Source: Thermococcus stetteri (GTDB lineage Archaea; Methanobacteriota_B; Thermococci; Thermococcales; Thermococcaceae). Taken from it: 64,000 nucleotides of DNA. Shown here piece by piece: positions 1-64,000 of this stretch (position 1 is the stretch's first letter; every line of letters starts with the position of its first letter). The translations under genes were made by a program, and so were the position numbers. Under the pieces are notes generated by a model. It worked only from the letters and a program-made list of their open reading frames with translations, ran no database searches and had not been told where the DNA came from. The stretch spans positions 682,001-746,000 of the forward strand of contig NZ_JAGGKB010000001.1 in the NCBI RefSeq assembly GCF_017873335.1. Direction: 5' to 3'.

Positions 1-28
1 GAGAAGCCTTATCCCCCTCGCCATTCAT
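1..28 (-). CDS. Start of a downstream gene, cut by the window edge
   Basis: An ATG overlaps the TAA stop of the wHTH regulator gene (shared bases 26-30), with a GGGGGAG ribosome binding site just upstream. Only nine codons (MNGEGDKAS) are visible, so the product cannot be named. The overlap suggests translational coupling with the regulator. A membrane transporter would be a common partner for such a regulator, but that is only inference. Confidence 0.4.
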
Positions 29-609
29 TACTCCCCCTTTTTGAGAATTTCCCCAAGCTTCCTGAGCAGGTTGAGGACCTCCTCGTCCCGTCCCATTTTG
101 GCCATCGCCAGCCATTCTATCGCATGGATTATATCTTCATCTGAGAAGTCCTTCAGCTTTTCCTCGTTGGCCTCTATCTCCTTTGAAATCTCCGTCTTGT
201 ACTCGTGCTCCTTCTTGAGAAGCTCGTCCATGACGTTGAGGAGTTCCTCGTCGTTGAAATCATAACCGAGGGCCTTGAATATCTCGAGCTTCGTCTTGAG
301 CCTTGAGCGTGCGAAGTAGCGGAGTTCCTCGTCGCCGAGGTAGAGGTTTATGTAGAAGGCATCGGCAGTCCTTCCGTAGTACTTCTCGACGAGGTTGCCC
401 TTCATCTCAGTCCTCTTAACCTCAACAAGTCCAGCTTCCTTGAGCTTCTCGATGTGGTGGTAGATGGTCTGGGGAGTCTTTCCGAGGATTTCGCTCAGCT
501 GGGAAATCGTCATCTCCCTGTTCCTTAGGAGCTGGAGTATCTTCCTCCTCGTGTCCTCAAGCATCAGCTTTATGACCTCGGGGTCAGTGATGACTTTCAC
601 CTTTGCCAT
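28..609 (-). CDS. Winged-helix transcriptional regulator (ArsR-like)
   Basis: About 193 residues. Residues 15-75 form a winged helix-turn-helix of the archaeal ArsR/HTH_20 type (a DTRRKILQLL helix, then a TPQTIYHHIEKLKEAGLV recognition helix). The C-terminal two thirds are charged and helical, probably a dimerisation or effector region. I start it at ATG 609, because GGTGAT sits four bases upstream; a GTG at 618 is also in frame. It is divergent from acdA across 186 bases holding repeated AACGTT motifs. Its neighbour at the left edge overlaps it, so the two are probably one operon. The ligand is not known. Confidence 0.85.
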   Translation of the reverse strand: MAKVKVITDPEVIKLMLEDTRRKILQLLRNREMTISQLSEILGKTPQTIYHHIEKLKEAGLVEVKRTEMKGNLVEKYYGRTADAFYINLYLGDEELRYFARSRLKTKLEIFKALGYDFNDEELLNVMDELLKKEHEYKTEISKEIEANEEKLKDFSDEDIIHAIEWLAMAKMGRDEEVLNLLRKLGEILKKGE

Positions 610-626
610 TTCGATCACCCAATTTA

Positions 627-652
627 AACGTTCTAACGTCTCTTTTAACGTT
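627..652. promoter_or_regulatory. Repeated AACGTT motifs, candidate operator
   Basis: AACGTT occurs at 627-632 and 647-652, exactly 20 bases apart (about two helical turns), with AACGTC at 635-640 between them. They lie directly upstream of the wHTH start, where an autoregulator could bind. Binding is inference only. Confidence 0.35.
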
Positions 653-726
653 CGAGCATTTAACTCTTTTGCTCGGCTCCCTAAGCCTTATTACCGGCAG
701 GTTTATATATGTAAAGCCAAACCACC

Positions 727-745
727 GATGGATATAAAATCCATC
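727..745 (+). promoter_or_regulatory. acdA promoter: TATA box inside a perfect inverted repeat
   Basis: GATGGAT (727-733) and ATCCATC (739-745) are perfect inverted 7-mers flanking ATAAA. The TATA box (TATAAAA, 733-739) is therefore inside the palindrome. Transcription should begin near 762, leaving a leader of about 34 bases before the GTG at 796. A protein bound here would block TBP. Confidence 0.6.
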
Positions 746-795
746 TCAGGAACCCTTAAAAACTCATTCCCGAAAAAGCTTCGGAGGTGACTTCA

Positions 796-2205
796 GTGGA
801 GGCCCCGAACCTTGACTTCCTGTTTTATCCCAAGAGCGTCGCAGTCATAGGTGCTTCAAACGTCCCAGGGAAGGTTGGAAACGCCATAATGCGCTCTATA
901 ACGCTCCGCTTCAACGGAAAGGTTTATCCCGTCAACGTGAAGGGCGGGGAGATCGAGGTAAACGGCAGGAAATTTGAGGTCTACAGGAGCGTTAAGGAGA
1001 TTCCCGATGAGGTTGATGTAGCGGTCATAGCCGTTCCGGCTAAGTTCGTGCCAGATGTCATTGACGAGTGCGGCGAGAAGGGAGTTAAGGCCGCAGTTGT
1101 CATCTCCGCTGGCTTTAAGGAGGCTGGTAACGTCGAGCTCGAAGAGGAGCTCGTCAAGAGGGCCAAGAAGTGGGGGATAAGAGTCGTCGGCCCGAACTGT
1201 CTCGGCGTAACCAACCTTGAGAACGGCTTTGACTGCAACTTCAACCCGCCTGAGAGGCAGGCCAGGCCGCCCTTCGGGAAGGTCGCCTTCATGAGTCAGA
1301 GCGGTGCCTTCGGCGCGGCAATCCTCGACTGGGCCGAGAGCCACAGGATCGGAATGAGCAAGTTCATCAGCCTCGGCAACATGGCGGATCTTGACGAGAG
1401 CGACTTCATGGCGTACCTCGGCGATGATCCCAAGACCGGTGTCATTACCGCTTACATCGAGGGAGTGAAGGACGGAAGGAAGTTCTTCAACACGGCCAAG
1501 GAGGTAACCCTCAAGAAGCCCGTCGTTATCCTCAAGGCCGGAAGGACAGAGGCTGGAGCGAAGGCCGCTGCCTCCCACACCGGCTCCCTCGCCGGCTCTT
1601 ACAGGATATACCAGGCGGCCTTTGAGCAGACCGGCGTTTTAGAGGCTAAAAGCATGCGCCAGCTCTTCAACTACGCGAAGGCATTGGCCAGGCAGAGCCC
1701 AGCTAAAGGCAACCGTGTGGCCATAGTCACGAACGGCGGCGGCGCTGGAGTCATGATGAGCGACGGCCTTCTTGAGAGGGGCATGAAGCTCGCCGAGCTG
1801 AGCGAAGAAACCAACGAGAAGTTCAGGAGGGACATCGGGGAAGGGAAGCTTCCGGAGCACATGAGCTACAAGAACCCGATAGACGTCATAGGCGATGCAC
1901 CCTCCGGCAGGTACGAGATAGCCATGCGCTACGCGTTAGAGGATGAAAACGTCGACCTCCTCGTCGTTATAGCCCTCTTCCAGAGTCCCGCTTTGGACGA
2001 AGGGATCGTCGAGGTCATGGAGAGGATGAAGGCCTACGGCAAGCCAATCGTTTTCGTCGCCCCAGGTGGAGCCTATCCGCACAAGATGGCCAGGAACATC
2101 GAGCTGAAGGGCATTCCAGTTTACGAGACAGTTGAAGACGGCGTCGATGCCGTCTATGCACTCGTAAAATACGGAGAGTGGCTGAGGGAGAACGGAAGGC
2201 TTTGA
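796..2205 (+). CDS. acdA: Acetate-CoA ligase (ADP-forming), alpha subunit
   Basis: About 469 residues, the usual size of the separate alpha subunit in Thermococcales. It converts acyl-CoA, ADP and phosphate to acid, CoA and ATP, the energy-conserving last step of sugar and peptide fermentation. An N-terminal CoA-binding Rossmann domain (SVAVIGASNVPGKVGN) is followed by the succinyl-CoA-synthetase-like ligase domains. His261 in AASHTGSLAGS matches the phosphorylated histidine of this family. I chose GTG 796, since GGAGGTGA ends five bases upstream; the GTG at 787 lies inside that site. No beta subunit is nearby, which is normal in this order. Which acyl-CoA it prefers cannot be read from the sequence. 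Confidence 0.92.
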   Translation: MEAPNLDFLFYPKSVAVIGASNVPGKVGNAIMRSITLRFNGKVYPVNVKGGEIEVNGRKFEVYRSVKEIPDEVDVAVIAVPAKFVPDVIDECGEKGVKAAVVISAGFKEAGNVELEEELVKRAKKWGIRVVGPNCLGVTNLENGFDCNFNPPERQARPPFGKVAFMSQSGAFGAAILDWAESHRIGMSKFISLGNMADLDESDFMAYLGDDPKTGVITAYIEGVKDGRKFFNTAKEVTLKKPVVILKAGRTEAGAKAAASHTGSLAGSYRIYQAAFEQTGVLEAKSMRQLFNYAKALARQSPAKGNRVAIVTNGGGAGVMMSDGLLERGMKLAELSEETNEKFRRDIGEGKLPEHMSYKNPIDVIGDAPSGRYEIAMRYALEDENVDLLVVIALFQSPALDEGIVEVMERMKAYGKPIVFVAPGGAYPHKMARNIELKGIPVYETVEDGVDAVYALVKYGEWLRENGRL

Positions 2206-2209
2206 GGTT

Positions 2210-2986
2210 TCAAAGCTCAATCCAAGTGAAGTCCCTCGCCACTTCTCCTTTTATCCCGCTCTCTCTGACCTTCTTTTCTAAAACTTCGTGCGTATAGTTG
2301 CTGTGGCTTATGTGGGTGAAGACTGTGTAAGAAGCTCCAGTTATCTCGGCCAGCTTTATGGCATCCTCAACGCCGAGATGAGCTTTAGGAATTGAGTCTC
2401 TGTGCGTCATCTCCGCTATGAGAAGGTCAGCTCCTTCTAGGAGCTTAAGCGTTTCTCTGTCCTGCAGTATCTCTGGCCCTGTATCTCCGGTTATCGCTAT
2501 TCTCTTCCCCCTGATCTCGAAGACGAAGCCGCCGGCGTTCTCTATAGGCTGGTGGACCGTCCTGAAGTGATAAACCTTCATTCCCTCTAGTTCATGCCAC
2601 TTCCCGAATTCGAGCTCGTGGTAGCGCCAGTCCCTGTTTTCTGGAGCGGCTCCCCCTAGGAAGAGTGCCGAGAGGTGCTTGGCCGTATCAACTGCCTGCT
2701 TGTGGGAGTAGACGTCTATCCTCTTGAAGACCTGAAGCTCGGGAAAGCCTGCTATGTGGTCGAAGTGGGCGTGGGTTATGAAGACCTTCTCAATCTTCTT
2801 GTTCAGCCGCTCGAGGTGGTAGTGCAAATCTGGGCTCGGATCGACTAGGATTCCTCCCTCGATGTGGAGGGAGAAGCGCGTCCTTCTCAACGCTGGATTT
2901 ATTCTCGCCCTTGAGCAGTTCTCGCAGGTGCAGAGGGGCTTTGGCGTTCCGCTATAGGATCCGGAGCCGAGGATCACGACCTTCAT
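2210..2986 (-). CDS. MBL-fold metallohydrolase, PhnP-like
   Basis: About 258 residues of the metallo-beta-lactamase fold. The metal motif THAHFDH, a GDTG motif and the later HISH histidine are all present. Near the N-terminus, CTCENCSRAR follows GSGSYSGTP, the cysteine cluster that PhnP-type phosphodiesterases use for a structural zinc. A cyclic phosphodiester or nucleotide substrate is plausible but unproven. ATG 2986 is preceded by GAGGTGAT; an in-frame GTG at 3013 would overlap the exporter gene. Four bases separate it from the upstream exporter gene, so the two form an operon. It is convergent with acdA. Confidence 0.85.
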   Translation of the reverse strand: MKVVILGSGSYSGTPKPLCTCENCSRARINPALRRTRFSLHIEGGILVDPSPDLHYHLERLNKKIEKVFITHAHFDHIAGFPELQVFKRIDVYSHKQAVDTAKHLSALFLGGAAPENRDWRYHELEFGKWHELEGMKVYHFRTVHQPIENAGGFVFEIRGKRIAITGDTGPEILQDRETLKLLEGADLLIAEMTHRDSIPKAHLGVEDAIKLAEITGASYTVFTHISHSNYTHEVLEKKVRESGIKGEVARDFTWIEL

Positions 2987-2990
2987 GGTA

Positions 2991-3833
2991 TCACCTCTTT
3001 CCACTCTCCTCAAACGCTATCAGAAGCGTCCCAGCTGCCACCAGCAGGAAGCCGAGCAGGTGGTAAACCCCAACCTTCTCCCCGAGGAAGGCTATGGCTA
3101 CCGCTATCGTGACGGCCGGAGCTGGAGTGAGTATTGCAGTGGCCTTTGAGAGGTTTATCCTTGAGATTGAAGCATACCAGAGGGCCTGGGTTGCGGCTAT
3201 TATGACGCCTTCAGCGAGGGCAAGCCCCGTGAACTGGATTCCGCTCATGAGGGCGAGCGGGAGCAGGAGGAGAAAGCCGAAGGTGTTCCTCAAGGTGGCT
3301 ATCGTCAGCGGCGAGTAGTCCGTGAACTTTGCCACCGCGTGCCCCAGCTGCCAGAAGAGTGGCGTTAGGAGGAGCAGGATGTCGCCCTTCCTCGGTGTTA
3401 TCCACTTCCCCTGCGTGAGGACGAGGAAGACTCCGCCAAAGAGTAGAACCGAAGCGGTCAAAGCTTTTCCACTCACCCTTTCCCTAAGAATGAGCCAGCC
3501 GATGGCGAGGGAGTAGAACACCTCGAGACGCGTTATTATCCCGGAGTTCACGGCGGTGCTCATGCTTGTTCCGAGGGAGTAGAGGGAATAGGCGATGGCA
3601 GTGGCGAAGAGGCCAGTCAGGAACGTCTTCTTGAGCTCGGCGGGTTTTTCCGGAATTTCCTTGAACCTACCAGTGGCCAAAAGAACCGCCCACAGTATGA
3701 GGGCGGCGAAGAAGACGGACAGGGTTATGAAGCCGATTGGATTGGATGGATTAGCCTTTATAACGGCCGGCTCAAGGCCCAGAGCTAGGAGGACGAGGAA
3801 AGAGAGGAGCGTGCCTTCTGTTTCGGTGTTCAT
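2991..3833 (-). CDS. EamA/DMT-family membrane transporter
   Basis: About 280 residues with roughly ten hydrophobic segments in two similar halves, the layout of ten-TM drug/metabolite exporters (EamA). The second half begins near ILLLLTPLFWQLGHAVAKF, the usual EamA repeat start. It probably exports a metabolite or amino acid from the cytoplasm; the substrate cannot be told. No clear ribosome binding site precedes ATG 3833. It is first in an operon with the PhnP-like hydrolase. Confidence 0.82.
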   Translation of the reverse strand: MNTETEGTLLSFLVLLALGLEPAVIKANPSNPIGFITLSVFFAALILWAVLLATGRFKEIPEKPAELKKTFLTGLFATAIAYSLYSLGTSMSTAVNSGIITRLEVFYSLAIGWLILRERVSGKALTASVLLFGGVFLVLTQGKWITPRKGDILLLLTPLFWQLGHAVAKFTDYSPLTIATLRNTFGFLLLLPLALMSGIQFTGLALAEGVIIAATQALWYASISRINLSKATAILTPAPAVTIAVAIAFLGEKVGVYHLLGFLLVAAGTLLIAFEESGKR

Positions 3834-3883
3834 GAAAAAGGTTAGGCGGGAGTGAGGATAAAAATTTTAGGCCATACCCAAAA

Positions 3884-4004
3884 ACTTTAAAATCTTTCCG
3901 CCCTTTCTTCCTCCATGCTCGGTGGTCGTTTTTGGCTTTGGTGAAGAATCCCTCTTCTGCACCGCCTTAGTCTGGAGTTTCCTTTCCACTGGAAACGGAG
4001 GTGT
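3884..4004 (+). promoter_or_regulatory. Long structured leader of trpS
   Basis: A TATA-like CTTTAAAATC lies near 3884-3893, so the trpS leader is about 90-95 bases, long for this organism. It can form a hairpin at 3940-3963 (GGTG/CACC and AAGA/TCTT arms). It can also form a second at 3977-3996 (GTTTCC pairing with GGAAAC, or alternatively TTTCC with GGAAA) just before the GGAGGTG ribosome binding site. Regulation is inferred. Confidence 0.4.
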
Positions 4005-4008
4005 TTGA

Positions 4009-5163
4009 ATGGACGACTTTAAGGTTACCCCATGGGACGTTGAGGGTGTCGTGGACTACAACAAGCTGATAGAGCAGTTCGGAACGAGCCCGCTGACAGA
4101 CGAGCTTATAGAGAGAACCGCAGAGCTCACGAAGAGCGAACTGCCGATATTCTTCAGGAGGAGGTTCTTCTTCTCCCACAGGGACTACGACAAAATCCTC
4201 GACGACTACGAGAACGGGAGGGGCTTCTTCCTCTACACCGGCAGGGGCCCGAGCGGCCCGATGCACATCGGCCACATCATTCCCTTCTTCGCCACCAAGT
4301 GGCTCCAGGAGAACTTCGACGTCAACCTCTACATCCAGATAACCGACGACGAGAAGTTCCTCTTCAAGGAGAAGCTGAGCTTTGAGGACACCAAGAGATG
4401 GGCCTACGATAACATCCTCGACATTATAGCGGTCGGCTTCGATCCGGACAAGACCTTCATCTTCCAGAACAGCGAGTTCACGAAGATATACGAGATGGCC
4501 ATTCCGATAGCAAAGAAGATAAACTTCTCGATGGCGAGGGCTGTCTTCGGCTTCAACGAGCAGAGCAAGATAGGAATGATCTTCTACCCGGCAATACAGG
4601 CTGCTCCAACCTTCTTCGAGAAGAAGCGCTGTCTTATTCCTGCCGCCATTGATCAGGATCCCTACTGGAGGCTTCAGAGGGACTTCGCCGAAAGCCTTGG
4701 CTACTACAAGACTGCTGCAATACACTCAAAGTTCGTGCCGGGCTTGACCAGCATGGAGGGCAAAATGAGCGCGAGCAAGCCGGAAACTGCCGTCTACCTT
4801 ACCGACGACCCTGAAGAAGCCGGAAAGAAGATATGGAAGTTCGCCCTCACCGGGGGAAGGGCAACCGCGAAGGAGCAGAGGGAAAAGGGTGGAGAGCCGG
4901 AGAAGTGCGTCGTCTTCAAGTGGTTCGAGATATTCTTTGAGGAAGATGACAAGAAGCTCATGGAGCGCTACCACGCGTGTAAATCCGGCGAGCTCCTCTG
5001 CGGCCAGTGCAAGCGCGAGCTCATCGAGCGCGTCCAGAAGTTCCTCAAGGAGCACCAGAAGAAGAGGAAAGAGGCAGAAAAGAAGGTCGAGAAGTTCAAG
5101 TACACCGGCGAGCTCGCCCGGGAGCAGTGGGATAAGGCGATTCCAGAGCCACTGAAAGGGTGA
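4009..5163 (+). CDS. trpS: Tryptophanyl-tRNA synthetase
   Basis: About 384 residues, a class I synthetase of the archaeal/eukaryotic type that charges tRNA-Trp. The HIGH motif appears as PSGPMHIGH near residues 83-91, and the KMSKS loop as KMSAS from Lys252. An N-terminal extension of about 80 residues before HIGH is typical of archaeal TrpRS. The C-terminal part holds a CKSGELLCGQCKRE cysteine cluster and a charged helical tail. GGAGGTG precedes ATG 4009. The FAH-family gene follows after four bases and is probably cotranscribed. Confidence 0.95.
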   Translation: MDDFKVTPWDVEGVVDYNKLIEQFGTSPLTDELIERTAELTKSELPIFFRRRFFFSHRDYDKILDDYENGRGFFLYTGRGPSGPMHIGHIIPFFATKWLQENFDVNLYIQITDDEKFLFKEKLSFEDTKRWAYDNILDIIAVGFDPDKTFIFQNSEFTKIYEMAIPIAKKINFSMARAVFGFNEQSKIGMIFYPAIQAAPTFFEKKRCLIPAAIDQDPYWRLQRDFAESLGYYKTAAIHSKFVPGLTSMEGKMSASKPETAVYLTDDPEEAGKKIWKFALTGGRATAKEQREKGGEPEKCVVFKWFEIFFEEDDKKLMERYHACKSGELLCGQCKRELIERVQKFLKEHQKKRKEAEKKVEKFKYTGELAREQWDKAIPEPLKG

Positions 5164-5167
5164 TAAG

Positions 5168-5845
5168 ATGGTCCGCCTTCCATTCCGAGATACCTACTAC
5201 GAGCTCAGGCCGAGCAAGATAATAGCGCTGGCTAAAAACTACGCTGAACATGCAAAGGAGATGGAGAGCGACGTTCCTGAGAAGCCAGTATTCTTCCTCA
5301 AGCCGCCGAGCGCGCTCATCGGCCCGGGAGACCCCATAATCCTGCCCAGGATGAGCAGGCGCGTTGACCACGAGGTCGAGCTTGCCGTAATCATCGGAAA
5401 GAGGGCGAAGCGTGTTCCCGCGGAGAAAGCTATGGACCACGTTATGGGCTACACCATAATGCTCGACATAACCGCCCGCGATCTCCAGGCAGAGGCAAGG
5501 AAGAAGGGCCTCCCCTGGACGATTGCGAAGGGCTTCGACACCTTTGCCCCTGTCGGGCCGAGGATCGTCGACAGGCGCGAGTTAAAAATAGATGACCTCG
5601 AAATCGGCCTCAAGGTGAACGGAGAGCTTAGACAGCTCGGAAGAACGAGTCAGATGGTCTTCAAGGTTCCGGAGCTGATAGAGTACATAAGCTCGGTGAT
5701 GACGCTCGAGCCCGGAGACATAATAGCGACAGGAACGCCTGCCGGCGTTGGTCCGCTCAGGCACGGCGATCACGTAGAGGCGTGGATAGAAGGAATAGGA
5801 AAGGTGGAGTTCGACGTTCTGAGCGAGGGATCGATACTCTGCTGA
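5168..5845 (+). CDS. Fumarylacetoacetate hydrolase family protein
   Basis: About 225 residues matching the FAH C-terminal fold. The metal-binding acidic motif DHEVELAVIIG is followed by MGYTIMLDITARDLQ and the late GDIIATGTPAGVGP signature. Enzymes of this family cleave or decarboxylate 2-oxo or beta-diketo acids with Mg2+, and the closest forms are acylpyruvate hydrolases and oxaloacetate decarboxylases. The substrate is not settled here. GGGTGAT precedes ATG 5168; it sits four bases after trpS. Confidence 0.88.
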   Translation: MVRLPFRDTYYELRPSKIIALAKNYAEHAKEMESDVPEKPVFFLKPPSALIGPGDPIILPRMSRRVDHEVELAVIIGKRAKRVPAEKAMDHVMGYTIMLDITARDLQAEARKKGLPWTIAKGFDTFAPVGPRIVDRRELKIDDLEIGLKVNGELRQLGRTSQMVFKVPELIEYISSVMTLEPGDIIATGTPAGVGPLRHGDHVEAWIEGIGKVEFDVLSEGSILC

Positions 5846-6235
5846 CTACTCTTTTTTGTTTACGACCTTTGCTGAAATCCACCTCATTCCTTCCCCTTCG
5901 TTCTTGACGACGAGGATGTAGTCCCCGTCCGGTATCTTAATGCCATTGAACTCGACGCTCTGGACGTCCTCCCAGGCCTTGTAGTAGCTGAAGGATTCGC
6001 CATCCTTCATCTTTTCGAAGTCCTCTTTGGTGAGGATGTAAACGCTTACATCCCCGTCCGCCTTGATGTAGCCGTTGAGAAGGGAGTTTCCGGCCAGATT
6101 GTAGGTGTGGTAGTTCGTGAAGCTGGTCTTCCACTCGTAGTTGAAGTTCCCATAGTGGTTAACTGCGTACTTCACGCCGAGACCTATGGCGAGAATGAGA
6201 GCTGTGGTCAAAATCACGCTGCTTGCCTTCCTCAT
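5846..6235 (-). CDS. Small membrane-anchored protein, function unknown
   Basis: 129 residues. One N-terminal hydrophobic segment (VILTTALILAIGLGVKYAV) is followed by an outside domain rich in aromatic and acidic residues, ending in a beta-like stretch. No family is recognised. It is convergent with the FAH gene: the stop codons directly abut. Confidence 0.6.
   Translation of the reverse strand: MRKASSVILTTALILAIGLGVKYAVNHYGNFNYEWKTSFTNYHTYNLAGNSLLNGYIKADGDVSVYILTKEDFEKMKDGESFSYYKAWEDVQSVEFNGIKIPDGDYILVVKNEGEGMRWISAKVVNKKE
5852..5857 (+). terminator. T-run terminator after trpS/FAH
   Basis: Six T residues follow the FAH stop by about six bases, the usual archaeal oligo-T termination signal. 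It lies within the 3' end of the opposite-strand gene. Confidence 0.4.
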
Positions 6236-6287
6236 AAGCGATCCCTTAGAAAAATGTGAAATACAACTTAAAAAAGTTTTCGAAAAT

Positions 6288-7388
<1,101 letters not shown>

Positions 7389-7513
7389 TTAGGGTTGAGA
7401 TACACATTTAAAAACCCCTCGGAACGTTTTTAGCCTTCAACATGTTAGGATGCAACATAAACTCTGCGATGTACGGAGATTCTCTTTATTCTGGCTCTTA
7501 GTGGCCTTTATTT

Positions 7514-7531
7514 AACATTTAACTAAATGTT
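7514..7531. promoter_or_regulatory. Inverted repeat upstream of the M48 pseudogene
   Basis: AACATTTA and TAAATGTT form perfect 8-base inverted arms around AC. Two related GTTTAAA(A)TAACG copies follow at 7543-7555 and 7562-7573. This AT-rich 200-base gap is the likely promoter and operator area of the broken protease gene. No gene is seen in it. Confidence 0.35.
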
Positions 7532-7596
7532 TGGAACCAGCCGTTTAAAATAACGTTAAAAGTTTAAATAACGAAGCATATTGGGTGGTGAATAGT

Positions 7597-8755
7597 ATGC
7601 ACACCCTTGCATTCCCGCGTATACTCCTGATTCTCGCCCTTCCGCCCTTAGCGATGAGGCACTACGCTGAAAAAATCCTGAAGGAAGAAATTCCAGACGA
7701 GGAGAAGCTTTACAAGGCGGCCAAGATAATGGTGGCCTGCATCTTTGCAGAGGTGGTTGGCTATTTACTGCCAACTCTTTTTCTTGGAATCGCCGATGCG
7801 GTCTCGAAGTTTGTGGGCGATAGAATAGGCAACGTGTACCTTGGAGCGTTAGTTTTTACCGCAAATTAATTGGCCCGCTGTTGGTCTCAATCGTTCTCAC
7901 GGTGCTCGCCGCCTCGAAGGTCGAGGTGAAGGTCAAGAAAATTGAGATTAAAACCTCTAAAGTTCTAAAAGATGTTCTCAAACTTATCGTCCTCATGATT
8001 CTGCCCGGTCTTATATGGTTCGCCATATGGGCCGTCCTACCGGATAGTGTGAAGGGCAACTTCCCCTTATGGGATGTATATTCGCCGTTTACATACTTGC
8101 GTTTTTTGCACTCGCCCCCTACTGGATGAGACTCTTCAGCAAATCCCGTCCTCTTGAGGAACCGATGAGGAGTGAGATTCTAAAGTTCTGCGAAGATCTT
8201 GGTGTTAAGGTCAAGGACGTCAAGGTAACTGGAAAAAGGAGTACAAGGTCGCAAACGCGGGAGTTACTGGTATACCCCCTGGGCGAGATACATTTTCATA
8301 ACGGAGTACATGCTCGAAACTTTTGAGCCTGAAGAGATAAAGGCAGTCATTGCTCACGAGGTTGGCCACATCAAGGGAAAGCACCTCTGGATAAACGCCG
8401 GGGTGGCAATAAGCTGGTTCGCCTTCTGGGGAGGACTTGTCTTCCTTCTCTACAGGCTGTTTAAACATCCCTCTCCTGCCCTTGTCTCCTCAATGTTCCT
8501 CTTTTCATACTTCTTTTACACGATGTTTATCCAGGGAAAGGTGTCCATGAGAAACGAGTTCAAGGCGGACGAATTCGCCGCAAAGATCGTGGGGAAGGAA
8601 GTCATGATAAGAACCCTTGAAAAGCTGGGCAGAACAAACCTCGCGCCAAGGAGGATGGGAAAGACTTGGAAGTACCTTTTCATGACATGTCATCCATTGA
8701 GGAGAGAGTGAACCATCTCAAGGAGATGAAATGGCTTAGTCCAGAACCTTTTTAA
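7597..8755 (+). pseudogene. Broken M48 family (HtpX-like) metalloprotease
   Basis: Four frame-switching pieces add up to one M48 membrane protease. They are an N-terminal membrane part (7597-7869), a second membrane part (7881 to about 8066), a linker (8069 to about 8290) and the catalytic part with HEVGH (8310 to about 8690). The conserved end IEERVNHLKEM is in yet another frame, ending at TAA 8755. Five shifts are needed, near 7855, 8062, 8233, 8285 and 8690. Several are in short homopolymers, but the one near 8285 looks like two extra bases. GGTGA precedes ATG 7597. Intact relatives act in membrane protein quality control. Confidence 0.85.
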
Positions 8756-8790
8756 TCTCAAAGATAATCCAATATTCCGATGGTTGGTTA

Positions 8791-8821
8791 ACTGACCTCC
8801 TCCCCGCCCTGAAGGGCGAGG
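8791..8821 (-). repeat. Orphan IS200/IS605-type right end
   Basis: These 31 bases are the exact reverse complement of 46494-46524, the right end of the TnpB element in this window. They include the CGCCC-TGAA-GGGCG hairpin. The following bases (AAGC in reverse complement) resemble the start of the element's left hairpin. No transposase gene is attached. It is a relic end, or a tiny non-autonomous derivative, sitting just after the M48 pseudogene. Confidence 0.85.
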
Positions 8822-8882
8822 CTTTCAGAAGAAAAAAGTAAAAGTAACTCATCTAAAGAGTTTGTTAGGCCGGTGATGACGC

Positions 8883-9563
8883 ATGATAGAGGTTCGCGAC
8901 CTCACCAAGCACTACGAGTTCGGCAACGTCACGGCCCTCAAGGATATCAACCTAACCTTTGAGGAGGGAAAGTTCTACGTCGTGGCCGGCGCCTCTGGGG
9001 GCGGGAAGACGACGCTCCTCAACATCCTGAGCGGCATAGACAGACCAACCTCTGGAGAAGTCATCGTTGATGGCATCAACATCCACTCCCTGAAGGAGAA
9101 GGAGCTCAGGAAGTTCCGCCTCGACAACTTCGGGATAGTCTTCCAGTTCTTCTACCTCGTGCCTTATCTGACCGGTCTTGAAAACGTTCTCCTGCCGATG
9201 AAGTACTCCAAAAAGGTTGAGAATCCGGAGGAGAGGGCAAAGAGGCTCCTAAGGCTGGTGAACGCCGAGCACCTCGCAGACAAACTGCCTGAGCACATGA
9301 GCTGCGGCGAGATGCAGAGGATAGCCATAGCGAGGGCGCTGGCAAACAAACCCAAATACCTCTTCGCCGACGAGCCGACGGCCAACCTCGACTGGGAGAA
9401 CAAGATGAGGGTGTGGAAGCTCCTGAAGAGGGTGAACCGCGAGGAAGGGGTAACAGTGATAGCATCGACCCACGAGAGGGAGTTCTTTGAGTTCGCGGAC
9501 GTCCTCATAACACTCAAGGACGGTGAGGTTCATGCCATTGAGGACCGCACTAGCAAAGCTTAG
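8883..9563 (+). CDS. ABC transporter ATP-binding protein (MacB/LolD type)
   Basis: About 226 residues, a complete nucleotide-binding domain. Walker A is GASGGGKTT (about residue 36), a Q-loop lies in FQFFYLVPYLTG, Walker B is YLFADEPTANLD, and a late STHE switch histidine is present. The signature motif reads MSCGEMQR, not the usual LSGGQ/E, so a cysteine replaces the first glycine. GGTGAT precedes ATG 8883. It overlaps the FtsX-like permease by 32 bases. Together they should form an exporter or mechanotransmission complex; cargo unknown. Confidence 0.9.
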   Translation: MIEVRDLTKHYEFGNVTALKDINLTFEEGKFYVVAGASGGGKTTLLNILSGIDRPTSGEVIVDGINIHSLKEKELRKFRLDNFGIVFQFFYLVPYLTGLENVLLPMKYSKKVENPEERAKRLLRLVNAEHLADKLPEHMSCGEMQRIAIARALANKPKYLFADEPTANLDWENKMRVWKLLKRVNREEGVTVIASTHEREFFEFADVLITLKDGEVHAIEDRTSKA

Positions 9564-11478
9564 GCGCGAGAGGGAAAAGGCGGTAGTGGTTTTCCTGATC
9601 TTCGCCTTTCTCAGCTTAGGCATCAACTTTACTCTCGGCGGAATCGGGAGTTTCATGGAGACTATAGATGAGTTCTCCCACATCGGCAACGTTGAGCTCG
9701 TCGTCCAGGGGGTTGGCGTTGAGAACCTCACGCGCTTCGGCGAGGTCGTGAACTATCTATACTTCAACGAAGGAAAGGTGAAGCTTGGCGGAAAGGAGTA
9801 CTCGGCCTTAATCGGCTACGGGCGCTTTGACGTTCCCAAGGCCAAAAGCACGCCCGATGGTGCCTATGTCCTGGCCTTCCCCGAAGCCAGGCGGGGCGAT
9901 AAAATCGAGGTCAACGGGAAAACTTACACCGTCCTCGGCTCCTACTACTACCTGATGGGCAAACCGATAGTCCTGACGATGGAGAGGGGTGAGAACCTCT
10001 ACGTCTTCATGAGGTGCAACGACGCGAAGGCTCTGGCCGAATTCCTGATGATCCACGCGAGGGTTCGTTACTTCATGGTCTATGAGAAGGGCCACACACC
10101 CTACATGGATGAACTGGGGAACGTGAGGAACTTCGTCATGAGCTTCTTCTACCTCATCCTTGGAACTGCGCTCCTCGTCAAGGTTCTCGTGACAATGGCC
10201 CATATAAGAGGGAGCACAAGGGAAGTTGGTGTCCTCAAGGCCCTTGGTCTTCCAGATTCCTTTATATTCGCGCTCTTCGTTGCCGATTACTTAATCGTAG
10301 CCATCCTCGGCTACGCCACTGGAATCGTTCCCGGAATCCTCCTAGGAAGCCGTTCGAGCCTCTTCGGTGTCTCCCTCCCGCTGAGGCCGAACTACACCTA
10401 CCCCATCAAGTTCGACGTTCTAATAGTTTTGGCGATAGTCCTGATGGTCTCTCTTCCATACCTCTACGTCTCGCGGATTAAGACCATCGAGGCCCTGCGC
10501 TTCGTCCCCAAGAGGTCATCACTCCTAAAGTTCCTTGCCGTCTTCTTCGTCGCCTTCTTAGCGTCAAGCTCGGCTTACTTTGCCCTGGTAGGTGTGGAGA
10601 AGCTCGCCAACTTCAACGCGCCCTTCAACGTCTGGGCCATCGGCAGTCCGGAGGAGATAGCGAAGCTCCCGGGCGAGAAGGTCGGATATCTGAGCGGTCA
10701 GAGCGTTAATGGAATAACAACCGAGATTTACTTCTTCAACCGGACGAGCATATTTGGGAAAACCCTAATTAAAGGAAGGTGGTTCACAGGGCAGAACGAG
10801 GCAGTCATCGAGGTTGGCCTCGCGAGGAAGCTCCACGTCAATGTTGGCGACACCATCAGGGTGACCCTCCTCGGCGTTGAGAGAACCTACCGCGTGGTGG
10901 GGATCAGTGATGCTTTCTTCTACAACTATCGCGCCCTCTTCCTTCCAATGGAGAACTTTCTTGAGCCGACGATGGACTTTATGAAGGTAGAAAATCCAGA
11001 GGGAGTCAAGGAGAAGCTCGAAGCCCAGGGGCTAAAGGTATACACGCTCGATGACCTGAGAAGAAACATCGAGCAGAACCTTGTGCTATTCAAAACGCCC
11101 GTTTACACAGTTATGCTGGTTACATTTCTCGTCAGTGTCTTCGCCATCTTCACGCTGATCTACCTTGAGGTTGAGGGCAACGAGAAGGTTTACGCCACGC
11201 TTAAGGCAGTAGGAATTCCGGATTCGTACGTGGAGCGGGAGTTCCTGACAAAAGTTGTCACCTCTGCGGTGATTGGCTCGTTCCTTGCCATTCCACCGGC
11301 GGTGAGGGTGGGCTACTACATAGGCAGCATAATCCTGCCCGTCAACCTCTCGCTCGGCGACTCCCTTCGGATCCTCCCGCCCCTGCCGGTTCTATACGTT
11401 GCCTACGCCCTGTTTACGGTCTTTGTTGTGAGGCGAGTAATGGGGAAGCTGGACGTTGTCAAAGCTTTAAGGGCCTAA
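9532..11478 (+). CDS. FtsX-like ABC transporter permease
   Basis: About 648 residues. A transmembrane segment follows a short basic N-terminus (FLIFAFLSLGINFTL), then comes an extracytoplasmic domain and a first FtsX unit with three helices (about 205-325). A second membrane segment and outside domain lead to a second three-helix FtsX unit at the C-terminus. This eight-TM MacB/FtsX-duplication layout matches its ATPase partner. ATG 9532 is preferred over GTG 9523, because GGTGAG ends about five bases upstream. It likely handles lipoproteins, peptides or lipids; the cargo cannot be read. Confidence 0.88.
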   Translation: MPLRTALAKLRREREKAVVVFLIFAFLSLGINFTLGGIGSFMETIDEFSHIGNVELVVQGVGVENLTRFGEVVNYLYFNEGKVKLGGKEYSALIGYGRFDVPKAKSTPDGAYVLAFPEARRGDKIEVNGKTYTVLGSYYYLMGKPIVLTMERGENLYVFMRCNDAKALAEFLMIHARVRYFMVYEKGHTPYMDELGNVRNFVMSFFYLILGTALLVKVLVTMAHIRGSTREVGVLKALGLPDSFIFALFVADYLIVAILGYATGIVPGILLGSRSSLFGVSLPLRPNYTYPIKFDVLIVLAIVLMVSLPYLYVSRIKTIEALRFVPKRSSLLKFLAVFFVAFLASSSAYFALVGVEKLANFNAPFNVWAIGSPEEIAKLPGEKVGYLSGQSVNGITTEIYFFNRTSIFGKTLIKGRWFTGQNEAVIEVGLARKLHVNVGDTIRVTLLGVERTYRVVGISDAFFYNYRALFLPMENFLEPTMDFMKVENPEGVKEKLEAQGLKVYTLDDLRRNIEQNLVLFKTPVYTVMLVTFLVSVFAIFTLIYLEVEGNEKVYATLKAVGIPDSYVEREFLTKVVTSAVIGSFLAIPPAVRVGYYIGSIILPVNLSLGDSLRILPPLPVLYVAYALFTVFVVRRVMGKLDVVKALRA

Positions 11479-12548
11479 TCGAGAACCGCCACGACCCCTT
11501 TCCATTTCTTTCCAAAGCATTCGCTCGCCAAAACATTCTTCCCGGTCAGCTCCTCGAGGAACTTCACGGCCGAGTCGCACTTCTTGAAGCCCGTTGCTAT
11601 GCCGACCGTTGTTCCCTCTACCTCCTTCACTCCGGCCCTCTTCTGGCCGTCGAGCTTCTCCCTCAGTTTATCTCCATGCTTCCAGAGTATCCTCCTCGGA
11701 TCGAGCAGGAGGCTCTCCTCAACGTCCTTCAGGATGTCCTCGAAGTCCCAGACGAAGTCCCTCTTTACCTCTTCCTCGCTCCCGAAGAGGGTGAACCTTC
11801 CCGTCTGCCACTCTCTCAGGAACCACCTTGCCGTCTCCTCGATGTCAACCTCGCCGCCCGCCTTTATGAGGCCCCTCCTCTCGCCGATCTTCCTCAGGAT
11901 GTCCTCTTCGCTCTCGAAGTCCTCGATTCCGAACTTCTCCGTTATGGCTTCTTTTCTAGTTTCAAGAATTCTTCCGATGAGCTTTACCGCGGGTTTTACG
12001 GGCTCTTCGATTTTGTCCGCCGGAAAACCACCCCTTATTACAAGCTCGTCGAAGTTATCTATCGGAATAACTCCGGGGCTATCCAAGAGCCATATCTTCT
12101 TGCTCAGCCTTATCAACTGTTTGCCCTTGGTATAGCCCGGAATCGGCGCCGTCCCCACTGCCCTCTTGCCCTTCAGGGTGTTTATTATCGTGCTCTTGCC
12201 GACGTTGGGGTAGCCTATGAGCGCGACCTTGACCCTCTCCTTCTCGTCCAAAAGAGGCTTTGCGAGCTTTTTGATCTCTTTCCTAAGTATCCCCGTCCCC
12301 TTCCTCTCCCTCGCGCTTATGAACACCATTGGGATTTCGCTCTTCCTCTTGTACTCCTCAGCCCACTCTTTCGGAACCAAATCCGCTTTGTTCATGACTA
12401 TGAGCAGGGGCTTCCCCTCTTCAAGGATCAGCCTCTCAAGCTTCCTGTTCCTCGTCCCTATAGGGTCGCGGGCATCAACAACTTCAACGACTATGTCGGC
12501 CTCATCCACCACTTCTCTCACGACTCTCCATGCCTTTCTCGCCTTCAT
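11475..12548 (-). CDS. Circularly permuted GTPase (YlqF/MTG1-like)
   Basis: About 357 residues with the G motifs in permuted order: G4 NKAD at 53-56, then G1 GYPNVGKS at 112-119 and G3 DSPG at 156-159. This is the YlqF/YawG GTPase class that helps large ribosomal subunit assembly, and archaeal copies are thought to do the same. A charged C-terminal domain of about 170 residues follows. Its start lies inside the TIGR04076 gene, so the two are coupled. It is convergent with the permease and overlaps its stop. Confidence 0.9.
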   Translation of the reverse strand: MKARKAWRVVREVVDEADIVVEVVDARDPIGTRNRKLERLILEEGKPLLIVMNKADLVPKEWAEEYKRKSEIPMVFISARERKGTGILRKEIKKLAKPLLDEKERVKVALIGYPNVGKSTIINTLKGKRAVGTAPIPGYTKGKQLIRLSKKIWLLDSPGVIPIDNFDELVIRGGFPADKIEEPVKPAVKLIGRILETRKEAITEKFGIEDFESEEDILRKIGERRGLIKAGGEVDIEETARWFLREWQTGRFTLFGSEEEVKRDFVWDFEDILKDVEESLLLDPRRILWKHGDKLREKLDGQKRAGVKEVEGTTVGIATGFKKCDSAVKFLEELTGKNVLASECFGKKWKGVVAVLD

Positions 12549-12837
12549 CTCGCACCACCGTTATCTCAAAAATCACAGTCCCGCCGTCGGTGTACGGCGG
12601 TCCAGGGTCGAGGCACTGAACATATGCCTTCTCCCCCCTGCCGAGCCCTAACTCGCTGGGCTTAATACCCTTTCGGAGGGCAACTATATAGGGCAACAGA
12701 GAAGCGAATGCATGGGTGCATATAGCGTCGGTCTCTTTGAGGTTCACCTCTGGCCCTTCTATCACTATCCTGTCTCCCAGCTTGAAAACTGGGCATTTGC
12801 CGCGAATTTCCACGATTCTAATTTCAAGCTTTTCCAT
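12502..12837 (-). CDS. TIGR04076 family protein
   Basis: About 111 residues matching the small TIGR04076 family: KCPVFKLGDRIVIEGP, then DAICTHAFASLLPYI and CLDPGPPYTDGGTVIFEI, with conserved cysteines. No activity is known for the family. I start at ATG 12837; an in-frame GTG at 12846 is possible. It overlaps the permuted GTPase gene by 47 bases and is its upstream operon partner. Confidence 0.8.
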   Translation of the reverse strand: MEKLEIRIVEIRGKCPVFKLGDRIVIEGPEVNLKETDAICTHAFASLLPYIVALRKGIKPSELGLGRGEKAYVQCLDPGPPYTDGGTVIFEITVVRDEGEKGMESRERSGG

Positions 12838-12919
12838 CTCCGCCACCGAAACATAAATAAGGGTGGAGGATATTAAAATTGTTTAGTAGTTGTAACTCAA
12901 ATAGTGGGTGGTGTCGCTC

Positions 12920-14385
12920 ATGGCTGAAGACATTGAGGCCAAAATTCGTCGTTTGAGGGAACTGGGGAAGGTTACGTCTGGATCGGAGCCATCCGTCCCC
13001 GAGGCTCCGAAGCCAGCCCCGTCCCCGAAAAAACCTCCTCGTAGACCCAGATCTCTTAGTAGTATCCGCCAGAGAGAGAGAGGAGGAAGAGAATTCTTGT
13101 TGGTGCTGCCGTTTTGATAATTGTGATCCTATTGGTTTCTGTGGGGGTTTATGCGTATATCCAAAGTGCAAAGGAGAAAGAGCTCCGAAATGCCAAGGCG
13201 GCCAAACTATCGGAGTTGAATAACCTCCTGACGAGTTATAATTTCTCCGATACGGAGTGCCGCGGAAAAGCCATACCCTATCTGGTTGAGGCTAAGAACA
13301 AGATTGAGGCCGCCACAACTGTTCAGGAGGTCAACTCTGTTAATGTTAAGATGTACTTTGACCGTGCTGTGAGTGCTTATCAGAACTGTGTGAAAGAGAA
13401 AGAGCAGCTTGCTTATGAGGCGGAGCTGAATCAGACAAAGCTTCAGAAGATACAGGACATCGAGATTTCATTCCAGCCACTCCTCTCTCTGAACCTCCCA
13501 GATTCACTTAAATCCAAGGTCGTAGCTACTATGAAGAGCCTCGAAGAGAAAGTCCAGAATGCCAAAACAATTGAGGAAGTCCAGGGTATAAACGTTGAGC
13601 CTTACCTCTTGTCCCTCTGGAGGGAGTACTACTTCTGGAAGATCGACAACGTACCCGGCAATGAAGTCGTTCTCCAGAAAGGAGAGGTTAAGCAGCTAGT
13701 GTCCAAGGACGAGGCGAAAATGCTAGTTGAGGGCATTTCCAACTATACAGAGCTCCTCCAGTACAGGGTGTCCAAAGTTGAGTACGTTGAGATAGCTTTG
13801 ACTCTCCCGAGGGAGCAGATAGCCGGAGGATTCCTCCAGCCTGGGGATAGGATATCCATCTTCGTAACAAACAGCACAAATAGGAATATCCGCACCTACC
13901 GTGAAGTTGTCGATATGGCCTACGTTGAGTTTGTACTCCTCCCCGTTGATGCCGGTAATATCAACGCCAGGGAGTCCCAGTCGGAGACCAGCTCAACTGG
14001 TTCGTCCTCGTCAGTGACGTATACTGAGGGTCATTCGTTCTCCTATGACCTCGGTGGTGGTGCACCCTTCTCGAACAGCACCTCAGCTTCGGATACCTAC
14101 TCCAACTCTCAGTCAGCCACCCAGACTTCGAGTGCGGGTTATACCTACAGAGTGGATCTTGCGGAAATACTCAAGGCAATAGCCGCTGGCAAGATTCAGG
14201 CCAGCGACGAAGTAAAGGCCCAGCTTGAGAGCTACGGATGGAAGCTCGTTACACTGGAACAGTCTTCCAACATGCTTGTCTTAAGCCCCAACACTAAGTT
14301 CCTCATAATCATAAGAGTGCCCTCAGTCTTTGTTCCGGACATACTCCAGAACCCAACCGGTGTCTACATCGCAAAGATAAGTTAG
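12920..14385 (+). pseudogene. CpaB/DUF515-like anchored protein, frameshifted at an AG repeat
   Basis: A 46-residue cytoplasmic tail (MAEDIEAKIRRLRELGK, then proline/lysine-rich) runs into a stop at 13117. The next frame has the rest: a TM helix (ILVGAAVLIIVILLV), a helical region and an outside domain. The switch lies at (AG)6, 13071-13082. Removing one AG unit restores a continuous protein of about 488 residues through QRERRKRILVGAAV. The outside part holds LPREQIAGGFLQPGDRISIF, like the SAF/CpaB (RcpC) pilus assembly domain and the archaeal DUF515 group. A serine-rich stretch sits near the end. GGGTGGTG precedes ATG 12920. It heads the Tad-like operon. The break could be phase variation, mutation or a sequencing error. 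Confidence 0.75.
13071..13082 (+). repeat. (AG)6 dinucleotide repeat at a frameshift
   Basis: Six tandem AG units followed by GAGGAAG. The reading frame changes here, and loss of exactly one two-base unit would repair it. Confidence 0.8.
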
Positions 14386-14397
14386 GGGTGAGGACGT

Positions 14398-15411
14398 ATG
14401 AAAAAGATTTTTCCCTTTATTTTTGGTTTTCTACTGCTAACTCTCCCGATTTCAGGTGCTACAACCTATAATTTGCCGGGATCGCTTCCTGATGGAAGGA
14501 CTTACAATAACATTGGGGTTATGGGCGAGTTGTTCATAGATTTGAACGTTACACTCGTAAACACTGCGAGTTACCCGAAATTTGTGGTTGTTAATCCAAG
14601 GTACGATTTTACCGTTTATCGCGGGGATAACTCAGAATTTTTGAAAAACTCTAGGGTGAGCGGAGAGGGTATCGCTGGTTTTATTTCTAGAGTTACCCTT
14701 AATGAGACGACGAATGAGTTTGTGGGATTCTGGATAATGCCATATGAGACTGTAGTAGTTAATCTCAAGATAACATCAAATGCCTCGTATAATCTGGAGC
14801 TTTCGGATTATACTGGTCCGTGTGGGGACATTGGAAGAATTAAAAAGGTTGACTATGAGAATGGGAGTATTTCATTTCTGAAAATAAATGTGGAGGATCA
14901 GACCGTGTTGCCAATAGTATGCGGTGAGATTTATCCAAAACTTCTCAACAGCCCGAGGATATTCACAATAAGGAACATGTTCCCATTTATAGGAGGCTCT
15001 ATCCGGGTCTTAAAGTACGATGCCAAGGTGACCCTCAAACTTACAAACGTCCCCAACTATTTCAACACGGACAAGTTTGGATGGACTTTTGTTACAGTAG
15101 CCCAGCCGGTCATTTTCCTCGATGGAGAGGTCACAAGGTACTCCCCCAATTACACCATGATGTACAGTGAATATCTTAAATACATCCAGGACTATCGGGC
15201 AATCAAACAAACTGTCCACACTGCTAAGGGTCCAAACCCATTGGCGTCTTCGGGCAATCTCTTCAAACTCACAAATAAGCTTATTTCGGGAACTCCGCTT
15301 AAACCATCCCCGATGGTTCACAACTCAGAAATTCCAAAGCTGGACTTCCCAGTTTGGATTGTACTATTCAGAGATAGTGTTGAAATTTCATATAGTGTTG
15401 TGTCCAAATAA
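14398..15411 (+). CDS. Secreted protein of the Tad-like locus, function unknown
   Basis: 337 residues. A clear signal peptide (KKIFPFIFGFLLLTLPISGA) precedes a beta-rich outside domain with several N-glycosylation sequons. No family is recognised. After cleavage it begins ATTYNLPGS, like the AAVYNIPID start of the secreted protein at 51531-53102, so the two may be distant relatives. GGGGTGAGG precedes ATG 14398. It sits 12 bases after the CpaB-like gene and just before the ATPase. Base composition is more AT-rich than the flanking genes. Confidence 0.75.
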   Translation: MKKIFPFIFGFLLLTLPISGATTYNLPGSLPDGRTYNNIGVMGELFIDLNVTLVNTASYPKFVVVNPRYDFTVYRGDNSEFLKNSRVSGEGIAGFISRVTLNETTNEFVGFWIMPYETVVVNLKITSNASYNLELSDYTGPCGDIGRIKKVDYENGSISFLKINVEDQTVLPIVCGEIYPKLLNSPRIFTIRNMFPFIGGSIRVLKYDAKVTLKLTNVPNYFNTDKFGWTFVTVAQPVIFLDGEVTRYSPNYTMMYSEYLKYIQDYRAIKQTVHTAKGPNPLASSGNLFKLTNKLISGTPLKPSPMVHNSEIPKLDFPVWIVLFRDSVEISYSVVSK

Positions 15412-15440
15412 TAGAAATAATGTGTGGACGGTGAGAGTCC

Positions 15441-17492
15441 GTGGTGTTGGATGAGAAAAAGAAGAAGGAGTCCCTTTCGTGGATAGATGAGATACTCTCT
15501 GGTGAGGAGGATCCCCTTGAAAAGATTTTGAAGAAAAAGGGTAGTGGTAAGAAGGAGCCTGAAAACATCCCAATTCCAACTTTCGGTTCCAGCAGTCTTG
15601 AAGATATCCTGGCTGGAGGCTCTAAGTCCAGTCCGGAACAGCCCGAACCTAAAGAGAAAAAGCCTGAAGCGGTTCCGTCTACCGGAGCCGATTTGCTCGC
15701 CCAGCTACTGGGTGAAGAAGAAAGTAAGAAGGAGAGTGGGGCAAAGGCACCCGCTCCAGAGCAGGAAAAAAGAGAAGTTGCCTCTCATCCGGCGGCCCAA
15801 AAACCCTCAGTGGAAGCCGTTCCGACAGGGTCCACTACTGGGGTGGATCTACTCACTGAAATATTGGGTGGCTCTGAGGTTTCTACCCGTGAGCCACTTG
15901 GAGGGCCATCTTCGACCCAGAAAACTCGGGGGGTTAGCCCAGAAAAGCTCTTTGGAACTCCAGCAGTTGAGGAGTCCCCATCTTACGCTGGAAGGGCTGA
16001 GGTCCTGGATGTATACGGCAACGTTCGTATCATCAAAGTAAAAGGAGAGCCCGTTCCCATTTATGAGCTACGCTTTCCCAAGCTATCAAAGGAAGAAGAG
16101 CAACTTTTTAGGCGTATTAAGGATAGGGCGATAACTGAGATTCAGCTTGATCCTACGGCTATCCCCAACCCAGAAGAGCGTAGAAAGTTCTTCATAATGG
16201 CAGTTAAGAAGATGCTGAAAGAGGAGGCACCCCACTACTCTGAAGGGCGCATTGAAGTCCTCGCGGAGATGATAGTACAACAGATGGTCGGCTACGGCAA
16301 GCTCGACTCGCTTGTCCGCGATGACAACCTTGAGGAAATTATGGTCATCGGAACCAACCGCCCAGTTTACGTGTGGCACAGACGCTTCAACATGTGCAAG
16401 ACCAACATTGTTTTTGACAATGAGAAGGAAATCCTGAACATAATAGAGCGTATAGCCAGGGAAGTAGGAAGGAGGATAGACCAGCAGAGCCCATTGCTGG
16501 ATGCTCGTCTACCGGATGGGAGCCGTGTGAATGCAACAATACCCCCGATCAGCCTCGATGGTCCGACAATAACTATCCGTAAGTTCAAGAAGGATCCCCT
16601 TACGATAATAGACCTAATAAAGTACGGTACTATGAGTTCAGAGGTTGCGGCATTCCTCTGGCTTCTGGTTGATGGCCTTGGCGTAAAGCCTGCCAACATA
16701 CTCGTTTCAGGAGGTACGGGTTCGGGAAAAACTACAACACTGAACTCGATTGCGATGTTTATCCCTCCAAGCGAGCGTGTGATCTCTATCGAGGACACTG
16801 CTGAGCTCCAGCTTCCTGTTGAGCACTGGGTCAGGCTTGAAACAAGGCCACCCAACCTTGAGGGTAAGGGAGAAGTTACGATGGACGACTTAGTTAGGAA
16901 CACCCTCCGTATGCGTCCGGACAGGATCATCGTCGGTGAGGTGCGTGGTCCCGAGGCCAGAACGATGTTTACCGCAATGAACACAGGTCACGATGGATGT
17001 ATGGGTACGCTTCACGCGAACAGTGCTCGTGAGACTATAGTGAGGTTGGAAAGCCCTCCGATGAACGTTCCGAGGATCATGATCCCTGCCCTCGATATAA
17101 TCCTCATACAGGTTCGCTTCCACAGCAGGAAGAAAGGCACCCTGAGACGTGTTACTGAGGTCGCTGAAGTTTCGGGTCTCGAGGGTGAGAGTATCCAGCT
17201 AAACACCCTGTACAAATACGACCCGGCCAAGGATGAGCTTGTTTCCACTGGGGTCCCAAGCAGGACGATTAACATCCTCGCCCAGCACACGGGTATGAGC
17301 GTTAAAGAGATTATGCTGGAGATCGAGAAGAGAAGAATTATCCTCGAGTGGATGGTCGAGAAGGGCATTAGGGGCATTGACAAAGTCGGCTACTACATAA
17401 GACAGTTCTACATAGACGAGGAGTGGCTTCTCAACAAGATATCCGCGGACAGCGATATGGAGACCAGTAAGCAGATTCAGGCCCTTATATGA
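15441..17492 (+). CDS. Type II/IV secretion ATPase (TadA/FlaI-like)
   Basis: 683 residues. The last 480 form a GspE/VirB11 ATPase: an N-domain, then Walker A GGTGSGKTT, the Asp box around ISIEDTAELQLP, Walker B RIIVGEVRGPEA and the His box TGHDGCMGTLHANS. It should drive assembly of a pilus-like fibre or secretion through the two neighbouring TadB/C proteins. The first 200 residues are disordered and rich in Pro, Glu and Lys. They hold four short repeats (WIDEILSG, SLEDILAG, ADLLAQLLG, VDLLTEILGG at about 14, 52, 83 and 125). GTG 15441 follows GGTGAG by five bases. Confidence 0.92.
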   Translation: MVLDEKKKKESLSWIDEILSGEEDPLEKILKKKGSGKKEPENIPIPTFGSSSLEDILAGGSKSSPEQPEPKEKKPEAVPSTGADLLAQLLGEEESKKESGAKAPAPEQEKREVASHPAAQKPSVEAVPTGSTTGVDLLTEILGGSEVSTREPLGGPSSTQKTRGVSPEKLFGTPAVEESPSYAGRAEVLDVYGNVRIIKVKGEPVPIYELRFPKLSKEEEQLFRRIKDRAITEIQLDPTAIPNPEERRKFFIMAVKKMLKEEAPHYSEGRIEVLAEMIVQQMVGYGKLDSLVRDDNLEEIMVIGTNRPVYVWHRRFNMCKTNIVFDNEKEILNIIERIAREVGRRIDQQSPLLDARLPDGSRVNATIPPISLDGPTITIRKFKKDPLTIIDLIKYGTMSSEVAAFLWLLVDGLGVKPANILVSGGTGSGKTTTLNSIAMFIPPSERVISIEDTAELQLPVEHWVRLETRPPNLEGKGEVTMDDLVRNTLRMRPDRIIVGEVRGPEARTMFTAMNTGHDGCMGTLHANSARETIVRLESPPMNVPRIMIPALDIILIQVRFHSRKKGTLRRVTEVAEVSGLEGESIQLNTLYKYDPAKDELVSTGVPSRTINILAQHTGMSVKEIMLEIEKRRIILEWMVEKGIRGIDKVGYYIRQFYIDEEWLLNKISADSDMETSKQIQALI

Positions 17493-17504
17493 GGTGGTGG
17501 TAAA

Positions 17505-18560
17505 ATGGGGTTCATAGAGTTTCTCGAGAGGCTCGGCGGTAAGACCCTTGAGGTTACAGAGGCCCCACTGAGGCGTATTCCTGAGGGGAAGACAATCCAA
17601 GAGAGGCTTAGGGCCCTCAAAGAAATCCAAAAGGAAATCGAGGAAGAGAAAAAACAGCTAAGTGAGATCGAAAAGATAGCCGAAGAAATTCTAGAGTGGC
17701 GCAAGGAAGAGGTTACACAGCCTTTTTCTGAGCGTCTGGCCGAAACTATGCTCAGATATTTCAAGGGGCCAATTGAGTTTCTCGCTCACTTTTTCTCTGG
17801 GTTGGATGTTGACCTGTACAGGGCTAACATATTGATGTCCCCACTAAAGTACGTGGCCTATATGCTGGGTGTTTCTCTGTTTGTTGGCATTTTTGGGGTT
17901 CTCTTGGCGTATCTCCTCTACCAGCCCCTAGTGATTTCCCTCTCGGCTGGACTCCTTGGATTCATTGGTGGGCTCTTTTACATGAGGCTCTATCCAAGGT
18001 TAGTATGGAGAAAGAGGGTTGTGGAAGTAGAAAAGGCCTTGCCTTATGTACTCAGGCACATAGCCTCCCTGCTCAGTGCGGGTGTGGGTATAGCTGAGGC
18101 CATTCTTTCTGTAGCCAAGGCCGATTACGGTCCAATATCCGAAGAATTTGAGCTTATAATAAGAGATATGAGGACAGGGTCATCTTTTGAAGAGGCCATG
18201 ACAAAGTTCGAAGAAAAAATGGCCTCGGAAAACGTGAGCAGAGTTGTTAAGCAGGTTCTTCGTGCAGTAAAGTTTGGTGGAAACTTGGCTGATGTTTTAT
18301 ACAAGCTCGCTGAGGACTTTTCATTCGAGTATCGCATGAAGCTGGTCGAGTACGTCCAGAAGGTTAATGGTGTGTCGTTTATTTACATGTTCATTACGAT
18401 AGTTATGCCGACAATGTTTGTGATAGGTATCTTGGCTGCATCGGTTATGGCAAAGACTCTGGTTTTGAACATCACTGCCATGGCAGTTATTCTGTTGCTG
18501 GCGTTCCCGATAATGTCGTTTATCATCATTAACATGATCAAAAGCGCAGAGCCGAGGTGA
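17505..18560 (+). CDS. Tad-like inner membrane platform protein (T2SSF family), first copy
   Basis: 351 residues. A charged coiled-coil-like N-terminus (about 30-65, ERLRALKEIQKEIEEEKKQL) is followed by membrane segments, a cytoplasmic T2SSF domain (EKALPYVLRHIASLLSAGVGI) and two further C-terminal membrane helices. This is the GspF/TadB/FlaJ platform architecture that contacts the ATPase. GGTGGT precedes ATG 17505. It is followed by a second T2SSF gene, matching the TadB-TadC pair of Tad systems. Confidence 0.88.
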   Translation: MGFIEFLERLGGKTLEVTEAPLRRIPEGKTIQERLRALKEIQKEIEEEKKQLSEIEKIAEEILEWRKEEVTQPFSERLAETMLRYFKGPIEFLAHFFSGLDVDLYRANILMSPLKYVAYMLGVSLFVGIFGVLLAYLLYQPLVISLSAGLLGFIGGLFYMRLYPRLVWRKRVVEVEKALPYVLRHIASLLSAGVGIAEAILSVAKADYGPISEEFELIIRDMRTGSSFEEAMTKFEEKMASENVSRVVKQVLRAVKFGGNLADVLYKLAEDFSFEYRMKLVEYVQKVNGVSFIYMFITIVMPTMFVIGILAASVMAKTLVLNITAMAVILLLAFPIMSFIIINMIKSAEPR

Positions 18561-18565
18561 GGTGT

Positions 18566-19477
18566 ATGGCGAAACGTTTTCAGTTCTCTTCTATACTTGT
18601 GAAGATTGTTGAAGCCATCATTCCTAAGAGATACCTTAAGCGCTATGAACTTTACCTGTATTCTGCGGGCATAAACTTCCTAGCGGCTGAATATATTGTT
18701 ATTTCCCTCCTACTTGGCCTGATAATTGGTCTGGTAATATCCTTGTTCAGTGTCCTCTATGGTATAGTTGGATTCGTAACGGGCTTTGCGGGTTTTGCGT
18801 TTGTATACCCCTACTGGCGTATTATGAAGAAAATGGAGGACATTGAAAGGAATCTCCCTGATGCGTTTTTTTATCTTGCAAGCTCTCTGAGAGCTGGTAT
18901 CTCATTTACTGAGGCTCTGGATGAGCTGACTACCTCCAAATTTGGAGCCCTGACCGAAGAGTTCAAGAAAGTTGTTTCCGAGATAAACAAAGGGCGCTCA
19001 ACTGCGGATGCTTTGAGGGCTTTTGCTATAAGGAACAAGAGATCGCAAGTGCTCTACAGGTCAATGATGATAATCATTGAGGCCCTCGAAAGGGGTGCCC
19101 CAATGAGTGATGTTCTCGTTGCAGTTGGAAACGACGTTAGGGAGATACTTAGAATCCAGAAGGAGAGAAAGGCTTCTACAGGAATGCAGACGATGTTCTT
19201 CATAGTGACCAGCGGTTTCGTTGGACCGCTCATCTTGGGATTGGTTACTCAGGTTATGGCTTCGGTTAGTAGCCCGGATATTGGCCTAGTATTCCCGGTG
19301 TCGTCTTTAGTGCAGATTCTGATGGGATTTGTTGCGATTCAGGCAACATTATCCGGTTTTGGGATAGGGGTAATAAGAGAAGGAAAATACAAGGCGGGCT
19401 TTAGGTACGTTGGGATGCTAGTCCCCATGAGTCTTTTGATATTCAAAGTGGCAACAATAATCAAGCTAAGCTTCTGA
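18566..19477 (+). CDS. Tad-like inner membrane platform protein (T2SSF family), second copy
   Basis: About 303 residues with the T2SSF domain (IERNLPDAFFYLASSLRAGISFTEAL) between two groups of membrane helices. ATG 18566 is chosen because GAGGTGAG lies four bases upstream; an in-frame GTG at 18557 overlaps the previous gene. It is the last gene of the locus and overlaps the opposite-strand FKBP gene by 12 bases. It should pair with the first copy as the membrane platform. Confidence 0.87.
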   Translation: MAKRFQFSSILVKIVEAIIPKRYLKRYELYLYSAGINFLAAEYIVISLLLGLIIGLVISLFSVLYGIVGFVTGFAGFAFVYPYWRIMKKMEDIERNLPDAFFYLASSLRAGISFTEALDELTTSKFGALTEEFKKVVSEINKGRSTADALRAFAIRNKRSQVLYRSMMIIIEALERGAPMSDVLVAVGNDVREILRIQKERKASTGMQTMFFIVTSGFVGPLILGLVTQVMASVSSPDIGLVFPVSSLVQILMGFVAIQATLSGFGIGVIREGKYKAGFRYVGMLVPMSLLIFKVATIIKLSF

Positions 19478-19945
19478 GTCCTTTTCTGCCTTCTTTACTT
19501 CGAGGACTTCGACTTCAAAGACGAGTGTTTTCCCAGCAAGCGGATGGTTGAAATCTAGGGATACTTCGTTCTCGCCGACCGAGACGATCTTCGCTATCCC
19601 GGAGTCTGTCATGACGTAGAGGCCTTCCTGCGGCTCAAGACCAGCTTTCGTAAACTCCTCCCGCGGGACTGAGATTACAAGCTCGGGGTTAGGCATTCCG
19701 TAGCCCTTTTCGGGTGGAACGGTTATTGTCTTCTTCTCCCCAGCTTCCATTCCAATCATTGCCTCATCTAAGCCAGGGATGATCTCACCAACGCCTATCC
19801 TAACCCACATTGGGCCGTACTCCCTCTCCTCAACGAGGATGCCGTTCTCCCTCGCTATCTCCTCGTAGCTCGTGTCAAAAACCTCCCCATTCTCGAACCT
19901 TCCGACGTAGTGGAACAGAACGTAATCACCAGCTTCAACTTTCAT
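19466..19945 (-). CDS. FKBP-type peptidyl-prolyl cis-trans isomerase (SlyD-like)
   Basis: About 159 residues. It has the FKBP core (GDYVLFHYVGRFENGEVFDTS, then PGLDEAMIGMEAGEKKTITVPPEKGYG) with an inserted flap and the FNHPLAGKTLVFEVEVLEV end typical of SlyD-like archaeal FKBPs. It isomerises peptidyl-proline bonds and acts as a folding chaperone. I prefer ATG 19945, with GGAG upstream, over TTG 19960. Confidence 0.92.
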   Translation of the reverse strand: MKVEAGDYVLFHYVGRFENGEVFDTSYEEIARENGILVEEREYGPMWVRIGVGEIIPGLDEAMIGMEAGEKKTITVPPEKGYGMPNPELVISVPREEFTKAGLEPQEGLYVMTDSGIAKIVSVGENEVSLDFNHPLAGKTLVFEVEVLEVKKAEKDSEA

Positions 19946-20046
19946 TTTCTTCAACTCCAAAAGGTCTTCAGCAGGGATATGTTCCGCCCCTTATAAATCT
20001 TTGGGCATTCGGAAACATACTTGGGAAGTTAGAAAGGTAAAAGGGC

Positions 20047-20541
20047 TTACTCCTCTGGCAGAATGTAGTAGATGTAGTGCGGCCTGTTCGTTATCTCATC
20101 GATGAAGACCACCGTACCCGTCTTCGGGGGCTTTAGGTAGTGGACTTCGCCCTTCCTGGTCGTCACTGCCGCGAACGCGTCTCCGGCTCTAACCCTGTTG
20201 CCCACGTTGGCTATCAGAGTCTTCGTGAACCCTTCAACAGGGAGTATCATCAGCTCGTCGCCCTTTTTGAGGTAGATCCTCGTCCTTCCGTCCGGTAGGA
20301 CGAGCATGGCATCGGCAACCATCTTCCCCTCTATCCTGTCAACGTAGAGGTAGAAGCGGTCGTAAACCTCCCTCTTCAGGAACTTCGCTTTCGAGGCGTC
20401 AACGAACTCAGGAAGTCTCTCGTCCTCTTTCAGCCAGACCTCAACGTTTTCCATGAGGACAACGCACTCGGTTAGCGTTTTTCCTTCCTTCACGCATTCT
20501 TCAGGAGTGGCCTCAACGTAGAGCCTTGGCAGTTTCTCCAT
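20047..20541 (-). CDS. DUF2118 domain protein (biotin/lipoyl-like)
   Basis: About 164 residues. The second half resembles a biotinyl/lipoyl-carrier-like barrel (VGNRVRAGDAFAAVTTRKGEVHYLKPPKTGTVVFI) but has no lysine carrier motif. The whole matches the archaeal DUF2118 family, whose role is unknown. GGTGAGAG precedes ATG 20541. Confidence 0.75.
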   Translation of the reverse strand: MEKLPRLYVEATPEECVKEGKTLTECVVLMENVEVWLKEDERLPEFVDASKAKFLKREVYDRFYLYVDRIEGKMVADAMLVLPDGRTRIYLKKGDELMILPVEGFTKTLIANVGNRVRAGDAFAAVTTRKGEVHYLKPPKTGTVVFIDEITNRPHYIYYILPEE

Positions 20542-20611
20542 GCTCTCACCTAGGTTTACTATTCCGTAAAACTTTTATATGTTTATTGGTATTCTGCATT
20601 CGTGAGCATTC

Positions 20612-21442
20612 ATGGGTGCTAAAGTAAGGTTCATTTCCCTGCTCATTGTTCTTATACTTCTCACTTCCCTGCTGATGAACAGTCATGAGTTCAGCACACC
20701 TCACAAAAAGAACCCCGTGGCCGGCGACATCTTAACTCTGATCATGTCCGTATTGTACTTGGGTGGTCTCATCCTGATTCTGCTGACTACGTACTACTAT
20801 TACGACAGGTTTGCCCAAAAGAGAAGGGAGTATCAGGCTTCTTATGCTGATTTAATCTCTGTTTTTCTCTATCTCATCCTCCTTCCGTTGTTCGGACTCT
20901 TCTTTGGTAGAGGTTCTATCAGAGTTTCATCGGTCAACGAGACTGCCCCTGGGCCTTTGGTTGCTTCCAACAGGACTTTCCACGGCGTCATAACCCCTTT
21001 ATCTCCTTTGCGCACCCACCTCTACATCTTTGCCCTAATACCTATCATCATAGGGGTGAGTTATATATCGTACTACTACCTCCGTCTCGCCTTAAAGGAG
21101 GCTGAGAAAAAGAAGAAGGTGAAGATGGCGGCCAGCTTTGACAAAAAGCTTGACGAGCTCGGTCTGGAGCAGTTCAGTGATCCAAAAGAGGCTGTCGTCC
21201 AGATATACAAAAACGCCGTGCTCTGGCTTGAGGGGCTTGGGATTCCCTATCAGGAGAGCTGGACGCACTGGGAGCACGCTGAGCACGTAAACTACATGAG
21301 GAGCCTCTACCTCAAACTGGTGAAGCTCTTCGAGAAGGCAAAGTACGCCCCCGAGAGGGTTGAGTGGAAGGACGCTGAAAAGGCTTTTGAGATATACTTG
21401 GAGCTCAGGTGGAAGGCCCGTGAAGTTGCCGGAATCGCTTGA
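20612..21442 (+). CDS. Membrane protein with DUF4129-like tail
   Basis: About 276 residues. Four hydrophobic segments (about 7-25, 43-63, 85-102 and 138-155) are followed by a cytoplasmic tail of about 115 residues. The tail (VQIYKNAVLWLEGLGIPYQ, HWEHAEH, RVEWKDAEKAFEIY) resembles DUF4129, a domain that often accompanies MoxR and DUF58 proteins. A TTTTATATG box near 20573 is the promoter of the operon. The function is not known. Confidence 0.72.
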   Translation: MGAKVRFISLLIVLILLTSLLMNSHEFSTPHKKNPVAGDILTLIMSVLYLGGLILILLTTYYYYDRFAQKRREYQASYADLISVFLYLILLPLFGLFFGRGSIRVSSVNETAPGPLVASNRTFHGVITPLSPLRTHLYIFALIPIIIGVSYISYYYLRLALKEAEKKKKVKMAASFDKKLDELGLEQFSDPKEAVVQIYKNAVLWLEGLGIPYQESWTHWEHAEHVNYMRSLYLKLVKLFEKAKYAPERVEWKDAEKAFEIYLELRWKAREVAGIA

Positions 21443-21857
21443 GCAGTACATAGGCAGGATCGTGATAGGAGCGCTCTTGGCCATTGGCTGTATCCTGCCG
21501 GGAGAGTATTATGTTAGGTGGGTCTTTGTAGTCGCCTTAGCGGGCTTTCTGGGGTGGGTTCTTATTGGCTACGATGTTTTCATCCCCTATAGGCCAAAAA
21601 GAGATGAGTACCAAGTAGTCAGGAGGCCCGACTTTGAGAGGGCTCTTCTGCTGGTCAAAAGGGCCAAAAAAGGTAGCGGGAGGGAGATCGCAGAGGAGTA
21701 CCTCCTTGAGATACTCCACTCCATCACCGGTCTCTCCTTTTACGAACTGAGGGCCAACCCCCCAAAGGCCCTTGAGGTGTTCTACTCTTCCAAAGACCCC
21801 TATAAGGGTCTTAAGGAGGCGTTAAAAATCCTGGAGGCTGAATTAAATGAAGATTGA
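21420..21857 (+). CDS. Small two-TM protein of the MoxR operon
   Basis: About 145 residues with two hydrophobic helices ([15 protein letters not shown] and [17 protein letters not shown]) and a cytoplasmic helical tail. GTG 21420 is supported by GGTGGAAGG upstream, and it overlaps the preceding gene by 23 bases. Its stop overlaps the MoxR start by 11 bases. No family is recognised. Confidence 0.65.
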
Positions 21858-22800
21858 GGAAGTCCATGAAAAGGCTGAGCGCGTACTTTCCGAGGTCGGA
21901 AAGGTCATCGTTGGAAAGGAGAACGTCCTGAAAATGGTGCTAGCAACTATCCTCGCCGATGGCCACGTCCTCATAGAGGATCTGCCTGGTCTGGCGAAGA
22001 CCCTGATGGCGAAGAGCTTTGCAGGTGCACTCGGCCTCGACTTCAAGCGCGTCCAGTTCACTCCAGACCTGCTACCCAGCGACATCATAGGTGTCAGTGT
22101 CTTCAACCAGAAGACCCTAGAGTTCGAGTTTAGAAAGGGTCCAGTTTTCACGAACATACTCCTCGCCGACGAGGTGAACAGGTCCCCTCCCAAGACCCAG
22201 TCTGCTCTCCTCGAGGCGATGCAGGAGAGACAGGTTACCGTTGAGGGGAAGACCTACCCCCTGGCCAGGCCCTTCGTGGTTATAGCCACTCAGAACCCCA
22301 TAGAGCAGGAGGGTACTTATCCACTCCCGGAGGCCCAGCTCGACAGGTTTCTGGTCAGGCTCCACGTTGGCTACCCCACAAGGGAAGAGGAGCTGGAGAT
22401 ACTGCGGAGGAGGATAGGGAGGAAGAGCGACGAGGTCAGTGTTTCTCCGGTTGTCACTGCTGAGGAGGTTCTTGAGATGCAGCGTGCCGTTGAGGACGTC
22501 TACGTCAGCGACCCCGTTCTCGAGTACATAGTCGATATCGTTGAAGCCACAAGGAAGAACAGGAAGGACGTTGAGGTTGGAGCATCTCCCAGGGGCAGTC
22601 TGGCACTGCTCAAGCTCGCGAGGGCCTACGCGGCCATAGAAGGAAGGGACTACGTAATCCCCGATGATGTTAAGGCCGTGGCCATTCCGGCCCTGAGTCA
22701 CAGGCTGATCCTCAAGAGAGAACTTTGGTACACGAAGGTCAGCCAGGAGAGTGTTATGGCGAAGATCCTGGAGAGGGTCCCCGTTCCAAAGTTCGAGTGA
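21847..22800 (+). CDS. MoxR-family AAA+ ATPase
   Basis: 317 residues. Walker A is in the MoxR form ([16 protein letters not shown]), Walker B is [29 protein letters not shown], sensor 1 is [24 protein letters not shown], and the lid domain carries the sensor 2 region [17 protein letters not shown]. MoxR ATPases act as chaperones or metal-loading factors for partner proteins, often with a MIDAS-type or DUF58 partner, which follows directly. Confidence 0.93.
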
Positions 22801-22814
22801 AGGACGGGAAGGGC

Positions 22815-24122
22815 ATGATTCCAAGATTCGGTCTCCAGGTTTACTGGCCCTCAACCGTTCCCGCTGAGCGAAAGGAGGTCGAGCCACCTAAGGGCGCTTC
22901 CCCAACTGCAGAGCTTGGCCTCTTGATGGCTTCGGCGTGGGTTATTCCACTAGTTGCTTTCTTTCTCCTCAGGTGGGAGCTTGCCTACCTTGTTCTGCCC
23001 TACGTTACACTCGTCTCTGCAGAATACCTCCTTTTCAAGCCCCGGGGAGAGGTTAAGATCTGGCGTTCAATACCCCATCACCGGTACCTTGAGGGCCAGG
23101 AAGTTGAAGTGGAAGTTCACGTTGTTCCCGAGTTCAGTGTGGAGCACCTCCTTGTAAGGGATATAGTGCCTGAGGAGCTTGAAGTCGTCTCGGGCAGCCC
23201 GGGGAAGGTCTTCTCCCTTGCTGCTGGAGAGGAGGGGGTTTTGAGGTACAGGGTCAGGATGAAGAGGGGAGTCCACCACTTTGAGAGAGTTGAGGTTTCC
23301 TACCGGGATCCACTCAGCTTCTTCTCGGCGGATTCTCTCGTCGAGCTGTTCACTGAAGTTATTGGGGTCCCCCAGGTCTACGATGTTCCAACGCCATACT
23401 CCACGAGGGGCACCAAGATAACCGTTGGGCCACTCCCATCGCCCCTCATAGGAGAGGGCCTCGAGTTTCACGCGGTAAGGGAGTACAGGCCCGGTGATCC
23501 GTTGAAGATAATAAACTGGAAAGCCACTGCCAGAACGGGAAAAATAATGGCCAATGAGTTTGAGAGCGAGAGGAAGGTAGACGTTGTTTTTGTCGTTGAC
23601 GCTTCCAGAAGGAACCTTCCAGTCTTCGACTACCTGATAAGAGCAGCGGCTTCCATCATGCTCAACGCCCTCAACGACGGAACGGGCTTCGGACTGCTCC
23701 TTGCCGAAGAGGTGCCCCTCTGGGTCAGGGTGAACTACGGAAAGAGACACTTCTTCAAGTGCATAGACTTCCTGAGCACGGCCAAGCCAGATGTAAACAA
23801 CGTCATAGCCTACCAAGTTGAGCACCTCGCCAAGACTGCCTTTCCCCCGAGGTCTCAGATAGTCTATTTCTCCCCCCTCTTGACTAAGGAGAGCCAGGAA
23901 GCCCTCAAAATACTGGGAGAGCTGGGCTACAACGTTGTTGTGATAAGCCCGAATCCCAACAGCCTATACACCCCCACCACCGAGGAGGAAGAGGTCGCGA
24001 TGAAGCTCGTTGAACTCAGGAGAAAGGCCATGTTGCGAGAACTTTCCGCCTACGGCCTAATAATAGACTGGGACGTCAAAAAGCCCCTAAAAGTGGCGAT
24101 AGCCGAGGTGATCAAGCTATGA
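22815..24122 (+). CDS. DUF58 domain membrane protein
   Basis: About 435 residues. Two hydrophobic segments (about 33-72) precede a beta-rich domain and the DUF58 core. Its hallmark is GLEFHAVREYRPGDPLKIINW followed by KATARTGK and a von Willebrand A-like stretch (VDVVFVVDASRRN). I start at ATG 22815, after GGGAAGGG. It is the usual MoxR partner. It overlaps the next gene by four bases (ATGA). Confidence 0.88.
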   Translation: MIPRFGLQVYWPSTVPAERKEVEPPKGASPTAELGLLMASAWVIPLVAFFLLRWELAYLVLPYVTLVSAEYLLFKPRGEVKIWRSIPHHRYLEGQEVEVEVHVVPEFSVEHLLVRDIVPEELEVVSGSPGKVFSLAAGEEGVLRYRVRMKRGVHHFERVEVSYRDPLSFFSADSLVELFTEVIGVPQVYDVPTPYSTRGTKITVGPLPSPLIGEGLEFHAVREYRPGDPLKIINWKATARTGKIMANEFESERKVDVVFVVDASRRNLPVFDYLIRAAASIMLNALNDGTGFGLLLAEEVPLWVRVNYGKRHFFKCIDFLSTAKPDVNNVIAYQVEHLAKTAFPPRSQIVYFSPLLTKESQEALKILGELGYNVVVISPNPNSLYTPTTEEEEVAMKLVELRRKAMLRELSAYGLIIDWDVKKPLKVAIAEVIKL

Positions 24123-24544
24123 TAAGGAAACTGTATCTGGGTGTGCTCTTCACAATCACGGCATACCTGACCTACATCGGCTTTGAGGAGAGGATTTTTC
24201 TTGCCCTAACCCTCGTTTCAGCGCTCTCTTTCCTCTTCTGGTGGGCCGGCTACGCATACCTGGCAGTCCTTGGGATTGCTCTTGTCTATTTTAATCAGGG
24301 AGGCCTTTATGGGCTGTCCCTCCTTTCCCTCGGAATAATCCTCGTCGAATCAACCCACCTCACGCGCATCAAGGCCCCGATGAGGCATTATGGAGCGCTC
24401 TTCGTGGCCGTTATAATGGCCATCCCTGTTTATTACATAGCGCAGATTGTCTCATCCTATCTCCCGAGCCTGAGCAACACCACGGTGGCCGCCCTTTTCC
24501 TAATCTCGATCTACATGACCTTCTACTTGGTGCTCAGACGGTGA
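24119..24544 (+). CDS. Small polytopic membrane protein of the MoxR operon
   Basis: 141 residues with about five hydrophobic segments and no recognised domain. Its ATGA overlap with the DUF58 gene shows translational coupling. It is the last gene of the operon and overlaps the convergent PfkB kinase gene by 11 bases. Confidence 0.68.
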   Translation: MIRKLYLGVLFTITAYLTYIGFEERIFLALTLVSALSFLFWWAGYAYLAVLGIALVYFNQGGLYGLSLLSLGIILVESTHLTRIKAPMRHYGALFVAVIMAIPVYYIAQIVSSYLPSLSNTTVAALFLISIYMTFYLVLRR

Positions 24545-25370
24545 TGCTCCAGTCCCCCCATTTTTTCAGGACTTCCCTGGCTCTCTCAAGGCCCAGCCCT
24601 ACGCATTCCTCGAGCGGAAGACCCCTCGAGTAGCCAGCGAGGAAACCTCCGGCAAAGGCGTCTCCAGCACCGGTTGGATCGACGATCTCCTCTGGCTTTA
24701 TTGGGAGAGCGGGAAACTCCCTGAACGAGCCGTCGTAGATGAGGACGCCCTTTTCACCCCGTGTTATCACGACCATCTCCGCCCCCCACTCGTGAAGAAC
24801 CCTCGCGGCCTCTTTGACATCTTTCCCTCCAGTGATCATGAGGGCCTCCCTCTCGTTAGGAAAGACTATTTCGGCCCTTGATACTATCTCCCTCAGGAGG
24901 TCTCTCCTCTTAACGTACTCCTCCTTGTACGTCGGGTTGAAATCAAGTGTTATCCTCTTTCCTTTCAGGCGGTTGAGGAGCTTCAGCTGTTCCTCGGGCG
25001 GAATCGGAGAGACGTGAAAGACCTTAGCATTGAGGTATTCCCTTGGGATTGGGACTTCACCCATCTTCTGGGCAACGCCCATTTCAACGGGTGCATCCAC
25101 GCTCCCGTCCTCGTGGTAGATCATGTAGATGTGGATCGTCTTCCCAGGCAGTATCTGAACTCCCCTGATGTCCAGCACCGACGAGAGCCTCTGGAGCCAC
25201 TCCTTGGGGAAGTCCTCCCCTACCTTTGTGACAAGTCCGACTTTAGCCCCGGCGAGCGCCGCTGAAGTGGCCACTCCCGCGGCGGCCCCTCCGGGCATTA
25301 TGGCCCTCCCCCCGTCAGGGAATATCAGCGTGTCAATTGAGACGTGACCGATAACCACGAGATCCAGCAT
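24534..25370 (-). CDS. PfkB-family carbohydrate/nucleoside kinase
   Basis: About 278 residues. The ribokinase fold starts with GHVSIDTLIFPDGGRAIMPGGAAAG and ends with the catalytic anion hole and base DPTGAGDAFAGGFLAG (PfkB signature 2). It phosphorylates a sugar or nucleoside using ATP, and the substrate cannot be told. GGTGGT precedes ATG 25370. Confidence 0.9.
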   Translation of the reverse strand: MLDLVVIGHVSIDTLIFPDGGRAIMPGGAAAGVATSAALAGAKVGLVTKVGEDFPKEWLQRLSSVLDIRGVQILPGKTIHIYMIYHEDGSVDAPVEMGVAQKMGEVPIPREYLNAKVFHVSPIPPEEQLKLLNRLKGKRITLDFNPTYKEEYVKRRDLLREIVSRAEIVFPNEREALMITGGKDVKEAARVLHEWGAEMVVITRGEKGVLIYDGSFREFPALPIKPEEIVDPTGAGDAFAGGFLAGYSRGLPLEECVGLGLERAREVLKKWGDWSITV

Positions 25371-25441
25371 GGTACCACCTGAGGCCCTTGGGATTTCCCC
25401 TTAATACCGTTTCCCTCCATAGTAATCCCGTTACCTTCCGT

Positions 25442-25455
25442 CGTTCAGATGAACG
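25442..25455. promoter_or_regulatory. Short inverted repeat before the carboxypeptidase promoter
   Basis: CGTTCA and TGAACG are perfect inverted arms around GA, just upstream of an AAGATTAAAAG TATA-like box. It is short, so chance is possible. Confidence 0.25.
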
Positions 25456-25502
25456 TCGAAAAGATTAAAAGTTCAGCCGTCCAAAAAGTGGCGGTGATAA
25501 AA

Positions 25503-26999
25503 ATGGAGGCCGTTTTCCAGAACGAAACGATAAAGGCTATTCTGGAGAAATACAGGCGCATCTGGGCTATTGGACACGCCCAGAGCGTCCTGGGCTGGGA
25601 CATGGAGGTCAACATGCCAAAGGAGGGCATCCTTGAGAGGAGCGTTGCCCAGGGAGAGCTTTCCGTGCTTTCCCAGGAGTTCCTGCTCAAGCCGGACTTC
25701 GTTGAGCTCGTCGAGAAGGCAAAGGGCATCGAAGACCTCAACGAGTACGAGCGCGGTGTGGTCAGGGTTCTCGACAGACAGATAAGGATAAGTCGCTCAT
25801 TCCCGCCCGAGTTCCTCAGGGAGATGAGCGAGGTAACGAGCCAGGCAACGAAGGCCTGGGAAGAGGCCAAGAAGAGCGACGACTTCTCCAAGTTCGAGCC
25901 GTGGCTCGACAGGATTATAGACCTCGCCAAGAGGGCCGCCGACTACCTCGGCTACGAGAACGAGCCTTACGACGCTTTACTTGACCTCTTCGAGGAGGGC
26001 CTCACCACCAGGGACGTCGAGAAGATGTTCGACAAGCTTGAGAAGGAGCTCAAGCCGCTCCTCGAGAAGATTATGGAAGAGGGCAAAGTGCCAAGGGAGC
26101 ACCCGCTCGAGAAGGAGCGCTATGAGAGGGAGCAGATGGAGAGGGTAAACCTCTGGATACTCCAGAAGTTCGGCTTCCCGCTCGGAACGCGCTCTCGCCT
26201 TGACGTTTCAGCCCACCCGTTCACAACCGAGTTCGGGATAAGGGACGTTAGGATAACAACCAGATACGAAGGCTACGACTTCAGGAGGACGATTCTGAGT
26301 ACTGTTCACGAGTTCGGCCATGCTCTCTACGAGCTCCAGCAGGACGAGAGGTTCATGTTCAGTCCGATTGCTGGAGGAGTTTCCCTTGGAATCCACGAGA
26401 GCCAGAGCCGCTTCTGGGAGAACATAATCGGAAGGAGTAAGGAGTTTGCCAGCTTGATCTACCCGGTGCTCAAGGAGAACCTCCTGTTCATGGCCGGCTA
26501 CACACCCGAAGACGTCTACCTCTACTTCAACATAGTTCGCCCGGACTTCATAAGGACTGAAGCGGATGTCGTTACCTACAACTTCCACATACTCCTGCGC
26601 TTCAAGCTCGAGAGGATGATGCTCAACGAGGGCGTCAAGGCGAAGGACCTTCCAGAGCTCTGGAACGAGGAGATGGAGAGGCTCCTCGGAATCAGGCCGA
26701 AGACCTACGCCGAGGGAATCCTCCAGGACATCCACTGGGCCCACGGCACTGTCGGCTACTTCCCGACTTACAGCATCGGAACGCTCCTAGCGGCACAGTT
26801 CTACTACCATATGAAGAAGGATCTCAACGTGGAAGAGCACATCGCCAATGCGGACTTCGAGCCGATAAAGGCCTGGCTCCGCGAGAAGGTTCACAGGTAC
26901 GGCTCAATCTACCCGCCGAAGGAGCTCCTCCGGAAGTCCATCGGCGAGGAGCTGAACCCGGAGTACTTCGTCCGCTGGGTGAAGGAGAGGTATCTGTGA
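25503..26999 (+). CDS. Thermostable metallocarboxypeptidase 1 (M32)
   Basis: 498 residues from ATG 25503 (GGCGGTGAT upstream), almost exactly the 499 of the P. furiosus enzyme; an upstream in-frame ATG at 25449 has no such site. The zinc motif is H269-E-F-G-H273, followed by the HESQSRFWEN glutamate and the family motif IRPDxI seen here as VRPDFIRTEADV. It trims single residues from the C-termini of peptides in the cytoplasm, feeding peptide fermentation. Confidence 0.95.
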   Translation: MEAVFQNETIKAILEKYRRIWAIGHAQSVLGWDMEVNMPKEGILERSVAQGELSVLSQEFLLKPDFVELVEKAKGIEDLNEYERGVVRVLDRQIRISRSFPPEFLREMSEVTSQATKAWEEAKKSDDFSKFEPWLDRIIDLAKRAADYLGYENEPYDALLDLFEEGLTTRDVEKMFDKLEKELKPLLEKIMEEGKVPREHPLEKERYEREQMERVNLWILQKFGFPLGTRSRLDVSAHPFTTEFGIRDVRITTRYEGYDFRRTILSTVHEFGHALYELQQDERFMFSPIAGGVSLGIHESQSRFWENIIGRSKEFASLIYPVLKENLLFMAGYTPEDVYLYFNIVRPDFIRTEADVVTYNFHILLRFKLERMMLNEGVKAKDLPELWNEEMERLLGIRPKTYAEGILQDIHWAHGTVGYFPTYSIGTLLAAQFYYHMKKDLNVEEHIANADFEPIKAWLREKVHRYGSIYPPKELLRKSIGEELNPEYFVRWVKERYL

Positions 27000-27001
27000 T
27001 T

Positions 27002-27011
27002 TCTTTTTTCT
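27002..27011 (+). terminator. T-rich terminator after the carboxypeptidase
   Basis: A TTCTTTTTTC stretch directly follows the stop codon, fitting archaeal oligo-T termination. Confidence 0.4.
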
Positions 27012-27023
27012 TCACCGGCAACT

Positions 27024-28523
27024 TCATTTTCTACCCATTTTGGCGCCGATGAGCACGCCGATCAAAAGCCCTATCGCAAAAACCGCCGGCAACTTCCATG
27101 AAACTTTGGATGAGGGGCTTGGTTTCTCTTCCACTGGCCTTGGTTTGTTACTCTCCCATCTTTCACTATAGAGGCTCAGCGCTATCAGCGCGTAGGCATC
27201 CCCATCGAAGGTCATGGCCTCTTTCGGAGTCGCCAGTTCGAGGAACCTCAACGCGTCATCTATATTTTCTCCCTTCTCACCGGCAAGGTGGAGCCATATC
27301 AGCGCTATCGCCGTCGAGTAGACGTCGTGGTTCCAGGAGCCGTCAAGATGGGGCTCTTCAATCACCGCGTAGTTCTCTCCATCCTTGAACTGAAAGACGC
27401 CTCTTTCGGTGTATCCAGTTCCGACGAAGAGTATGTAGTTCCTCGGAAGCTCTGGATAGAGCCTCATTCTTCCCTTGAAGAAGCCGGATTCGTTGTCAAA
27501 AAGAGATTTCTCCGAGCGTATCAGAAACTTGCTTCCAAGACTTGGACTGACGTTTATCTCAGCCCTTCTTCCGGTTCCTTTCCAGGTTTCGACGGTCTCC
27601 CAGCCGTTTATGGTGTGGACCATCTCCTCCACGGTGTAGTTTGTAACTCCCTTAAAGCTCAGTCTCAGCGTCGCGTTCCCGACGTACTGTGTCCTCTTGA
27701 ACAGGGAAGCCATGAACTCAAGCGTCTCCTTTGGCGGTGTCATGTTCTCCTCCCTGAGGAAGAGCAATGGGAGAACGATGCTCTCATAAGGCGCCCTCAG
27801 GTCGCAGTAGGGCATCGGAAAGATGAATCTTGTGAAGAAATTGTCCAAATAAGGATTCACGAGCCTCTCCGGCGTCAGCCTCTCCTCCAGCCATTCCCAC
27901 TCCCGGGAGACGTTGTAGTCGAGCCTAGAAAGCGCTGCAACTGCGTAGGTCGTCGCCACGATGCTGGGAGACTCGTTGAGTTTATGCAGCCCCATCTTCT
28001 CCCAAAACATGTGGACAGTGCCCGTCCAGTGGTTCTCGCTCTCGTTCTTCAGGAGAAATTGAGCCGCCTTCTCTATCTCTTTGGAATCGGGATTTTCACC
28101 TGCCTCAAGGAGCGCAAGAACCGCCAGCCCGGTTCCGGCGGCCTTTGAAGTCTCCCAGTAGAACCACTCCGAGTCCGGTTGGGGATAGTCGTTGGTTATT
28201 ATTGCCGGAAAAGAACCGTCTTCACTCTGCTTCGATTTTATCCACCCGACAAGCTGCCGAAACTCCGTCGAGTTCCTCGGGTAGCCGCTCCGCGCGAGGG
28301 CTATTATTTTGAGGCATGCCAAGTAAAAGGTCTCGTTCTCCCTGAAGCCTCCCCATCCGGAGACGCTTCCGGTATTCCATGCATGGTTCAGGGTTCGGAG
28401 CTGGTATTCGTTTATGTAATACTCTGACTCTCTACCTGTTAATGCACTGACTCTTTGTGATGGAAACAACATGGATGAAGTAATAAAAAGTATAAAAAAC
28501 GAGATAAGTAATTTTCGGATCAT
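27024..28523 (-). CDS. Secreted membrane-anchored protein with prenyltransferase-like repeats
   Basis: 499 residues. There is an N-terminal signal peptide (LLISFFILFITSSMLFPS) and a C-terminal anchor (VFAIGLLIGVLIGAKMGRK). Between them the helical repeats CLKIIALARSG, GWIKSKQSEDGSF and GTGLAVLALLEAGENPDSKEI resemble the alpha/alpha toroid of squalene cyclase and prenyltransferase repeats. A mid part looks beta-rich. Outside the cell such a fold more likely binds than cyclises. Its ATG overlaps the stop of the upstream gene, so the two are one operon. Confidence 0.7.
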   Translation of the reverse strand: MIRKLLISFFILFITSSMLFPSQRVSALTGRESEYYINEYQLRTLNHAWNTGSVSGWGGFRENETFYLACLKIIALARSGYPRNSTEFRQLVGWIKSKQSEDGSFPAIITNDYPQPDSEWFYWETSKAAGTGLAVLALLEAGENPDSKEIEKAAQFLLKNESENHWTGTVHMFWEKMGLHKLNESPSIVATTYAVAALSRLDYNVSREWEWLEERLTPERLVNPYLDNFFTRFIFPMPYCDLRAPYESIVLPLLFLREENMTPPKETLEFMASLFKRTQYVGNATLRLSFKGVTNYTVEEMVHTINGWETVETWKGTGRRAEINVSPSLGSKFLIRSEKSLFDNESGFFKGRMRLYPELPRNYILFVGTGYTERGVFQFKDGENYAVIEEPHLDGSWNHDVYSTAIALIWLHLAGEKGENIDDALRFLELATPKEAMTFDGDAYALIALSLYSERWESNKPRPVEEKPSPSSKVSWKLPAVFAIGLLIGVLIGAKMGRK

Positions 28524-29464
28524 ACTTTCTTAACACCTCCAAAATTGTTCTTTAAAGACTGGTATTCCCAAAAAATTACTCCATCAAAATACTCAAGAGC
28601 ATCATACACGACCTGTTGCAGTTCGCTATAATACCTATAAGTCCCAGGATATGTTGAAAGCAGTATGAAAAGCTCCTTCTTTGTCCCGTTTGTTGAGTAC
28701 CCATCGTAGCTGTCGTGCTTTGTTGCTAGGTTATACATCCACCATATGTAGTCCTCTCTGGGAATATAATATAACATCATTGCACTGAATCCTAGTGGTG
28801 CGGTGAGGCCTTTCCCATCATCATATGCTTGGCCGACATTCCATGCTTGGCAACATGTTGTTTGAGATGAATTTCTTGGCGGATGCATAACTGCACCGAA
28901 CTCAGAACTGTTCATGCCTGTATTAGTGGAGAGATAATTAACTATTCTAAATGTTGCCTGAGTTACGTTGTAGATGTGATTTTGCCAAGTAGAAGTGCTG
29001 CAGTTCGGACAGTAGGCACCACCCTGGGGGTACCTAATGTGATCAAATAGAATCCTGCCGCGTTCCCAAGACAGCCTGTTGATGTAGTTTGAAAGATTAT
29101 CGAGCAGAGATTTATATCTCCCATCAAAGTTTATTCCGTTTTTGTAGATTAAATATGGGTCGATCCATCCTTCTACATTCTCCCCAGTAGTACATGCAGG
29201 GGCAGTATATGATCCGTAATATGGCCCAAATGCATCAACAATGAATCCTGTATTCATAACATAATCTTCAAACGCTGAAAAATATTCTTGGAATCTATCT
29301 TTTTCATCAAATCCAGAATTGTAACTTAAAAACACTCCATCAACATCCCAGCTTAAAATGGTGTTTCTGACTATTACGGGGTCTTCCGTTTGGTATGGGT
29401 TTTGCGGAGTTTCGATTATTACGTACACTTTTTTAGAACTTGGTATGGATATCATCACAACCAC
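28520..29464 (-). CDS. Putative extracellular glycoside-hydrolase-like protein
   Basis: 314 residues. Stretches such as DVDGVFLSYNSGFDE, GRILFDHIRYPQGGAY and YFDGVIFWEYQSL look like strands and acidic loops of a TIM-barrel glycoside-hydrolase-like fold; DHIRYP is typical of that group. Cysteine pairs (YCPNC, TTCCQ) suggest disulfides. GTG 29464 leaves a very short hydrophobic N-terminus. In-frame codons upstream would extend it (NNIGITIV) but offer no start codon. A TATA box about 30 bases upstream suggests a leaderless mRNA. The gene is markedly AT-rich, a hint of transfer. Confidence 0.55.
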   Translation of the reverse strand: MVVMISIPSSKKVYVIIETPQNPYQTEDPVIVRNTILSWDVDGVFLSYNSGFDEKDRFQEYFSAFEDYVMNTGFIVDAFGPYYGSYTAPACTTGENVEGWIDPYLIYKNGINFDGRYKSLLDNLSNYINRLSWERGRILFDHIRYPQGGAYCPNCSTSTWQNHIYNVTQATFRIVNYLSTNTGMNSSEFGAVMHPPRNSSQTTCCQAWNVGQAYDDGKGLTAPLGFSAMMLYYIPREDYIWWMYNLATKHDSYDGYSTNGTKKELFILLSTYPGTYRYYSELQQVVYDALEYFDGVIFWEYQSLKNNFGGVKKV

Positions 29465-29489
29465 TATTGTTATTCCAATGTTGTTAACT

Positions 29490-29497
29490 TTATAAAA
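29490..29497 (-). promoter_or_regulatory. TATA box of the AT-rich secreted gene
   Basis: On the minus strand this reads TTTTATAA. Its centre is about 30 bases before GTG 29464, so the transcript would begin at or very near the start codon. Confidence 0.5.
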
Positions 29498-29530
29498 TTT
29501 TCTATTTTCCGTTCTTATTGAGTAGTATCC

Positions 29531-29866
29531 TCATATCCACCCAACAGGCTCTACTTCTATCGCCGCAACACCGTACTTCTTCTCCTTATCCTCGCTGTAG
29601 AACTTTCTGTAAACCTTCACACCTTCCTCGATGCTCTCTACCCCTGGTAAGACGTTCTCAAGACCCTCCTTCTCCAGCATCTCTCTGAAGGAGGAGTAGA
29701 CTCTGATGTCCTTGACGACGCATACGAGCTTGTTCTCGAAGATTATCGTATCGCCCGGCTTTATCCCCTGTCTCTTCTCGTCGTAGAGTCTTCCCTCGAC
29801 CTTCTTCCTGCCCTCGGCTATCGCCTTGAGGTACTCCTCCTGAAGACCCATTCTCCACGTTACCAT
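29531..29866 (-). CDS. ASCH domain protein
   Basis: 111 residues, a single ASCH (PUA-like) domain: EEYLKAIAEGRKKVEGRLYDEKRQGIKPGDTIIF, then the FREMLEKEGLENVLPG motif. These small proteins bind RNA or modified nucleotides, and some hydrolyse acylated cytidine. GGTGGGAGT precedes ATG 29866. It follows the flavoprotein gene by ten bases and is probably cotranscribed with it. Confidence 0.88.
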   Translation of the reverse strand: MVTWRMGLQEEYLKAIAEGRKKVEGRLYDEKRQGIKPGDTIIFENKLVCVVKDIRVYSSFREMLEKEGLENVLPGVESIEEGVKVYRKFYSEDKEKKYGVAAIEVEPVGWI

Positions 29867-29875
29867 ACTCCCACC

Positions 29876-30997
29876 TCACAGCAGTGCCCTGATTATGGAC
29901 GGGCTGACCTTTATAAGCCTCGCCAGAAGGCTCGGCCTCCTCAGTACGGCCCTTGCAGTCCTCCAGTGGTCGTCGAAGTCAGCTTGGCTCTCTATGACCT
30001 CCCTCGCCTCCTGGCTTTTCAGCACTTCGAAGATTTTCTCAATGGCCTCTTGATCCAGCCCGAGGAACAGCCTCCTGAACTTTAGGCCGAAGCTTATCTG
30101 CTTCCTCACCCACGAGCAGTAGTCCCAGTACCTCTCTGGCGCACCCTCAGCGAGGGCCTTTCTGAGGGCCTGGGTGCAGAACATTCCATAGACTATCCCC
30201 CCGGCAGTCGTCGGCTTTATCTGGAGCGCGGCGTCGCCAACGAGGGCAACGTTCCCCCTGACCCAGGGCTTTCTCCAGCCGAAGCCGACCGCCCCGGCCT
30301 TGAACTCGACGGCGGAAGTCGGCTCAAGCATTCTAACTCTCAGAAACCTCTTCAGGTCTTCGAGGCTTCCAAAGGTCCCAACCCTAGCGAGGTCCTTCTC
30401 AACGGGAGTTACCCAGGCGAAGAACTTGGGAGTTATCTCCTTGTTCACCCATACTTCCGTGAAGTCCCTTCTCTCGAAGTCCCCCACAACTTCGACCTCG
30501 TAACCCGTTAGGAATTCAGCCTTTGCAGAGGCCCCGATGCTCTTCGCCACCGTGCTCGCAACACCGTCGGCACCGACGTAGAAGGAGGCCTCTACCTCAA
30601 GTCTCTCGTTCATATGTGTGAGAACGGCCCTCCCGTTCTTGAAGCCCTGAAAGACGGTTCCCATAAAGTATTCCGCCCCTTTCTTCACGGCACTCTTGGC
30701 GAGCTCTTTTTCAAGGGCTTTTCTGTCCACGACGTAGGCCTGCGGAGACTTTCTCTCTATTTCAAAGCTCTGTATCTTCGAATAAAACACAGCGCCTCTG
30801 AGCTGATTTAAAACGGCTTTTTCTGGAAGGCCGAGCCTCTCGTAGTTTTCGGCGCCTATTACCCCCGTACAGGCCTTTCCTCCGAAGGACGTTTTTTTCT
30901 CAACGACGGCAACGTCAAAGTCCCTCGCGAGAAGGGAGGCCAGGTAGTTTCCCACGGGTCCCCCTCCGATTATAAGGACGTCGTACCTCATCTTCAC
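29876..30997 (-). CDS. FAD-dependent geranylgeranyl reductase family protein
   Basis: 373 residues. The N-terminal dinucleotide fold is YDVLIIGGGPVGNYLASLLA, followed by GGKACTGVIG and the later GDAALQIKPTTAGGIVYGM FAD motif. This is the GGR/digeranylgeranylglycerophospholipid reductase class, which saturates isoprenoid chains of archaeal lipids. Which lipid it uses is open, since Thermococcales carry more than one such gene. GGGGTGA precedes ATG 30997. Confidence 0.85.
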   Translation of the reverse strand: MKMRYDVLIIGGGPVGNYLASLLARDFDVAVVEKKTSFGGKACTGVIGAENYERLGLPEKAVLNQLRGAVFYSKIQSFEIERKSPQAYVVDRKALEKELAKSAVKKGAEYFMGTVFQGFKNGRAVLTHMNERLEVEASFYVGADGVASTVAKSIGASAKAEFLTGYEVEVVGDFERRDFTEVWVNKEITPKFFAWVTPVEKDLARVGTFGSLEDLKRFLRVRMLEPTSAVEFKAGAVGFGWRKPWVRGNVALVGDAALQIKPTTAGGIVYGMFCTQALRKALAEGAPERYWDYCSWVRKQISFGLKFRRLFLGLDQEAIEKIFEVLKSQEAREVIESQADFDDHWRTARAVLRRPSLLARLIKVSPSIIRALL

Positions 30998-31052
30998 CCC
31001 TCAATTGGAGTAGTTTTAAAACCCTAAAAAGATAACCTTTCGGGTGATTCCG

Positions 31053-31670
31053 ATGAAGATCGTCGTTACAGGCTTTGGGCCCTTTGGAGGCGAAAAGATT
31101 AACCCCTCTTGGGAAGCTGTAAAGGCGCTCCCCAACGAGATTGGTGGAGCAGAAATCATCAAGCACATGCTCCCTGTGACGTTTAACGGTGTTAGGAAGA
31201 TGATCCCGGAGCTTATAGTCAAAGAACGTCCCGACGCTGTCATTCTGACTGGACAGGCGGGCGGGAGATCGAACATAACCGTTGAGAGGGTAGCAATAAA
31301 CGTCATGGATTCTGCAATGCCAGACAACGAGGGATACACGCCGGAAGACGAACCCGTCTTTGAGGATGCCCCAGTCGCGTACTTCGCCACGATTCCCGTA
31401 AAAACGATCGTTAAGGCCCTTAGAGAAGCTAAAATCCCTGCGGTGGTCTCAAACACGGCGGGAACATACGTCTGCAACGCTGCCATGTTCACTGCACTCC
31501 ACACTATAGAGGTCTCCGGGATGACGACGAAAGCCGGCTTCATCCACGTTCCATTCAGCCACGAACAGGCCCTCGACAAGCCTAGGCCATCAATGGCGCT
31601 CGAAACCATCAGGGAAGGCTTAGAAATCGCGATTAGAACGGTTATTGGAGATTTAACCAAGAACGATTAA
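31053..31670 (+). CDS. pcp: Pyrrolidone-carboxylate peptidase
   Basis: About 205 residues, C15 cysteine peptidase that removes N-terminal pyroglutamate from peptides. It begins MKIVVTGFGPFGGEKINPSW, with the catalytic Cys in NTAGTYVCNAAMF and His in GFIHVPFSHEQ. ATG 31053 is chosen with GGGTGAT upstream; an in-frame GTG sits nine bases earlier. Its end overlaps the convergent small gene by four bases. Confidence 0.95.
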   Translation: MKIVVTGFGPFGGEKINPSWEAVKALPNEIGGAEIIKHMLPVTFNGVRKMIPELIVKERPDAVILTGQAGGRSNITVERVAINVMDSAMPDNEGYTPEDEPVFEDAPVAYFATIPVKTIVKALREAKIPAVVSNTAGTYVCNAAMFTALHTIEVSGMTTKAGFIHVPFSHEQALDKPRPSMALETIREGLEIAIRTVIGDLTKND

Positions 31671-31993
31671 AGCTCGTTGAAATCAATCTCATAGGAAACC
31701 GAACCGTTGAAGCTCTGGGCTTCTCTAAACCTTGCTATTATCCCGCTGAGGGCTTCCACCAGTGCTCCCCTTATCTCTCCCATCAGCCTCTCTGCGGCGT
31801 CCTTGCTCGGAAGTTCAAAGACTCTGCCCTTCAGCTCTGATATCGGGATCTCCTCCTCGCCGATTCTTACTGTCGGAGTGATGCCCCTTAGGATCTCTTG
31901 GAGTTCCTCGTCGAACTCAAGTTCTCGAACCTTTACCTTATACACGCCCTTGATTATGTCGTATTCCTTGTCAAAAACTATCCTAAGCTTCAT
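31667..31993 (-). CDS. Conserved small protein, function unknown
   Basis: 108 residues: an N-terminal beta hairpin (KLRIVFDKEYDIIKGVYKVKVRELEF), then a helix-rich acidic part. No family is recognised. GGTGAT precedes ATG 31993. It is divergent from the DUF460 gene. Confidence 0.6.
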   Translation of the reverse strand: MKLRIVFDKEYDIIKGVYKVKVRELEFDEELQEILRGITPTVRIGEEEIPISELKGRVFELPSKDAAERLMGEIRGALVEALSGIIARFREAQSFNGSVSYEIDFNEL

Positions 31994-32108
31994 AGGGAAT
32001 CACCCTATAGTTTTCCGCACTTAACCTTAAATACCCTATCGGTTTGATGTTCAAACCGCCTAAACTTTTAAAGGAGTTTTCTCAACTCCCAGTTGAAGGT
32101 GATGTCTC

Positions 32109-34118
32109 ATTCTAATCATTGGACTTGACGTCGTTGGTGAGAATCCAAAGAGGTTCGCTGTGGTGAGCTGGTTCAACGGAAAGCTCGAGAAAAAGGGCGA
32201 GTTTACACTCTACAGGTTAGTCCGCTTCATCCGGGCAAAAAGGCCGGATATAGTGGCCATCGACAGCGTCACGGAGCTTGGAGACGACCTGAGAAAGTTC
32301 TTGCGCGCCCTCCCACCCGGGACTAAGCTCGTTCAGGTCACCGGGAAGCCAGGAGAGCAGAGAACCCTTCAGAGCCTTGCCAGGGAGCACGGAATAAGGA
32401 CAGGAGACCGCTTCGATCCCTACGAGGAGGCCAAGCTGGCAGCCCTTCTGGCCAGCAGGGGGGTTGGTTACGAGGTTCTGGCCTTCGAGGACGAGGTTAT
32501 TGTGAAGGTAACCAGGGGGAGAAGCCACGGGAAGGGTGGCTGGAGCCAGGACAGGTACAGAAAGCGCGTTCACAACCTCGTAAGGGACAAGGTGAGGGAG
32601 ATAGAGGACAGGCTCAGGAGGGCTGACATACCATTCGACCTTGAAACCGAGGAGAAGGACTACGGACTTGCTAGGGGCGAGTTCAGGGTATACGCCAGCA
32701 GGGAGGAGCTCGCCGGTCTGATAAGGCCGATGAGAGGAGGAGACGTCGAGGTCAGGATTCAGCCGGTTGAGAGGGCTGAGCTGGGCTTCGCTCCTCTTAA
32801 GAAGGAGGAGGCGATAAGGCAGAGGAAGAGCCTCATAGTCGGCATAGACCCCGGGATAACCGTTGGAATAGCGGCGATAGACCTCGACGGCAGGATAGTT
32901 GCCCTCCACAGCGAGAGGAACATGCCCGTTGGCGAGGTGTTCCGGTTCATCAGCGAGCTCGGGCATCCGGTTATAATAGCGACGGACGTTTCTCCGGCTC
33001 CTGGCTTCGTTGAGAAGATAGCCCGCTCCTTCAAGGCCCAGCTCTTCGTCCCGAGGGAGAGCCTCCGTGTCGAGGAGAAGAACGAGCTCCTGAGGAACCT
33101 TGGGATAACCGTTGACGACGACCACCAGCGCGATGCCCTTGCTGCAGCCTACAAGGCATACCTCAGGATAAAGCCGAAGCTCGAGCACATAGACTCCCGC
33201 CTCAGGGAAGCTGGCCTGAGCAAGAAGTCCGACGAGGTCAAGGCTTTGGTGATAGCGGGCTACAACCTCGGAGAGGCGATGCAGAGGGTAACCCTCAGGG
33301 AGAGGAAGAGGGAAGAGGAGGAAGAGCCAGAGGTTGAGAAGAGCTTCGATGCAGAGCCCTACCTCAAAAGAATTCGGGAGCTTGAGAGAAGGGTTGAGTT
33401 CCTCGAGAGGGAGAACGAGGAGCTTAGGGAGATCATAAGAGAGCAGAGAAAGACGATAGGGAAGCTCGAGAGGAAGATAGCCGACTACGACGAGGAAGTG
33501 AGGAGGAAAGTCCTCCGCGAGAAGGAGCTCGAGGCGAAGGTCAAGAGGATAGAGCTCCTCGAGAAACAGCTGAGGGAAGCGAAGGCCGTCATAGAGAGGC
33601 TGAGCAGGGATCTGGTTCAGGTCAAGAGGATGAACGTGGTAGAGGTTAGAGGTTCGGCCGTTCCGCTCAAAGTACTCAGGGTCCTCAGCTGGCGCGAGCT
33701 TGAGAGGATAGAGAGGGAAGTCGGCTTGAGGAGGGGTGACGTCCTCTTCGTGGTAAACCCGGCCGGAGCGGGGAAGGCGATAGCGGAGGAGCTCGTTGGG
33801 AGGGAGATAAGGGCGATAATAACCGAAAAGCCCCTCCCCGAGACAGTGAGGAAGGTCTTCCGCGAGGCACACGTGCCCTTCTTCACGAGCGAAGAGCTCG
33901 ACGTGAAGAGGGTCGACGAGTTCGCCGTCGTTGAGAGGGAAACCCTTGAGAGGGCCATCGGGGAACTTCTTGAGAGGTGGAGGAAGGAAGACGAGGAGAG
34001 GGAAGCGGAGAGGTTCCTCAGGCTCCTTGAGGAGTACAGAATCGAGAGGGCTAAGGAGCTGGAGAGGAAGGCGCGGGAAGAGCTTGAGAAAAAGCGAAGG
34101 AAAGATTTTAAGCCCTGA
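32109..34118 (+). CDS. DUF460 protein with RNase H/RuvC-like domains, probable ATT start
   Basis: About 669 residues if it starts at ATT 32109, 652 from the first conventional codon, GTG 32160. The ATT gives the smooth beta strand IIGLDVVGENPKRFAVVSW and lies five bases after AAGGTGAT (32096-32103). No ATG, GTG or TTG fits that site in frame. A second RuvC/YqgF-like module (LIVGIDPGITVGIAAIDLDGR, VIIATDVSPAP) marks DUF460. Between about residues 400 and 500 is a long coiled coil, followed by a small mixed domain and a charged C-terminal helix. The architecture suggests a nucleic-acid-binding or nuclease-like role. The activity is not known. Confidence 0.8.
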   Translation: MLIIGLDVVGENPKRFAVVSWFNGKLEKKGEFTLYRLVRFIRAKRPDIVAIDSVTELGDDLRKFLRALPPGTKLVQVTGKPGEQRTLQSLAREHGIRTGDRFDPYEEAKLAALLASRGVGYEVLAFEDEVIVKVTRGRSHGKGGWSQDRYRKRVHNLVRDKVREIEDRLRRADIPFDLETEEKDYGLARGEFRVYASREELAGLIRPMRGGDVEVRIQPVERAELGFAPLKKEEAIRQRKSLIVGIDPGITVGIAAIDLDGRIVALHSERNMPVGEVFRFISELGHPVIIATDVSPAPGFVEKIARSFKAQLFVPRESLRVEEKNELLRNLGITVDDDHQRDALAAAYKAYLRIKPKLEHIDSRLREAGLSKKSDEVKALVIAGYNLGEAMQRVTLRERKREEEEEPEVEKSFDAEPYLKRIRELERRVEFLERENEELREIIREQRKTIGKLERKIADYDEEVRRKVLREKELEAKVKRIELLEKQLREAKAVIERLSRDLVQVKRMNVVEVRGSAVPLKVLRVLSWRELERIEREVGLRRGDVLFVVNPAGAGKAIAEELVGREIRAIITEKPLPETVRKVFREAHVPFFTSEELDVKRVDEFAVVERETLERAIGELLERWRKEDEEREAERFLRLLEEYRIERAKELERKAREELEKKRRKDFKP

Positions 34119-34134
34119 GGTCCTAAATTGACCG

Positions 34135-34755
34135 GTGGTGGGCATCAAAAGGGAGAGGTTGATAATAACCGCCTCGCTCGTCGTCGTTTTTATCGGCTTT
34201 CTGACGGCCTTGATCAACCACAGGGAGGACCACCTCTACCGCACGCTCGCGGCTATGCTCGGTCTCTCGGTTCCGTTGATTCTTCCAAAGAAGCTTGTAT
34301 ATCCTCCCAAGAAGCTCAAACCCTTTTTATCACCAATCTACAACGAGGGAACGATGGCCGTCCTGGCGGTTTTCATAGCGGTTCACGTCTCCCTCGTCAA
34401 CGTCCCCTTCACGCACTACGACCTCTTTCACCGCGACTGGAGGAACGCCGACATGATAAGCCACTTCCTCGGTGGCTTGACCGTCTGGCTGATCGTCGCC
34501 CAGATTTTGTCGGAACTGGATGGGGTTGGCCTCAAACTCACCAGAAGGGAGATCCTCCTTTACACCTTCATCATCTTCTACGCCCTCTCCATCGGCTGGG
34601 AAGTCATGGAAAAGCTGAGCGAGAGCGAGATAAGCTTCATCCACGAGAGCCCCGCCAACAAGCTCCGCGATCTCCTTATGGACACCCTCGGGGCGCTTTT
34701 CGGGTGGTGGATGGTGGAGAAGAGGGGATACCCCTTCGGTTTGGAGGGGGATTAG
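34135..34755 (+). CDS. Polytopic membrane protein, function unknown
   Basis: 206 residues with about five hydrophobic segments. Conserved-looking polar residues lie near the membrane (DMISHFLGGL, GWEVMEKLSE, NKLRDLLMDTLGALFGWW). The H/E/D pattern recalls VanZ/DUF2238-like proteins, but I cannot place it firmly. The start is one of two adjacent GTG codons (34135 or 34138). It follows DUF460 closely and is probably in the same transcript. Confidence 0.65.
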   Translation: MVGIKRERLIITASLVVVFIGFLTALINHREDHLYRTLAAMLGLSVPLILPKKLVYPPKKLKPFLSPIYNEGTMAVLAVFIAVHVSLVNVPFTHYDLFHRDWRNADMISHFLGGLTVWLIVAQILSELDGVGLKLTRREILLYTFIIFYALSIGWEVMEKLSESEISFIHESPANKLRDLLMDTLGALFGWWMVEKRGYPFGLEGD

Positions 34756-37016
<2,261 letters not shown>

Positions 37017-37020
<4 letters not shown>

Positions 37021-38354
37021 GGGATTTAAGGAGAAAGATCTCAATAGCCCTGCTTGTATTGATGGCCGTCTTTTTGATGGCCGACCAGAACCTTTTGCCC
37101 CCGAACTACCAGCAGATAATGGAGGAGTTCGGAATTAGCGAAGCTAAGATGGGACTTGTCTCATCGATATTCGTGGCGACGAGCGCTTTGATAACAATAA
37201 TCTGGGGCTTCCTGTCGGACATAAAGCAGAGGAAGAAGCTCCTTGTTGTGGGGGTTTTCCTCGGTGAAATTCCGTGCTTCCTGACCGCTTACGTCACGAA
37301 CTACTGGCAGCTCCTGGTCATGCGCTTCCTCACGGGAATAGGCATAGGCTCCATAATCCCCATAGGCTATTCACTGATAGCGGATATGTTTGAGGAGTCC
37401 AAGAGGGGAAGAGGATACGCCTACATGGAGACGGCCTTCGGCTTTGGGACGCTCTTTGGAATGATAATGGCCGGAATGATAGCTGGCTGGAGACTGCCTT
37501 TCATGCTCGCGGCCTTCCCGAACTTCATTCTGGCCCCCGTATTCTACTTCATAGCGGAGGAGCCGAAGAGGGGAGAGGGCGAGAAGGAGCTTCGAGAAGT
37601 CCTTGAGCAGGGCTACGAGTACCACTACCGGCTGAACATGGAGACCATAAAGAAGTCCTTTAAAACAAAAACAAACCAGCTCATCTTCCTCCAGGGAATA
37701 ATCGGAACCGTTCCGTGGGGTATCATAATGTACTGGCTCATCTCCTTCCTCCAGGTTACGAGGGGGATGAACAAGACCACCTCAACCTTCGTGCTCCTCA
37801 TAATCGGCCTCTCAAGCGTCATTGGAAGCCTCCTGGGCGGGTTCCTCGGTGACTACTTTGAGGCAAAGCGGAGGGGCGGAAGGGCCATCCTCACCGGGGC
37901 GGCGATCTTCATTGGAATGCTGGCCGCGATAGGCATAATCCTCTACCCGCTTCCCTCGACCCTATCCGGAGTCCAATGGCTGTTTGTGGTTGTCTACTCG
38001 CTTCTCTTCATCCAGTTCGTCTCCTACGCAGGGCCCAACGTTAGGGCTATAGTCTCCCAGGTAAACCTACCCGAGGACAGGGGAACCATATTCGGCCTCT
38101 TCAACATCCTCGACAACGTTGGAAAAGCAACCGGCCCGCTCCTCGGAGGCCTGATGATAGAGTGGCTCATGGGCATGGGTTACTCAAAGCCCCTCGCCTA
38201 CCAGTACACCCTCCTCATCGGGGCACTCTTCTGGATACCCTGCGCCCTCGTGTGGCTCTGGATAAGGAAGACCTACCCGGAGGACAGGGACGCGGTGAAG
38301 GCAATATTGAAGAAGAGGGCGGAGGAGCTACTTTCAAAGGCACCTGCCGATTAG
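37017..38354 (+). CDS. MFS transporter of the galactoside operon
   Basis: About 445 residues with twelve predicted membrane helices. The MFS loop between helices 2 and 3 is GFLSDIKQRKK, and a long cytoplasmic loop (about 190-225) joins the halves. ATG 37017 follows GGAGGG. The operon context points to uptake of galactose or small galactosides, which is inference. It is convergent with galT and overlaps it by 21 bases. Confidence 0.87.
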
Positions 38355-39314
38355 TCCCTTTTTCTCTTTTATCCTTCTGCAGGCTTCCTTCAGCTTCTCC
38401 GCGTTCTCCTCCGGAACTGAATCGTACGTGAACTCCCAGGTGCCCATCTCTATTCCTGCCGCGAACTTCACCTTGTTCGCGTCCCTTAGGATGGGATAGA
38501 ACTCGATGTGAAGGTGGTAGTAGGGATAGCTTCCCTTGAACGGCGCCTGGAATATCATCATCGTGTAGGGCATCGGCCTGTCGAAGAGGGCATTGAGCGT
38601 CGCCGTTGTGGCCCTTATTGCGTCCGCAAGGTCCTCGCTCTCCTTTCCGTCGAGCTGGGTCAGGTACTGGACGTGCCTCTTTGGATAGACGTGGAGCTCG
38701 AACGGCCAGCTCGCGAAGAAGGGCAGGAAGACCGCGAAGCTCTCGTTCTCATAGACTACCCTTCCACCCTTCCGTTCCTCCTCAAGGATCCTGCAGAAGA
38801 GGCACTCGCCGTGTTTCTTAAAGTACTGCCGGGAGTTCTCAATCTTAAGCCTCGCCTTGAGCGGGATGAAGGGGAGGGCGTACAGCTGGCCGTGGGGGTG
38901 GTGGAGGCTCACCCCAATTTCCTCGCCCTTGTTTCTGAATATGGCCACGTAGGCTATGTGCCTGTTCTCCCTGAGGGTTCTAGTAGCTTCCTTCCACAGC
39001 TCCACGACATTTATCATCCCCTCCATAGAAAGCTCGTCAAGGTCGTTCAGCCCGTGCTCCGGCGTCTCGACTATTACGCTGCACTGGCCTATTCCCCTTG
39101 CTTTTTTGTAGAACTCGACTTTTTCGGGCTTGGGGGCCTCGAAGGAGAGCATCGGGAAGCGGTTCGGGAGAAGAAGTACCTCCCAGCCGTAGCCGGTCTC
39201 TTCCGCCCCGGGGCAGAAGGGACAAAAGTTTTTGGGCCTCCAGGGGCGCTTTTTTCTCTCGGCTGAGACCATTATCCACTGTCCTGTGAGAGGATTGAAC
39301 CTCAGTTCCCTCAT
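38334..39314 (-). CDS. galT: Galactose-1-phosphate uridylyltransferase
   Basis: 326 residues of the HIT superfamily. The active-site HHPHGQLYALPF (HxHxQ-like) with zinc ligands in CPFCPGAEE and the later ECLFCRI and HVYPKRH is intact. It swaps UMP between UDP-glucose and galactose-1-phosphate in the Leloir pathway. GGTGAT precedes ATG 39314. It is divergent from the GH1 gene across 98 bases, and a shared regulator is plausible. Confidence 0.94.
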   Translation of the reverse strand: MRELRFNPLTGQWIMVSAERKKRPWRPKNFCPFCPGAEETGYGWEVLLLPNRFPMLSFEAPKPEKVEFYKKARGIGQCSVIVETPEHGLNDLDELSMEGMINVVELWKEATRTLRENRHIAYVAIFRNKGEEIGVSLHHPHGQLYALPFIPLKARLKIENSRQYFKKHGECLFCRILEEERKGGRVVYENESFAVFLPFFASWPFELHVYPKRHVQYLTQLDGKESEDLADAIRATTATLNALFDRPMPYTMMIFQAPFKGSYPYYHLHIEFYPILRDANKVKFAAGIEMGTWEFTYDSVPEENAEKLKEACRRIKEKKGLIGRCL

Positions 39315-39370
39315 TTGATCACCAGCGGTGCTTCTCCACCATCCTTTAAAATTTTTTCATCATCCGAAAA

Positions 39371-39376
39371 CAATTT
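39371..39376 (+). promoter_or_regulatory. TATA box of the GH1 gene
   Basis: TTTATA lies about 40 bases before ATG 39413, putting the transcript start near 39400. The divergent galT TATA-like TTTAAAATTT sits nearby (about 39346). Confidence 0.4.
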
Positions 39377-39412
39377 ATACCACTCATGCGTTTAACCGTA
39401 TGGTGCTGTCCA

Positions 39413-40636
39413 ATGTTCCCGGAGGGGTTTTTGTTTGGGACTTCAACGGCCGCGCATCAGGTTGAGGGTGATAATAAGTGGAACGACTGGTGGTACTACG
39501 AGCAGATCGGTAAACTCCCCTACAAATCAGGTAAAGCCTGCAATCACTGGGAGCTTTACAGGGAGGACGTTGAGCTGATGGCCCAGCTCGGGTACAATGC
39601 TTACCGCTTTTCGATAGAGTGGAGCAGGCTCTTTCCTGAAGAGGGGAAGTTCAACGATGATGCCTTCAACCGCTACCGTGAGATCATTGAACTCCTGCTT
39701 GAGAAGGGAATAACTCCAAACGCTACCCTGCACCACTTCACGTCACCCCTGTGGTTTATGCTGAAGGGAGGCTTCCTGAAGGAGGAGAACCTCAAGTACT
39801 GGGAGGAGTACGTGGATAAAGCCGCGGAACTTCTCAAGGGCGTGAAACTCGTGGCAACATTCAACGAGCCGCTAGTTTACGTTACCATGGGCTACCTTAC
39901 TGCCTACTGGCCGCCCTTCATCAAGAGCCCATTCAAGTCCTTTAAGGTGGCTTCGAACCTGCTCAAGGCCCACGCAATAGCCTACGAACTCCTTCACGGA
40001 AAGTTCAAAGTCGGGATAGTCAAGCACATCCGCGTGATGCTCCCCGAGAGGAGAGGAGATGAGAAAGCGGCTCGGAAGGCCGACAACCTCTTCAACTGGT
40101 ACTTCCTTGATGCGATCTGGAGCGGAAAGTACAGGGGAGCCTTCAAGGCATACTCCGTCCCGGAGAGCGACGCCGACTTTGTTGGTGTCAACTACTATAC
40201 CGCGAACACCGTGAAGAGGAGCTGGAACCCGCTCAAGCTGTTCTTCGAGGCCAAAGATGCAGAGATTGGCGAGAAGAGGACGCAGATGGGCTGGAGCGTT
40301 TATCCTGAGGGAATTTATCTTGCCCTCAAGAGGGCCTCCGAATACGGAAGGCCGCTCTACGTTACGGAGAACGGAATAGCGACGCTGGATGATGAGTGGA
40401 GGAAGGAGTTCATAGTCCAGCACCTCCGCCAGGTTCTCAGAGCAATAAAAGATGGAATCGACGTCAGGGGCTACTTCTACTGGTCTCTCATGGACAACTA
40501 CGAGTGGAGGGAAGGTTTCAAGCCCAGGTTCGGGCTGATAGAGGTGGACTTCGAGACCTTCGAGAGGAGGCCAAGGGGAAGCGCTTACCTCTACGGAGAG
40601 ATAGCCAGGACGAGGAAGCTTCCGGAGGAGCCTTAG
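39413..40636 (+). CDS. GH1 beta-glycosidase/beta-galactosidase
   Basis: 407 residues starting MFPEGFLFGTSTAAHQVEG, the standard GH1 N-terminus; the in-frame ATG at 39386 would add nine odd residues. The acid/base is E152 in TFNEP and the nucleophile E319 in YVTENG. It is shorter than the CelB group and closer in size to the P. horikoshii alkyl-beta-glycosidase. In this cluster it should split beta-galactosides and send galactose to galK/galT, but glucosides are also likely substrates. Confidence 0.92.
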   Translation: MFPEGFLFGTSTAAHQVEGDNKWNDWWYYEQIGKLPYKSGKACNHWELYREDVELMAQLGYNAYRFSIEWSRLFPEEGKFNDDAFNRYREIIELLLEKGITPNATLHHFTSPLWFMLKGGFLKEENLKYWEEYVDKAAELLKGVKLVATFNEPLVYVTMGYLTAYWPPFIKSPFKSFKVASNLLKAHAIAYELLHGKFKVGIVKHIRVMLPERRGDEKAARKADNLFNWYFLDAIWSGKYRGAFKAYSVPESDADFVGVNYYTANTVKRSWNPLKLFFEAKDAEIGEKRTQMGWSVYPEGIYLALKRASEYGRPLYVTENGIATLDDEWRKEFIVQHLRQVLRAIKDGIDVRGYFYWSLMDNYEWREGFKPRFGLIEVDFETFERRPRGSAYLYGEIARTRKLPEEP

Positions 40637-40942
40637 CTTCTCCCCTCCACTTTCTCAAGGGCCCTTTTTAGGGCCCTCAGGTACCTGCCGGTGTCCCTTG
40701 CTCCTCTCTCCGTTATCTTAACAGCCGTCCTCGGCCTGTCGGCTATGACCTTGTAAACCTTCACGTAGCCCTCCTTTTCAAGGGCCTTGAGGTGGGAGTC
40801 CAGGTTTCCAGGGGGTAACATCGAGCACCCTCTGGAGGTCCCTGAAGAGGGCCCTCTCCCTCGGCAGGAGGTAGAGCATGATGGCGAGCCTTATCGGGTT
40901 CCCGAGGACGTGGTTGGCGCTCAGCTCCCTGAGGGCTTCCAT
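40633..40942 (-). pseudogene. Winged-helix regulator with a frameshift in a G run
   Basis: ATG 40942 (GGTGAT upstream) begins MEALRELSANHVLGNPIRL and continues to VLDVTP. The rest of the winged helix (PGNLDSHLKALEKEGYVKVYK to the stop at 40633) is in another frame. The switch is a run of five G at 40811-40815 on the plus strand; with four, the protein reads VLDVTPGNLDSHL and is about 103 residues. Either the gene is broken or the run was miscounted. It follows its membrane partner by four bases, a usual regulator/membrane-protein pair. Confidence 0.75.
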
Positions 40943-40946
40943 TTTA

Positions 40947-41561
40947 TCACCGCTCGACGGCTTTGAAGGCGGAGTAGATGTACCACATGATGGTAATCGA
41001 AAATCCAAGTGCCACAAGAAAGCCCGCCCACGCCATCGCCCCGCTCTCCATTCCTCTCGCGAGGGGAATGCCAACCGCCGGAAGCAGGAAGGCCGGGATC
41101 ATCTCGCGCTCCGCCCCGCCGTATCTGGCAAACACCAGCCACATTCCGAGGACGCCGAGGGTGATGAAGGTTAAAAATCCTACAGCACTGCTCGCCTCCA
41201 TGTTGACCCCGAGGCCCAGCCGGGGAAGGATTCCCCACCCGATGATCACAGCAGCTACCCACGAGGCGATGACGAGGGTTGCTCCGCTTTTTGAGGGCTC
41301 CAACTTCTCCCCCGTGACTTCCCCCACCCTCTTGAACATTCTCCACGCCTTCCCCGTGAAGCTCATGGCCACGAAAAAGCCTGCCGGCCAGTAAACGAGG
41401 TTGAACTGCCAGGGAAGGTCGAAGAGACCCACTATAACGTAGTAGAACAGCATCACGCAGAGCCATGCCCCGAAGTTCATCGCCCCGTACATCTTTCCAG
41501 CGGCTATCAGCTTGCCCTCGACCCTCTCAAGCACGCCCTTAAGTTCCCTAACTTCCTCCAT
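40947..41561 (-). CDS. Membrane protein paired with the wHTH regulator
   Basis: About 204 residues. A charged N-terminal helix (MEEVRELKGVLERVEGK) is followed by about five hydrophobic segments. I start at ATG 41561, after GAGGTGAT; in-frame GTG/ATG codons lie just upstream. A TATAAATA box is near 41598-41605. No named family is recognised. In this order such proteins often form a pair with a small PadR/ArsR-like regulator that follows. Confidence 0.72.
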   Translation of the reverse strand: MEEVRELKGVLERVEGKLIAAGKMYGAMNFGAWLCVMLFYYVIVGLFDLPWQFNLVYWPAGFFVAMSFTGKAWRMFKRVGEVTGEKLEPSKSGATLVIASWVAAVIIGWGILPRLGLGVNMEASSAVGFLTFITLGVLGMWLVFARYGGAEREMIPAFLLPAVGIPLARGMESGAMAWAGFLVALGFSITIMWYIYSAFKAVER

Positions 41562-41694
41562 ATCCATCACCTCGATTTAGAATAGAGCGTTCTCCTATTT
41601 ATACCGTGGAGTTTCTCTGAACTTCAGAATTACCCCTCCGAAGGCACGATACAGTTAAATATTCTCCGTGCACTATAATCATTAGGTGAGGACT

Positions 41695-42438
41695 ATGGAG
41701 CTCCTGAGTACAGGCATCCCCATACTCGATGATGCTTTGGGTGGAGGTCTACTGGAGGACAGCAACCTTCTCATAATCTACGACACCTACTCAAACGGCT
41801 GGACTTTGGCCTTTGAGATACTCAGGAACCGCATAAAAGAGGGCGATTTCGGCGTTATCATTGATTCTGTACTGCCCTTCACGCCCTTTAAGATGGAGCT
41901 TGGTCTAATAAATTTTGATATCGAAGAGGCCGGTAGAAAGGGCGATCTAGCCATAGTTGATATATTCTCGTCCCTTTATGGTGTGGAATACCCCCTGGAC
42001 TTCGTTTACACAGATAGGAGCATGGACACCTCAACCTTTATCCCCAAGTATAATTCCCTCTATCGAGTTATCTTTAGGGATAAAATTAAAGACCGGCGCC
42101 CCGTTGGGGTAGACTTTACAGTGGACGGCCTGGCTTTCCTGTTTGGTGAGGATAACTTTATCAGGATGTTCCAGAATCTTATTGCCTTGAAGGAGAAAGC
42201 CAGGATAACTGAAAAGAGAAAGAGGCCTGTAAACATATTTCTCCTGAACAAGGGAAGAGCCTCGGAGAGACTGATCTCGTGGATTTCAGTTTACAGCCAG
42301 TACGTCATTGAATTCTGCTCTTCCTCGAAGACATTCAGGGAAAAAATGGTAATAAGAAAATCGCCTTTGCCGGACTTTAAGCCCAAGGAAGGCGGCTACA
42401 CCTTCTGGATAAAAGAAGGGGAGATCCACATCGAGTAG
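41695..42438 (+). CDS. KaiC/RecA-like protein lacking a P-loop (DUF257-like)
   Basis: About 247 residues. The start LLSTGIPILDDALGGGLLEDSNLLIIYD copies the KaiC/RadA N-terminus, but the P-loop is replaced by YDTYSNGWT, with no GKT/S. It should therefore bind no ATP in the usual way. The remaining beta strands (FGVIIDSVL, LAIVDIFSSLYG) keep the RecA-like order. It resembles Thermococcales DUF257 proteins. GGTGAGG precedes ATG 41695. A paralogue is broken by the TnpB element at 45-46.9 kb. Confidence 0.75.
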   Translation: MELLSTGIPILDDALGGGLLEDSNLLIIYDTYSNGWTLAFEILRNRIKEGDFGVIIDSVLPFTPFKMELGLINFDIEEAGRKGDLAIVDIFSSLYGVEYPLDFVYTDRSMDTSTFIPKYNSLYRVIFRDKIKDRRPVGVDFTVDGLAFLFGEDNFIRMFQNLIALKEKARITEKRKRPVNIFLLNKGRASERLISWISVYSQYVIEFCSSSKTFREKMVIRKSPLPDFKPKEGGYTFWIKEGEIHIE

Positions 42439-42639
42439 CTATCCGCCGGCCCTGGCCCTCATTAGGGACTCCATGAACTTCTTTATTTCCTCGTCTCTAC
42501 CCTCGATTGCCACCCTGTTGAGGGGGATCCTGTTTTCCATAACCACTCCAAGGAGCACTAGGTTTACCTCTGCCTCGCTCCGCTGGCGGATTTCTTCAAG
42601 CTCTTCGAGTGGAATTGGAGTCTCAATGATCCTCCTCAA
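42439..42639 (-). CDS. Small protein overlapping the DUF4143 ATPase gene
   Basis: 66 residues, charged and helical (PIPLEELEEIRQRSEAEVNLVLLGVVM). It begins inside the end of the ATPase gene with a 17-base overlap, which favours coupling. No family is recognised. Confidence 0.5.
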   Translation of the reverse strand: MRRIIETPIPLEELEEIRQRSEAEVNLVLLGVVMENRIPLNRVAIEGRDEEIKKFMESLMRARAGG

Positions 42640-43897
42640 GCAGAAACCTCCATAGAGGGATTATCTTTATCCCGTCTATCTCCTTTTCGATGTCCCAGTT
42701 TATAATGTATGCCTTCTTCCACCCCGTCTCCCTTCTCGCGGCCTTTATTGCCCTTACTTCTCTCCCGAGGGTCTCTGGATCGCTTAAGTCGTAGCTCACC
42801 TGAATGAGGGTTTCTTCGTCAGGCAGGGCGAAGTCAACTTCCCAGTTCTCTCCGAGGAGGTAGTTGACCTCTTTTCCAGTTCTCCTGAGCTCCAAGAAAA
42901 CTGCGTTCTCCATAAGCCTCCCGAAGTTCTCGCTGAACTTGACGCTTAGGAACGTCAGGAAAGAGTTGTCGACGAAGTATACCTTTTTGGGATGGCCGAT
43001 CCTGAGGCGGACTTTGGGTGAGAGTACCTCGACCGGGAAGAGAAAGTAGGACTCGTTCAGGTATCTCAGATAGTTCGCGAGGGTTGCCCTGCTTATCCTG
43101 TAGCCGAGGCTTTTGAGGGTTCTCTCTATTTTGCTCAGGCTCAGGTACTCCGAGTTGAGGGCCAGCCTGAGAAAAGCTCTTAGCTCCTCCGGATTTCTCA
43201 ATGAGTACCGTTCAACGACGTCGAGGGCTATTATGGTGTTGAAGTAGTCAGTTACTATGAGCCTCTTCACCCTCGGATCGTCTGCCAGCACGACCTCTGG
43301 GAAACCACCGTAGGTTACATACTCTCTAAGGAGGTTCAGAAGTTTGGGCTTCTTTGAGCTGAATTCCACCCTCGACGGAACTTCAAACCCCTTGAATCTC
43401 AAGAACTCCTGGAAGCTCAATGGGAACACCTCGAAAGTCAGTGCCCTACCTCTGAGGGAAGTTGGAATCTCCCTGCTAGAGAGCTTTGAGGATGAACCGC
43501 TTAGGAACAGCTTCGCCTTTCCAGAATCATGAACCCTTCTAACCCAGGAATCCCACCCTTCCACGTTCTGTATCTCGTCGAGGAATAGGTAAAGCTCCCC
43601 GGATGTTCCAAAAAGCTCTTCGATAGTGGGTATCAGCTCGGTAAGTGTCGAGATGTCCTTTTCAAGCCTCTCGTCCTCAAAGTTTATGTAGAAGATCCTT
43701 TCCCTTGGAATTTTCTTGGACAGTTCGTTGATCAGCTGGAACATTAGGTAGGTCTTTCCAGTCCTCCTACAGCCGGCGAAGGTGACGACTTTTCTTGGCT
43801 TTTCCGGGATTAATGAGAAATCAAAATCCCTCTCAATAAGCTCCGGCGTCCAGGTCTCCTGCCATTCTGTTAGGACTCTCGCAAGACCTTTCTTCAT
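42623..43897 (-). CDS. Archaeal AAA ATPase with DUF4143 domain
   Basis: 424 residues. The AAA_14-type P-loop domain has Walker A FAGCRRTGKTYL and Walker B YLFLDEIQNVEGW. The C-terminal DUF4143 region ends with a nuclease-like core (VNYLLGENWEVDFALPDEETLIQVSYDL). These ATPases are common accessory genes of unknown role. No ribosome binding site precedes ATG 43897. A TATA box 25-26 bases upstream implies a leaderless mRNA. Confidence 0.88.
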   Translation of the reverse strand: MKKGLARVLTEWQETWTPELIERDFDFSLIPEKPRKVVTFAGCRRTGKTYLMFQLINELSKKIPRERIFYINFEDERLEKDISTLTELIPTIEELFGTSGELYLFLDEIQNVEGWDSWVRRVHDSGKAKLFLSGSSSKLSSREIPTSLRGRALTFEVFPLSFQEFLRFKGFEVPSRVEFSSKKPKLLNLLREYVTYGGFPEVVLADDPRVKRLIVTDYFNTIIALDVVERYSLRNPEELRAFLRLALNSEYLSLSKIERTLKSLGYRISRATLANYLRYLNESYFLFPVEVLSPKVRLRIGHPKKVYFVDNSFLTFLSVKFSENFGRLMENAVFLELRRTGKEVNYLLGENWEVDFALPDEETLIQVSYDLSDPETLGREVRAIKAARRETGWKKAYIINWDIEKEIDGIKIIPLWRFLLEEDH

Positions 43898-43918
43898 GAT
43901 TTTATCTTTGTCCTTTTG

Positions 43919-43926
43919 TTTATAAA
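43919..43926 (-). promoter_or_regulatory. TATA box for a leaderless DUF4143 ATPase mRNA
   Basis: TTTATAAA on the minus strand is centred 25-26 bases before ATG 43897, the spacing expected from TATA box to transcript start in archaea. Confidence 0.55.
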
Positions 43927-43975
43927 TCTTGCTAAGTATACTTTACAGCCATTTATAAATTCCTGCTCACTAAAC

Positions 43976-44947
43976 TCACTCAACTCTAAAAGTCAGTCCC
44001 CTTTCCCTCGCCTTCTTCTCAACCTGGAGCCTGAACTGGCAGGCCTTGCATATCTCCCCCGTTGTTGGTTGCCCGCATATCTTACAGCGGTTCAGCTCGC
44101 TGGTCTTCTTGGTGTAGGTCTTCGCTATGAGCGGGAAGAGCTTGTCGTAGCTCCTCAGTATCTGGTACTTCGTTCCTGGGTGCTTTTCCTCCATCTCGTT
44201 GAGCCAGTCCCTTATCTCGGCCCTGAATGCCTCGACTGCGTAGGGGCACTCGCTCAAGTCAACTTCAATGTTGTTTAAAACCGCGTAGAGCACTATCTCC
44301 TTCTCAGGAATCTCGCGGAGGGGCTTTATCCTCGGGACGAGCTCAGGGTGGATCTCCTCGTAGTACGGGCCCGTCCTCCCGAGGCGGGCTATGTCGCCCC
44401 TCAGGATGTTCATGAGGAACATCTGAACCTCGTCATCGAGGTTGTGGCCGACGGCCAGCTTGTCCGCTCCAACGTCCTTTGCCGCGTAGTTGAGGAGCCA
44501 CCTCCTCCAGACACCACAGTAGGAGCATGCCCCAACTCTCTCGCCCTTCTCAAAGCTCCCCATTATCTCTACCGTCTCGTCCAGCGTGAAGCCTATGTAC
44601 TCCTTGAAGGAATATATCCTGTGCTCTATCCCGAGTTTTTTCGCGTTCCTCTTGGCTATCTCGACGCTCGGTGGTCTGTAGCCGGCAATTCCCTCGTCTA
44701 TGGTTATCGCAACAAGCTCGAAGGGAAACTTCTCGCTGAGCTTAGCCAATAGGTGCATGAGGACGACGCTGTCCTTTCCGCCGCTCACACCAACGGCTAT
44801 CATCTCGCCCTTTTCAATGAGCTGGTACTTCTTAACAGTCTCCTTGAACTTCTTCTCTACCATCTCGTTAAAGTGCTTCCTGCAGTAGTACCTCCCCGTG
44901 TAGCGGGCGTGGTACACTGCAGGTTTCCCACACTTTGAGCACTTCAT
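43976..44947 (-). CDS. ttuA: tRNA 5-methyluridine-54 2-sulfurtransferase
   Basis: 323 residues, TtcA/TtuA family (TIGR00269). There are two zinc modules: N-terminal CSKCGKPAVYHARYTGRYYCRKH and C-terminal CKICGQPTTGEICKAC. The PP-loop is VGVSGGKDSVVLMHLL. The catalytic cysteines fall in GACSYCGVWRR and the later SECPYA. It thiolates m5U54 to m5s2U54, stabilising tRNA at high temperature. A TTTAAAA box lies upstream near 44975. Confidence 0.92.
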   Translation of the reverse strand: MKCSKCGKPAVYHARYTGRYYCRKHFNEMVEKKFKETVKKYQLIEKGEMIAVGVSGGKDSVVLMHLLAKLSEKFPFELVAITIDEGIAGYRPPSVEIAKRNAKKLGIEHRIYSFKEYIGFTLDETVEIMGSFEKGERVGACSYCGVWRRWLLNYAAKDVGADKLAVGHNLDDEVQMFLMNILRGDIARLGRTGPYYEEIHPELVPRIKPLREIPEKEIVLYAVLNNIEVDLSECPYAVEAFRAEIRDWLNEMEEKHPGTKYQILRSYDKLFPLIAKTYTKKTSELNRCKICGQPTTGEICKACQFRLQVEKKARERGLTFRVE

Positions 44948-45018
44948 CTCCTCACCTGGCCCGGATTCTCGGATAGATTTAAAACTGTTAGTGCAAATAC
45001 TGAATATTAGTGATTGCT

Positions 45019-45057
45019 ATGGATGGCATCTTAAAGAGTGGCATCCCCGAACTTGAC
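45019..45057 (+). pseudogene. N-terminal scrap of a broken KaiC-like paralogue
   Basis: MDGILKSGIPELD matches the start of the KaiC-like gene at 41695 (MELLSTGIPILDDALGG). A GTGAT ribosome binding site sits just upstream of ATG 45019. The TnpB element begins immediately after, and the C-terminal half follows it at 46522. Confidence 0.75.
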
Positions 45058-45075
45058 TTTTTCTTTTTTAACAAG

Positions 45076-45095
45076 CCTCGCCCTTCAGTGCGAGG
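45076..45095 (+). repeat. Left-end hairpin of the TnpB element
   Basis: CCTCGC (45076-45081) pairs with GCGAGG (45090-45095) around CCTTCAGT. An outer CAAGC/GCTTG pair (45072-45076 and 45102-45106) can extend it. It resembles the right-end sequence. Confidence 0.75.
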
Positions 45096-45171
45096 TACGG
45101 TGCTTGGTAGATTGACGCCCGATGAGGAAAGCAATCTTTTTTAAAACCCAAAAACCATACCATACTTTAGA

Positions 45172-46482
45172 ATGAAGCGAGCAGTAACAGTCAAACTACA
45201 ACCATCAAGAGAACAAGAGAAAACACTCTTCGAGTTAGCTCACGCTACAGCAATAATCTGGAACAAACTCAACTACCAGAGGCTCAAACAATTCAAAGAA
45301 TTCGGCAAAATAGATTTCTCAACAACTGAAAAAGAAGCTTATCACGAGTTCAAGAACTGGATTGGCGGCTCAACAGTCCAACAATTAGCCAGAAAGAACG
45401 CCGAAAGCTGGCGTTCATTCTTCTCCCTCATCAAAAAGAAAAAGTCTGGAGAACTGCCCGAATGGTTCAAACCAAAACCGCCTCAATTCGTTAGAGAGGA
45501 GAACAGCAGAAAACTCTTTGTAATTCCGCTCAGGAACGACCAGTACCGGATTGAGGAAAATATTATTGAGTTGAGGAGACTCGGAAAATTCGGCAGGCTT
45601 AGAATTCAATTAAAAGGCAGAATACACTTGAAAGGCAAGCAAGGAAGATTAGAAATAACTTACGACCCTGTTAAACGAAAATGGTATGCTTACATAAGCT
45701 ACACGGTGGAAGAAAAACTAATCAACGACGAGTGGATGAGAGTTCCAAGGCAACCTTTAGGAAACCTTTCAGCGGGAATTGACTTGGGAGTGAACAATTT
45801 AATGGCTGTTTACGTTGAGGATGGTGAGAGTTTTCTTGTGAATGGGAGACCACTCAAAAGCATTGACTTTTACTGGAGGCGAAAAATTGCAGAGTATCAA
45901 TCCAAAATCAACAAAAGCGGAGCTAAGAAGAGTAGGAAGCTCTCCAGAATGCACGAGAAGGCCAAACTTCAGGCTAAGCACTACATTAACACGGCGGTAA
46001 GACAAACAGTTGAGAAGCTCTATTGTCTCGGTGTTTCAAGGATTGTGGTTGGATATCCCAAGGGAATTGCCAGAAACTCTGATAAGGGCAGGAAGCAGAA
46101 TTTCCTTCTCTCTCACGTCTGGCGGTTTAATTACGTTATTAAACGTTTAACAGAGGTTGCTGAAGAGTATGGTATTTCCGTTGTTGTAGTTGGTGAGGCT
46201 TTCACTTCTCAGACTTGCCCTCTCTGTGGCCAACGCCATCCTAATGGAAGAATTTTTAGAGGTTTGTTTAAGTGCCACAGGGAGGGCGTTGTCACGAATG
46301 CGGATTTAGTTGGAGCTTTTAACATTTTGAGAAAGGTTGTCAAAACCATAACCCCAAGCCTCCCCGCTCTTGCGGGAGGTAGGGGTAATTGGCCGGAGAC
46401 CCGGCCAGAGGGGTCGAAGACCCGTTTTAACTTGGGTCTGAATGGAACCCCTCAAACCTTCCCGTCATTGGCGAGGGGTTGA
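45172..46482 (+). CDS. tnpB: TnpB, RNA-guided endonuclease of an IS605-type element
   Basis: 436 residues. The RuvC-like nuclease is intact: D204 in GIDLGVNN, E342 in VVVGEAF and D378 in NADLVGAFN. A zinc ribbon starts CPLCG and returns at LFKCHREG. Relatives are the ancestors of Cas12 and cut DNA guided by an RNA made from the element's right end, helping it to be kept at its donor site. Base use is more AT-rich than neighbouring genes. Confidence 0.92.
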   Translation: MKRAVTVKLQPSREQEKTLFELAHATAIIWNKLNYQRLKQFKEFGKIDFSTTEKEAYHEFKNWIGGSTVQQLARKNAESWRSFFSLIKKKKSGELPEWFKPKPPQFVREENSRKLFVIPLRNDQYRIEENIIELRRLGKFGRLRIQLKGRIHLKGKQGRLEITYDPVKRKWYAYISYTVEEKLINDEWMRVPRQPLGNLSAGIDLGVNNLMAVYVEDGESFLVNGRPLKSIDFYWRRKIAEYQSKINKSGAKKSRKLSRMHEKAKLQAKHYINTAVRQTVEKLYCLGVSRIVVGYPKGIARNSDKGRKQNFLLSHVWRFNYVIKRLTEVAEEYGISVVVVGEAFTSQTCPLCGQRHPNGRIFRGLFKCHREGVVTNADLVGAFNILRKVVKTITPSLPALAGGRGNWPETRPEGSKTRFNLGLNGTPQTFPSLARG

Positions 46483-46544
46483 TTCGTTGGAACCCTCGCC
46501 CTTCAGGGCGGGGAGGAGGTCAGTATAGACGGCATGGTAGACCT
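46300..46544 (+). ncRNA. Predicted omega (right-end) RNA with guide
   Basis: By analogy with ISDra2-type TnpB systems, an RNA should span the 3' end of tnpB and the right-end hairpin and run into flanking DNA. The guide would then be about 46525-46544, beginning ATAGACGGCATGG, within the broken KaiC-like gene. The ends are inferred. Confidence 0.4.
46494..46524 (+). repeat. Right end of the TnpB element
   Basis: CGCCC-TTCA-GGGCG (46497-46510) forms the hairpin, with CCTC/GAGG flanks able to extend it. The 31 bases are repeated exactly at 8791-8821 in reverse. Confidence 0.85.
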
Positions 46545-46857
46545 CTTTGGGGAGGAAGCCACAATCAAAATCCTCCGCAGGAACATGGCACTTAAAGTTA
46601 AGGCCAGGGAGAGTGAGAACAGGCCGAGGCCGTTGAACATATTCCTCCTGAACAGGGACAGGGTTTCCCCTAAGTTCATAGCATGGCTTTCACAGTACGC
46701 GGAGCACGTAGTGGACTTTACAACTACGGAAATACTCGGAGTAGAGCGGATGGTAGTTAGAAAATCCCTCCTCCCTGAATTCACTCCTTCTGAGGCGGAA
46801 TTCAGGTTTTCAAAGGGAAGATTCGAGATCAAGCCGAGCGTATTGCGATTGGAGTAA
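46522..46857 (+). pseudogene. C-terminal half of the broken KaiC-like paralogue
   Basis: In frame from SIDGMVDLFGEE, it aligns with residues from TVDGLAFLFGED onward of the gene at 41695. Both share the run RPLNIFLLN or RPVNIFLLN and the end motif VVRKS-LLPEF or VIRKS-PLPDF. It has no start codon with a ribosome binding site of its own apart from the internal ATG 46534. Confidence 0.8.
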
Positions 46858-46871
46858 AAAGAGAAAACCCC

Positions 46872-48032
46872 TCAGCCTGCGAGGTTCATGAGGGCTGGCC
46901 ACAGGTTCAGGGCAAGGAGGAGCAGTCCAACTCCTATAGTGGTGTACCTAAGGGGTCTGGCTATGTTCTCGGGGAGGTACTCCTTGAGGACGTCGTCCAG
47001 CATTCTCCCTCCATCGAGGGGCACGAGCGGAAAGAGGTTCATGAGGCCTATTCCGACGTTGAGCAGGTATATCCAGTAGAGGGCAAAGAACACCGGGAGG
47101 ATTATCTTTTCAGAGCCTACCTTGGACTCAACGTGTTGAGCCGGCTGTATCCCTATGAAGCCCTTTCCGGGCCTCTCCGGGTGTTCCGCAAGGGTTAGTT
47201 TGAGGCTGAGCTTCTCTCCGTTTCTAAGGACGTCAAGTTCCAAGGTTTCTCCAGGCTTTGTTTTGTCCATGAACTCCATGAAATCTTCCATGGTCTTTAT
47301 CTCCTGCCCGTTTATGCCAACTATAACATCACCCTTCTGGAGAACCTTCTCGGCGGGCGAGCCGGGTACTATGCCCTTTACTTCCACTCCTGCGGGAATG
47401 AGAAGTGGATTTATCGCGTAGGCTATTATGAGGGCCGTTATTATTGCCGTCGTTATGTTTGCCATTGACCCAGCCCCATACACCCTAAGGCGCGAACGAA
47501 GTGGTGCCTTTGCCAGTTCCTCTTCGTCTGGCTCAACAAAAGCCCCCGGAATCACCGCAAGGAGAACCAGCCCAACTGACTTCAGCGGGAGCTTATCCGC
47601 TCTGGCCACTGTCCCGTGGCTGAGCTCGTGAACAACCATCACAACAACGAGGCCGATAAGCCCGTACCACAGTGGGACGGTTACGCCGGGAATTACAAGC
47701 TGGACCCCAGCTTGCTGGCCCTTTGTCTGGAGGGTCTGCATGGCAGTTTTTGCCAGGGCGTAGAAGACGTAAACCATGCCCATGTAGCCGAGGGCTATTC
47801 CGATGTCCGCGTATACCTTCCAGAAGCGGGGGTTAACACGTGATACTCTGTCTATGAACCCCAAGAGGCGCTTCGTCCTCCACATTGCGATGAACATGTC
47901 CACGCTGAGACCCTCTTCCTTCTCTATAGGCTCTCCCGTTTCAGGGTCTATCTCCTTCCTTCCAAAGAGGGCGTACAAGACTGCCCAGAAGATTGCGATT
48001 CCTGCAAGAATCACCGCGAGGGTCGAGACCAT
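46872..48032 (-). CDS. Site-2-type membrane metalloprotease (M50) with PDZ domain
   Basis: 386 residues. An N-terminal membrane helix is followed by the catalytic VVHELSHGTVARA (HEXXH) and the C-terminal LVPLDGGRMLDD third ligand motif. Between them lies a PDZ domain (GSPAEKVLQKGDVIVGINGQEIKTMEDF). It cuts within the membrane, releasing regulators or processing signal-peptide remnants. GGAGATG precedes ATG 48032. Substrate unknown. Confidence 0.92.
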   Translation of the reverse strand: MVSTLAVILAGIAIFWAVLYALFGRKEIDPETGEPIEKEEGLSVDMFIAMWRTKRLLGFIDRVSRVNPRFWKVYADIGIALGYMGMVYVFYALAKTAMQTLQTKGQQAGVQLVIPGVTVPLWYGLIGLVVVMVVHELSHGTVARADKLPLKSVGLVLLAVIPGAFVEPDEEELAKAPLRSRLRVYGAGSMANITTAIITALIIAYAINPLLIPAGVEVKGIVPGSPAEKVLQKGDVIVGINGQEIKTMEDFMEFMDKTKPGETLELDVLRNGEKLSLKLTLAEHPERPGKGFIGIQPAQHVESKVGSEKIILPVFFALYWIYLLNVGIGLMNLFPLVPLDGGRMLDDVLKEYLPENIARPLRYTTIGVGLLLLALNLWPALMNLAG

Positions 48033-48108
48033 ACCACATCTCCTCTTTTATTTCTGCTCTGCGTATTAAATGGGGAGCTTATAAATTTGCCGCGGTGCTG
48101 AGGCCCCC

Positions 48109-49671
48109 TCACTCTTCCTTTGAAAGCCGCTCTATAACCCTAATTAGCCATCCAATGTCTAAGCCGAACTTCTCTGCGAGTTTTTCTATCTGGCTGGCCT
48201 CTTCTTTCTCCAAGCACCCGCTTAGAAGAACTAGGAGGAGATAGCCTCCATAGAGGGAGGCAGTCTTTAAGACTGCCCCCACGACTGATCCTGTATCCCC
48301 GAGGAGAACTCCGAAAACGAGCGTTACAGCACCGATGAGAAAGGCTTTAGTGTAAGTTTTCCCGAATGGCTGGACTCCCGTCGTTTTATAGAGCACAGAT
48401 ACCCTGTACAGGTTCGCCGCTATATAAGAGGAGGCCGTTGCCAACGCTGCTCCATCTATTCCGTACATCGGAATGAGGACTGCGTTGAGGATTACGTTGA
48501 ATACGGCGGCCAGGAGGTTGCCGATTAAGTTGTCCGAGGTTCTCCCGATGGCCACTAGGCTCATCGCGTTAAGCCCCATTACCACATGGAACATGAAACC
48601 GGCTGACAGTATCCTCAGGGCAGTTGCCGCTTCGGTGTACTTTGGGCCAAAGAACAGGTTTATAGTCCCGGCTGGAAATGCAAAGAGCAACAGAAATGCT
48701 GGAAAAGTCAGGATAAAGGCCCACTTAGCAGTACTCTGGTAGAGTCTCTTCAGTCCTTCTAAATCTCCGTCGGTGAAGAGCACAGTAGCGGCTGGCATAA
48801 AAACGAATCCAAGCGAGTTCAGAACCACGGGTAGCGCTCTGGCTATCGGTGCTGCCCCGTTGTAAAGGCCCACTTTATCCGGGCCGAAATAGTACCCCAG
48901 CATCAGAGAGTCCGTCCAGCCGAGGATATAATCCAATATGCCAGTCAGCATAAGCGGGAACGAGAACGTTAAAAGCTCTTTTGCGAGATTCCAGTCGAAC
49001 TCCGGTCTTTCGGGCAGCAACCCGAACTTCCTGCCGTCTAGGAAGCTCAAAAGCGATGGGACGCTCCACGCGATGACGTATGCAATGAACACCCAGTCGA
49101 AGCTGAGATTTAAGGTGAAACCTGTGATTAAGAGAATCAGAAAAAGGAGCTGTGGGAGGACGTTCCTGTAGTAGAAGTTTTCCCGGACTCTCCCGTGCCC
49201 CCTGGATATCGCAACGATTATCATGGTCAAAACCATAGGGAGAAGCGCTAGGGAGGCTATTTTGAGAGTTGAAGTAAGAGATGGGTCGTTCAGGGTGTTT
49301 CCAAGACCGGGGGCTAGTATAAACAGGGCTATCGTAAGGGCTAGGGATGAGTTAAACCCTATCAAAACCCCCGTTGACGCCAGTTTTAACGCAGTACTCC
49401 TATCCTTCTGGAGGTAACGGGCTATCTCCCTGGAGAGGCCGTTCTGAAGTCCTAGGAGTGCGATGGTCATTGCGATGCTCAGAACCGTTATGGTGAGCGT
49501 GAAGGACCCGTACTGGCTTCTCTCGTAGTACCTTGCCAGAACCACCTTTGTGAGAAAGTTGAGGAGCATTCCAATTACTGTTCCGGTAAGGACTATGCCC
49601 GCTCCCTTTGCGACCTTCCCCAGGGTCTCATCAATCCTATCCAAGAGCTTCACCGCGGTACTGTCTTTCAA
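48109..49671 (-). CDS. Polysaccharide/oligosaccharide flippase (Wzx/MVF-like)
   Basis: 520 residues with about 14 membrane helices. The N-terminal GTVIGMLLNFLTKVVLARYYERSQYGSF motif is typical of Wzx/RfbX-like flippases. It should move lipid-linked sugars across the membrane for glycan or N-glycan synthesis. The start is uncertain: TTG 49671 follows GGAAT, and GTG 49653 is an alternative. No glycosyltransferase genes are next to it. Confidence 0.85.
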   Translation of the reverse strand: MKDSTAVKLLDRIDETLGKVAKGAGIVLTGTVIGMLLNFLTKVVLARYYERSQYGSFTLTITVLSIAMTIALLGLQNGLSREIARYLQKDRSTALKLASTGVLIGFNSSLALTIALFILAPGLGNTLNDPSLTSTLKIASLALLPMVLTMIIVAISRGHGRVRENFYYRNVLPQLLFLILLITGFTLNLSFDWVFIAYVIAWSVPSLLSFLDGRKFGLLPERPEFDWNLAKELLTFSFPLMLTGILDYILGWTDSLMLGYYFGPDKVGLYNGAAPIARALPVVLNSLGFVFMPAATVLFTDGDLEGLKRLYQSTAKWAFILTFPAFLLLFAFPAGTINLFFGPKYTEAATALRILSAGFMFHVVMGLNAMSLVAIGRTSDNLIGNLLAAVFNVILNAVLIPMYGIDGAALATASSYIAANLYRVSVLYKTTGVQPFGKTYTKAFLIGAVTLVFGVLLGDTGSVVGAVLKTASLYGGYLLLVLLSGCLEKEEASQIEKLAEKFGLDIGWLIRVIERLSKEE

Positions 49672-49783
49672 GAGATTCCTTTAAACGGTTTTGGAAGTCT
49701 GTCGGTTGACCTGTTTCCTTTTCTCAATGTCGAGGTAGAATAAATTACGCTAGTCATTTTTACAACTTTGATTTAGAAAGATT

Positions 49784-49791
49784 TATATACT
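49784..49791 (+). promoter_or_regulatory. TATA box of the TasA-like gene
   Basis: TTTATATA lies about 48 bases before ATG 49835, so the transcript should begin near 49815. The 163-base gap shows no gene. Confidence 0.5.
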
Positions 49792-49834
49792 CTTTATCGT
49801 TTTTTCCATAGAGAAACTATGGATAGTGGTAGCC

Positions 49835-50431
49835 ATGAAACGAATTATGAGCGTTACACTGGCAACCTTGCTGATCTTCCTTGTGGGTCTCAGGTTGGGT
49901 GTCTCGTACTTCAGCGACGTGGCTAAGTCCACTGGCAACGAGTTTTCAACGGGCGAGTTCGATATTGGGATAAGCAGAGATAGTGAAAGGTACTACGATG
50001 CCTACAAGGTCTTCGAGTTTGGGAACCTCCTGCCTGGAGAAGAGAAGACGATCCGCTTTTACATCAAGAACCGCGGCGACTATCCGGTTTCAAGGATCTC
50101 GATGATTCTCAACGTGACCGACCGGGAGGACGGAAGGCCCTCCAAGGCTGAAGCGCTAGTGGACAGCACACCAGACGTTGGTGAACTCAGCAAGTATCTG
50201 ATAGTTAAGGACATCAGGGTATCTTTTAACGGGACGGTTGTGAACCTCGACCGCTACGCTGGAAAATCCCTTCAGGATCTTAACGGCACGCCTATACGCC
50301 TTTTTGAAGGCAAGTTAGCTGAAGGCAAAGCCATAGAAGTTACCATCCGTGTAGAGCTCGCCCCCGATGCGGGAAACGACTGCCAGACTGACACGGCCGA
50401 AGTGGCCATGCTCATAACAGCATTCCAGTGA
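49835..50431 (+). CDS. TasA/CalY-like secreted fibre protein
   Basis: About 198 residues. The signal peptide (RIMSVTLATLLIFLVGLRLGVSYFSDV) leads into the SipW-type motif where the mature protein begins near YFSD. A jelly-roll-like beta domain follows (FDIGISRDSERY, FEFGNLLPGEEKTIRFYIKNRGDYPV, two late Asn-linked sites). This matches TasA/camelysin-type proteins, which form matrix fibres in bacteria and bundling pili in some archaea. No SipW-like peptidase gene is nearby. Fibre formation is inference. Confidence 0.75.
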   Translation: MKRIMSVTLATLLIFLVGLRLGVSYFSDVAKSTGNEFSTGEFDIGISRDSERYYDAYKVFEFGNLLPGEEKTIRFYIKNRGDYPVSRISMILNVTDREDGRPSKAEALVDSTPDVGELSKYLIVKDIRVSFNGTVVNLDRYAGKSLQDLNGTPIRLFEGKLAEGKAIEVTIRVELAPDAGNDCQTDTAEVAMLITAFQ

Positions 50432-50467
50432 GCGGAAGCCACTTAAACCCCCTCTCCAATTTTTCCC

Positions 50468-50525
50468 TGCGATGATGAGTGATGGGCGAACCGACCGGTG
50501 AGGAAGGAAAGGTGATCGCTGAGCA
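50468..50525 (+). ncRNA. Box C/D sRNA (copy 1)
   Basis: Box C ATGATGA (50472-50478), D' CCGA (50491-50494), C' TGAGGA (50499-50504) and D CTGA (50519-50522) are in the right order, closed by TGC/GCA. The D' guide ATGGGCGAAC pairs for ten bases with GUUCGCCCAU, as found in the 23S rRNA A-loop region of archaea. The D guide ends AGGTGATCG; its target is uncertain. Confidence 0.8.
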
Positions 50526-50555
50526 ACCCTTTTAAGTCCCATCCTCTACCTTTTC

Positions 50556-50611
50556 TGGGATGATGAGTTCAGCCTTGTCCGAGCTGTGACGAGGGAGTGA
50601 CGGACTGACCG
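50556..50611 (+). ncRNA. Box C/D sRNA (copy 2), 16S rRNA guide
   Basis: Box C ATGATGA (50560-50566), D' CCGA (50579-50582), C' TGACGA (50587-50592) and D CTGA (50605-50608) are closed by GG/CC. The D' guide TTCAGCCTTG pairs with CAAGGCUGAA of archaeal 16S rRNA. The D guide GGAGTGACGG pairs with CCGUCACUCC of helix 44. The box+5 rule points to a G in CAAGG and to the U of CCGUCAC (E. coli U1406). Confidence 0.85.
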
Positions 50612-50636
50612 CCCAAGCGGCCTTGGAGGGTGGCCC

Positions 50637-51497
50637 TTGGAGGAGCTCTACCGCCCGATATGGGTCTCGATAGCTGGAAACCTTCTCCTCTCAGTGCTCA
50701 AGCTAGTCGTTGGGTTTCTCTACTCGAGCATAGCCCTGATTTCGGACGGAGCCCACTCCCTCAGCGACGTGGTCACGAGCGTCATCGGCTACCTCGGGAT
50801 GAAGGTTTCCTCGAAGCCCCCTGACAAAAGCCACCCCTTTGGGCACTCCCGCTTTGAACCCCTCGTGGCCTTCATTATAGGTGAGGCTCTCCTCCTGGTG
50901 GCCTACGAGATCGGGAGGGATTCAGTCTTCAGGCTTCTCAAGGGAGAACTCATCGAGGTAAACTCCCTAATGCTCGGAGTTACTGTCGTTTCAATCCTTG
51001 CAAAGGAGGCGATGTTCAGGTACTCCCTCCACGTCGGCAGGAAGCTCAACAGCCAGATCCTCGTTGCCGATGCGTATCACCACAGGAGCGACGCCCTCAG
51101 CAGCGTTGCGGTTCTCGTGGGTCTCGGCCTCCAGAGGCTCGGCTTCAGGTGCGGCGATGCCCTCGCCGGGCTGGTTGTTGCAGGCTTCCTCGTCAAGGTC
51201 TCGGCTGAGATAATCCTCGAGAACGTTGGCTATCTCACAGGAAGCTCTCCACCCTTCGAGGTCTGCGAGGAAATAAGAGAGCGCGCCTTGAGCGTCCCAA
51301 ACGTCCTCGGCGTCCACGACCTTAGGGCGCACTACGTAGGGAACAAGCTCCACGTTGAGCTCCACATCGAGGTTCCACCAGATTTGAGCCTGAAGGAAGC
51401 CCATGATGTCAGCGAAGAGGTTAGGAAGAGGATCGAGGAGATGCCTGAAGTTGAAAGGGCCTTCGTCCACGTGGACATAAAGGGGGTTACAAAATAG
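50637..51497 (+). CDS. Cation diffusion facilitator (CDF) transporter
   Basis: 286 residues. Six membrane helices include the metal motifs SDGAHSLSDVVTS (HxxxD) and ADAYHHRSDALSS, followed by a cytoplasmic domain with GVHDLRAHYVGNKLHVELHIEV. It exports Zn2+, Fe2+ or Mn2+ using the proton gradient; the metal is not known. The TTG start at 50637 is supported by GGAGGGTGG upstream. Confidence 0.92.
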   Translation: MEELYRPIWVSIAGNLLLSVLKLVVGFLYSSIALISDGAHSLSDVVTSVIGYLGMKVSSKPPDKSHPFGHSRFEPLVAFIIGEALLLVAYEIGRDSVFRLLKGELIEVNSLMLGVTVVSILAKEAMFRYSLHVGRKLNSQILVADAYHHRSDALSSVAVLVGLGLQRLGFRCGDALAGLVVAGFLVKVSAEIILENVGYLTGSSPPFEVCEEIRERALSVPNVLGVHDLRAHYVGNKLHVELHIEVPPDLSLKEAHDVSEEVRKRIEEMPEVERAFVHVDIKGVTK

Positions 51498-51530
51498 CTT
51501 ACAAATAAGAAAGAGAAAAGGATTAGTGGA

Positions 51531-53102
51531 TTATTGCCCTGTTAAATCGTCTGAAGTGGGGCATATCCCCGTTCTTGGGTCGCATGGGGTAAGACTTCCA
51601 CTGCTATGGATATAAATATCTCCGTACATACCTGCCAGACTGTACTTGTTGTCCTTATACTGGAACTTGACTTTACTTGAATAGAAAGTTCCGTCCACAT
51701 ACTGGTTTTTGTACTCCTCTTTTAGTTGCAAGTTAAGATGAATTAGCGAGAACTCCGTGCTGTCAGTATTGAACCCAACTCCCATCGCCATGATGAACGG
51801 TGCAATTTCAAGGTTGCTGTAGTCAAGGGTTCCAAGTACCGCCGCCGACGCTGAGAAGAGGGGAATCGTGTTGGTGGACGACACGAAATCCACGTCGAGT
51901 TTTGTCAATCCCCCCTGCTGGCTCTCGTGAGTCGTTGGCTCCCAGTAGCTGTGGACGAACCACATTGTCCTCTCTCCAATACCTCCATATTGGCTTGGCC
52001 ACCCATGCTCCACGAACTTCTGTAGGCTCATGTCCTCTTCATCGGGCTTCCCAAGGATTACGTAGGCAACGTCGTCGAGTTTTTGGTAAACGAGACCGTC
52101 CCACCAGTAAAGCCTGTATTTTGCCAGCACGACGGTGCCCTTGATGCCTGCCCCTATTACCGAGGGATTGGAAATCTCCGAGCCCCAAATTGTGATGTGG
52201 GATTCCGGAATCGTAAGGTCTTCTGTGTTGATACTATAAGAAGTTCCTATTATCTCTGCTTCTGTAGAGGAGCTGCTACCTCCTTTTTGTACGGCCGCGG
52301 CTGCAGAGAAGATTAGTTCCAGGCTTTGGGTGGTCCTCTGCCGATACATTGTAGTTATGGTAATCCCGTTTATCTTGCTTGTGTCACCAGTGACTTGGAG
52401 GGCAACCAGGGGGATTACAACATTGGATTTTGAGACTATGGTTTTCTCCAACTTCCATACCAGGCAAACTTGGTAGCATGACCCAGTCCAATCACATTTC
52501 CAGTAGCACTGATCATGGTCAAAGCTTGGCGGCCAGTTTTCTGTGGTTGCTGAAATATTGTTGCCCTTAATCTTTTCTATTGATTTGAGCTTCTCCTCTA
52601 TCTGGTTTTTGGTGTAGAGACTTTTAGAGCTCCATCTGGGTAGCTTCACCTGAATGCTCCTCTTGTCGAGCACTTCTCCCACATTAATCGGCACGGCTTT
52701 TATGAAGTATTGCACGTTGTTGTTTTCATCTCGGAGGGTTCCCAAGAGCAGAAGTGATGCCGACACCGCTCTGGAATCGAGCTTGGCACTTTTCAAGTAA
52801 GAACCCCAGAGTTTCATTGCTTTAGTGAGCTGGCTGTAGCTTATTTTTATCTTATCCTGTCCTGAGAAAGTTCCAAGTTCCATCAGAGAACCGTTTGGAA
52901 GAAGGATTGATGCCGTAACTATTCCGTATCCCTTCTCCGGAAGCTCAATCTCAAGGCTGGGGTCGAGTATGAAGTTCCGCTTGTATTCAACCTTTGCTCC
53001 AAGGTACTCTTTGGAGTCTATTGGGATGTTATATACTGCAGCTCCCGAGGCTATGCTTCCCAAGAATAAAACTACTATCAGTACTATAATAGTTTTTTTC
53101 AT
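51531..53102 (-). CDS. Large secreted protein, function unknown
   Basis: 523 residues. The signal peptide (KKTIIVLIVVLFLGSIASGAA) is followed by a beta-rich outside protein with two cysteine clusters: CYWKCDWTGSCYQVC near residue 200 and a late CDPRTGIC. Its mature start AAVYNIPID resembles the secreted protein of the Tad-like locus (ATTYNLPGS at 14398), so the two may belong to one surface system. TATA-like TTTTTATAC lies upstream near 53153. The promoter region is AT-rich. Confidence 0.7.
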   Translation of the reverse strand: MKKTIIVLIVVLFLGSIASGAAVYNIPIDSKEYLGAKVEYKRNFILDPSLEIELPEKGYGIVTASILLPNGSLMELGTFSGQDKIKISYSQLTKAMKLWGSYLKSAKLDSRAVSASLLLLGTLRDENNNVQYFIKAVPINVGEVLDKRSIQVKLPRWSSKSLYTKNQIEEKLKSIEKIKGNNISATTENWPPSFDHDQCYWKCDWTGSCYQVCLVWKLEKTIVSKSNVVIPLVALQVTGDTSKINGITITTMYRQRTTQSLELIFSAAAAVQKGGSSSSTEAEIIGTSYSINTEDLTIPESHITIWGSEISNPSVIGAGIKGTVVLAKYRLYWWDGLVYQKLDDVAYVILGKPDEEDMSLQKFVEHGWPSQYGGIGERTMWFVHSYWEPTTHESQQGGLTKLDVDFVSSTNTIPLFSASAAVLGTLDYSNLEIAPFIMAMGVGFNTDSTEFSLIHLNLQLKEEYKNQYVDGTFYSSKVKFQYKDNKYSLAGMYGDIYIHSSGSLTPCDPRTGICPTSDDLTGQ

Positions 53103-53266
53103 ATCATCACCTCAATATTGCAATTCGGAATCGTTCTTAAAGACTTTTTGATAGTATAAAAAGAAATACAAAAACAATAACTTCCGATTTTAGTACTTCC
53201 ACTACAACATCAACCCTCTTGTGGTCTTCTTGTATCCTTGTGTCCAAGATTAATGTTTACACTAAA
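53103..53266. other. AT-rich gap between two genes
   Basis: 164 bases, holding the promoter of the secreted-protein gene. No gene, repeat or RNA is seen. Confidence 0.4.
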
Positions 53267-54430
53267 TCATAGCTTGATAGAATGAACCGTTGCCTCCCTC
53301 AAATCCCTCAGAAACTCCTCAAGGTGCTCCCTCTTCACGTGGGGCATGATGACTATCCTTATGTATCCTCTGTGTGCGCTTATCCCCCAGCCCCTCGCCT
53401 TAAGCTCCTCTTCAAGCTCTTCCAGTTTCTCCGAGCCAAAGGAGACGATGTTCAGAACAGGCTCCCTGATGAGGTAAATCCCCGGAATCTTCTTCAGCTC
53501 TCCAGCGAACCACCTCGTCAGCTCCATCTTCTCCTTTACGATTGCTTTATACCCTTCGAAGCCGAGGTGCTTTATCATTGCCCATACTGCCAGGGCATGC
53601 GCTCCGGGCCTCGTTCCAGTTATCGTCGCCTGCCAGATCTTGCCCCCTGCTAAATACGGAGCCAGAACGCTTATGCTCTCCAGAAACTTCTTTTCCCTGA
53701 ATATTATTCCCCCGGCCGGAATGGGCACCATTCCCATTTTATGTGGGTCTATGGTTATGCTCTTCACCCCCTTGAGCCTGAAGTCGAAGTCGGGAATCTC
53801 GTAGCCGAGGGCCTTGGCAAAGGGTATCACGAAGCCCCCGAAGGCCGCATCAACGTGGAGGGGGAGGCCGTAATCGAGAGCGAGGTCGCTCAGGGCCGGG
53901 ATGTCGTCAACGACACCCAGGCCGGTCGTTCCAGCTATTCCAACGATTCCTATTGTGTTGTCGGTTATCTTCTCCTCCACGTCTTTCACGTTAACTGTGT
54001 AGTCGTCGTTCAGCCCCGCCCATACGAGCTTCACTCCTAGCATCTCGGCGGCCTTTATGAAGGAAAAGTGGGCGCTCTCGGGGAGGATCAGCTCGGGCTT
54101 TTCAACCCCTGCAAGGTTCCTCATCGCCCTTACCGCCAGGATGTTCGCCTCCGTTCCTCCCGAGACGATGTGGCCATAGCCACTCTCCAGTCCGAGAAGG
54201 TTGGCTAGCATGTTTATGGCCTCTCTCTCGATCTTCTGGCTCCCGACGTGGAGGCCGGGGTCGCCCAGATTCCTGTCTATGTACCTCATAACGACTCTCA
54301 CTGCAAAGGGATGAGGGTAAGTGCACATAGAACCCAGTATCTTACCTGAATCAAAGGTAAGGTCTTCCCTCGTCTTCTCTTCAAGCTCCCGCAGGACTTC
54401 TTCCTCGCTGGCCCCTCTCTCTGGAAACAT
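53267..54430 (-). CDS. mfnA: L-aspartate/tyrosine decarboxylase
   Basis: 387 residues of the PLP group II decarboxylase family. The PLP lysine lies in SITIDPHKMGMVPIPAGG, and the fold starts HPFAVRVVMRYIDRNLGDPGLH. In Thermococcus the enzyme makes beta-alanine from aspartate for coenzyme A; in methanogens it makes tyramine. ATG 54430 follows GGTGAGAGG; an upstream in-frame start at 54460 would add ten odd residues. The antiporter gene upstream is close, so the two may be cotranscribed. Confidence 0.92.
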   Translation of the reverse strand: MFPERGASEEEVLRELEEKTREDLTFDSGKILGSMCTYPHPFAVRVVMRYIDRNLGDPGLHVGSQKIEREAINMLANLLGLESGYGHIVSGGTEANILAVRAMRNLAGVEKPELILPESAHFSFIKAAEMLGVKLVWAGLNDDYTVNVKDVEEKITDNTIGIVGIAGTTGLGVVDDIPALSDLALDYGLPLHVDAAFGGFVIPFAKALGYEIPDFDFRLKGVKSITIDPHKMGMVPIPAGGIIFREKKFLESISVLAPYLAGGKIWQATITGTRPGAHALAVWAMIKHLGFEGYKAIVKEKMELTRWFAGELKKIPGIYLIREPVLNIVSFGSEKLEELEEELKARGWGISAHRGYIRIVIMPHVKREHLEEFLRDLREATVHSIKL

Positions 54431-54449
54431 CCTCTCACCGCCTGCGGTA

Positions 54450-55640
54450 CTAGCTCTCATCGGCTTTAAGCCTTTGCCTCTTCAGGTATGTCTTGAAGAA
54501 TATTGGCGTTGTTAGTGCTGTCAGCATTGACACTATTATAACACTCGCGAAGATGCCCTGGTCTATCAGGCCCGTGCTGAGACCGAACGTTAGGATGGCC
54601 AGCTCCAGACTTCCCCTACCACCCATCCCGATTCCAACGGCTATTGAATCCTCCCATGAGAGGCCAACTAGCTTTGAGCCAAGACCACAGCCGATCAGCT
54701 TGCCGAGAACGGCCGAGGAGTAGAGGGCCAAAATGAGTAGCACGTTGATGTCTTTAATGGGGGGGTTGAACATCAGGCCGACGTAGATAAAGAACAGTGG
54801 CATGAAGAACTCCGTGAGGACAACCTGGAGGTCTCCTATGAGTTCGTTGAGCTTTATCCTAGTAACGACGAGAGGATCTTTTCTCTCGCGGAGCCTACTT
54901 ATGGTTAAACCTGCCAGGTACGCCCCTATTATCTGGTTCAGGCCAACCCACTCCGCTATTATGGCTAAGAAAAACGTTAGGATGAGTGTAAATGTAAAGA
55001 AGACGTTGAGGTTCCTGACTACGCTGTAGAACCACCTGGAGCGCTTGAATATGTACTCCGAAACCAGGAGCGTCGCAATTATGAAGGCAAAGATTTTCCC
55101 TGTCAGGATAAGGAGGGACTGGGCGTTGAAGTTCCCGCTCGTCATGCCGGTTATGATACCTATGAGGTAGACTGCCAGTATATCATCCGCGAACGCCGCC
55201 CCCATGAGTATGGCCGAGACCCTTCTGTTCACCCTCTCCTTAACCAGGACGCCGCTTGTGACCTCGATAGCCGTATTGCCAAGGGTTACACCAACGAACA
55301 CCGCCGCCGAGAACCCCTTCCCAAACAGGTACACCGTGGCAAATCCCAGTATGAACGAGAAAGCAACCCCGAGAACGGCCACGAACGTGGCTTTCTTCGT
55401 GTTCTGTGCTATTGCCGAGAAGTTGCTGGTCAGCCCCATGTAGAGCATCATCATTATCAGCCCGAACTGGGCCAGCACTTCAATGCCCTCTCCCGGTTTT
55501 ACAATCCCGAGTGCAAACGGCCCAAGGAGGATTCCAGTTAGGACGTGGGCTAGGATTGGGTGTATCTCCATCTTCTCAAAGGCCCATTCTATGCTCTTCG
55601 CTACCACTAGAAGGATTGCAAGGTAGCCTAGGAACTTCAC
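54450..55640 (-). CDS. Cation:proton antiporter (CPA2/KefB-like)
   Basis: About 396 residues with twelve or more membrane helices and the CPA motif in SAILMGAAFADDILAVYLIGI. It swaps Na+ or K+ for H+. GTG 55640 is preferred over the longer reading, because GGAGGGGATG fits. The DUF131 gene ends one base upstream of this start, so the two are one operon, followed by mfnA. Confidence 0.88.
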   Translation of the reverse strand: MKFLGYLAILLVVAKSIEWAFEKMEIHPILAHVLTGILLGPFALGIVKPGEGIEVLAQFGLIMMMLYMGLTSNFSAIAQNTKKATFVAVLGVAFSFILGFATVYLFGKGFSAAVFVGVTLGNTAIEVTSGVLVKERVNRRVSAILMGAAFADDILAVYLIGIITGMTSGNFNAQSLLILTGKIFAFIIATLLVSEYIFKRSRWFYSVVRNLNVFFTFTLILTFFLAIIAEWVGLNQIIGAYLAGLTISRLRERKDPLVVTRIKLNELIGDLQVVLTEFFMPLFFIYVGLMFNPPIKDINVLLILALYSSAVLGKLIGCGLGSKLVGLSWEDSIAVGIGMGGRGSLELAILTFGLSTGLIDQGIFASVIIVSMLTALTTPIFFKTYLKRQRLKADES

Positions 55641-55641
55641 G

Positions 55642-55890
55642 TCATCCCCTCCTGGCGAGAAGGGCACCTACTATCCAAAGAACCATTAGGATTACCGCCA
55701 GAACCATGGCTAGAGTGACGCCCCTCCCCGTCCCGAATACTATTGGGATGGGGCCTATCATTATGACTCCTCCGCTTTCAACGTCCGCTTCGTTGCTGAA
55801 GGCTGAGAGTAGCGTTCCAATGAACACTAGGATGAACCCTAGAAATATTAGGGCTATCCCTGCCAGCACCAGTTCTTCTCCTCTCATCAA
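55642..55890 (-). CDS. DUF131 (TIGR00304) small membrane protein
   Basis: 82 residues, two membrane helices separated by the family motif GGVIMIGPIPIVFG. The role is unknown, but it is often beside ion transporters. It is the first gene of the antiporter operon. Confidence 0.85.
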   Translation of the reverse strand: MMRGEELVLAGIALIFLGFILVFIGTLLSAFSNEADVESGGVIMIGPIPIVFGTGRGVTLAMVLAVILMVLWIVGALLARRG

Positions 55891-55960
55891 TCTAGAACTC
55901 GTTTGCCGTCTTTAAAAGCTTTGCATCATCCTTTAAAAGCTCCGAACAAATAATACTAAC

Positions 55961-56656
55961 ATGCTGGTAATCACCGACCTCGATGATACCCTCTGCAACA
56001 CGTGGGAGGCGGGGAAAAAGACCCTGCTGGAGGCACTCCTGTTCCTGTTCAGGAAAAGAAAGTTCAGGGCCATAGCCTACTTCCTCCTTAAAAAGTACCG
56101 TCGATTTGAAAGCTCTGAGAAAGCCCATCTGATGGATTTAGACGAGCTTGTTGAGACAGTCTTTAGAGACGTTTACCCTGATGCCTCCGATGAGGAGATC
56201 AGAGAGGTTGTGTCCTTTGTTGAGCGTGCCTTTTTTAGCCATCTCCATCTTTTCCTGGACGCGGTACCGTTTCTCTCCGGCCTGAAGAAGCTCGGGGCAA
56301 AAATCGTTCTCTTGACCGACTCATCAACTGAGTGGCAGAGGAAAAAGCTTGAAGTCCTCGGCATCTCCGAGTATTTTGATGGGATTATCATAAGCGGTGA
56401 GACAGGCCACAGCAAGCTTGAGGACTACAACTTCAGGCTTGCCCTTCAAAAGTTCCCATCCAGCGAGGTGTACGTGGTTGGGGACAGGGATGAGACGGAC
56501 ATGCGTGGTGGCAGAGCGATTGGGGCCACCACCATACTGGTTCGCAGGGGCTACTTCAAGTCCCGAAAGGTTAGGTTCGCCGATTACGTCGTGAATAACC
56601 TTCTTGAGGCTCTGGAGGTGATAAACCGTGAGCATAAGAAGCGAGCTGAAGCGTAA
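55961..56656 (+). CDS. HAD-superfamily hydrolase
   Basis: 231 residues. The catalytic start VITDLDDTLCNTW (DxDxT) is followed by a helical cap, a LLTDSS motif II, a late lysine and GDRDETDMRGGR (motif IV). It is a small-molecule phosphatase of unknown substrate. Its end overlaps the next gene by 29 bases. Confidence 0.9.
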   Translation: MLVITDLDDTLCNTWEAGKKTLLEALLFLFRKRKFRAIAYFLLKKYRRFESSEKAHLMDLDELVETVFRDVYPDASDEEIREVVSFVERAFFSHLHLFLDAVPFLSGLKKLGAKIVLLTDSSTEWQRKKLEVLGISEYFDGIIISGETGHSKLEDYNFRLALQKFPSSEVYVVGDRDETDMRGGRAIGATTILVRRGYFKSRKVRFADYVVNNLLEALEVINREHKKRAEA

Positions 56657-57257
56657 GGCGCTTCACCTCACTGGGCTTACAGTACCTGCTATTTACCTCT
56701 GCTGCGGCAAAACATCGACCCTCATCTTCATTGGGTTGGCCTTTACTCTCTTCGTTGTGCTTGAGCCCTTCAGGATAATCGAGGAATGGAGGGATAGGAT
56801 AAAGTACCGCCTCCTGAACATTTATCCATCTCCCGAGCTCGGCAGGGGGATTGAGCTTATAGAAAACCACATCGAGGCGATAACGAGGCCTCATGAACGT
56901 GAGAGGGTTGCGGCGCACATCTACTTCGCGGTGGCTTCCTTCATCGTCGTGTACTTCTTCCCGATGAAAGTTGCTGTGGGCGCCATAACCGTTGCGACTC
57001 TGGGCGATGCTCTAGCTGCCATAATAGGCAAGAGCCTTGGGAGGCACCGCTTCTCAAACGGAAAGAGCCTTGAGGGAAGTCTCGCGTACTTTATTACGGC
57101 TTTGCTGGTTCTGATTCCTCTCATGGGGCTTATTCCTTCTTTAGTTGGTGCGGCTGTCGGTACCCTCGTGGAGTTCTACAACCTTCCACCAGATGACAAC
57201 TTTTCAAACCAGCTGGCCGTTTCACTGGCTGTGTATTTGGCATCGGTAGCGCTTTGA
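56628..57257 (+). CDS. CTP-dependent polyprenol/diacylglycerol kinase-like membrane protein
   Basis: 209 residues. A short basic N-terminus (RSELKRKALHLTGLTVPAIYL) is followed by six or more membrane helices. The family motifs GDALAAIIGKSLGRH, GKSLEGSLAYF and EFYNLPPDDNFSNQL place it with SEC59/VTE5/DgkA-like kinases that use CTP. In archaea it probably phosphorylates a polyprenol or archaeol precursor. GTG 56628 starts inside the HAD gene. Confidence 0.85.
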   Translation: MSIRSELKRKALHLTGLTVPAIYLCCGKTSTLIFIGLAFTLFVVLEPFRIIEEWRDRIKYRLLNIYPSPELGRGIELIENHIEAITRPHERERVAAHIYFAVASFIVVYFFPMKVAVGAITVATLGDALAAIIGKSLGRHRFSNGKSLEGSLAYFITALLVLIPLMGLIPSLVGAAVGTLVEFYNLPPDDNFSNQLAVSLAVYLASVAL

Positions 57258-57297
57258 TTTTCATCCAGAAAAGCGAAAAGGGAGAAAAGAAAAAGCT

Positions 57298-59034
57298 TCA
57301 GATTATGGAGACCGAGGCGAACTCGGTAAACGTGTCCTCGTCGCCCCACTCGTCTCCTGGTTGCTTGTCCATCACTGCCTCCTGAAGCGGTAGTGAATCA
57401 ACTGCAGAGTCACCGGCGCCCTGTCCAGTAACGTAGGCAACTATGTGTATCTCCTTCGGCTTGCCTCCGAGTTCCTCCCATGGGATCGCTATCTCGAGGG
57501 TCTGCAGGCCGGTCTCATTTCCGCCGGTGTATGCGTAGAAGCCCGCCCATTGGAGGTCTTTGTAGTCCCACCCGTTGCCGTTCCAAAGGGTCAGCTGGGC
57601 ACTGGTTATGGTTCCGGTTCCTGGGTTTCCGAAGAACTCTCCGTTCCAGAAGAAGTAGAGCTCTGCGTCAATGCCCCTTGTGAAGCTTACCTTTTTTCCC
57701 CAGCTGTCCTGTCCGGTTGTGTAACCACCATCTTTGTAGTCGAGGGCTATGCCGTAGGCAACTCTCCATGAGGCCTTGTTGTCTGTGGTGAGCGCTATGT
57801 ACAGGAAGTTGTCGTCGTAGTCCACGTAGAGGGCTTTCAGGTTGGCACCGTCCTGTCCGTATCCCTCAGTATCTACTGCAATCGGCTGGACACTCCAGTC
57901 GTCGAGGTTGCCGTCTATGGTCTTGGTGAGCTTCTTGGAGAGTTCTTCCAGGTGTTTTTCTTTCTCGTACTGTCTCTCTTTGGCATTTTCAAGTATCTCT
58001 TCCATCTCAAGAGTTATTCTTCTCATTCCGATATATGCTCTGTATATTCTAAATGCTCCAACAAATGCTAGCCCTGGAATGTTTATTGTCGATAGGCCAT
58101 TATGATACAGTTCAAGAAGATTTGCGACTTCGCTGTCATATTCCTCTATCCTAGCTTCAACCTCAGGTGCTATCTGATACTTCTTCAGTTCATCTTTAAT
58201 GCTCTCGTATCTTGAGTAAGATTCATTGAACTTTCTTTGCCCATAGAAAGAGTTCATGGTTATAAAGCTTGCTATATGGGTTGCCTTCCTCTCAAGCAAG
58301 TACTTTTCGTAACTAAAGTTTGAATCTACGATCTGGAGTTCTAATGGTTGATCTGGGCTCCAGAATATAAACCGAGTTATTATTGCTGGTGCAACTGCGC
58401 CTCCCCCTTCGTTCCATGTAGGAACATCTTGATCTGGCGCAATATCTGAGAACCACTGAAGTGCTCCATCACTTCCGCCTGTTAGTACAAACGCTACTTT
58501 AAGTGAGGGATTCTTAATATCCCCGAATATCGAAAGGGGTACTGCTATCTCAACGACTATCCAATCGTCGGTGGTTCCATAGGCTCTTTTGATATGTGAA
58601 GTAACATCTATGAAGGTATTATCTGGGGATATCAACCATCCTCTGAGATCTGATTCCCAGGTCTCTATCATGATATCTATGTCCCCACTTGCCACGCTGT
58701 AACTTCTGCCCCATGGATGACCTTTTGTGTCTTTTGCGCCTTTTCTCTCTATCAAATCTAGAATGACTCCAAGATTGTTCCATCCAGATTTTTTGAAGAT
58801 CCCTGCTATGTAAATATAGTTGCCGTCTGAATACACTCCAACTGTTCTTATGTCATTGTTAGTACCCCATTTCCCATCGCCAATTGGGTCATTCAGAAGC
58901 AATGTTGTTGGCCAGTCATTGAGGTTTCCGTCAATTGTTATCCCAGTGCTGTCTAGTGCAAATGTGAAGTGTGTTGCTGGCGCTAGGCTAAATACCAAAA
59001 CAAAAACAATCAAGAGTGCAGTTATTCTTCGCAT
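57298..59034 (-). CDS. Secreted protein with two IDGxLxDW carbohydrate-binding-like domains
   Basis: About 578 residues. A signal peptide (RRITALLIVFVLVFSLAPATHF) leads to a first domain starting ITIDGNLNDWPTTLLLND. A helical linker (about 270-375, ending EKEKHLEELSKKLTK) follows, then a second domain starting TIDGNLDDWSVQPIAVD. Both resemble the C-terminal sugar-binding-type domains of Thermococcus amylopullulanases. It could bind starch on the cell surface. The last 200 codons are GC-rich and the first part AT-rich, a composition break near 57950. AGGTGAG precedes ATG 59034. Confidence 0.78.
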   Translation of the reverse strand: MRRITALLIVFVLVFSLAPATHFTFALDSTGITIDGNLNDWPTTLLLNDPIGDGKWGTNNDIRTVGVYSDGNYIYIAGIFKKSGWNNLGVILDLIERKGAKDTKGHPWGRSYSVASGDIDIMIETWESDLRGWLISPDNTFIDVTSHIKRAYGTTDDWIVVEIAVPLSIFGDIKNPSLKVAFVLTGGSDGALQWFSDIAPDQDVPTWNEGGGAVAPAIITRFIFWSPDQPLELQIVDSNFSYEKYLLERKATHIASFITMNSFYGQRKFNESYSRYESIKDELKKYQIAPEVEARIEEYDSEVANLLELYHNGLSTINIPGLAFVGAFRIYRAYIGMRRITLEMEEILENAKERQYEKEKHLEELSKKLTKTIDGNLDDWSVQPIAVDTEGYGQDGANLKALYVDYDDNFLYIALTTDNKASWRVAYGIALDYKDGGYTTGQDSWGKKVSFTRGIDAELYFFWNGEFFGNPGTGTITSAQLTLWNGNGWDYKDLQWAGFYAYTGGNETGLQTLEIAIPWEELGGKPKEIHIVAYVTGQGAGDSAVDSLPLQEAVMDKQPGDEWGDEDTFTEFASVSII

Positions 59035-59054
59035 GGTGCTCACCTTTATCCATC

Positions 59055-59067
59055 CCCCCATTGGGGG
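59055..59067 (-). promoter_or_regulatory. Hairpin before the ribosome binding site of the secreted protein
   Basis: CCCCC and GGGGG pair around a three-base loop, about ten bases before AGGTGAG (59039-59045). It lies in the 5' leader and could slow initiation or stabilise the mRNA. Confidence 0.4.
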
Positions 59068-59103
59068 TTCAGTAGTCACCTTCAGTGAGTATTTGACGAA
59101 AAG

Positions 59104-59112
59104 GTTTATATG
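59104..59112 (+). promoter_or_regulatory. TATA box of the 4-alpha-glucanotransferase gene
   Basis: GTTTATATG precedes the TGM by about 13 bases. The reverse reads CATATAAAC and could also serve the divergent secreted-protein gene. Confidence 0.6.
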
Positions 59113-59124
59113 CCTTTCTTTCGA

Positions 59125-59141
59125 TATCACTCCCAGTGATA
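59125..59141 (+). promoter_or_regulatory. Thermococcales-Glycolytic-Motif (TrmBL1/Tgr site)
   Basis: TATCAC-TCCCA-GTGATA is a perfect match to TATCAC-N5-GTGATA. It lies downstream of the TATA box and over the likely transcript start, the position where TrmBL1/Tgr represses sugar-breakdown genes until maltose-type sugars are present. Confidence 0.9.
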
Positions 59142-59163
59142 ACAATGCTCTTTGGTGATGGAG

Positions 59164-61122
59164 ATGGTGAACTTCATATTCGGAATACACAACCATCAGC
59201 CCCTCGGGAACTTCGGCTGGGTGATGGAGAGCGCATACGAGAGGTCTTACAGGCCCTTCATGGAGACACTTGAGGAGTACCCAAACATGAAGGTCGCCGT
59301 CCACTACTCCGGCCCGCTCCTCGAGTGGATAAGGGACAACAGGCCCGAGCACCTAGATTTGCTCCGCTCACTCGTCAGGAAGGGCCAGCTTGAGATAGTC
59401 GTTGCCGGCTTCTACGAGCCCGTTCTTGCCTCGATTCCGAAGGAAGACAGAATAGTTCAGATCGAGAAGCTCAAGGAGTTCGCCAGAGAGCTCGGCTACG
59501 AGGCGAAGGGTGTCTGGCTCACCGAGCGCGTCTGGCAGCCGGAACTTGTGAAGAGTCTCCGCGCGGCCGGGATAGAGTACGTCGTCGTTGACGACTACCA
59601 CTTCATGAGCGCCGGCCTCTCGAAGGAGGAGCTTTTCTGGCCCTACTACACCGAGGACGGCGGTGAGGTCATATCCGTCTTCCCGATAGACGAGAAGCTC
59701 CGCTATCTAATCCCCTTCCGCCCGGTTGAGAAGACCATCGAGTACCTCCACTCCCTCGACGACGGCGACGAGAGCAAGGTTGCCGTCTTCCACGACGACG
59801 GTGAGAAGTTCGGGGTCTGGCCCGGAACCCACGAGTGGGTCTACGAGAAGGGCTGGCTCAGGGAGTTCTTCGACAGGGTCTCCAGCGACGAGAGGATAAA
59901 CCTCATGCTCTACTCAGAGTACCTCTCCCGCTTCAGGCCAAAGGGCCTCGTTTACCTTCCGATAGCTTCCTACTTCGAGATGAGCGAGTGGAGCCTTCCG
60001 GCGAAGCAGGCCAAGCTCTTCGTCGAGTTCGTCGAGAAGCTCAAGGAGCAGGGCCAGTTTGAGAAGTACCGCGTCTTCGTCCGCGGCGGAATCTGGAAGA
60101 ACTTCTTCTTCAAGTACCCGGAGAGCAACTACATGCACAAGAGGATGCTGATGGTGAGCAAGGCAGTCAGGGACAATCCGGAAGCGAGGGAGTTCATCCT
60201 CAGGGCCCAGTGCAACGACGCCTACTGGCATGGTGTCTTCGGCGGTGTCTACCTCCCGCACCTCCGCAGGGCCGTCTGGGAGAACCTTATAAATGCCAAC
60301 AGTTACGTCAAGACAGGAAACTTCGTCAGGGACATCGACTTCGACGGCAGAGAGGAGGTCTTCATTGAGAACGAGAACTTCTACGCCGTCTTCAAACCAG
60401 CATACGGTGGGGCCCTCTTCGAGCTCAGCTCAAAGAAAAAGGCAGTGAACTACAACGACGTGCTCGCGAGAAGGTGGGAGCACTACCACGAGGTTCCGGA
60501 GGCAGCAACGCCGGAAGAGGAGAGCGGTGAAGGCGTCGCCAGCATACACGAGCTTGGCAAGAAGATACCCGACGAGATAAGGCGCGAGCTCGCCTACGAC
60601 AGCCACCTGAGGGCCATCCTGCAGGACCACTTCCTCGATCCAGAGACAACGCTCGACGAGTACAGGCTGAACCGCTACGTCGAGCTTGGAGACTTCGTTA
60701 CGGGTGCCTACGACTTCAGCCTCATTGAGAACGGGATAACCCTTGAGCGCGACGGAAGCGTGGCCAAAAAGCCCGCCCGCGTCGAGAAGTCGGTTAGATT
60801 GACCGAAGACGGCTTCATAGTGGACTACACCGTCAGAAGCGACGCTAAGGCCCTCTTCGGCGTTGAACTGAACCTCGCCGTCCACAGCGTCATGGAGGAA
60901 CCGGCCGAGTTCGAGGCGGAGAAGTTCGAGGTGAACGACCCCTACTGCATCGGAAGGGTTGAGGTAGAGCTGGACAGAAAGGCAAGAATTTGGAAGTACC
61001 CGATAAAGACCCTCAGCCAGAGCGAGGCCGGGTGGGACTTCATCCAGCAGGGCGTCAGCTACACCGTCCTGTTCCCAGTTGAGGGTGAGCTGAGGTTCAG
61101 GCTCCGCTTTAGGGAGCTTTGA
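59164..61122 (+). CDS. 4-alpha-glucanotransferase (GH57)
   Basis: About 652 residues, the size and sequence type of the T. kodakarensis and T. litoralis enzymes. The start VNFIFGIHNHQPLGNFGWV, the nucleophile E121 in VWLTERVWQPE, and VFHDDGEKFGVWPGT mark GH57. A beta domain fills the C-terminal third. It moves glucan chains between maltodextrins, making cyclic or longer glucans in the cytoplasm. ATG 59164 fits GGTGAT best; ATG 59158 gives two more residues. It is controlled from the TGM promoter. Confidence 0.95.
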   Translation: MVNFIFGIHNHQPLGNFGWVMESAYERSYRPFMETLEEYPNMKVAVHYSGPLLEWIRDNRPEHLDLLRSLVRKGQLEIVVAGFYEPVLASIPKEDRIVQIEKLKEFARELGYEAKGVWLTERVWQPELVKSLRAAGIEYVVVDDYHFMSAGLSKEELFWPYYTEDGGEVISVFPIDEKLRYLIPFRPVEKTIEYLHSLDDGDESKVAVFHDDGEKFGVWPGTHEWVYEKGWLREFFDRVSSDERINLMLYSEYLSRFRPKGLVYLPIASYFEMSEWSLPAKQAKLFVEFVEKLKEQGQFEKYRVFVRGGIWKNFFFKYPESNYMHKRMLMVSKAVRDNPEAREFILRAQCNDAYWHGVFGGVYLPHLRRAVWENLINANSYVKTGNFVRDIDFDGREEVFIENENFYAVFKPAYGGALFELSSKKKAVNYNDVLARRWEHYHEVPEAATPEEESGEGVASIHELGKKIPDEIRRELAYDSHLRAILQDHFLDPETTLDEYRLNRYVELGDFVTGAYDFSLIENGITLERDGSVAKKPARVEKSVRLTEDGFIVDYTVRSDAKALFGVELNLAVHSVMEEPAEFEAEKFEVNDPYCIGRVEVELDRKARIWKYPIKTLSQSEAGWDFIQQGVSYTVLFPVEGELRFRLRFREL

Positions 61123-61768
61123 ACTTCAGTTTTCTCCTGGTTATTTCCTTTGCCTTCTCCGTTTTCTGCTTCCCCCTCACGGCCACTATAAATATCAGTG
61201 CATCTACGCTGTCCTCAAGGAGCAGCCCCTTGTTGTTCCTGGCGATTATGTAGCTGAAGAGGAGCCCAAAGAGTGCTCCCGCCACCCATAGCTCCAGAAG
61301 AAACTTCCCTGCGCTCCCCGTTTGGAGCGTGATTGCACTGAGGGTCTTGTAGGCGAGTATTAGGGCCACTGGAAAAGCCGACTCAAAGAGAAGGGACAGC
61401 CTAACGATCCTTTCGAGGACTTTCAAAACCCTCCCCTCTGCCATTCCCCTGAGGACTTTTGCATCATGACTGGAGTAGACGATGAGCCTCGTTATGTTCG
61501 CACCGCTCCTGAAGGCTAAAAGGCCGAAGACCGCACCAAGAAGTGTTGCCTCCTTCAGCTTGAAAAACGCCCATATGCCTATGATGAGCCACACGGGAGT
61601 GTACAGTCTCTCCAGGCTCTTCTTCTGGTTTTCTGGAACCTGGACTCGGATGAGCTTCTTCAGGGCTTTGCCCGTCATTCGCTTTGCTAAGAGGACTGGC
61701 TTTAGGAGCAGGTTTGTTAGGGAGAGGAGTATCAAGATATAAACCGCCATCAGCGTCCAGAAGTCCAT
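61109..61768 (-). CDS. Membrane protein, function unknown
   Basis: About 219 residues with about five membrane helices and a charged tail (KQKTEKAKEITRRKL). ATG 61768 follows GGTGA; the longer reading to 61912 overlaps the dppC relic and is unlikely. No family is recognised. It is convergent with the glucanotransferase and overlaps it by 14 bases. Confidence 0.68.
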   Translation of the reverse strand: MDFWTLMAVYILILLSLTNLLLKPVLLAKRMTGKALKKLIRVQVPENQKKSLERLYTPVWLIIGIWAFFKLKEATLLGAVFGLLAFRSGANITRLIVYSSHDAKVLRGMAEGRVLKVLERIVRLSLLFESAFPVALILAYKTLSAITLQTGSAGKFLLELWVAGALFGLLFSYIIARNNKGLLLEDSVDALIFIVAVRGKQKTEKAKEITRRKLKFKAP

Positions 61769-61815
61769 TAGGGTCACCACGTAGTTATATGAGCTAGAAA
61801 AATAAAAACTTTGAG

Positions 61816-63145
61816 TTAGACTTTCATGAACTCGTCCCCTATCCATGTGGCTATCAATGTGAAAGAAATTGAAAGCACCGCTATCGAAACGGCTACCGGT
61901 AGAACCTGCCACTAGTTGAGGTTGTAGGAATAGAGACCTGTCCTGCCCATTACCACAGTCTAGCTCATTATGGAGCCCCAGTTAAAGCCTGGCACTATGG
62001 AAAAGAACCCGAGGAGTGTTATCAGGGCGAGGATTTTTGGAATGGTTATCGAGAACTGGTGGAGGGAGTAGGGAATGGGGGTCCTGGTCATGTGCTTTTT
62101 TAGTATCCATGACCAGTTGCCTCCGAGTGCTACTGCGGATTCTACGTATCCCTTTCTAAGCTCTTCCTTCACTATCGCCCTGACGCTTCTTGAGGCTTCA
62201 CCAGCAACTATGAGGCCGAGGATGAATGCCACCACTATGGGTCTTATCGTGGTCATTTGTTTTGACGTGTTGAACGTCCCTAGGTCTATTGCCACCGCCC
62301 CAACAAAGGGCAGAAGTGGAATTATCGTAAGAAGTCTGGAGGTCAGGTTTGAAAGCCTGCCCACTTTCCCCGGACCGCTCCGCTCATGCCGAGGAGGAGG
62401 GAGAGGCCGACGGCGATAAGGGCCCCCTCAATCGTCACCATTATCGTGTCCCGTGTGCTCCCAATGAAGCCAGCCCACACATCCCTCCTGAAGGGGTCTG
62501 TTCCAATGATGCCATAGCTTTCACCTTGGACCAAAATCCTGGCGCTTTCGTTTGGGCTAAACTTTTCATCGGGAAAATAAAACGGCTCTAAGATTATCTT
62601 GTACTCCCCTTTTACGAGCTTGGGATTGCTGAGGCAGTCTTGGGTGTGGGGTTCCGTGAAGAGTATCGAGAACGGGGGTTTGAGCATGACTTTTTTGTCA
62701 AGGTTTGGACACTTTTCACTCTTCATTCTCTCCCAGTCGGGCGCGAAGAGCAGGTTTCTGCCGAGATAGATACCATCGGGTAAGGGGTTTCCTTCGTAGA
62801 GGACATAGCTCTCGTTGAGAGGGTCTATGATTGTTATTCTTATTTTTTAGTCGAATTTGTGAGAACGAGTATATCCTTAGGCACTTTGGAGTACTTAAAG
62901 TCGTAAGTGAAAATCAACTTTCCGTTCACGTACTCGCTGGGAAGCCACGCCGTCTTGGGAAGTCCTTTTAGCTCTCCGTAAAATGCAGGCGAAGCGTTTG
63001 TAGGGTTGTTTTTCCATAGATCTGGGTTGTTCCATTTCTCGGCTATATTCGGATAAAAGTGAGGCCCGATTATTGCCACTATGATGTAGGCGGTGACTAT
63101 TGTTATGGATAGGATGATTCTGAGGGGCACTCTAATCCTCGCCAT
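61816..63145 (-). pseudogene. Broken dppC-type peptide ABC transporter permease
   Basis: Three pieces form one permease. The N-terminal part is 62840-63145 (an A-run frameshift near 62846-62851). The mid part with the EAA-loop neighbourhood follows, with another shift near 62355. The C-terminal part is 61960-62364. After that, the frame continues through two in-frame TAG codons (61960-61962 and about 61912-61914) to a natural TAA at 61816. Stops plus shifts point to true decay. It overlaps the dppB relic by 14 bases, as intact dppBC pairs often do. Confidence 0.82.
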
Positions 63146-64000
63146 ACACTTCCCTCCTGGGGTCCAGACGAAGGTACAGAGCTTCCATTATCGTGGAGTT
63201 CAGGAAGTAGAGGAGTGTCATGATAAAGGCCACAAAGAAAACGAGGTAGGGGTTGAAGTAGAACGTTGGCGCCCACCCATCACCAGTAAAGACGTAGAAC
63301 CTATCTATGGCCTTTGTCAGAACGAATCCAATGCCAGGAACGTCAAAAAGCTTTTCTAGGGCCATTCCGTTTATCATGAGGTTAAGGAAGTTGTAGCTCG
63401 TGTAGGTTAAGAAGGAAGGCGTGACCGTTCTCAAAAGCTTTCGGAGGATCTTCCTCTCGGGAAGACCCTTAAGGACATCGGCAAAAAAGTAGTCCTCCTT
63501 GACTTCTTTCTTCACAAAGTTCCTCACGTGGAACGCGTAGACCGCTATGTTGCCGATTGTTAGGGCGAGGAAGGGGATTAATAGAGCATTAAAATAGTCG
63601 CTTATCCCAGGCTTCCATTGGCCATTTCGCGGTGTATGTAATTAAGATAGCTGATCGTACCTATGTCGAACTTCCACCACAGCGTCCACAGGAGGAACAA
63701 ACCCCAGAACCAGGCAGGGATTCCAGAGAAAACCGGCGCGAGAATGAGAAGAATCCTGTCTGAGACTCCTCCCTTATACCCCGCGTGGAGCCCCCAGTAG
63801 AGTCCGAGGGGCAGGACTATGAGCATCGTAACTGCCAGCAGGAAGAATGTGGTAAGAACTGCGGTCTCGTGGGTTATACCAGTAACGTGTTGAAAAAGCT
63901 CCCCTGGTGTTATCCGGTACTCTCTAAACGCGCCGAAGAGAATGCTCTTCCATCTTATTTCCTCTTTCCCTTTTATGAAAACACTTATTGAAAACTGGAA
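63132..64000 (-). pseudogene. Broken dppB-type permease, cut by the window edge
   Basis: The reading from the right edge (open at 64000) passes VTMLIVLPLGLYWGLHAGYKG and ends at a stop at 63602. The rest (ISDYFNALLIPFLALTIGN) is one frame away, needing one more G in a GGG run near 63605. It then runs to the stop at 63132 with a typical DppB C-terminus (VPGIGFVLTKAIDRF). The start lies beyond the window. Confidence 0.8.

Follow-up and report, generated by a model that had tools for sequence, protein, structure and literature searches.

An (AG)6 tract at a frame break in the DUF515 gene that heads a pilus-type locus of Thermococcus stetteri

The DUF515 gene and the pilus-type locus

The window analysed here is a stretch of 64,000 nucleotides from Thermococcus stetteri (contig NZ_JAGGKB010000001.1, positions 682,001 to 746,000), and coordinates given without a further label are counted from its first letter and lie on the forward strand. 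At 12920–14385 the window carries a gene of the DUF515 family (PF04415), which is split between two overlapping frames. The first frame runs from an ATG at 12920 to a TGA at 13115–13117 (12920–13117, with an alternative start GTG at 12908) and forms a stub of 65 codons that encodes the conserved N-terminus of DUF515, MAEDIEAKIRRLRELGKVT, which hardly varies among homologues, before it ends on the out-of-frame stop; the second frame, which has no stop between 13063 and a TAG at 14383–14385 (13063–14385), encodes the membrane helix and the extracytoplasmic body. The second frame scores 419.6 bits against a DUF515 cut-off of 29 (E 1.5e-125) with the first 38 profile positions missing, and the score rises to 445.8 bits when stops are read through. 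When the profile was run across the genome, the site of the frame break was covered only when stops were read through, and DUF515 was found as a single copy, so that no spare gene is available.

The DUF515 gene is followed on the same strand by a gene for a 337-aa secreted or membrane protein (14398–15411), which has no Pfam or NCBIfam match and whose position is conserved in relatives, by a type II/IV secretion ATPase (T2SSE, 15441–17492, Pfam E 7.3e-53), and by two platform membrane proteins of the T2SSF family (17505–18560, E 1.9e-23; 18557–19477, E 1.1e-17). This order is collinear in relatives, the genes 5' of DUF515 point in the opposite direction, and the arrangement of a secretion ATPase and two T2SSF genes in one run is that of an archaeal type IV pilus-type locus; the description of the broken gene as the lead gene of a pilus locus in the first-pass annotation thus holds. 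A crude scan of the window for the class III signal peptide motif of pilins gave no match, and pilins may be encoded outside the window. At C1:187 kb, this genome (G000) also has a gene with two archaellum-like T2SSF domains. In some relatives, the ATPase of the locus carries an in-frame LAGLIDADG intein at TGHNG/CMGTIHANS (L118, about 9845–11401; also L128), and the ATPase of the window is free of it.

When the two frames are joined, the protein contains a clear membrane helix, ILVGAAVLIIVILLVSV, with a mean hydropathy of 3.3, as had been predicted for the restored product. The accompanying proposal of a CpaB-like domain corresponds to a weak match: there is a slight likeness, and the position in the locus suggests a CpaB-like role, but the match to RcpC/CpaB (PF16976) reaches 22.7 bits against a family cut-off of 28.8 and recurs in one of 16 homologues. 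A structure model built from 13 aligned sequences, of moderate confidence (pLDDT 75), found RcpC (9gzr_B) at E 0.59 and a probability of 0.57. Comparison of the DUF515 profile with solved structures gave no convincing match, and a model made from a single sequence was set aside for poor quality.

The AG tract and the frame break

The tract at 13071–13082 reads AGAGAGAGAGAG, six AG units with a C on its 5' side and a G on its 3' side, and no other (AG)6 occurs in the 2,034,780-base genome, both strands included. Removal of one AG unit joins the two frames at SIRQRER/RKRIL and gives SIRQRERRKRIL, which aligns with the orthologous SIRERERRKRIL at equal length and without gaps; an (AG)5 would therefore fit the orthologues, and one AG unit divides the broken from the open frame, as in contingency genes. 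Insertion of one base at any point within 13063–13114, or a −1 shift of the ribosome there, would also join the frames, but the orthologous sequence is obtained only when two bases are removed within the tract. The first-pass annotation was right that the (AG)6 breaks the gene and that the offset is exactly one repeat unit; its wording that the tract switches the gene off is too strong, and it is more accurate to say that the gene is off in this assembly. Since the downstream frame runs for 440 codons without a stop and keeps the invariant columns of the family, the break is recent.

The protein could in principle be made despite the break, through a −1 shift of the ribosome, slippage of the transcript on the AG run, or a restart at the TTG at 13114–13116, the first possible restart codon for the remainder, which overlaps the TGA of the stub. 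The TTGA overlap suits stop–restart coupling, and a transcript that lacks one AG unit would restore the frame exactly. However, the orthologues have one continuous frame and thus give no sign of conserved recoding, no slippery heptamer was seen in frame, and RNA folding at the site is no stronger than in shuffled sequences (z 0.46). Programmed ribosomal frameshifting is not supported, given the single-frame orthologues and the lack of stimulatory RNA structure beyond that of the shuffles. The product of a putative restart at the TTG would lack the conserved N-terminus and have a truncated helix, with the best 17-residue hydropathy falling to 2.28 from 3.33. Expression by any of these routes is therefore judged highly improbable.

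DUF515 in relatives

DUF515 is present in 59 of 61 genomes of the genus and in all 49 good-quality Thermococcus genomes. It is broken in two of the 59, this genome and G057, at different sites: in G057 the frame is shifted by a single additional base close to the C-terminal end, outside any repeat (L136; G057 C18, about 446–462). GeneTack looks for repeats that recur at the break in five or more clustered frameshifted homologues, a sign that is supportive rather than strictly defining; among the DUF515 genes, two of 59 are frameshifted. In 29 relatives of the genus that were read in detail, the Arg/Glu-rich stretch at the AG site is kept and contains no five-unit AG run, for example GAGAGGGAGAGG. 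An alignment query retrieved 13 metagenome-assembled loci, 12 of which include the N-terminus, and all 12 read through the site with no five-unit AG run; a single-protein query of genome contigs, unlike the alignment query, gave no match. Among the viral contigs searched, no copy of the tract site was found. As neither the 29 relatives nor the 12 metagenome-assembled genomes have a five-unit AG run here, the tract is peculiar to this genome.

These comparisons bear on reversible phase variation, in which the tract would often gain and lose units, the population would contain ON cells with (AG)5 and OFF cells with (AG)6, and the sequenced consensus would be OFF. The tract does lie early in the coding sequence of a surface-system gene that is otherwise intact, and its unit is not a multiple of three. 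On the other hand, it is absent from all orthologues examined, six units is short, and repeats of this kind are not enriched in the genome, 464 kb of which contain no further dinucleotide run of five units or more. The OFF state of such a switch would be indistinguishable in sequence from a fixed null mutation or from an assembly error. From these sequences, evolved phase variation appears possible but unproven, and it is not favoured because the tract is not conserved in the orthologues; as an account of this gene, reversible switching is considered unlikely.

Assembly quality

A sequencing or assembly error would mean that the cells hold (AG)5 and an intact DUF515 gene. The gene is found throughout the rest of the genus and, apart from that of G057, is intact there. 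A single frameshift in a gene whose homologues are whole is how errors classically show up, and the authors of GeneTack expected such frameshifts to be sequencing errors (PMC3711429). A survey of frameshifts in the assembly was made by comparing 464 kb of this genome with open reading frames from 1.2 Mb of a relative (G013), which covered 255 distinct genes. Genuine breaks in this genome remain in only three of these, near 1%: in DUF515, in a CBS-domain gene that has five A instead of the expected six, and in a VapC-like gene at most 1.4 kb from the CBS-domain gene (L056, about 7076–8471; G000 C1, about 597,076–598,471). Nine of twelve candidates of the survey were discarded as shadow frames, gene junctions, an rRNA region, a distant paralogue, or a nadB break in G013 itself. 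The breaks in the CBS-domain and VapC-like genes may be natural decay or local sequence errors, and the former, as a frameshift in a run of A in the same assembly, speaks for error; a rate near 1% is compatible with natural mutations plus a few errors.

The common sequencing error is one base in a homopolymer, and a gain of two bases in a dinucleotide run of 10–12 bases is atypical of common sequencing methods. This feature, the small number of broken genes, and a like change in an independent single-contig genome (G012) count against an error, which is held to be distinctly unlikely, and a real mutation is the more likely of the two.

AG and GA runs in this genome and in the genus

The chance of such a repeat was estimated with a dinucleotide Markov model trained on 464 kb of this genome. 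About 2.2 (AG)6 tracts are expected per genome and one is observed, so that the length of the tract alone is unremarkable; for (AG)5 the model predicts about 23 matches against three observed, two of which lie within the tract at 13071–13082, and AG runs are thus rarer than the model predicts. That the frame break falls on the longest AG run of the genome is unlikely to be chance. Since this is also its most slippage-prone AG run, it is this coincidence that forms the actual evidence for slippage.

AG or GA runs of 12 bases or more were sought in 61 genomes of the genus and occur at five places, one of them the tract of the window. Another is the cheA gene of G012, a complete genome in a single contig, which is split at a (GA)6 where (GA)5 is expected (L139, 1501–1512; G012 C1:540910–540921). 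Its pieces are a frame of 515 codons with the Hpt, P2 and dimerisation domains and a frame of 286 codons with the HATPase and CheW domains. In G016, the closest relative of G012 and 98% identical to it over the C-terminal part of cheA, the gene is one frame of 811 codons. The further close orthologues of full length are open as well (759–811 codons, G016 included), and all, that of G016 too, read EEREKLGKPR or near variants without a long GA run. A one-unit excess at a run of six has thus arisen independently in a motility-related gene of a second species, and this second broken motility gene can be read in favour of phase variation as well. In the T. stetteri genome, a CheA of the type searched was not found.

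At the remaining three places the frame is open or apparently so. An (AG)9 in G033 (L032, 1501–1518) and an (AG)7 in G036 (L033, 1501–1514) occupy the same place in one membrane-protein family and encode in-frame Arg/Glu repeats; both being in frame, they were rejected as support for switching, and the family is a promising one in which to look for length variation between strains. In G004, a chemoreceptor-like gene with a (GA)6 close to its start appears to be open. Two points caution against reading too much into the cheA case. By construction, a search for long runs finds tracts that slippage has lengthened, and among 30 inspected loci with (AG)5 or longer, a break was seen only in cheA, with 28 of the 29 others inside open frames of 180 codons or more when both strands are considered. 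That most such runs in the genus sit in long open frames weighs against phase variation.

Proposed mechanism and its meaning

The best explanation is a real insertion of one unit by slipped-strand mispairing, from (AG)5 to (AG)6, which inactivates DUF515 at what is an accidental mutable site rather than a proven, evolved switch; a probability of about 0.58 is assigned to this reading. Mispairing of slipped strands would have added one 2-nt unit to an (AG)5 that codes for an Arg/Glu-rich segment ahead of the DUF515 helix, and the resulting (AG)6, probably present in the cells themselves, would shift the frame of the helix and of all of the extracytoplasmic body. The sequenced strain would then make a stub of 65 residues and presumably have no DUF515 at the membrane, and both the DUF515 protein and its function, and with them the pili, would probably be lost. 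The tract itself may be an accidental product of the Arg and Glu codons used in this species, and reversion would be possible in principle through the loss of one AG unit.

A profile search of the genome found NucS and no match to MutS domain III, and it has been reported that short indels are not corrected by NucS (PMC8228993). With NucS not correcting indels and no MutS match, such loops may escape repair. The lack in this genome of any detected repair system known to mend indels is also a point in favour of phase variation, and a broader proposal can be framed on it, namely that in Thermococcus without MutS-type repair of small loops, AG/GA slippage in pilus and chemotaxis genes such as DUF515 and the cheA of G012 is frequent and reversible and leads to phase variation of surface and motility. 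This proposal is doubtful; if true, surface and motility functions of hyperthermophilic archaea would be subject to phase variation through dinucleotide repeats. Switching of surface genes by repeat slippage has been studied mainly in bacteria, and a 2025 review describes archaea as a gap left to fill (PMC11868660). No published case of slippage in DUF515 or in Thermococcus was found in the open literature searched.

The two one-unit AG/GA slips, in a pilus gene and a chemotaxis gene of two Thermococcus species, offer concrete sites for measuring how often slippage occurs in the heat when MutS is missing, and with the parallel in cheA the DUF515 tract is worth resequencing. Even as a mere loss of function, the break matters, as the strain that was sequenced may be mutant in its pilus locus and DUF515 should not be annotated as absent from it.

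Comparison with known systems

Within its own family, the protein resembles other DUF515 members (PF04415) in its full-length match after the frames are joined, its single copy, and its place as first gene of the locus; it differs in that one AG unit interrupts it ahead of the membrane helix. RcpC/CpaB of Tad (Flp) pili (PF16976) is comparable in that DUF515 stands beside a Tad/FlaI-like ATPase and two T2SSF genes and shows a weak likeness in sequence and fold, but DUF515 scores below the cut-off of that family and forms an archaeal family of its own.

For the tract, the closest phase-variable counterpart is oipA of Helicobacter pylori, in which changes in the number of CT units in a short dinucleotide run close to the 5' end of a surface gene toggle the frame; CT patterns down to 5–6 units occur there in both On and Off sequences (PMC10564699), which favours phase variation at a run as short as the present one. 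In oipA many lengths are known from many strains, whereas the DUF515 tract is known from one sequence, with the repeat absent from related species. An ordinary indel pseudogene, or a GeneTack "singleton" (PMC3711429), shares with the present case a break confined to one genome, intact homologues, and a site that is not conserved. Unlike it, the break in DUF515 falls exactly on the longest AG run of the genome, can be reverted in one step, and has a counterpart of the same kind in the cheA of another species.
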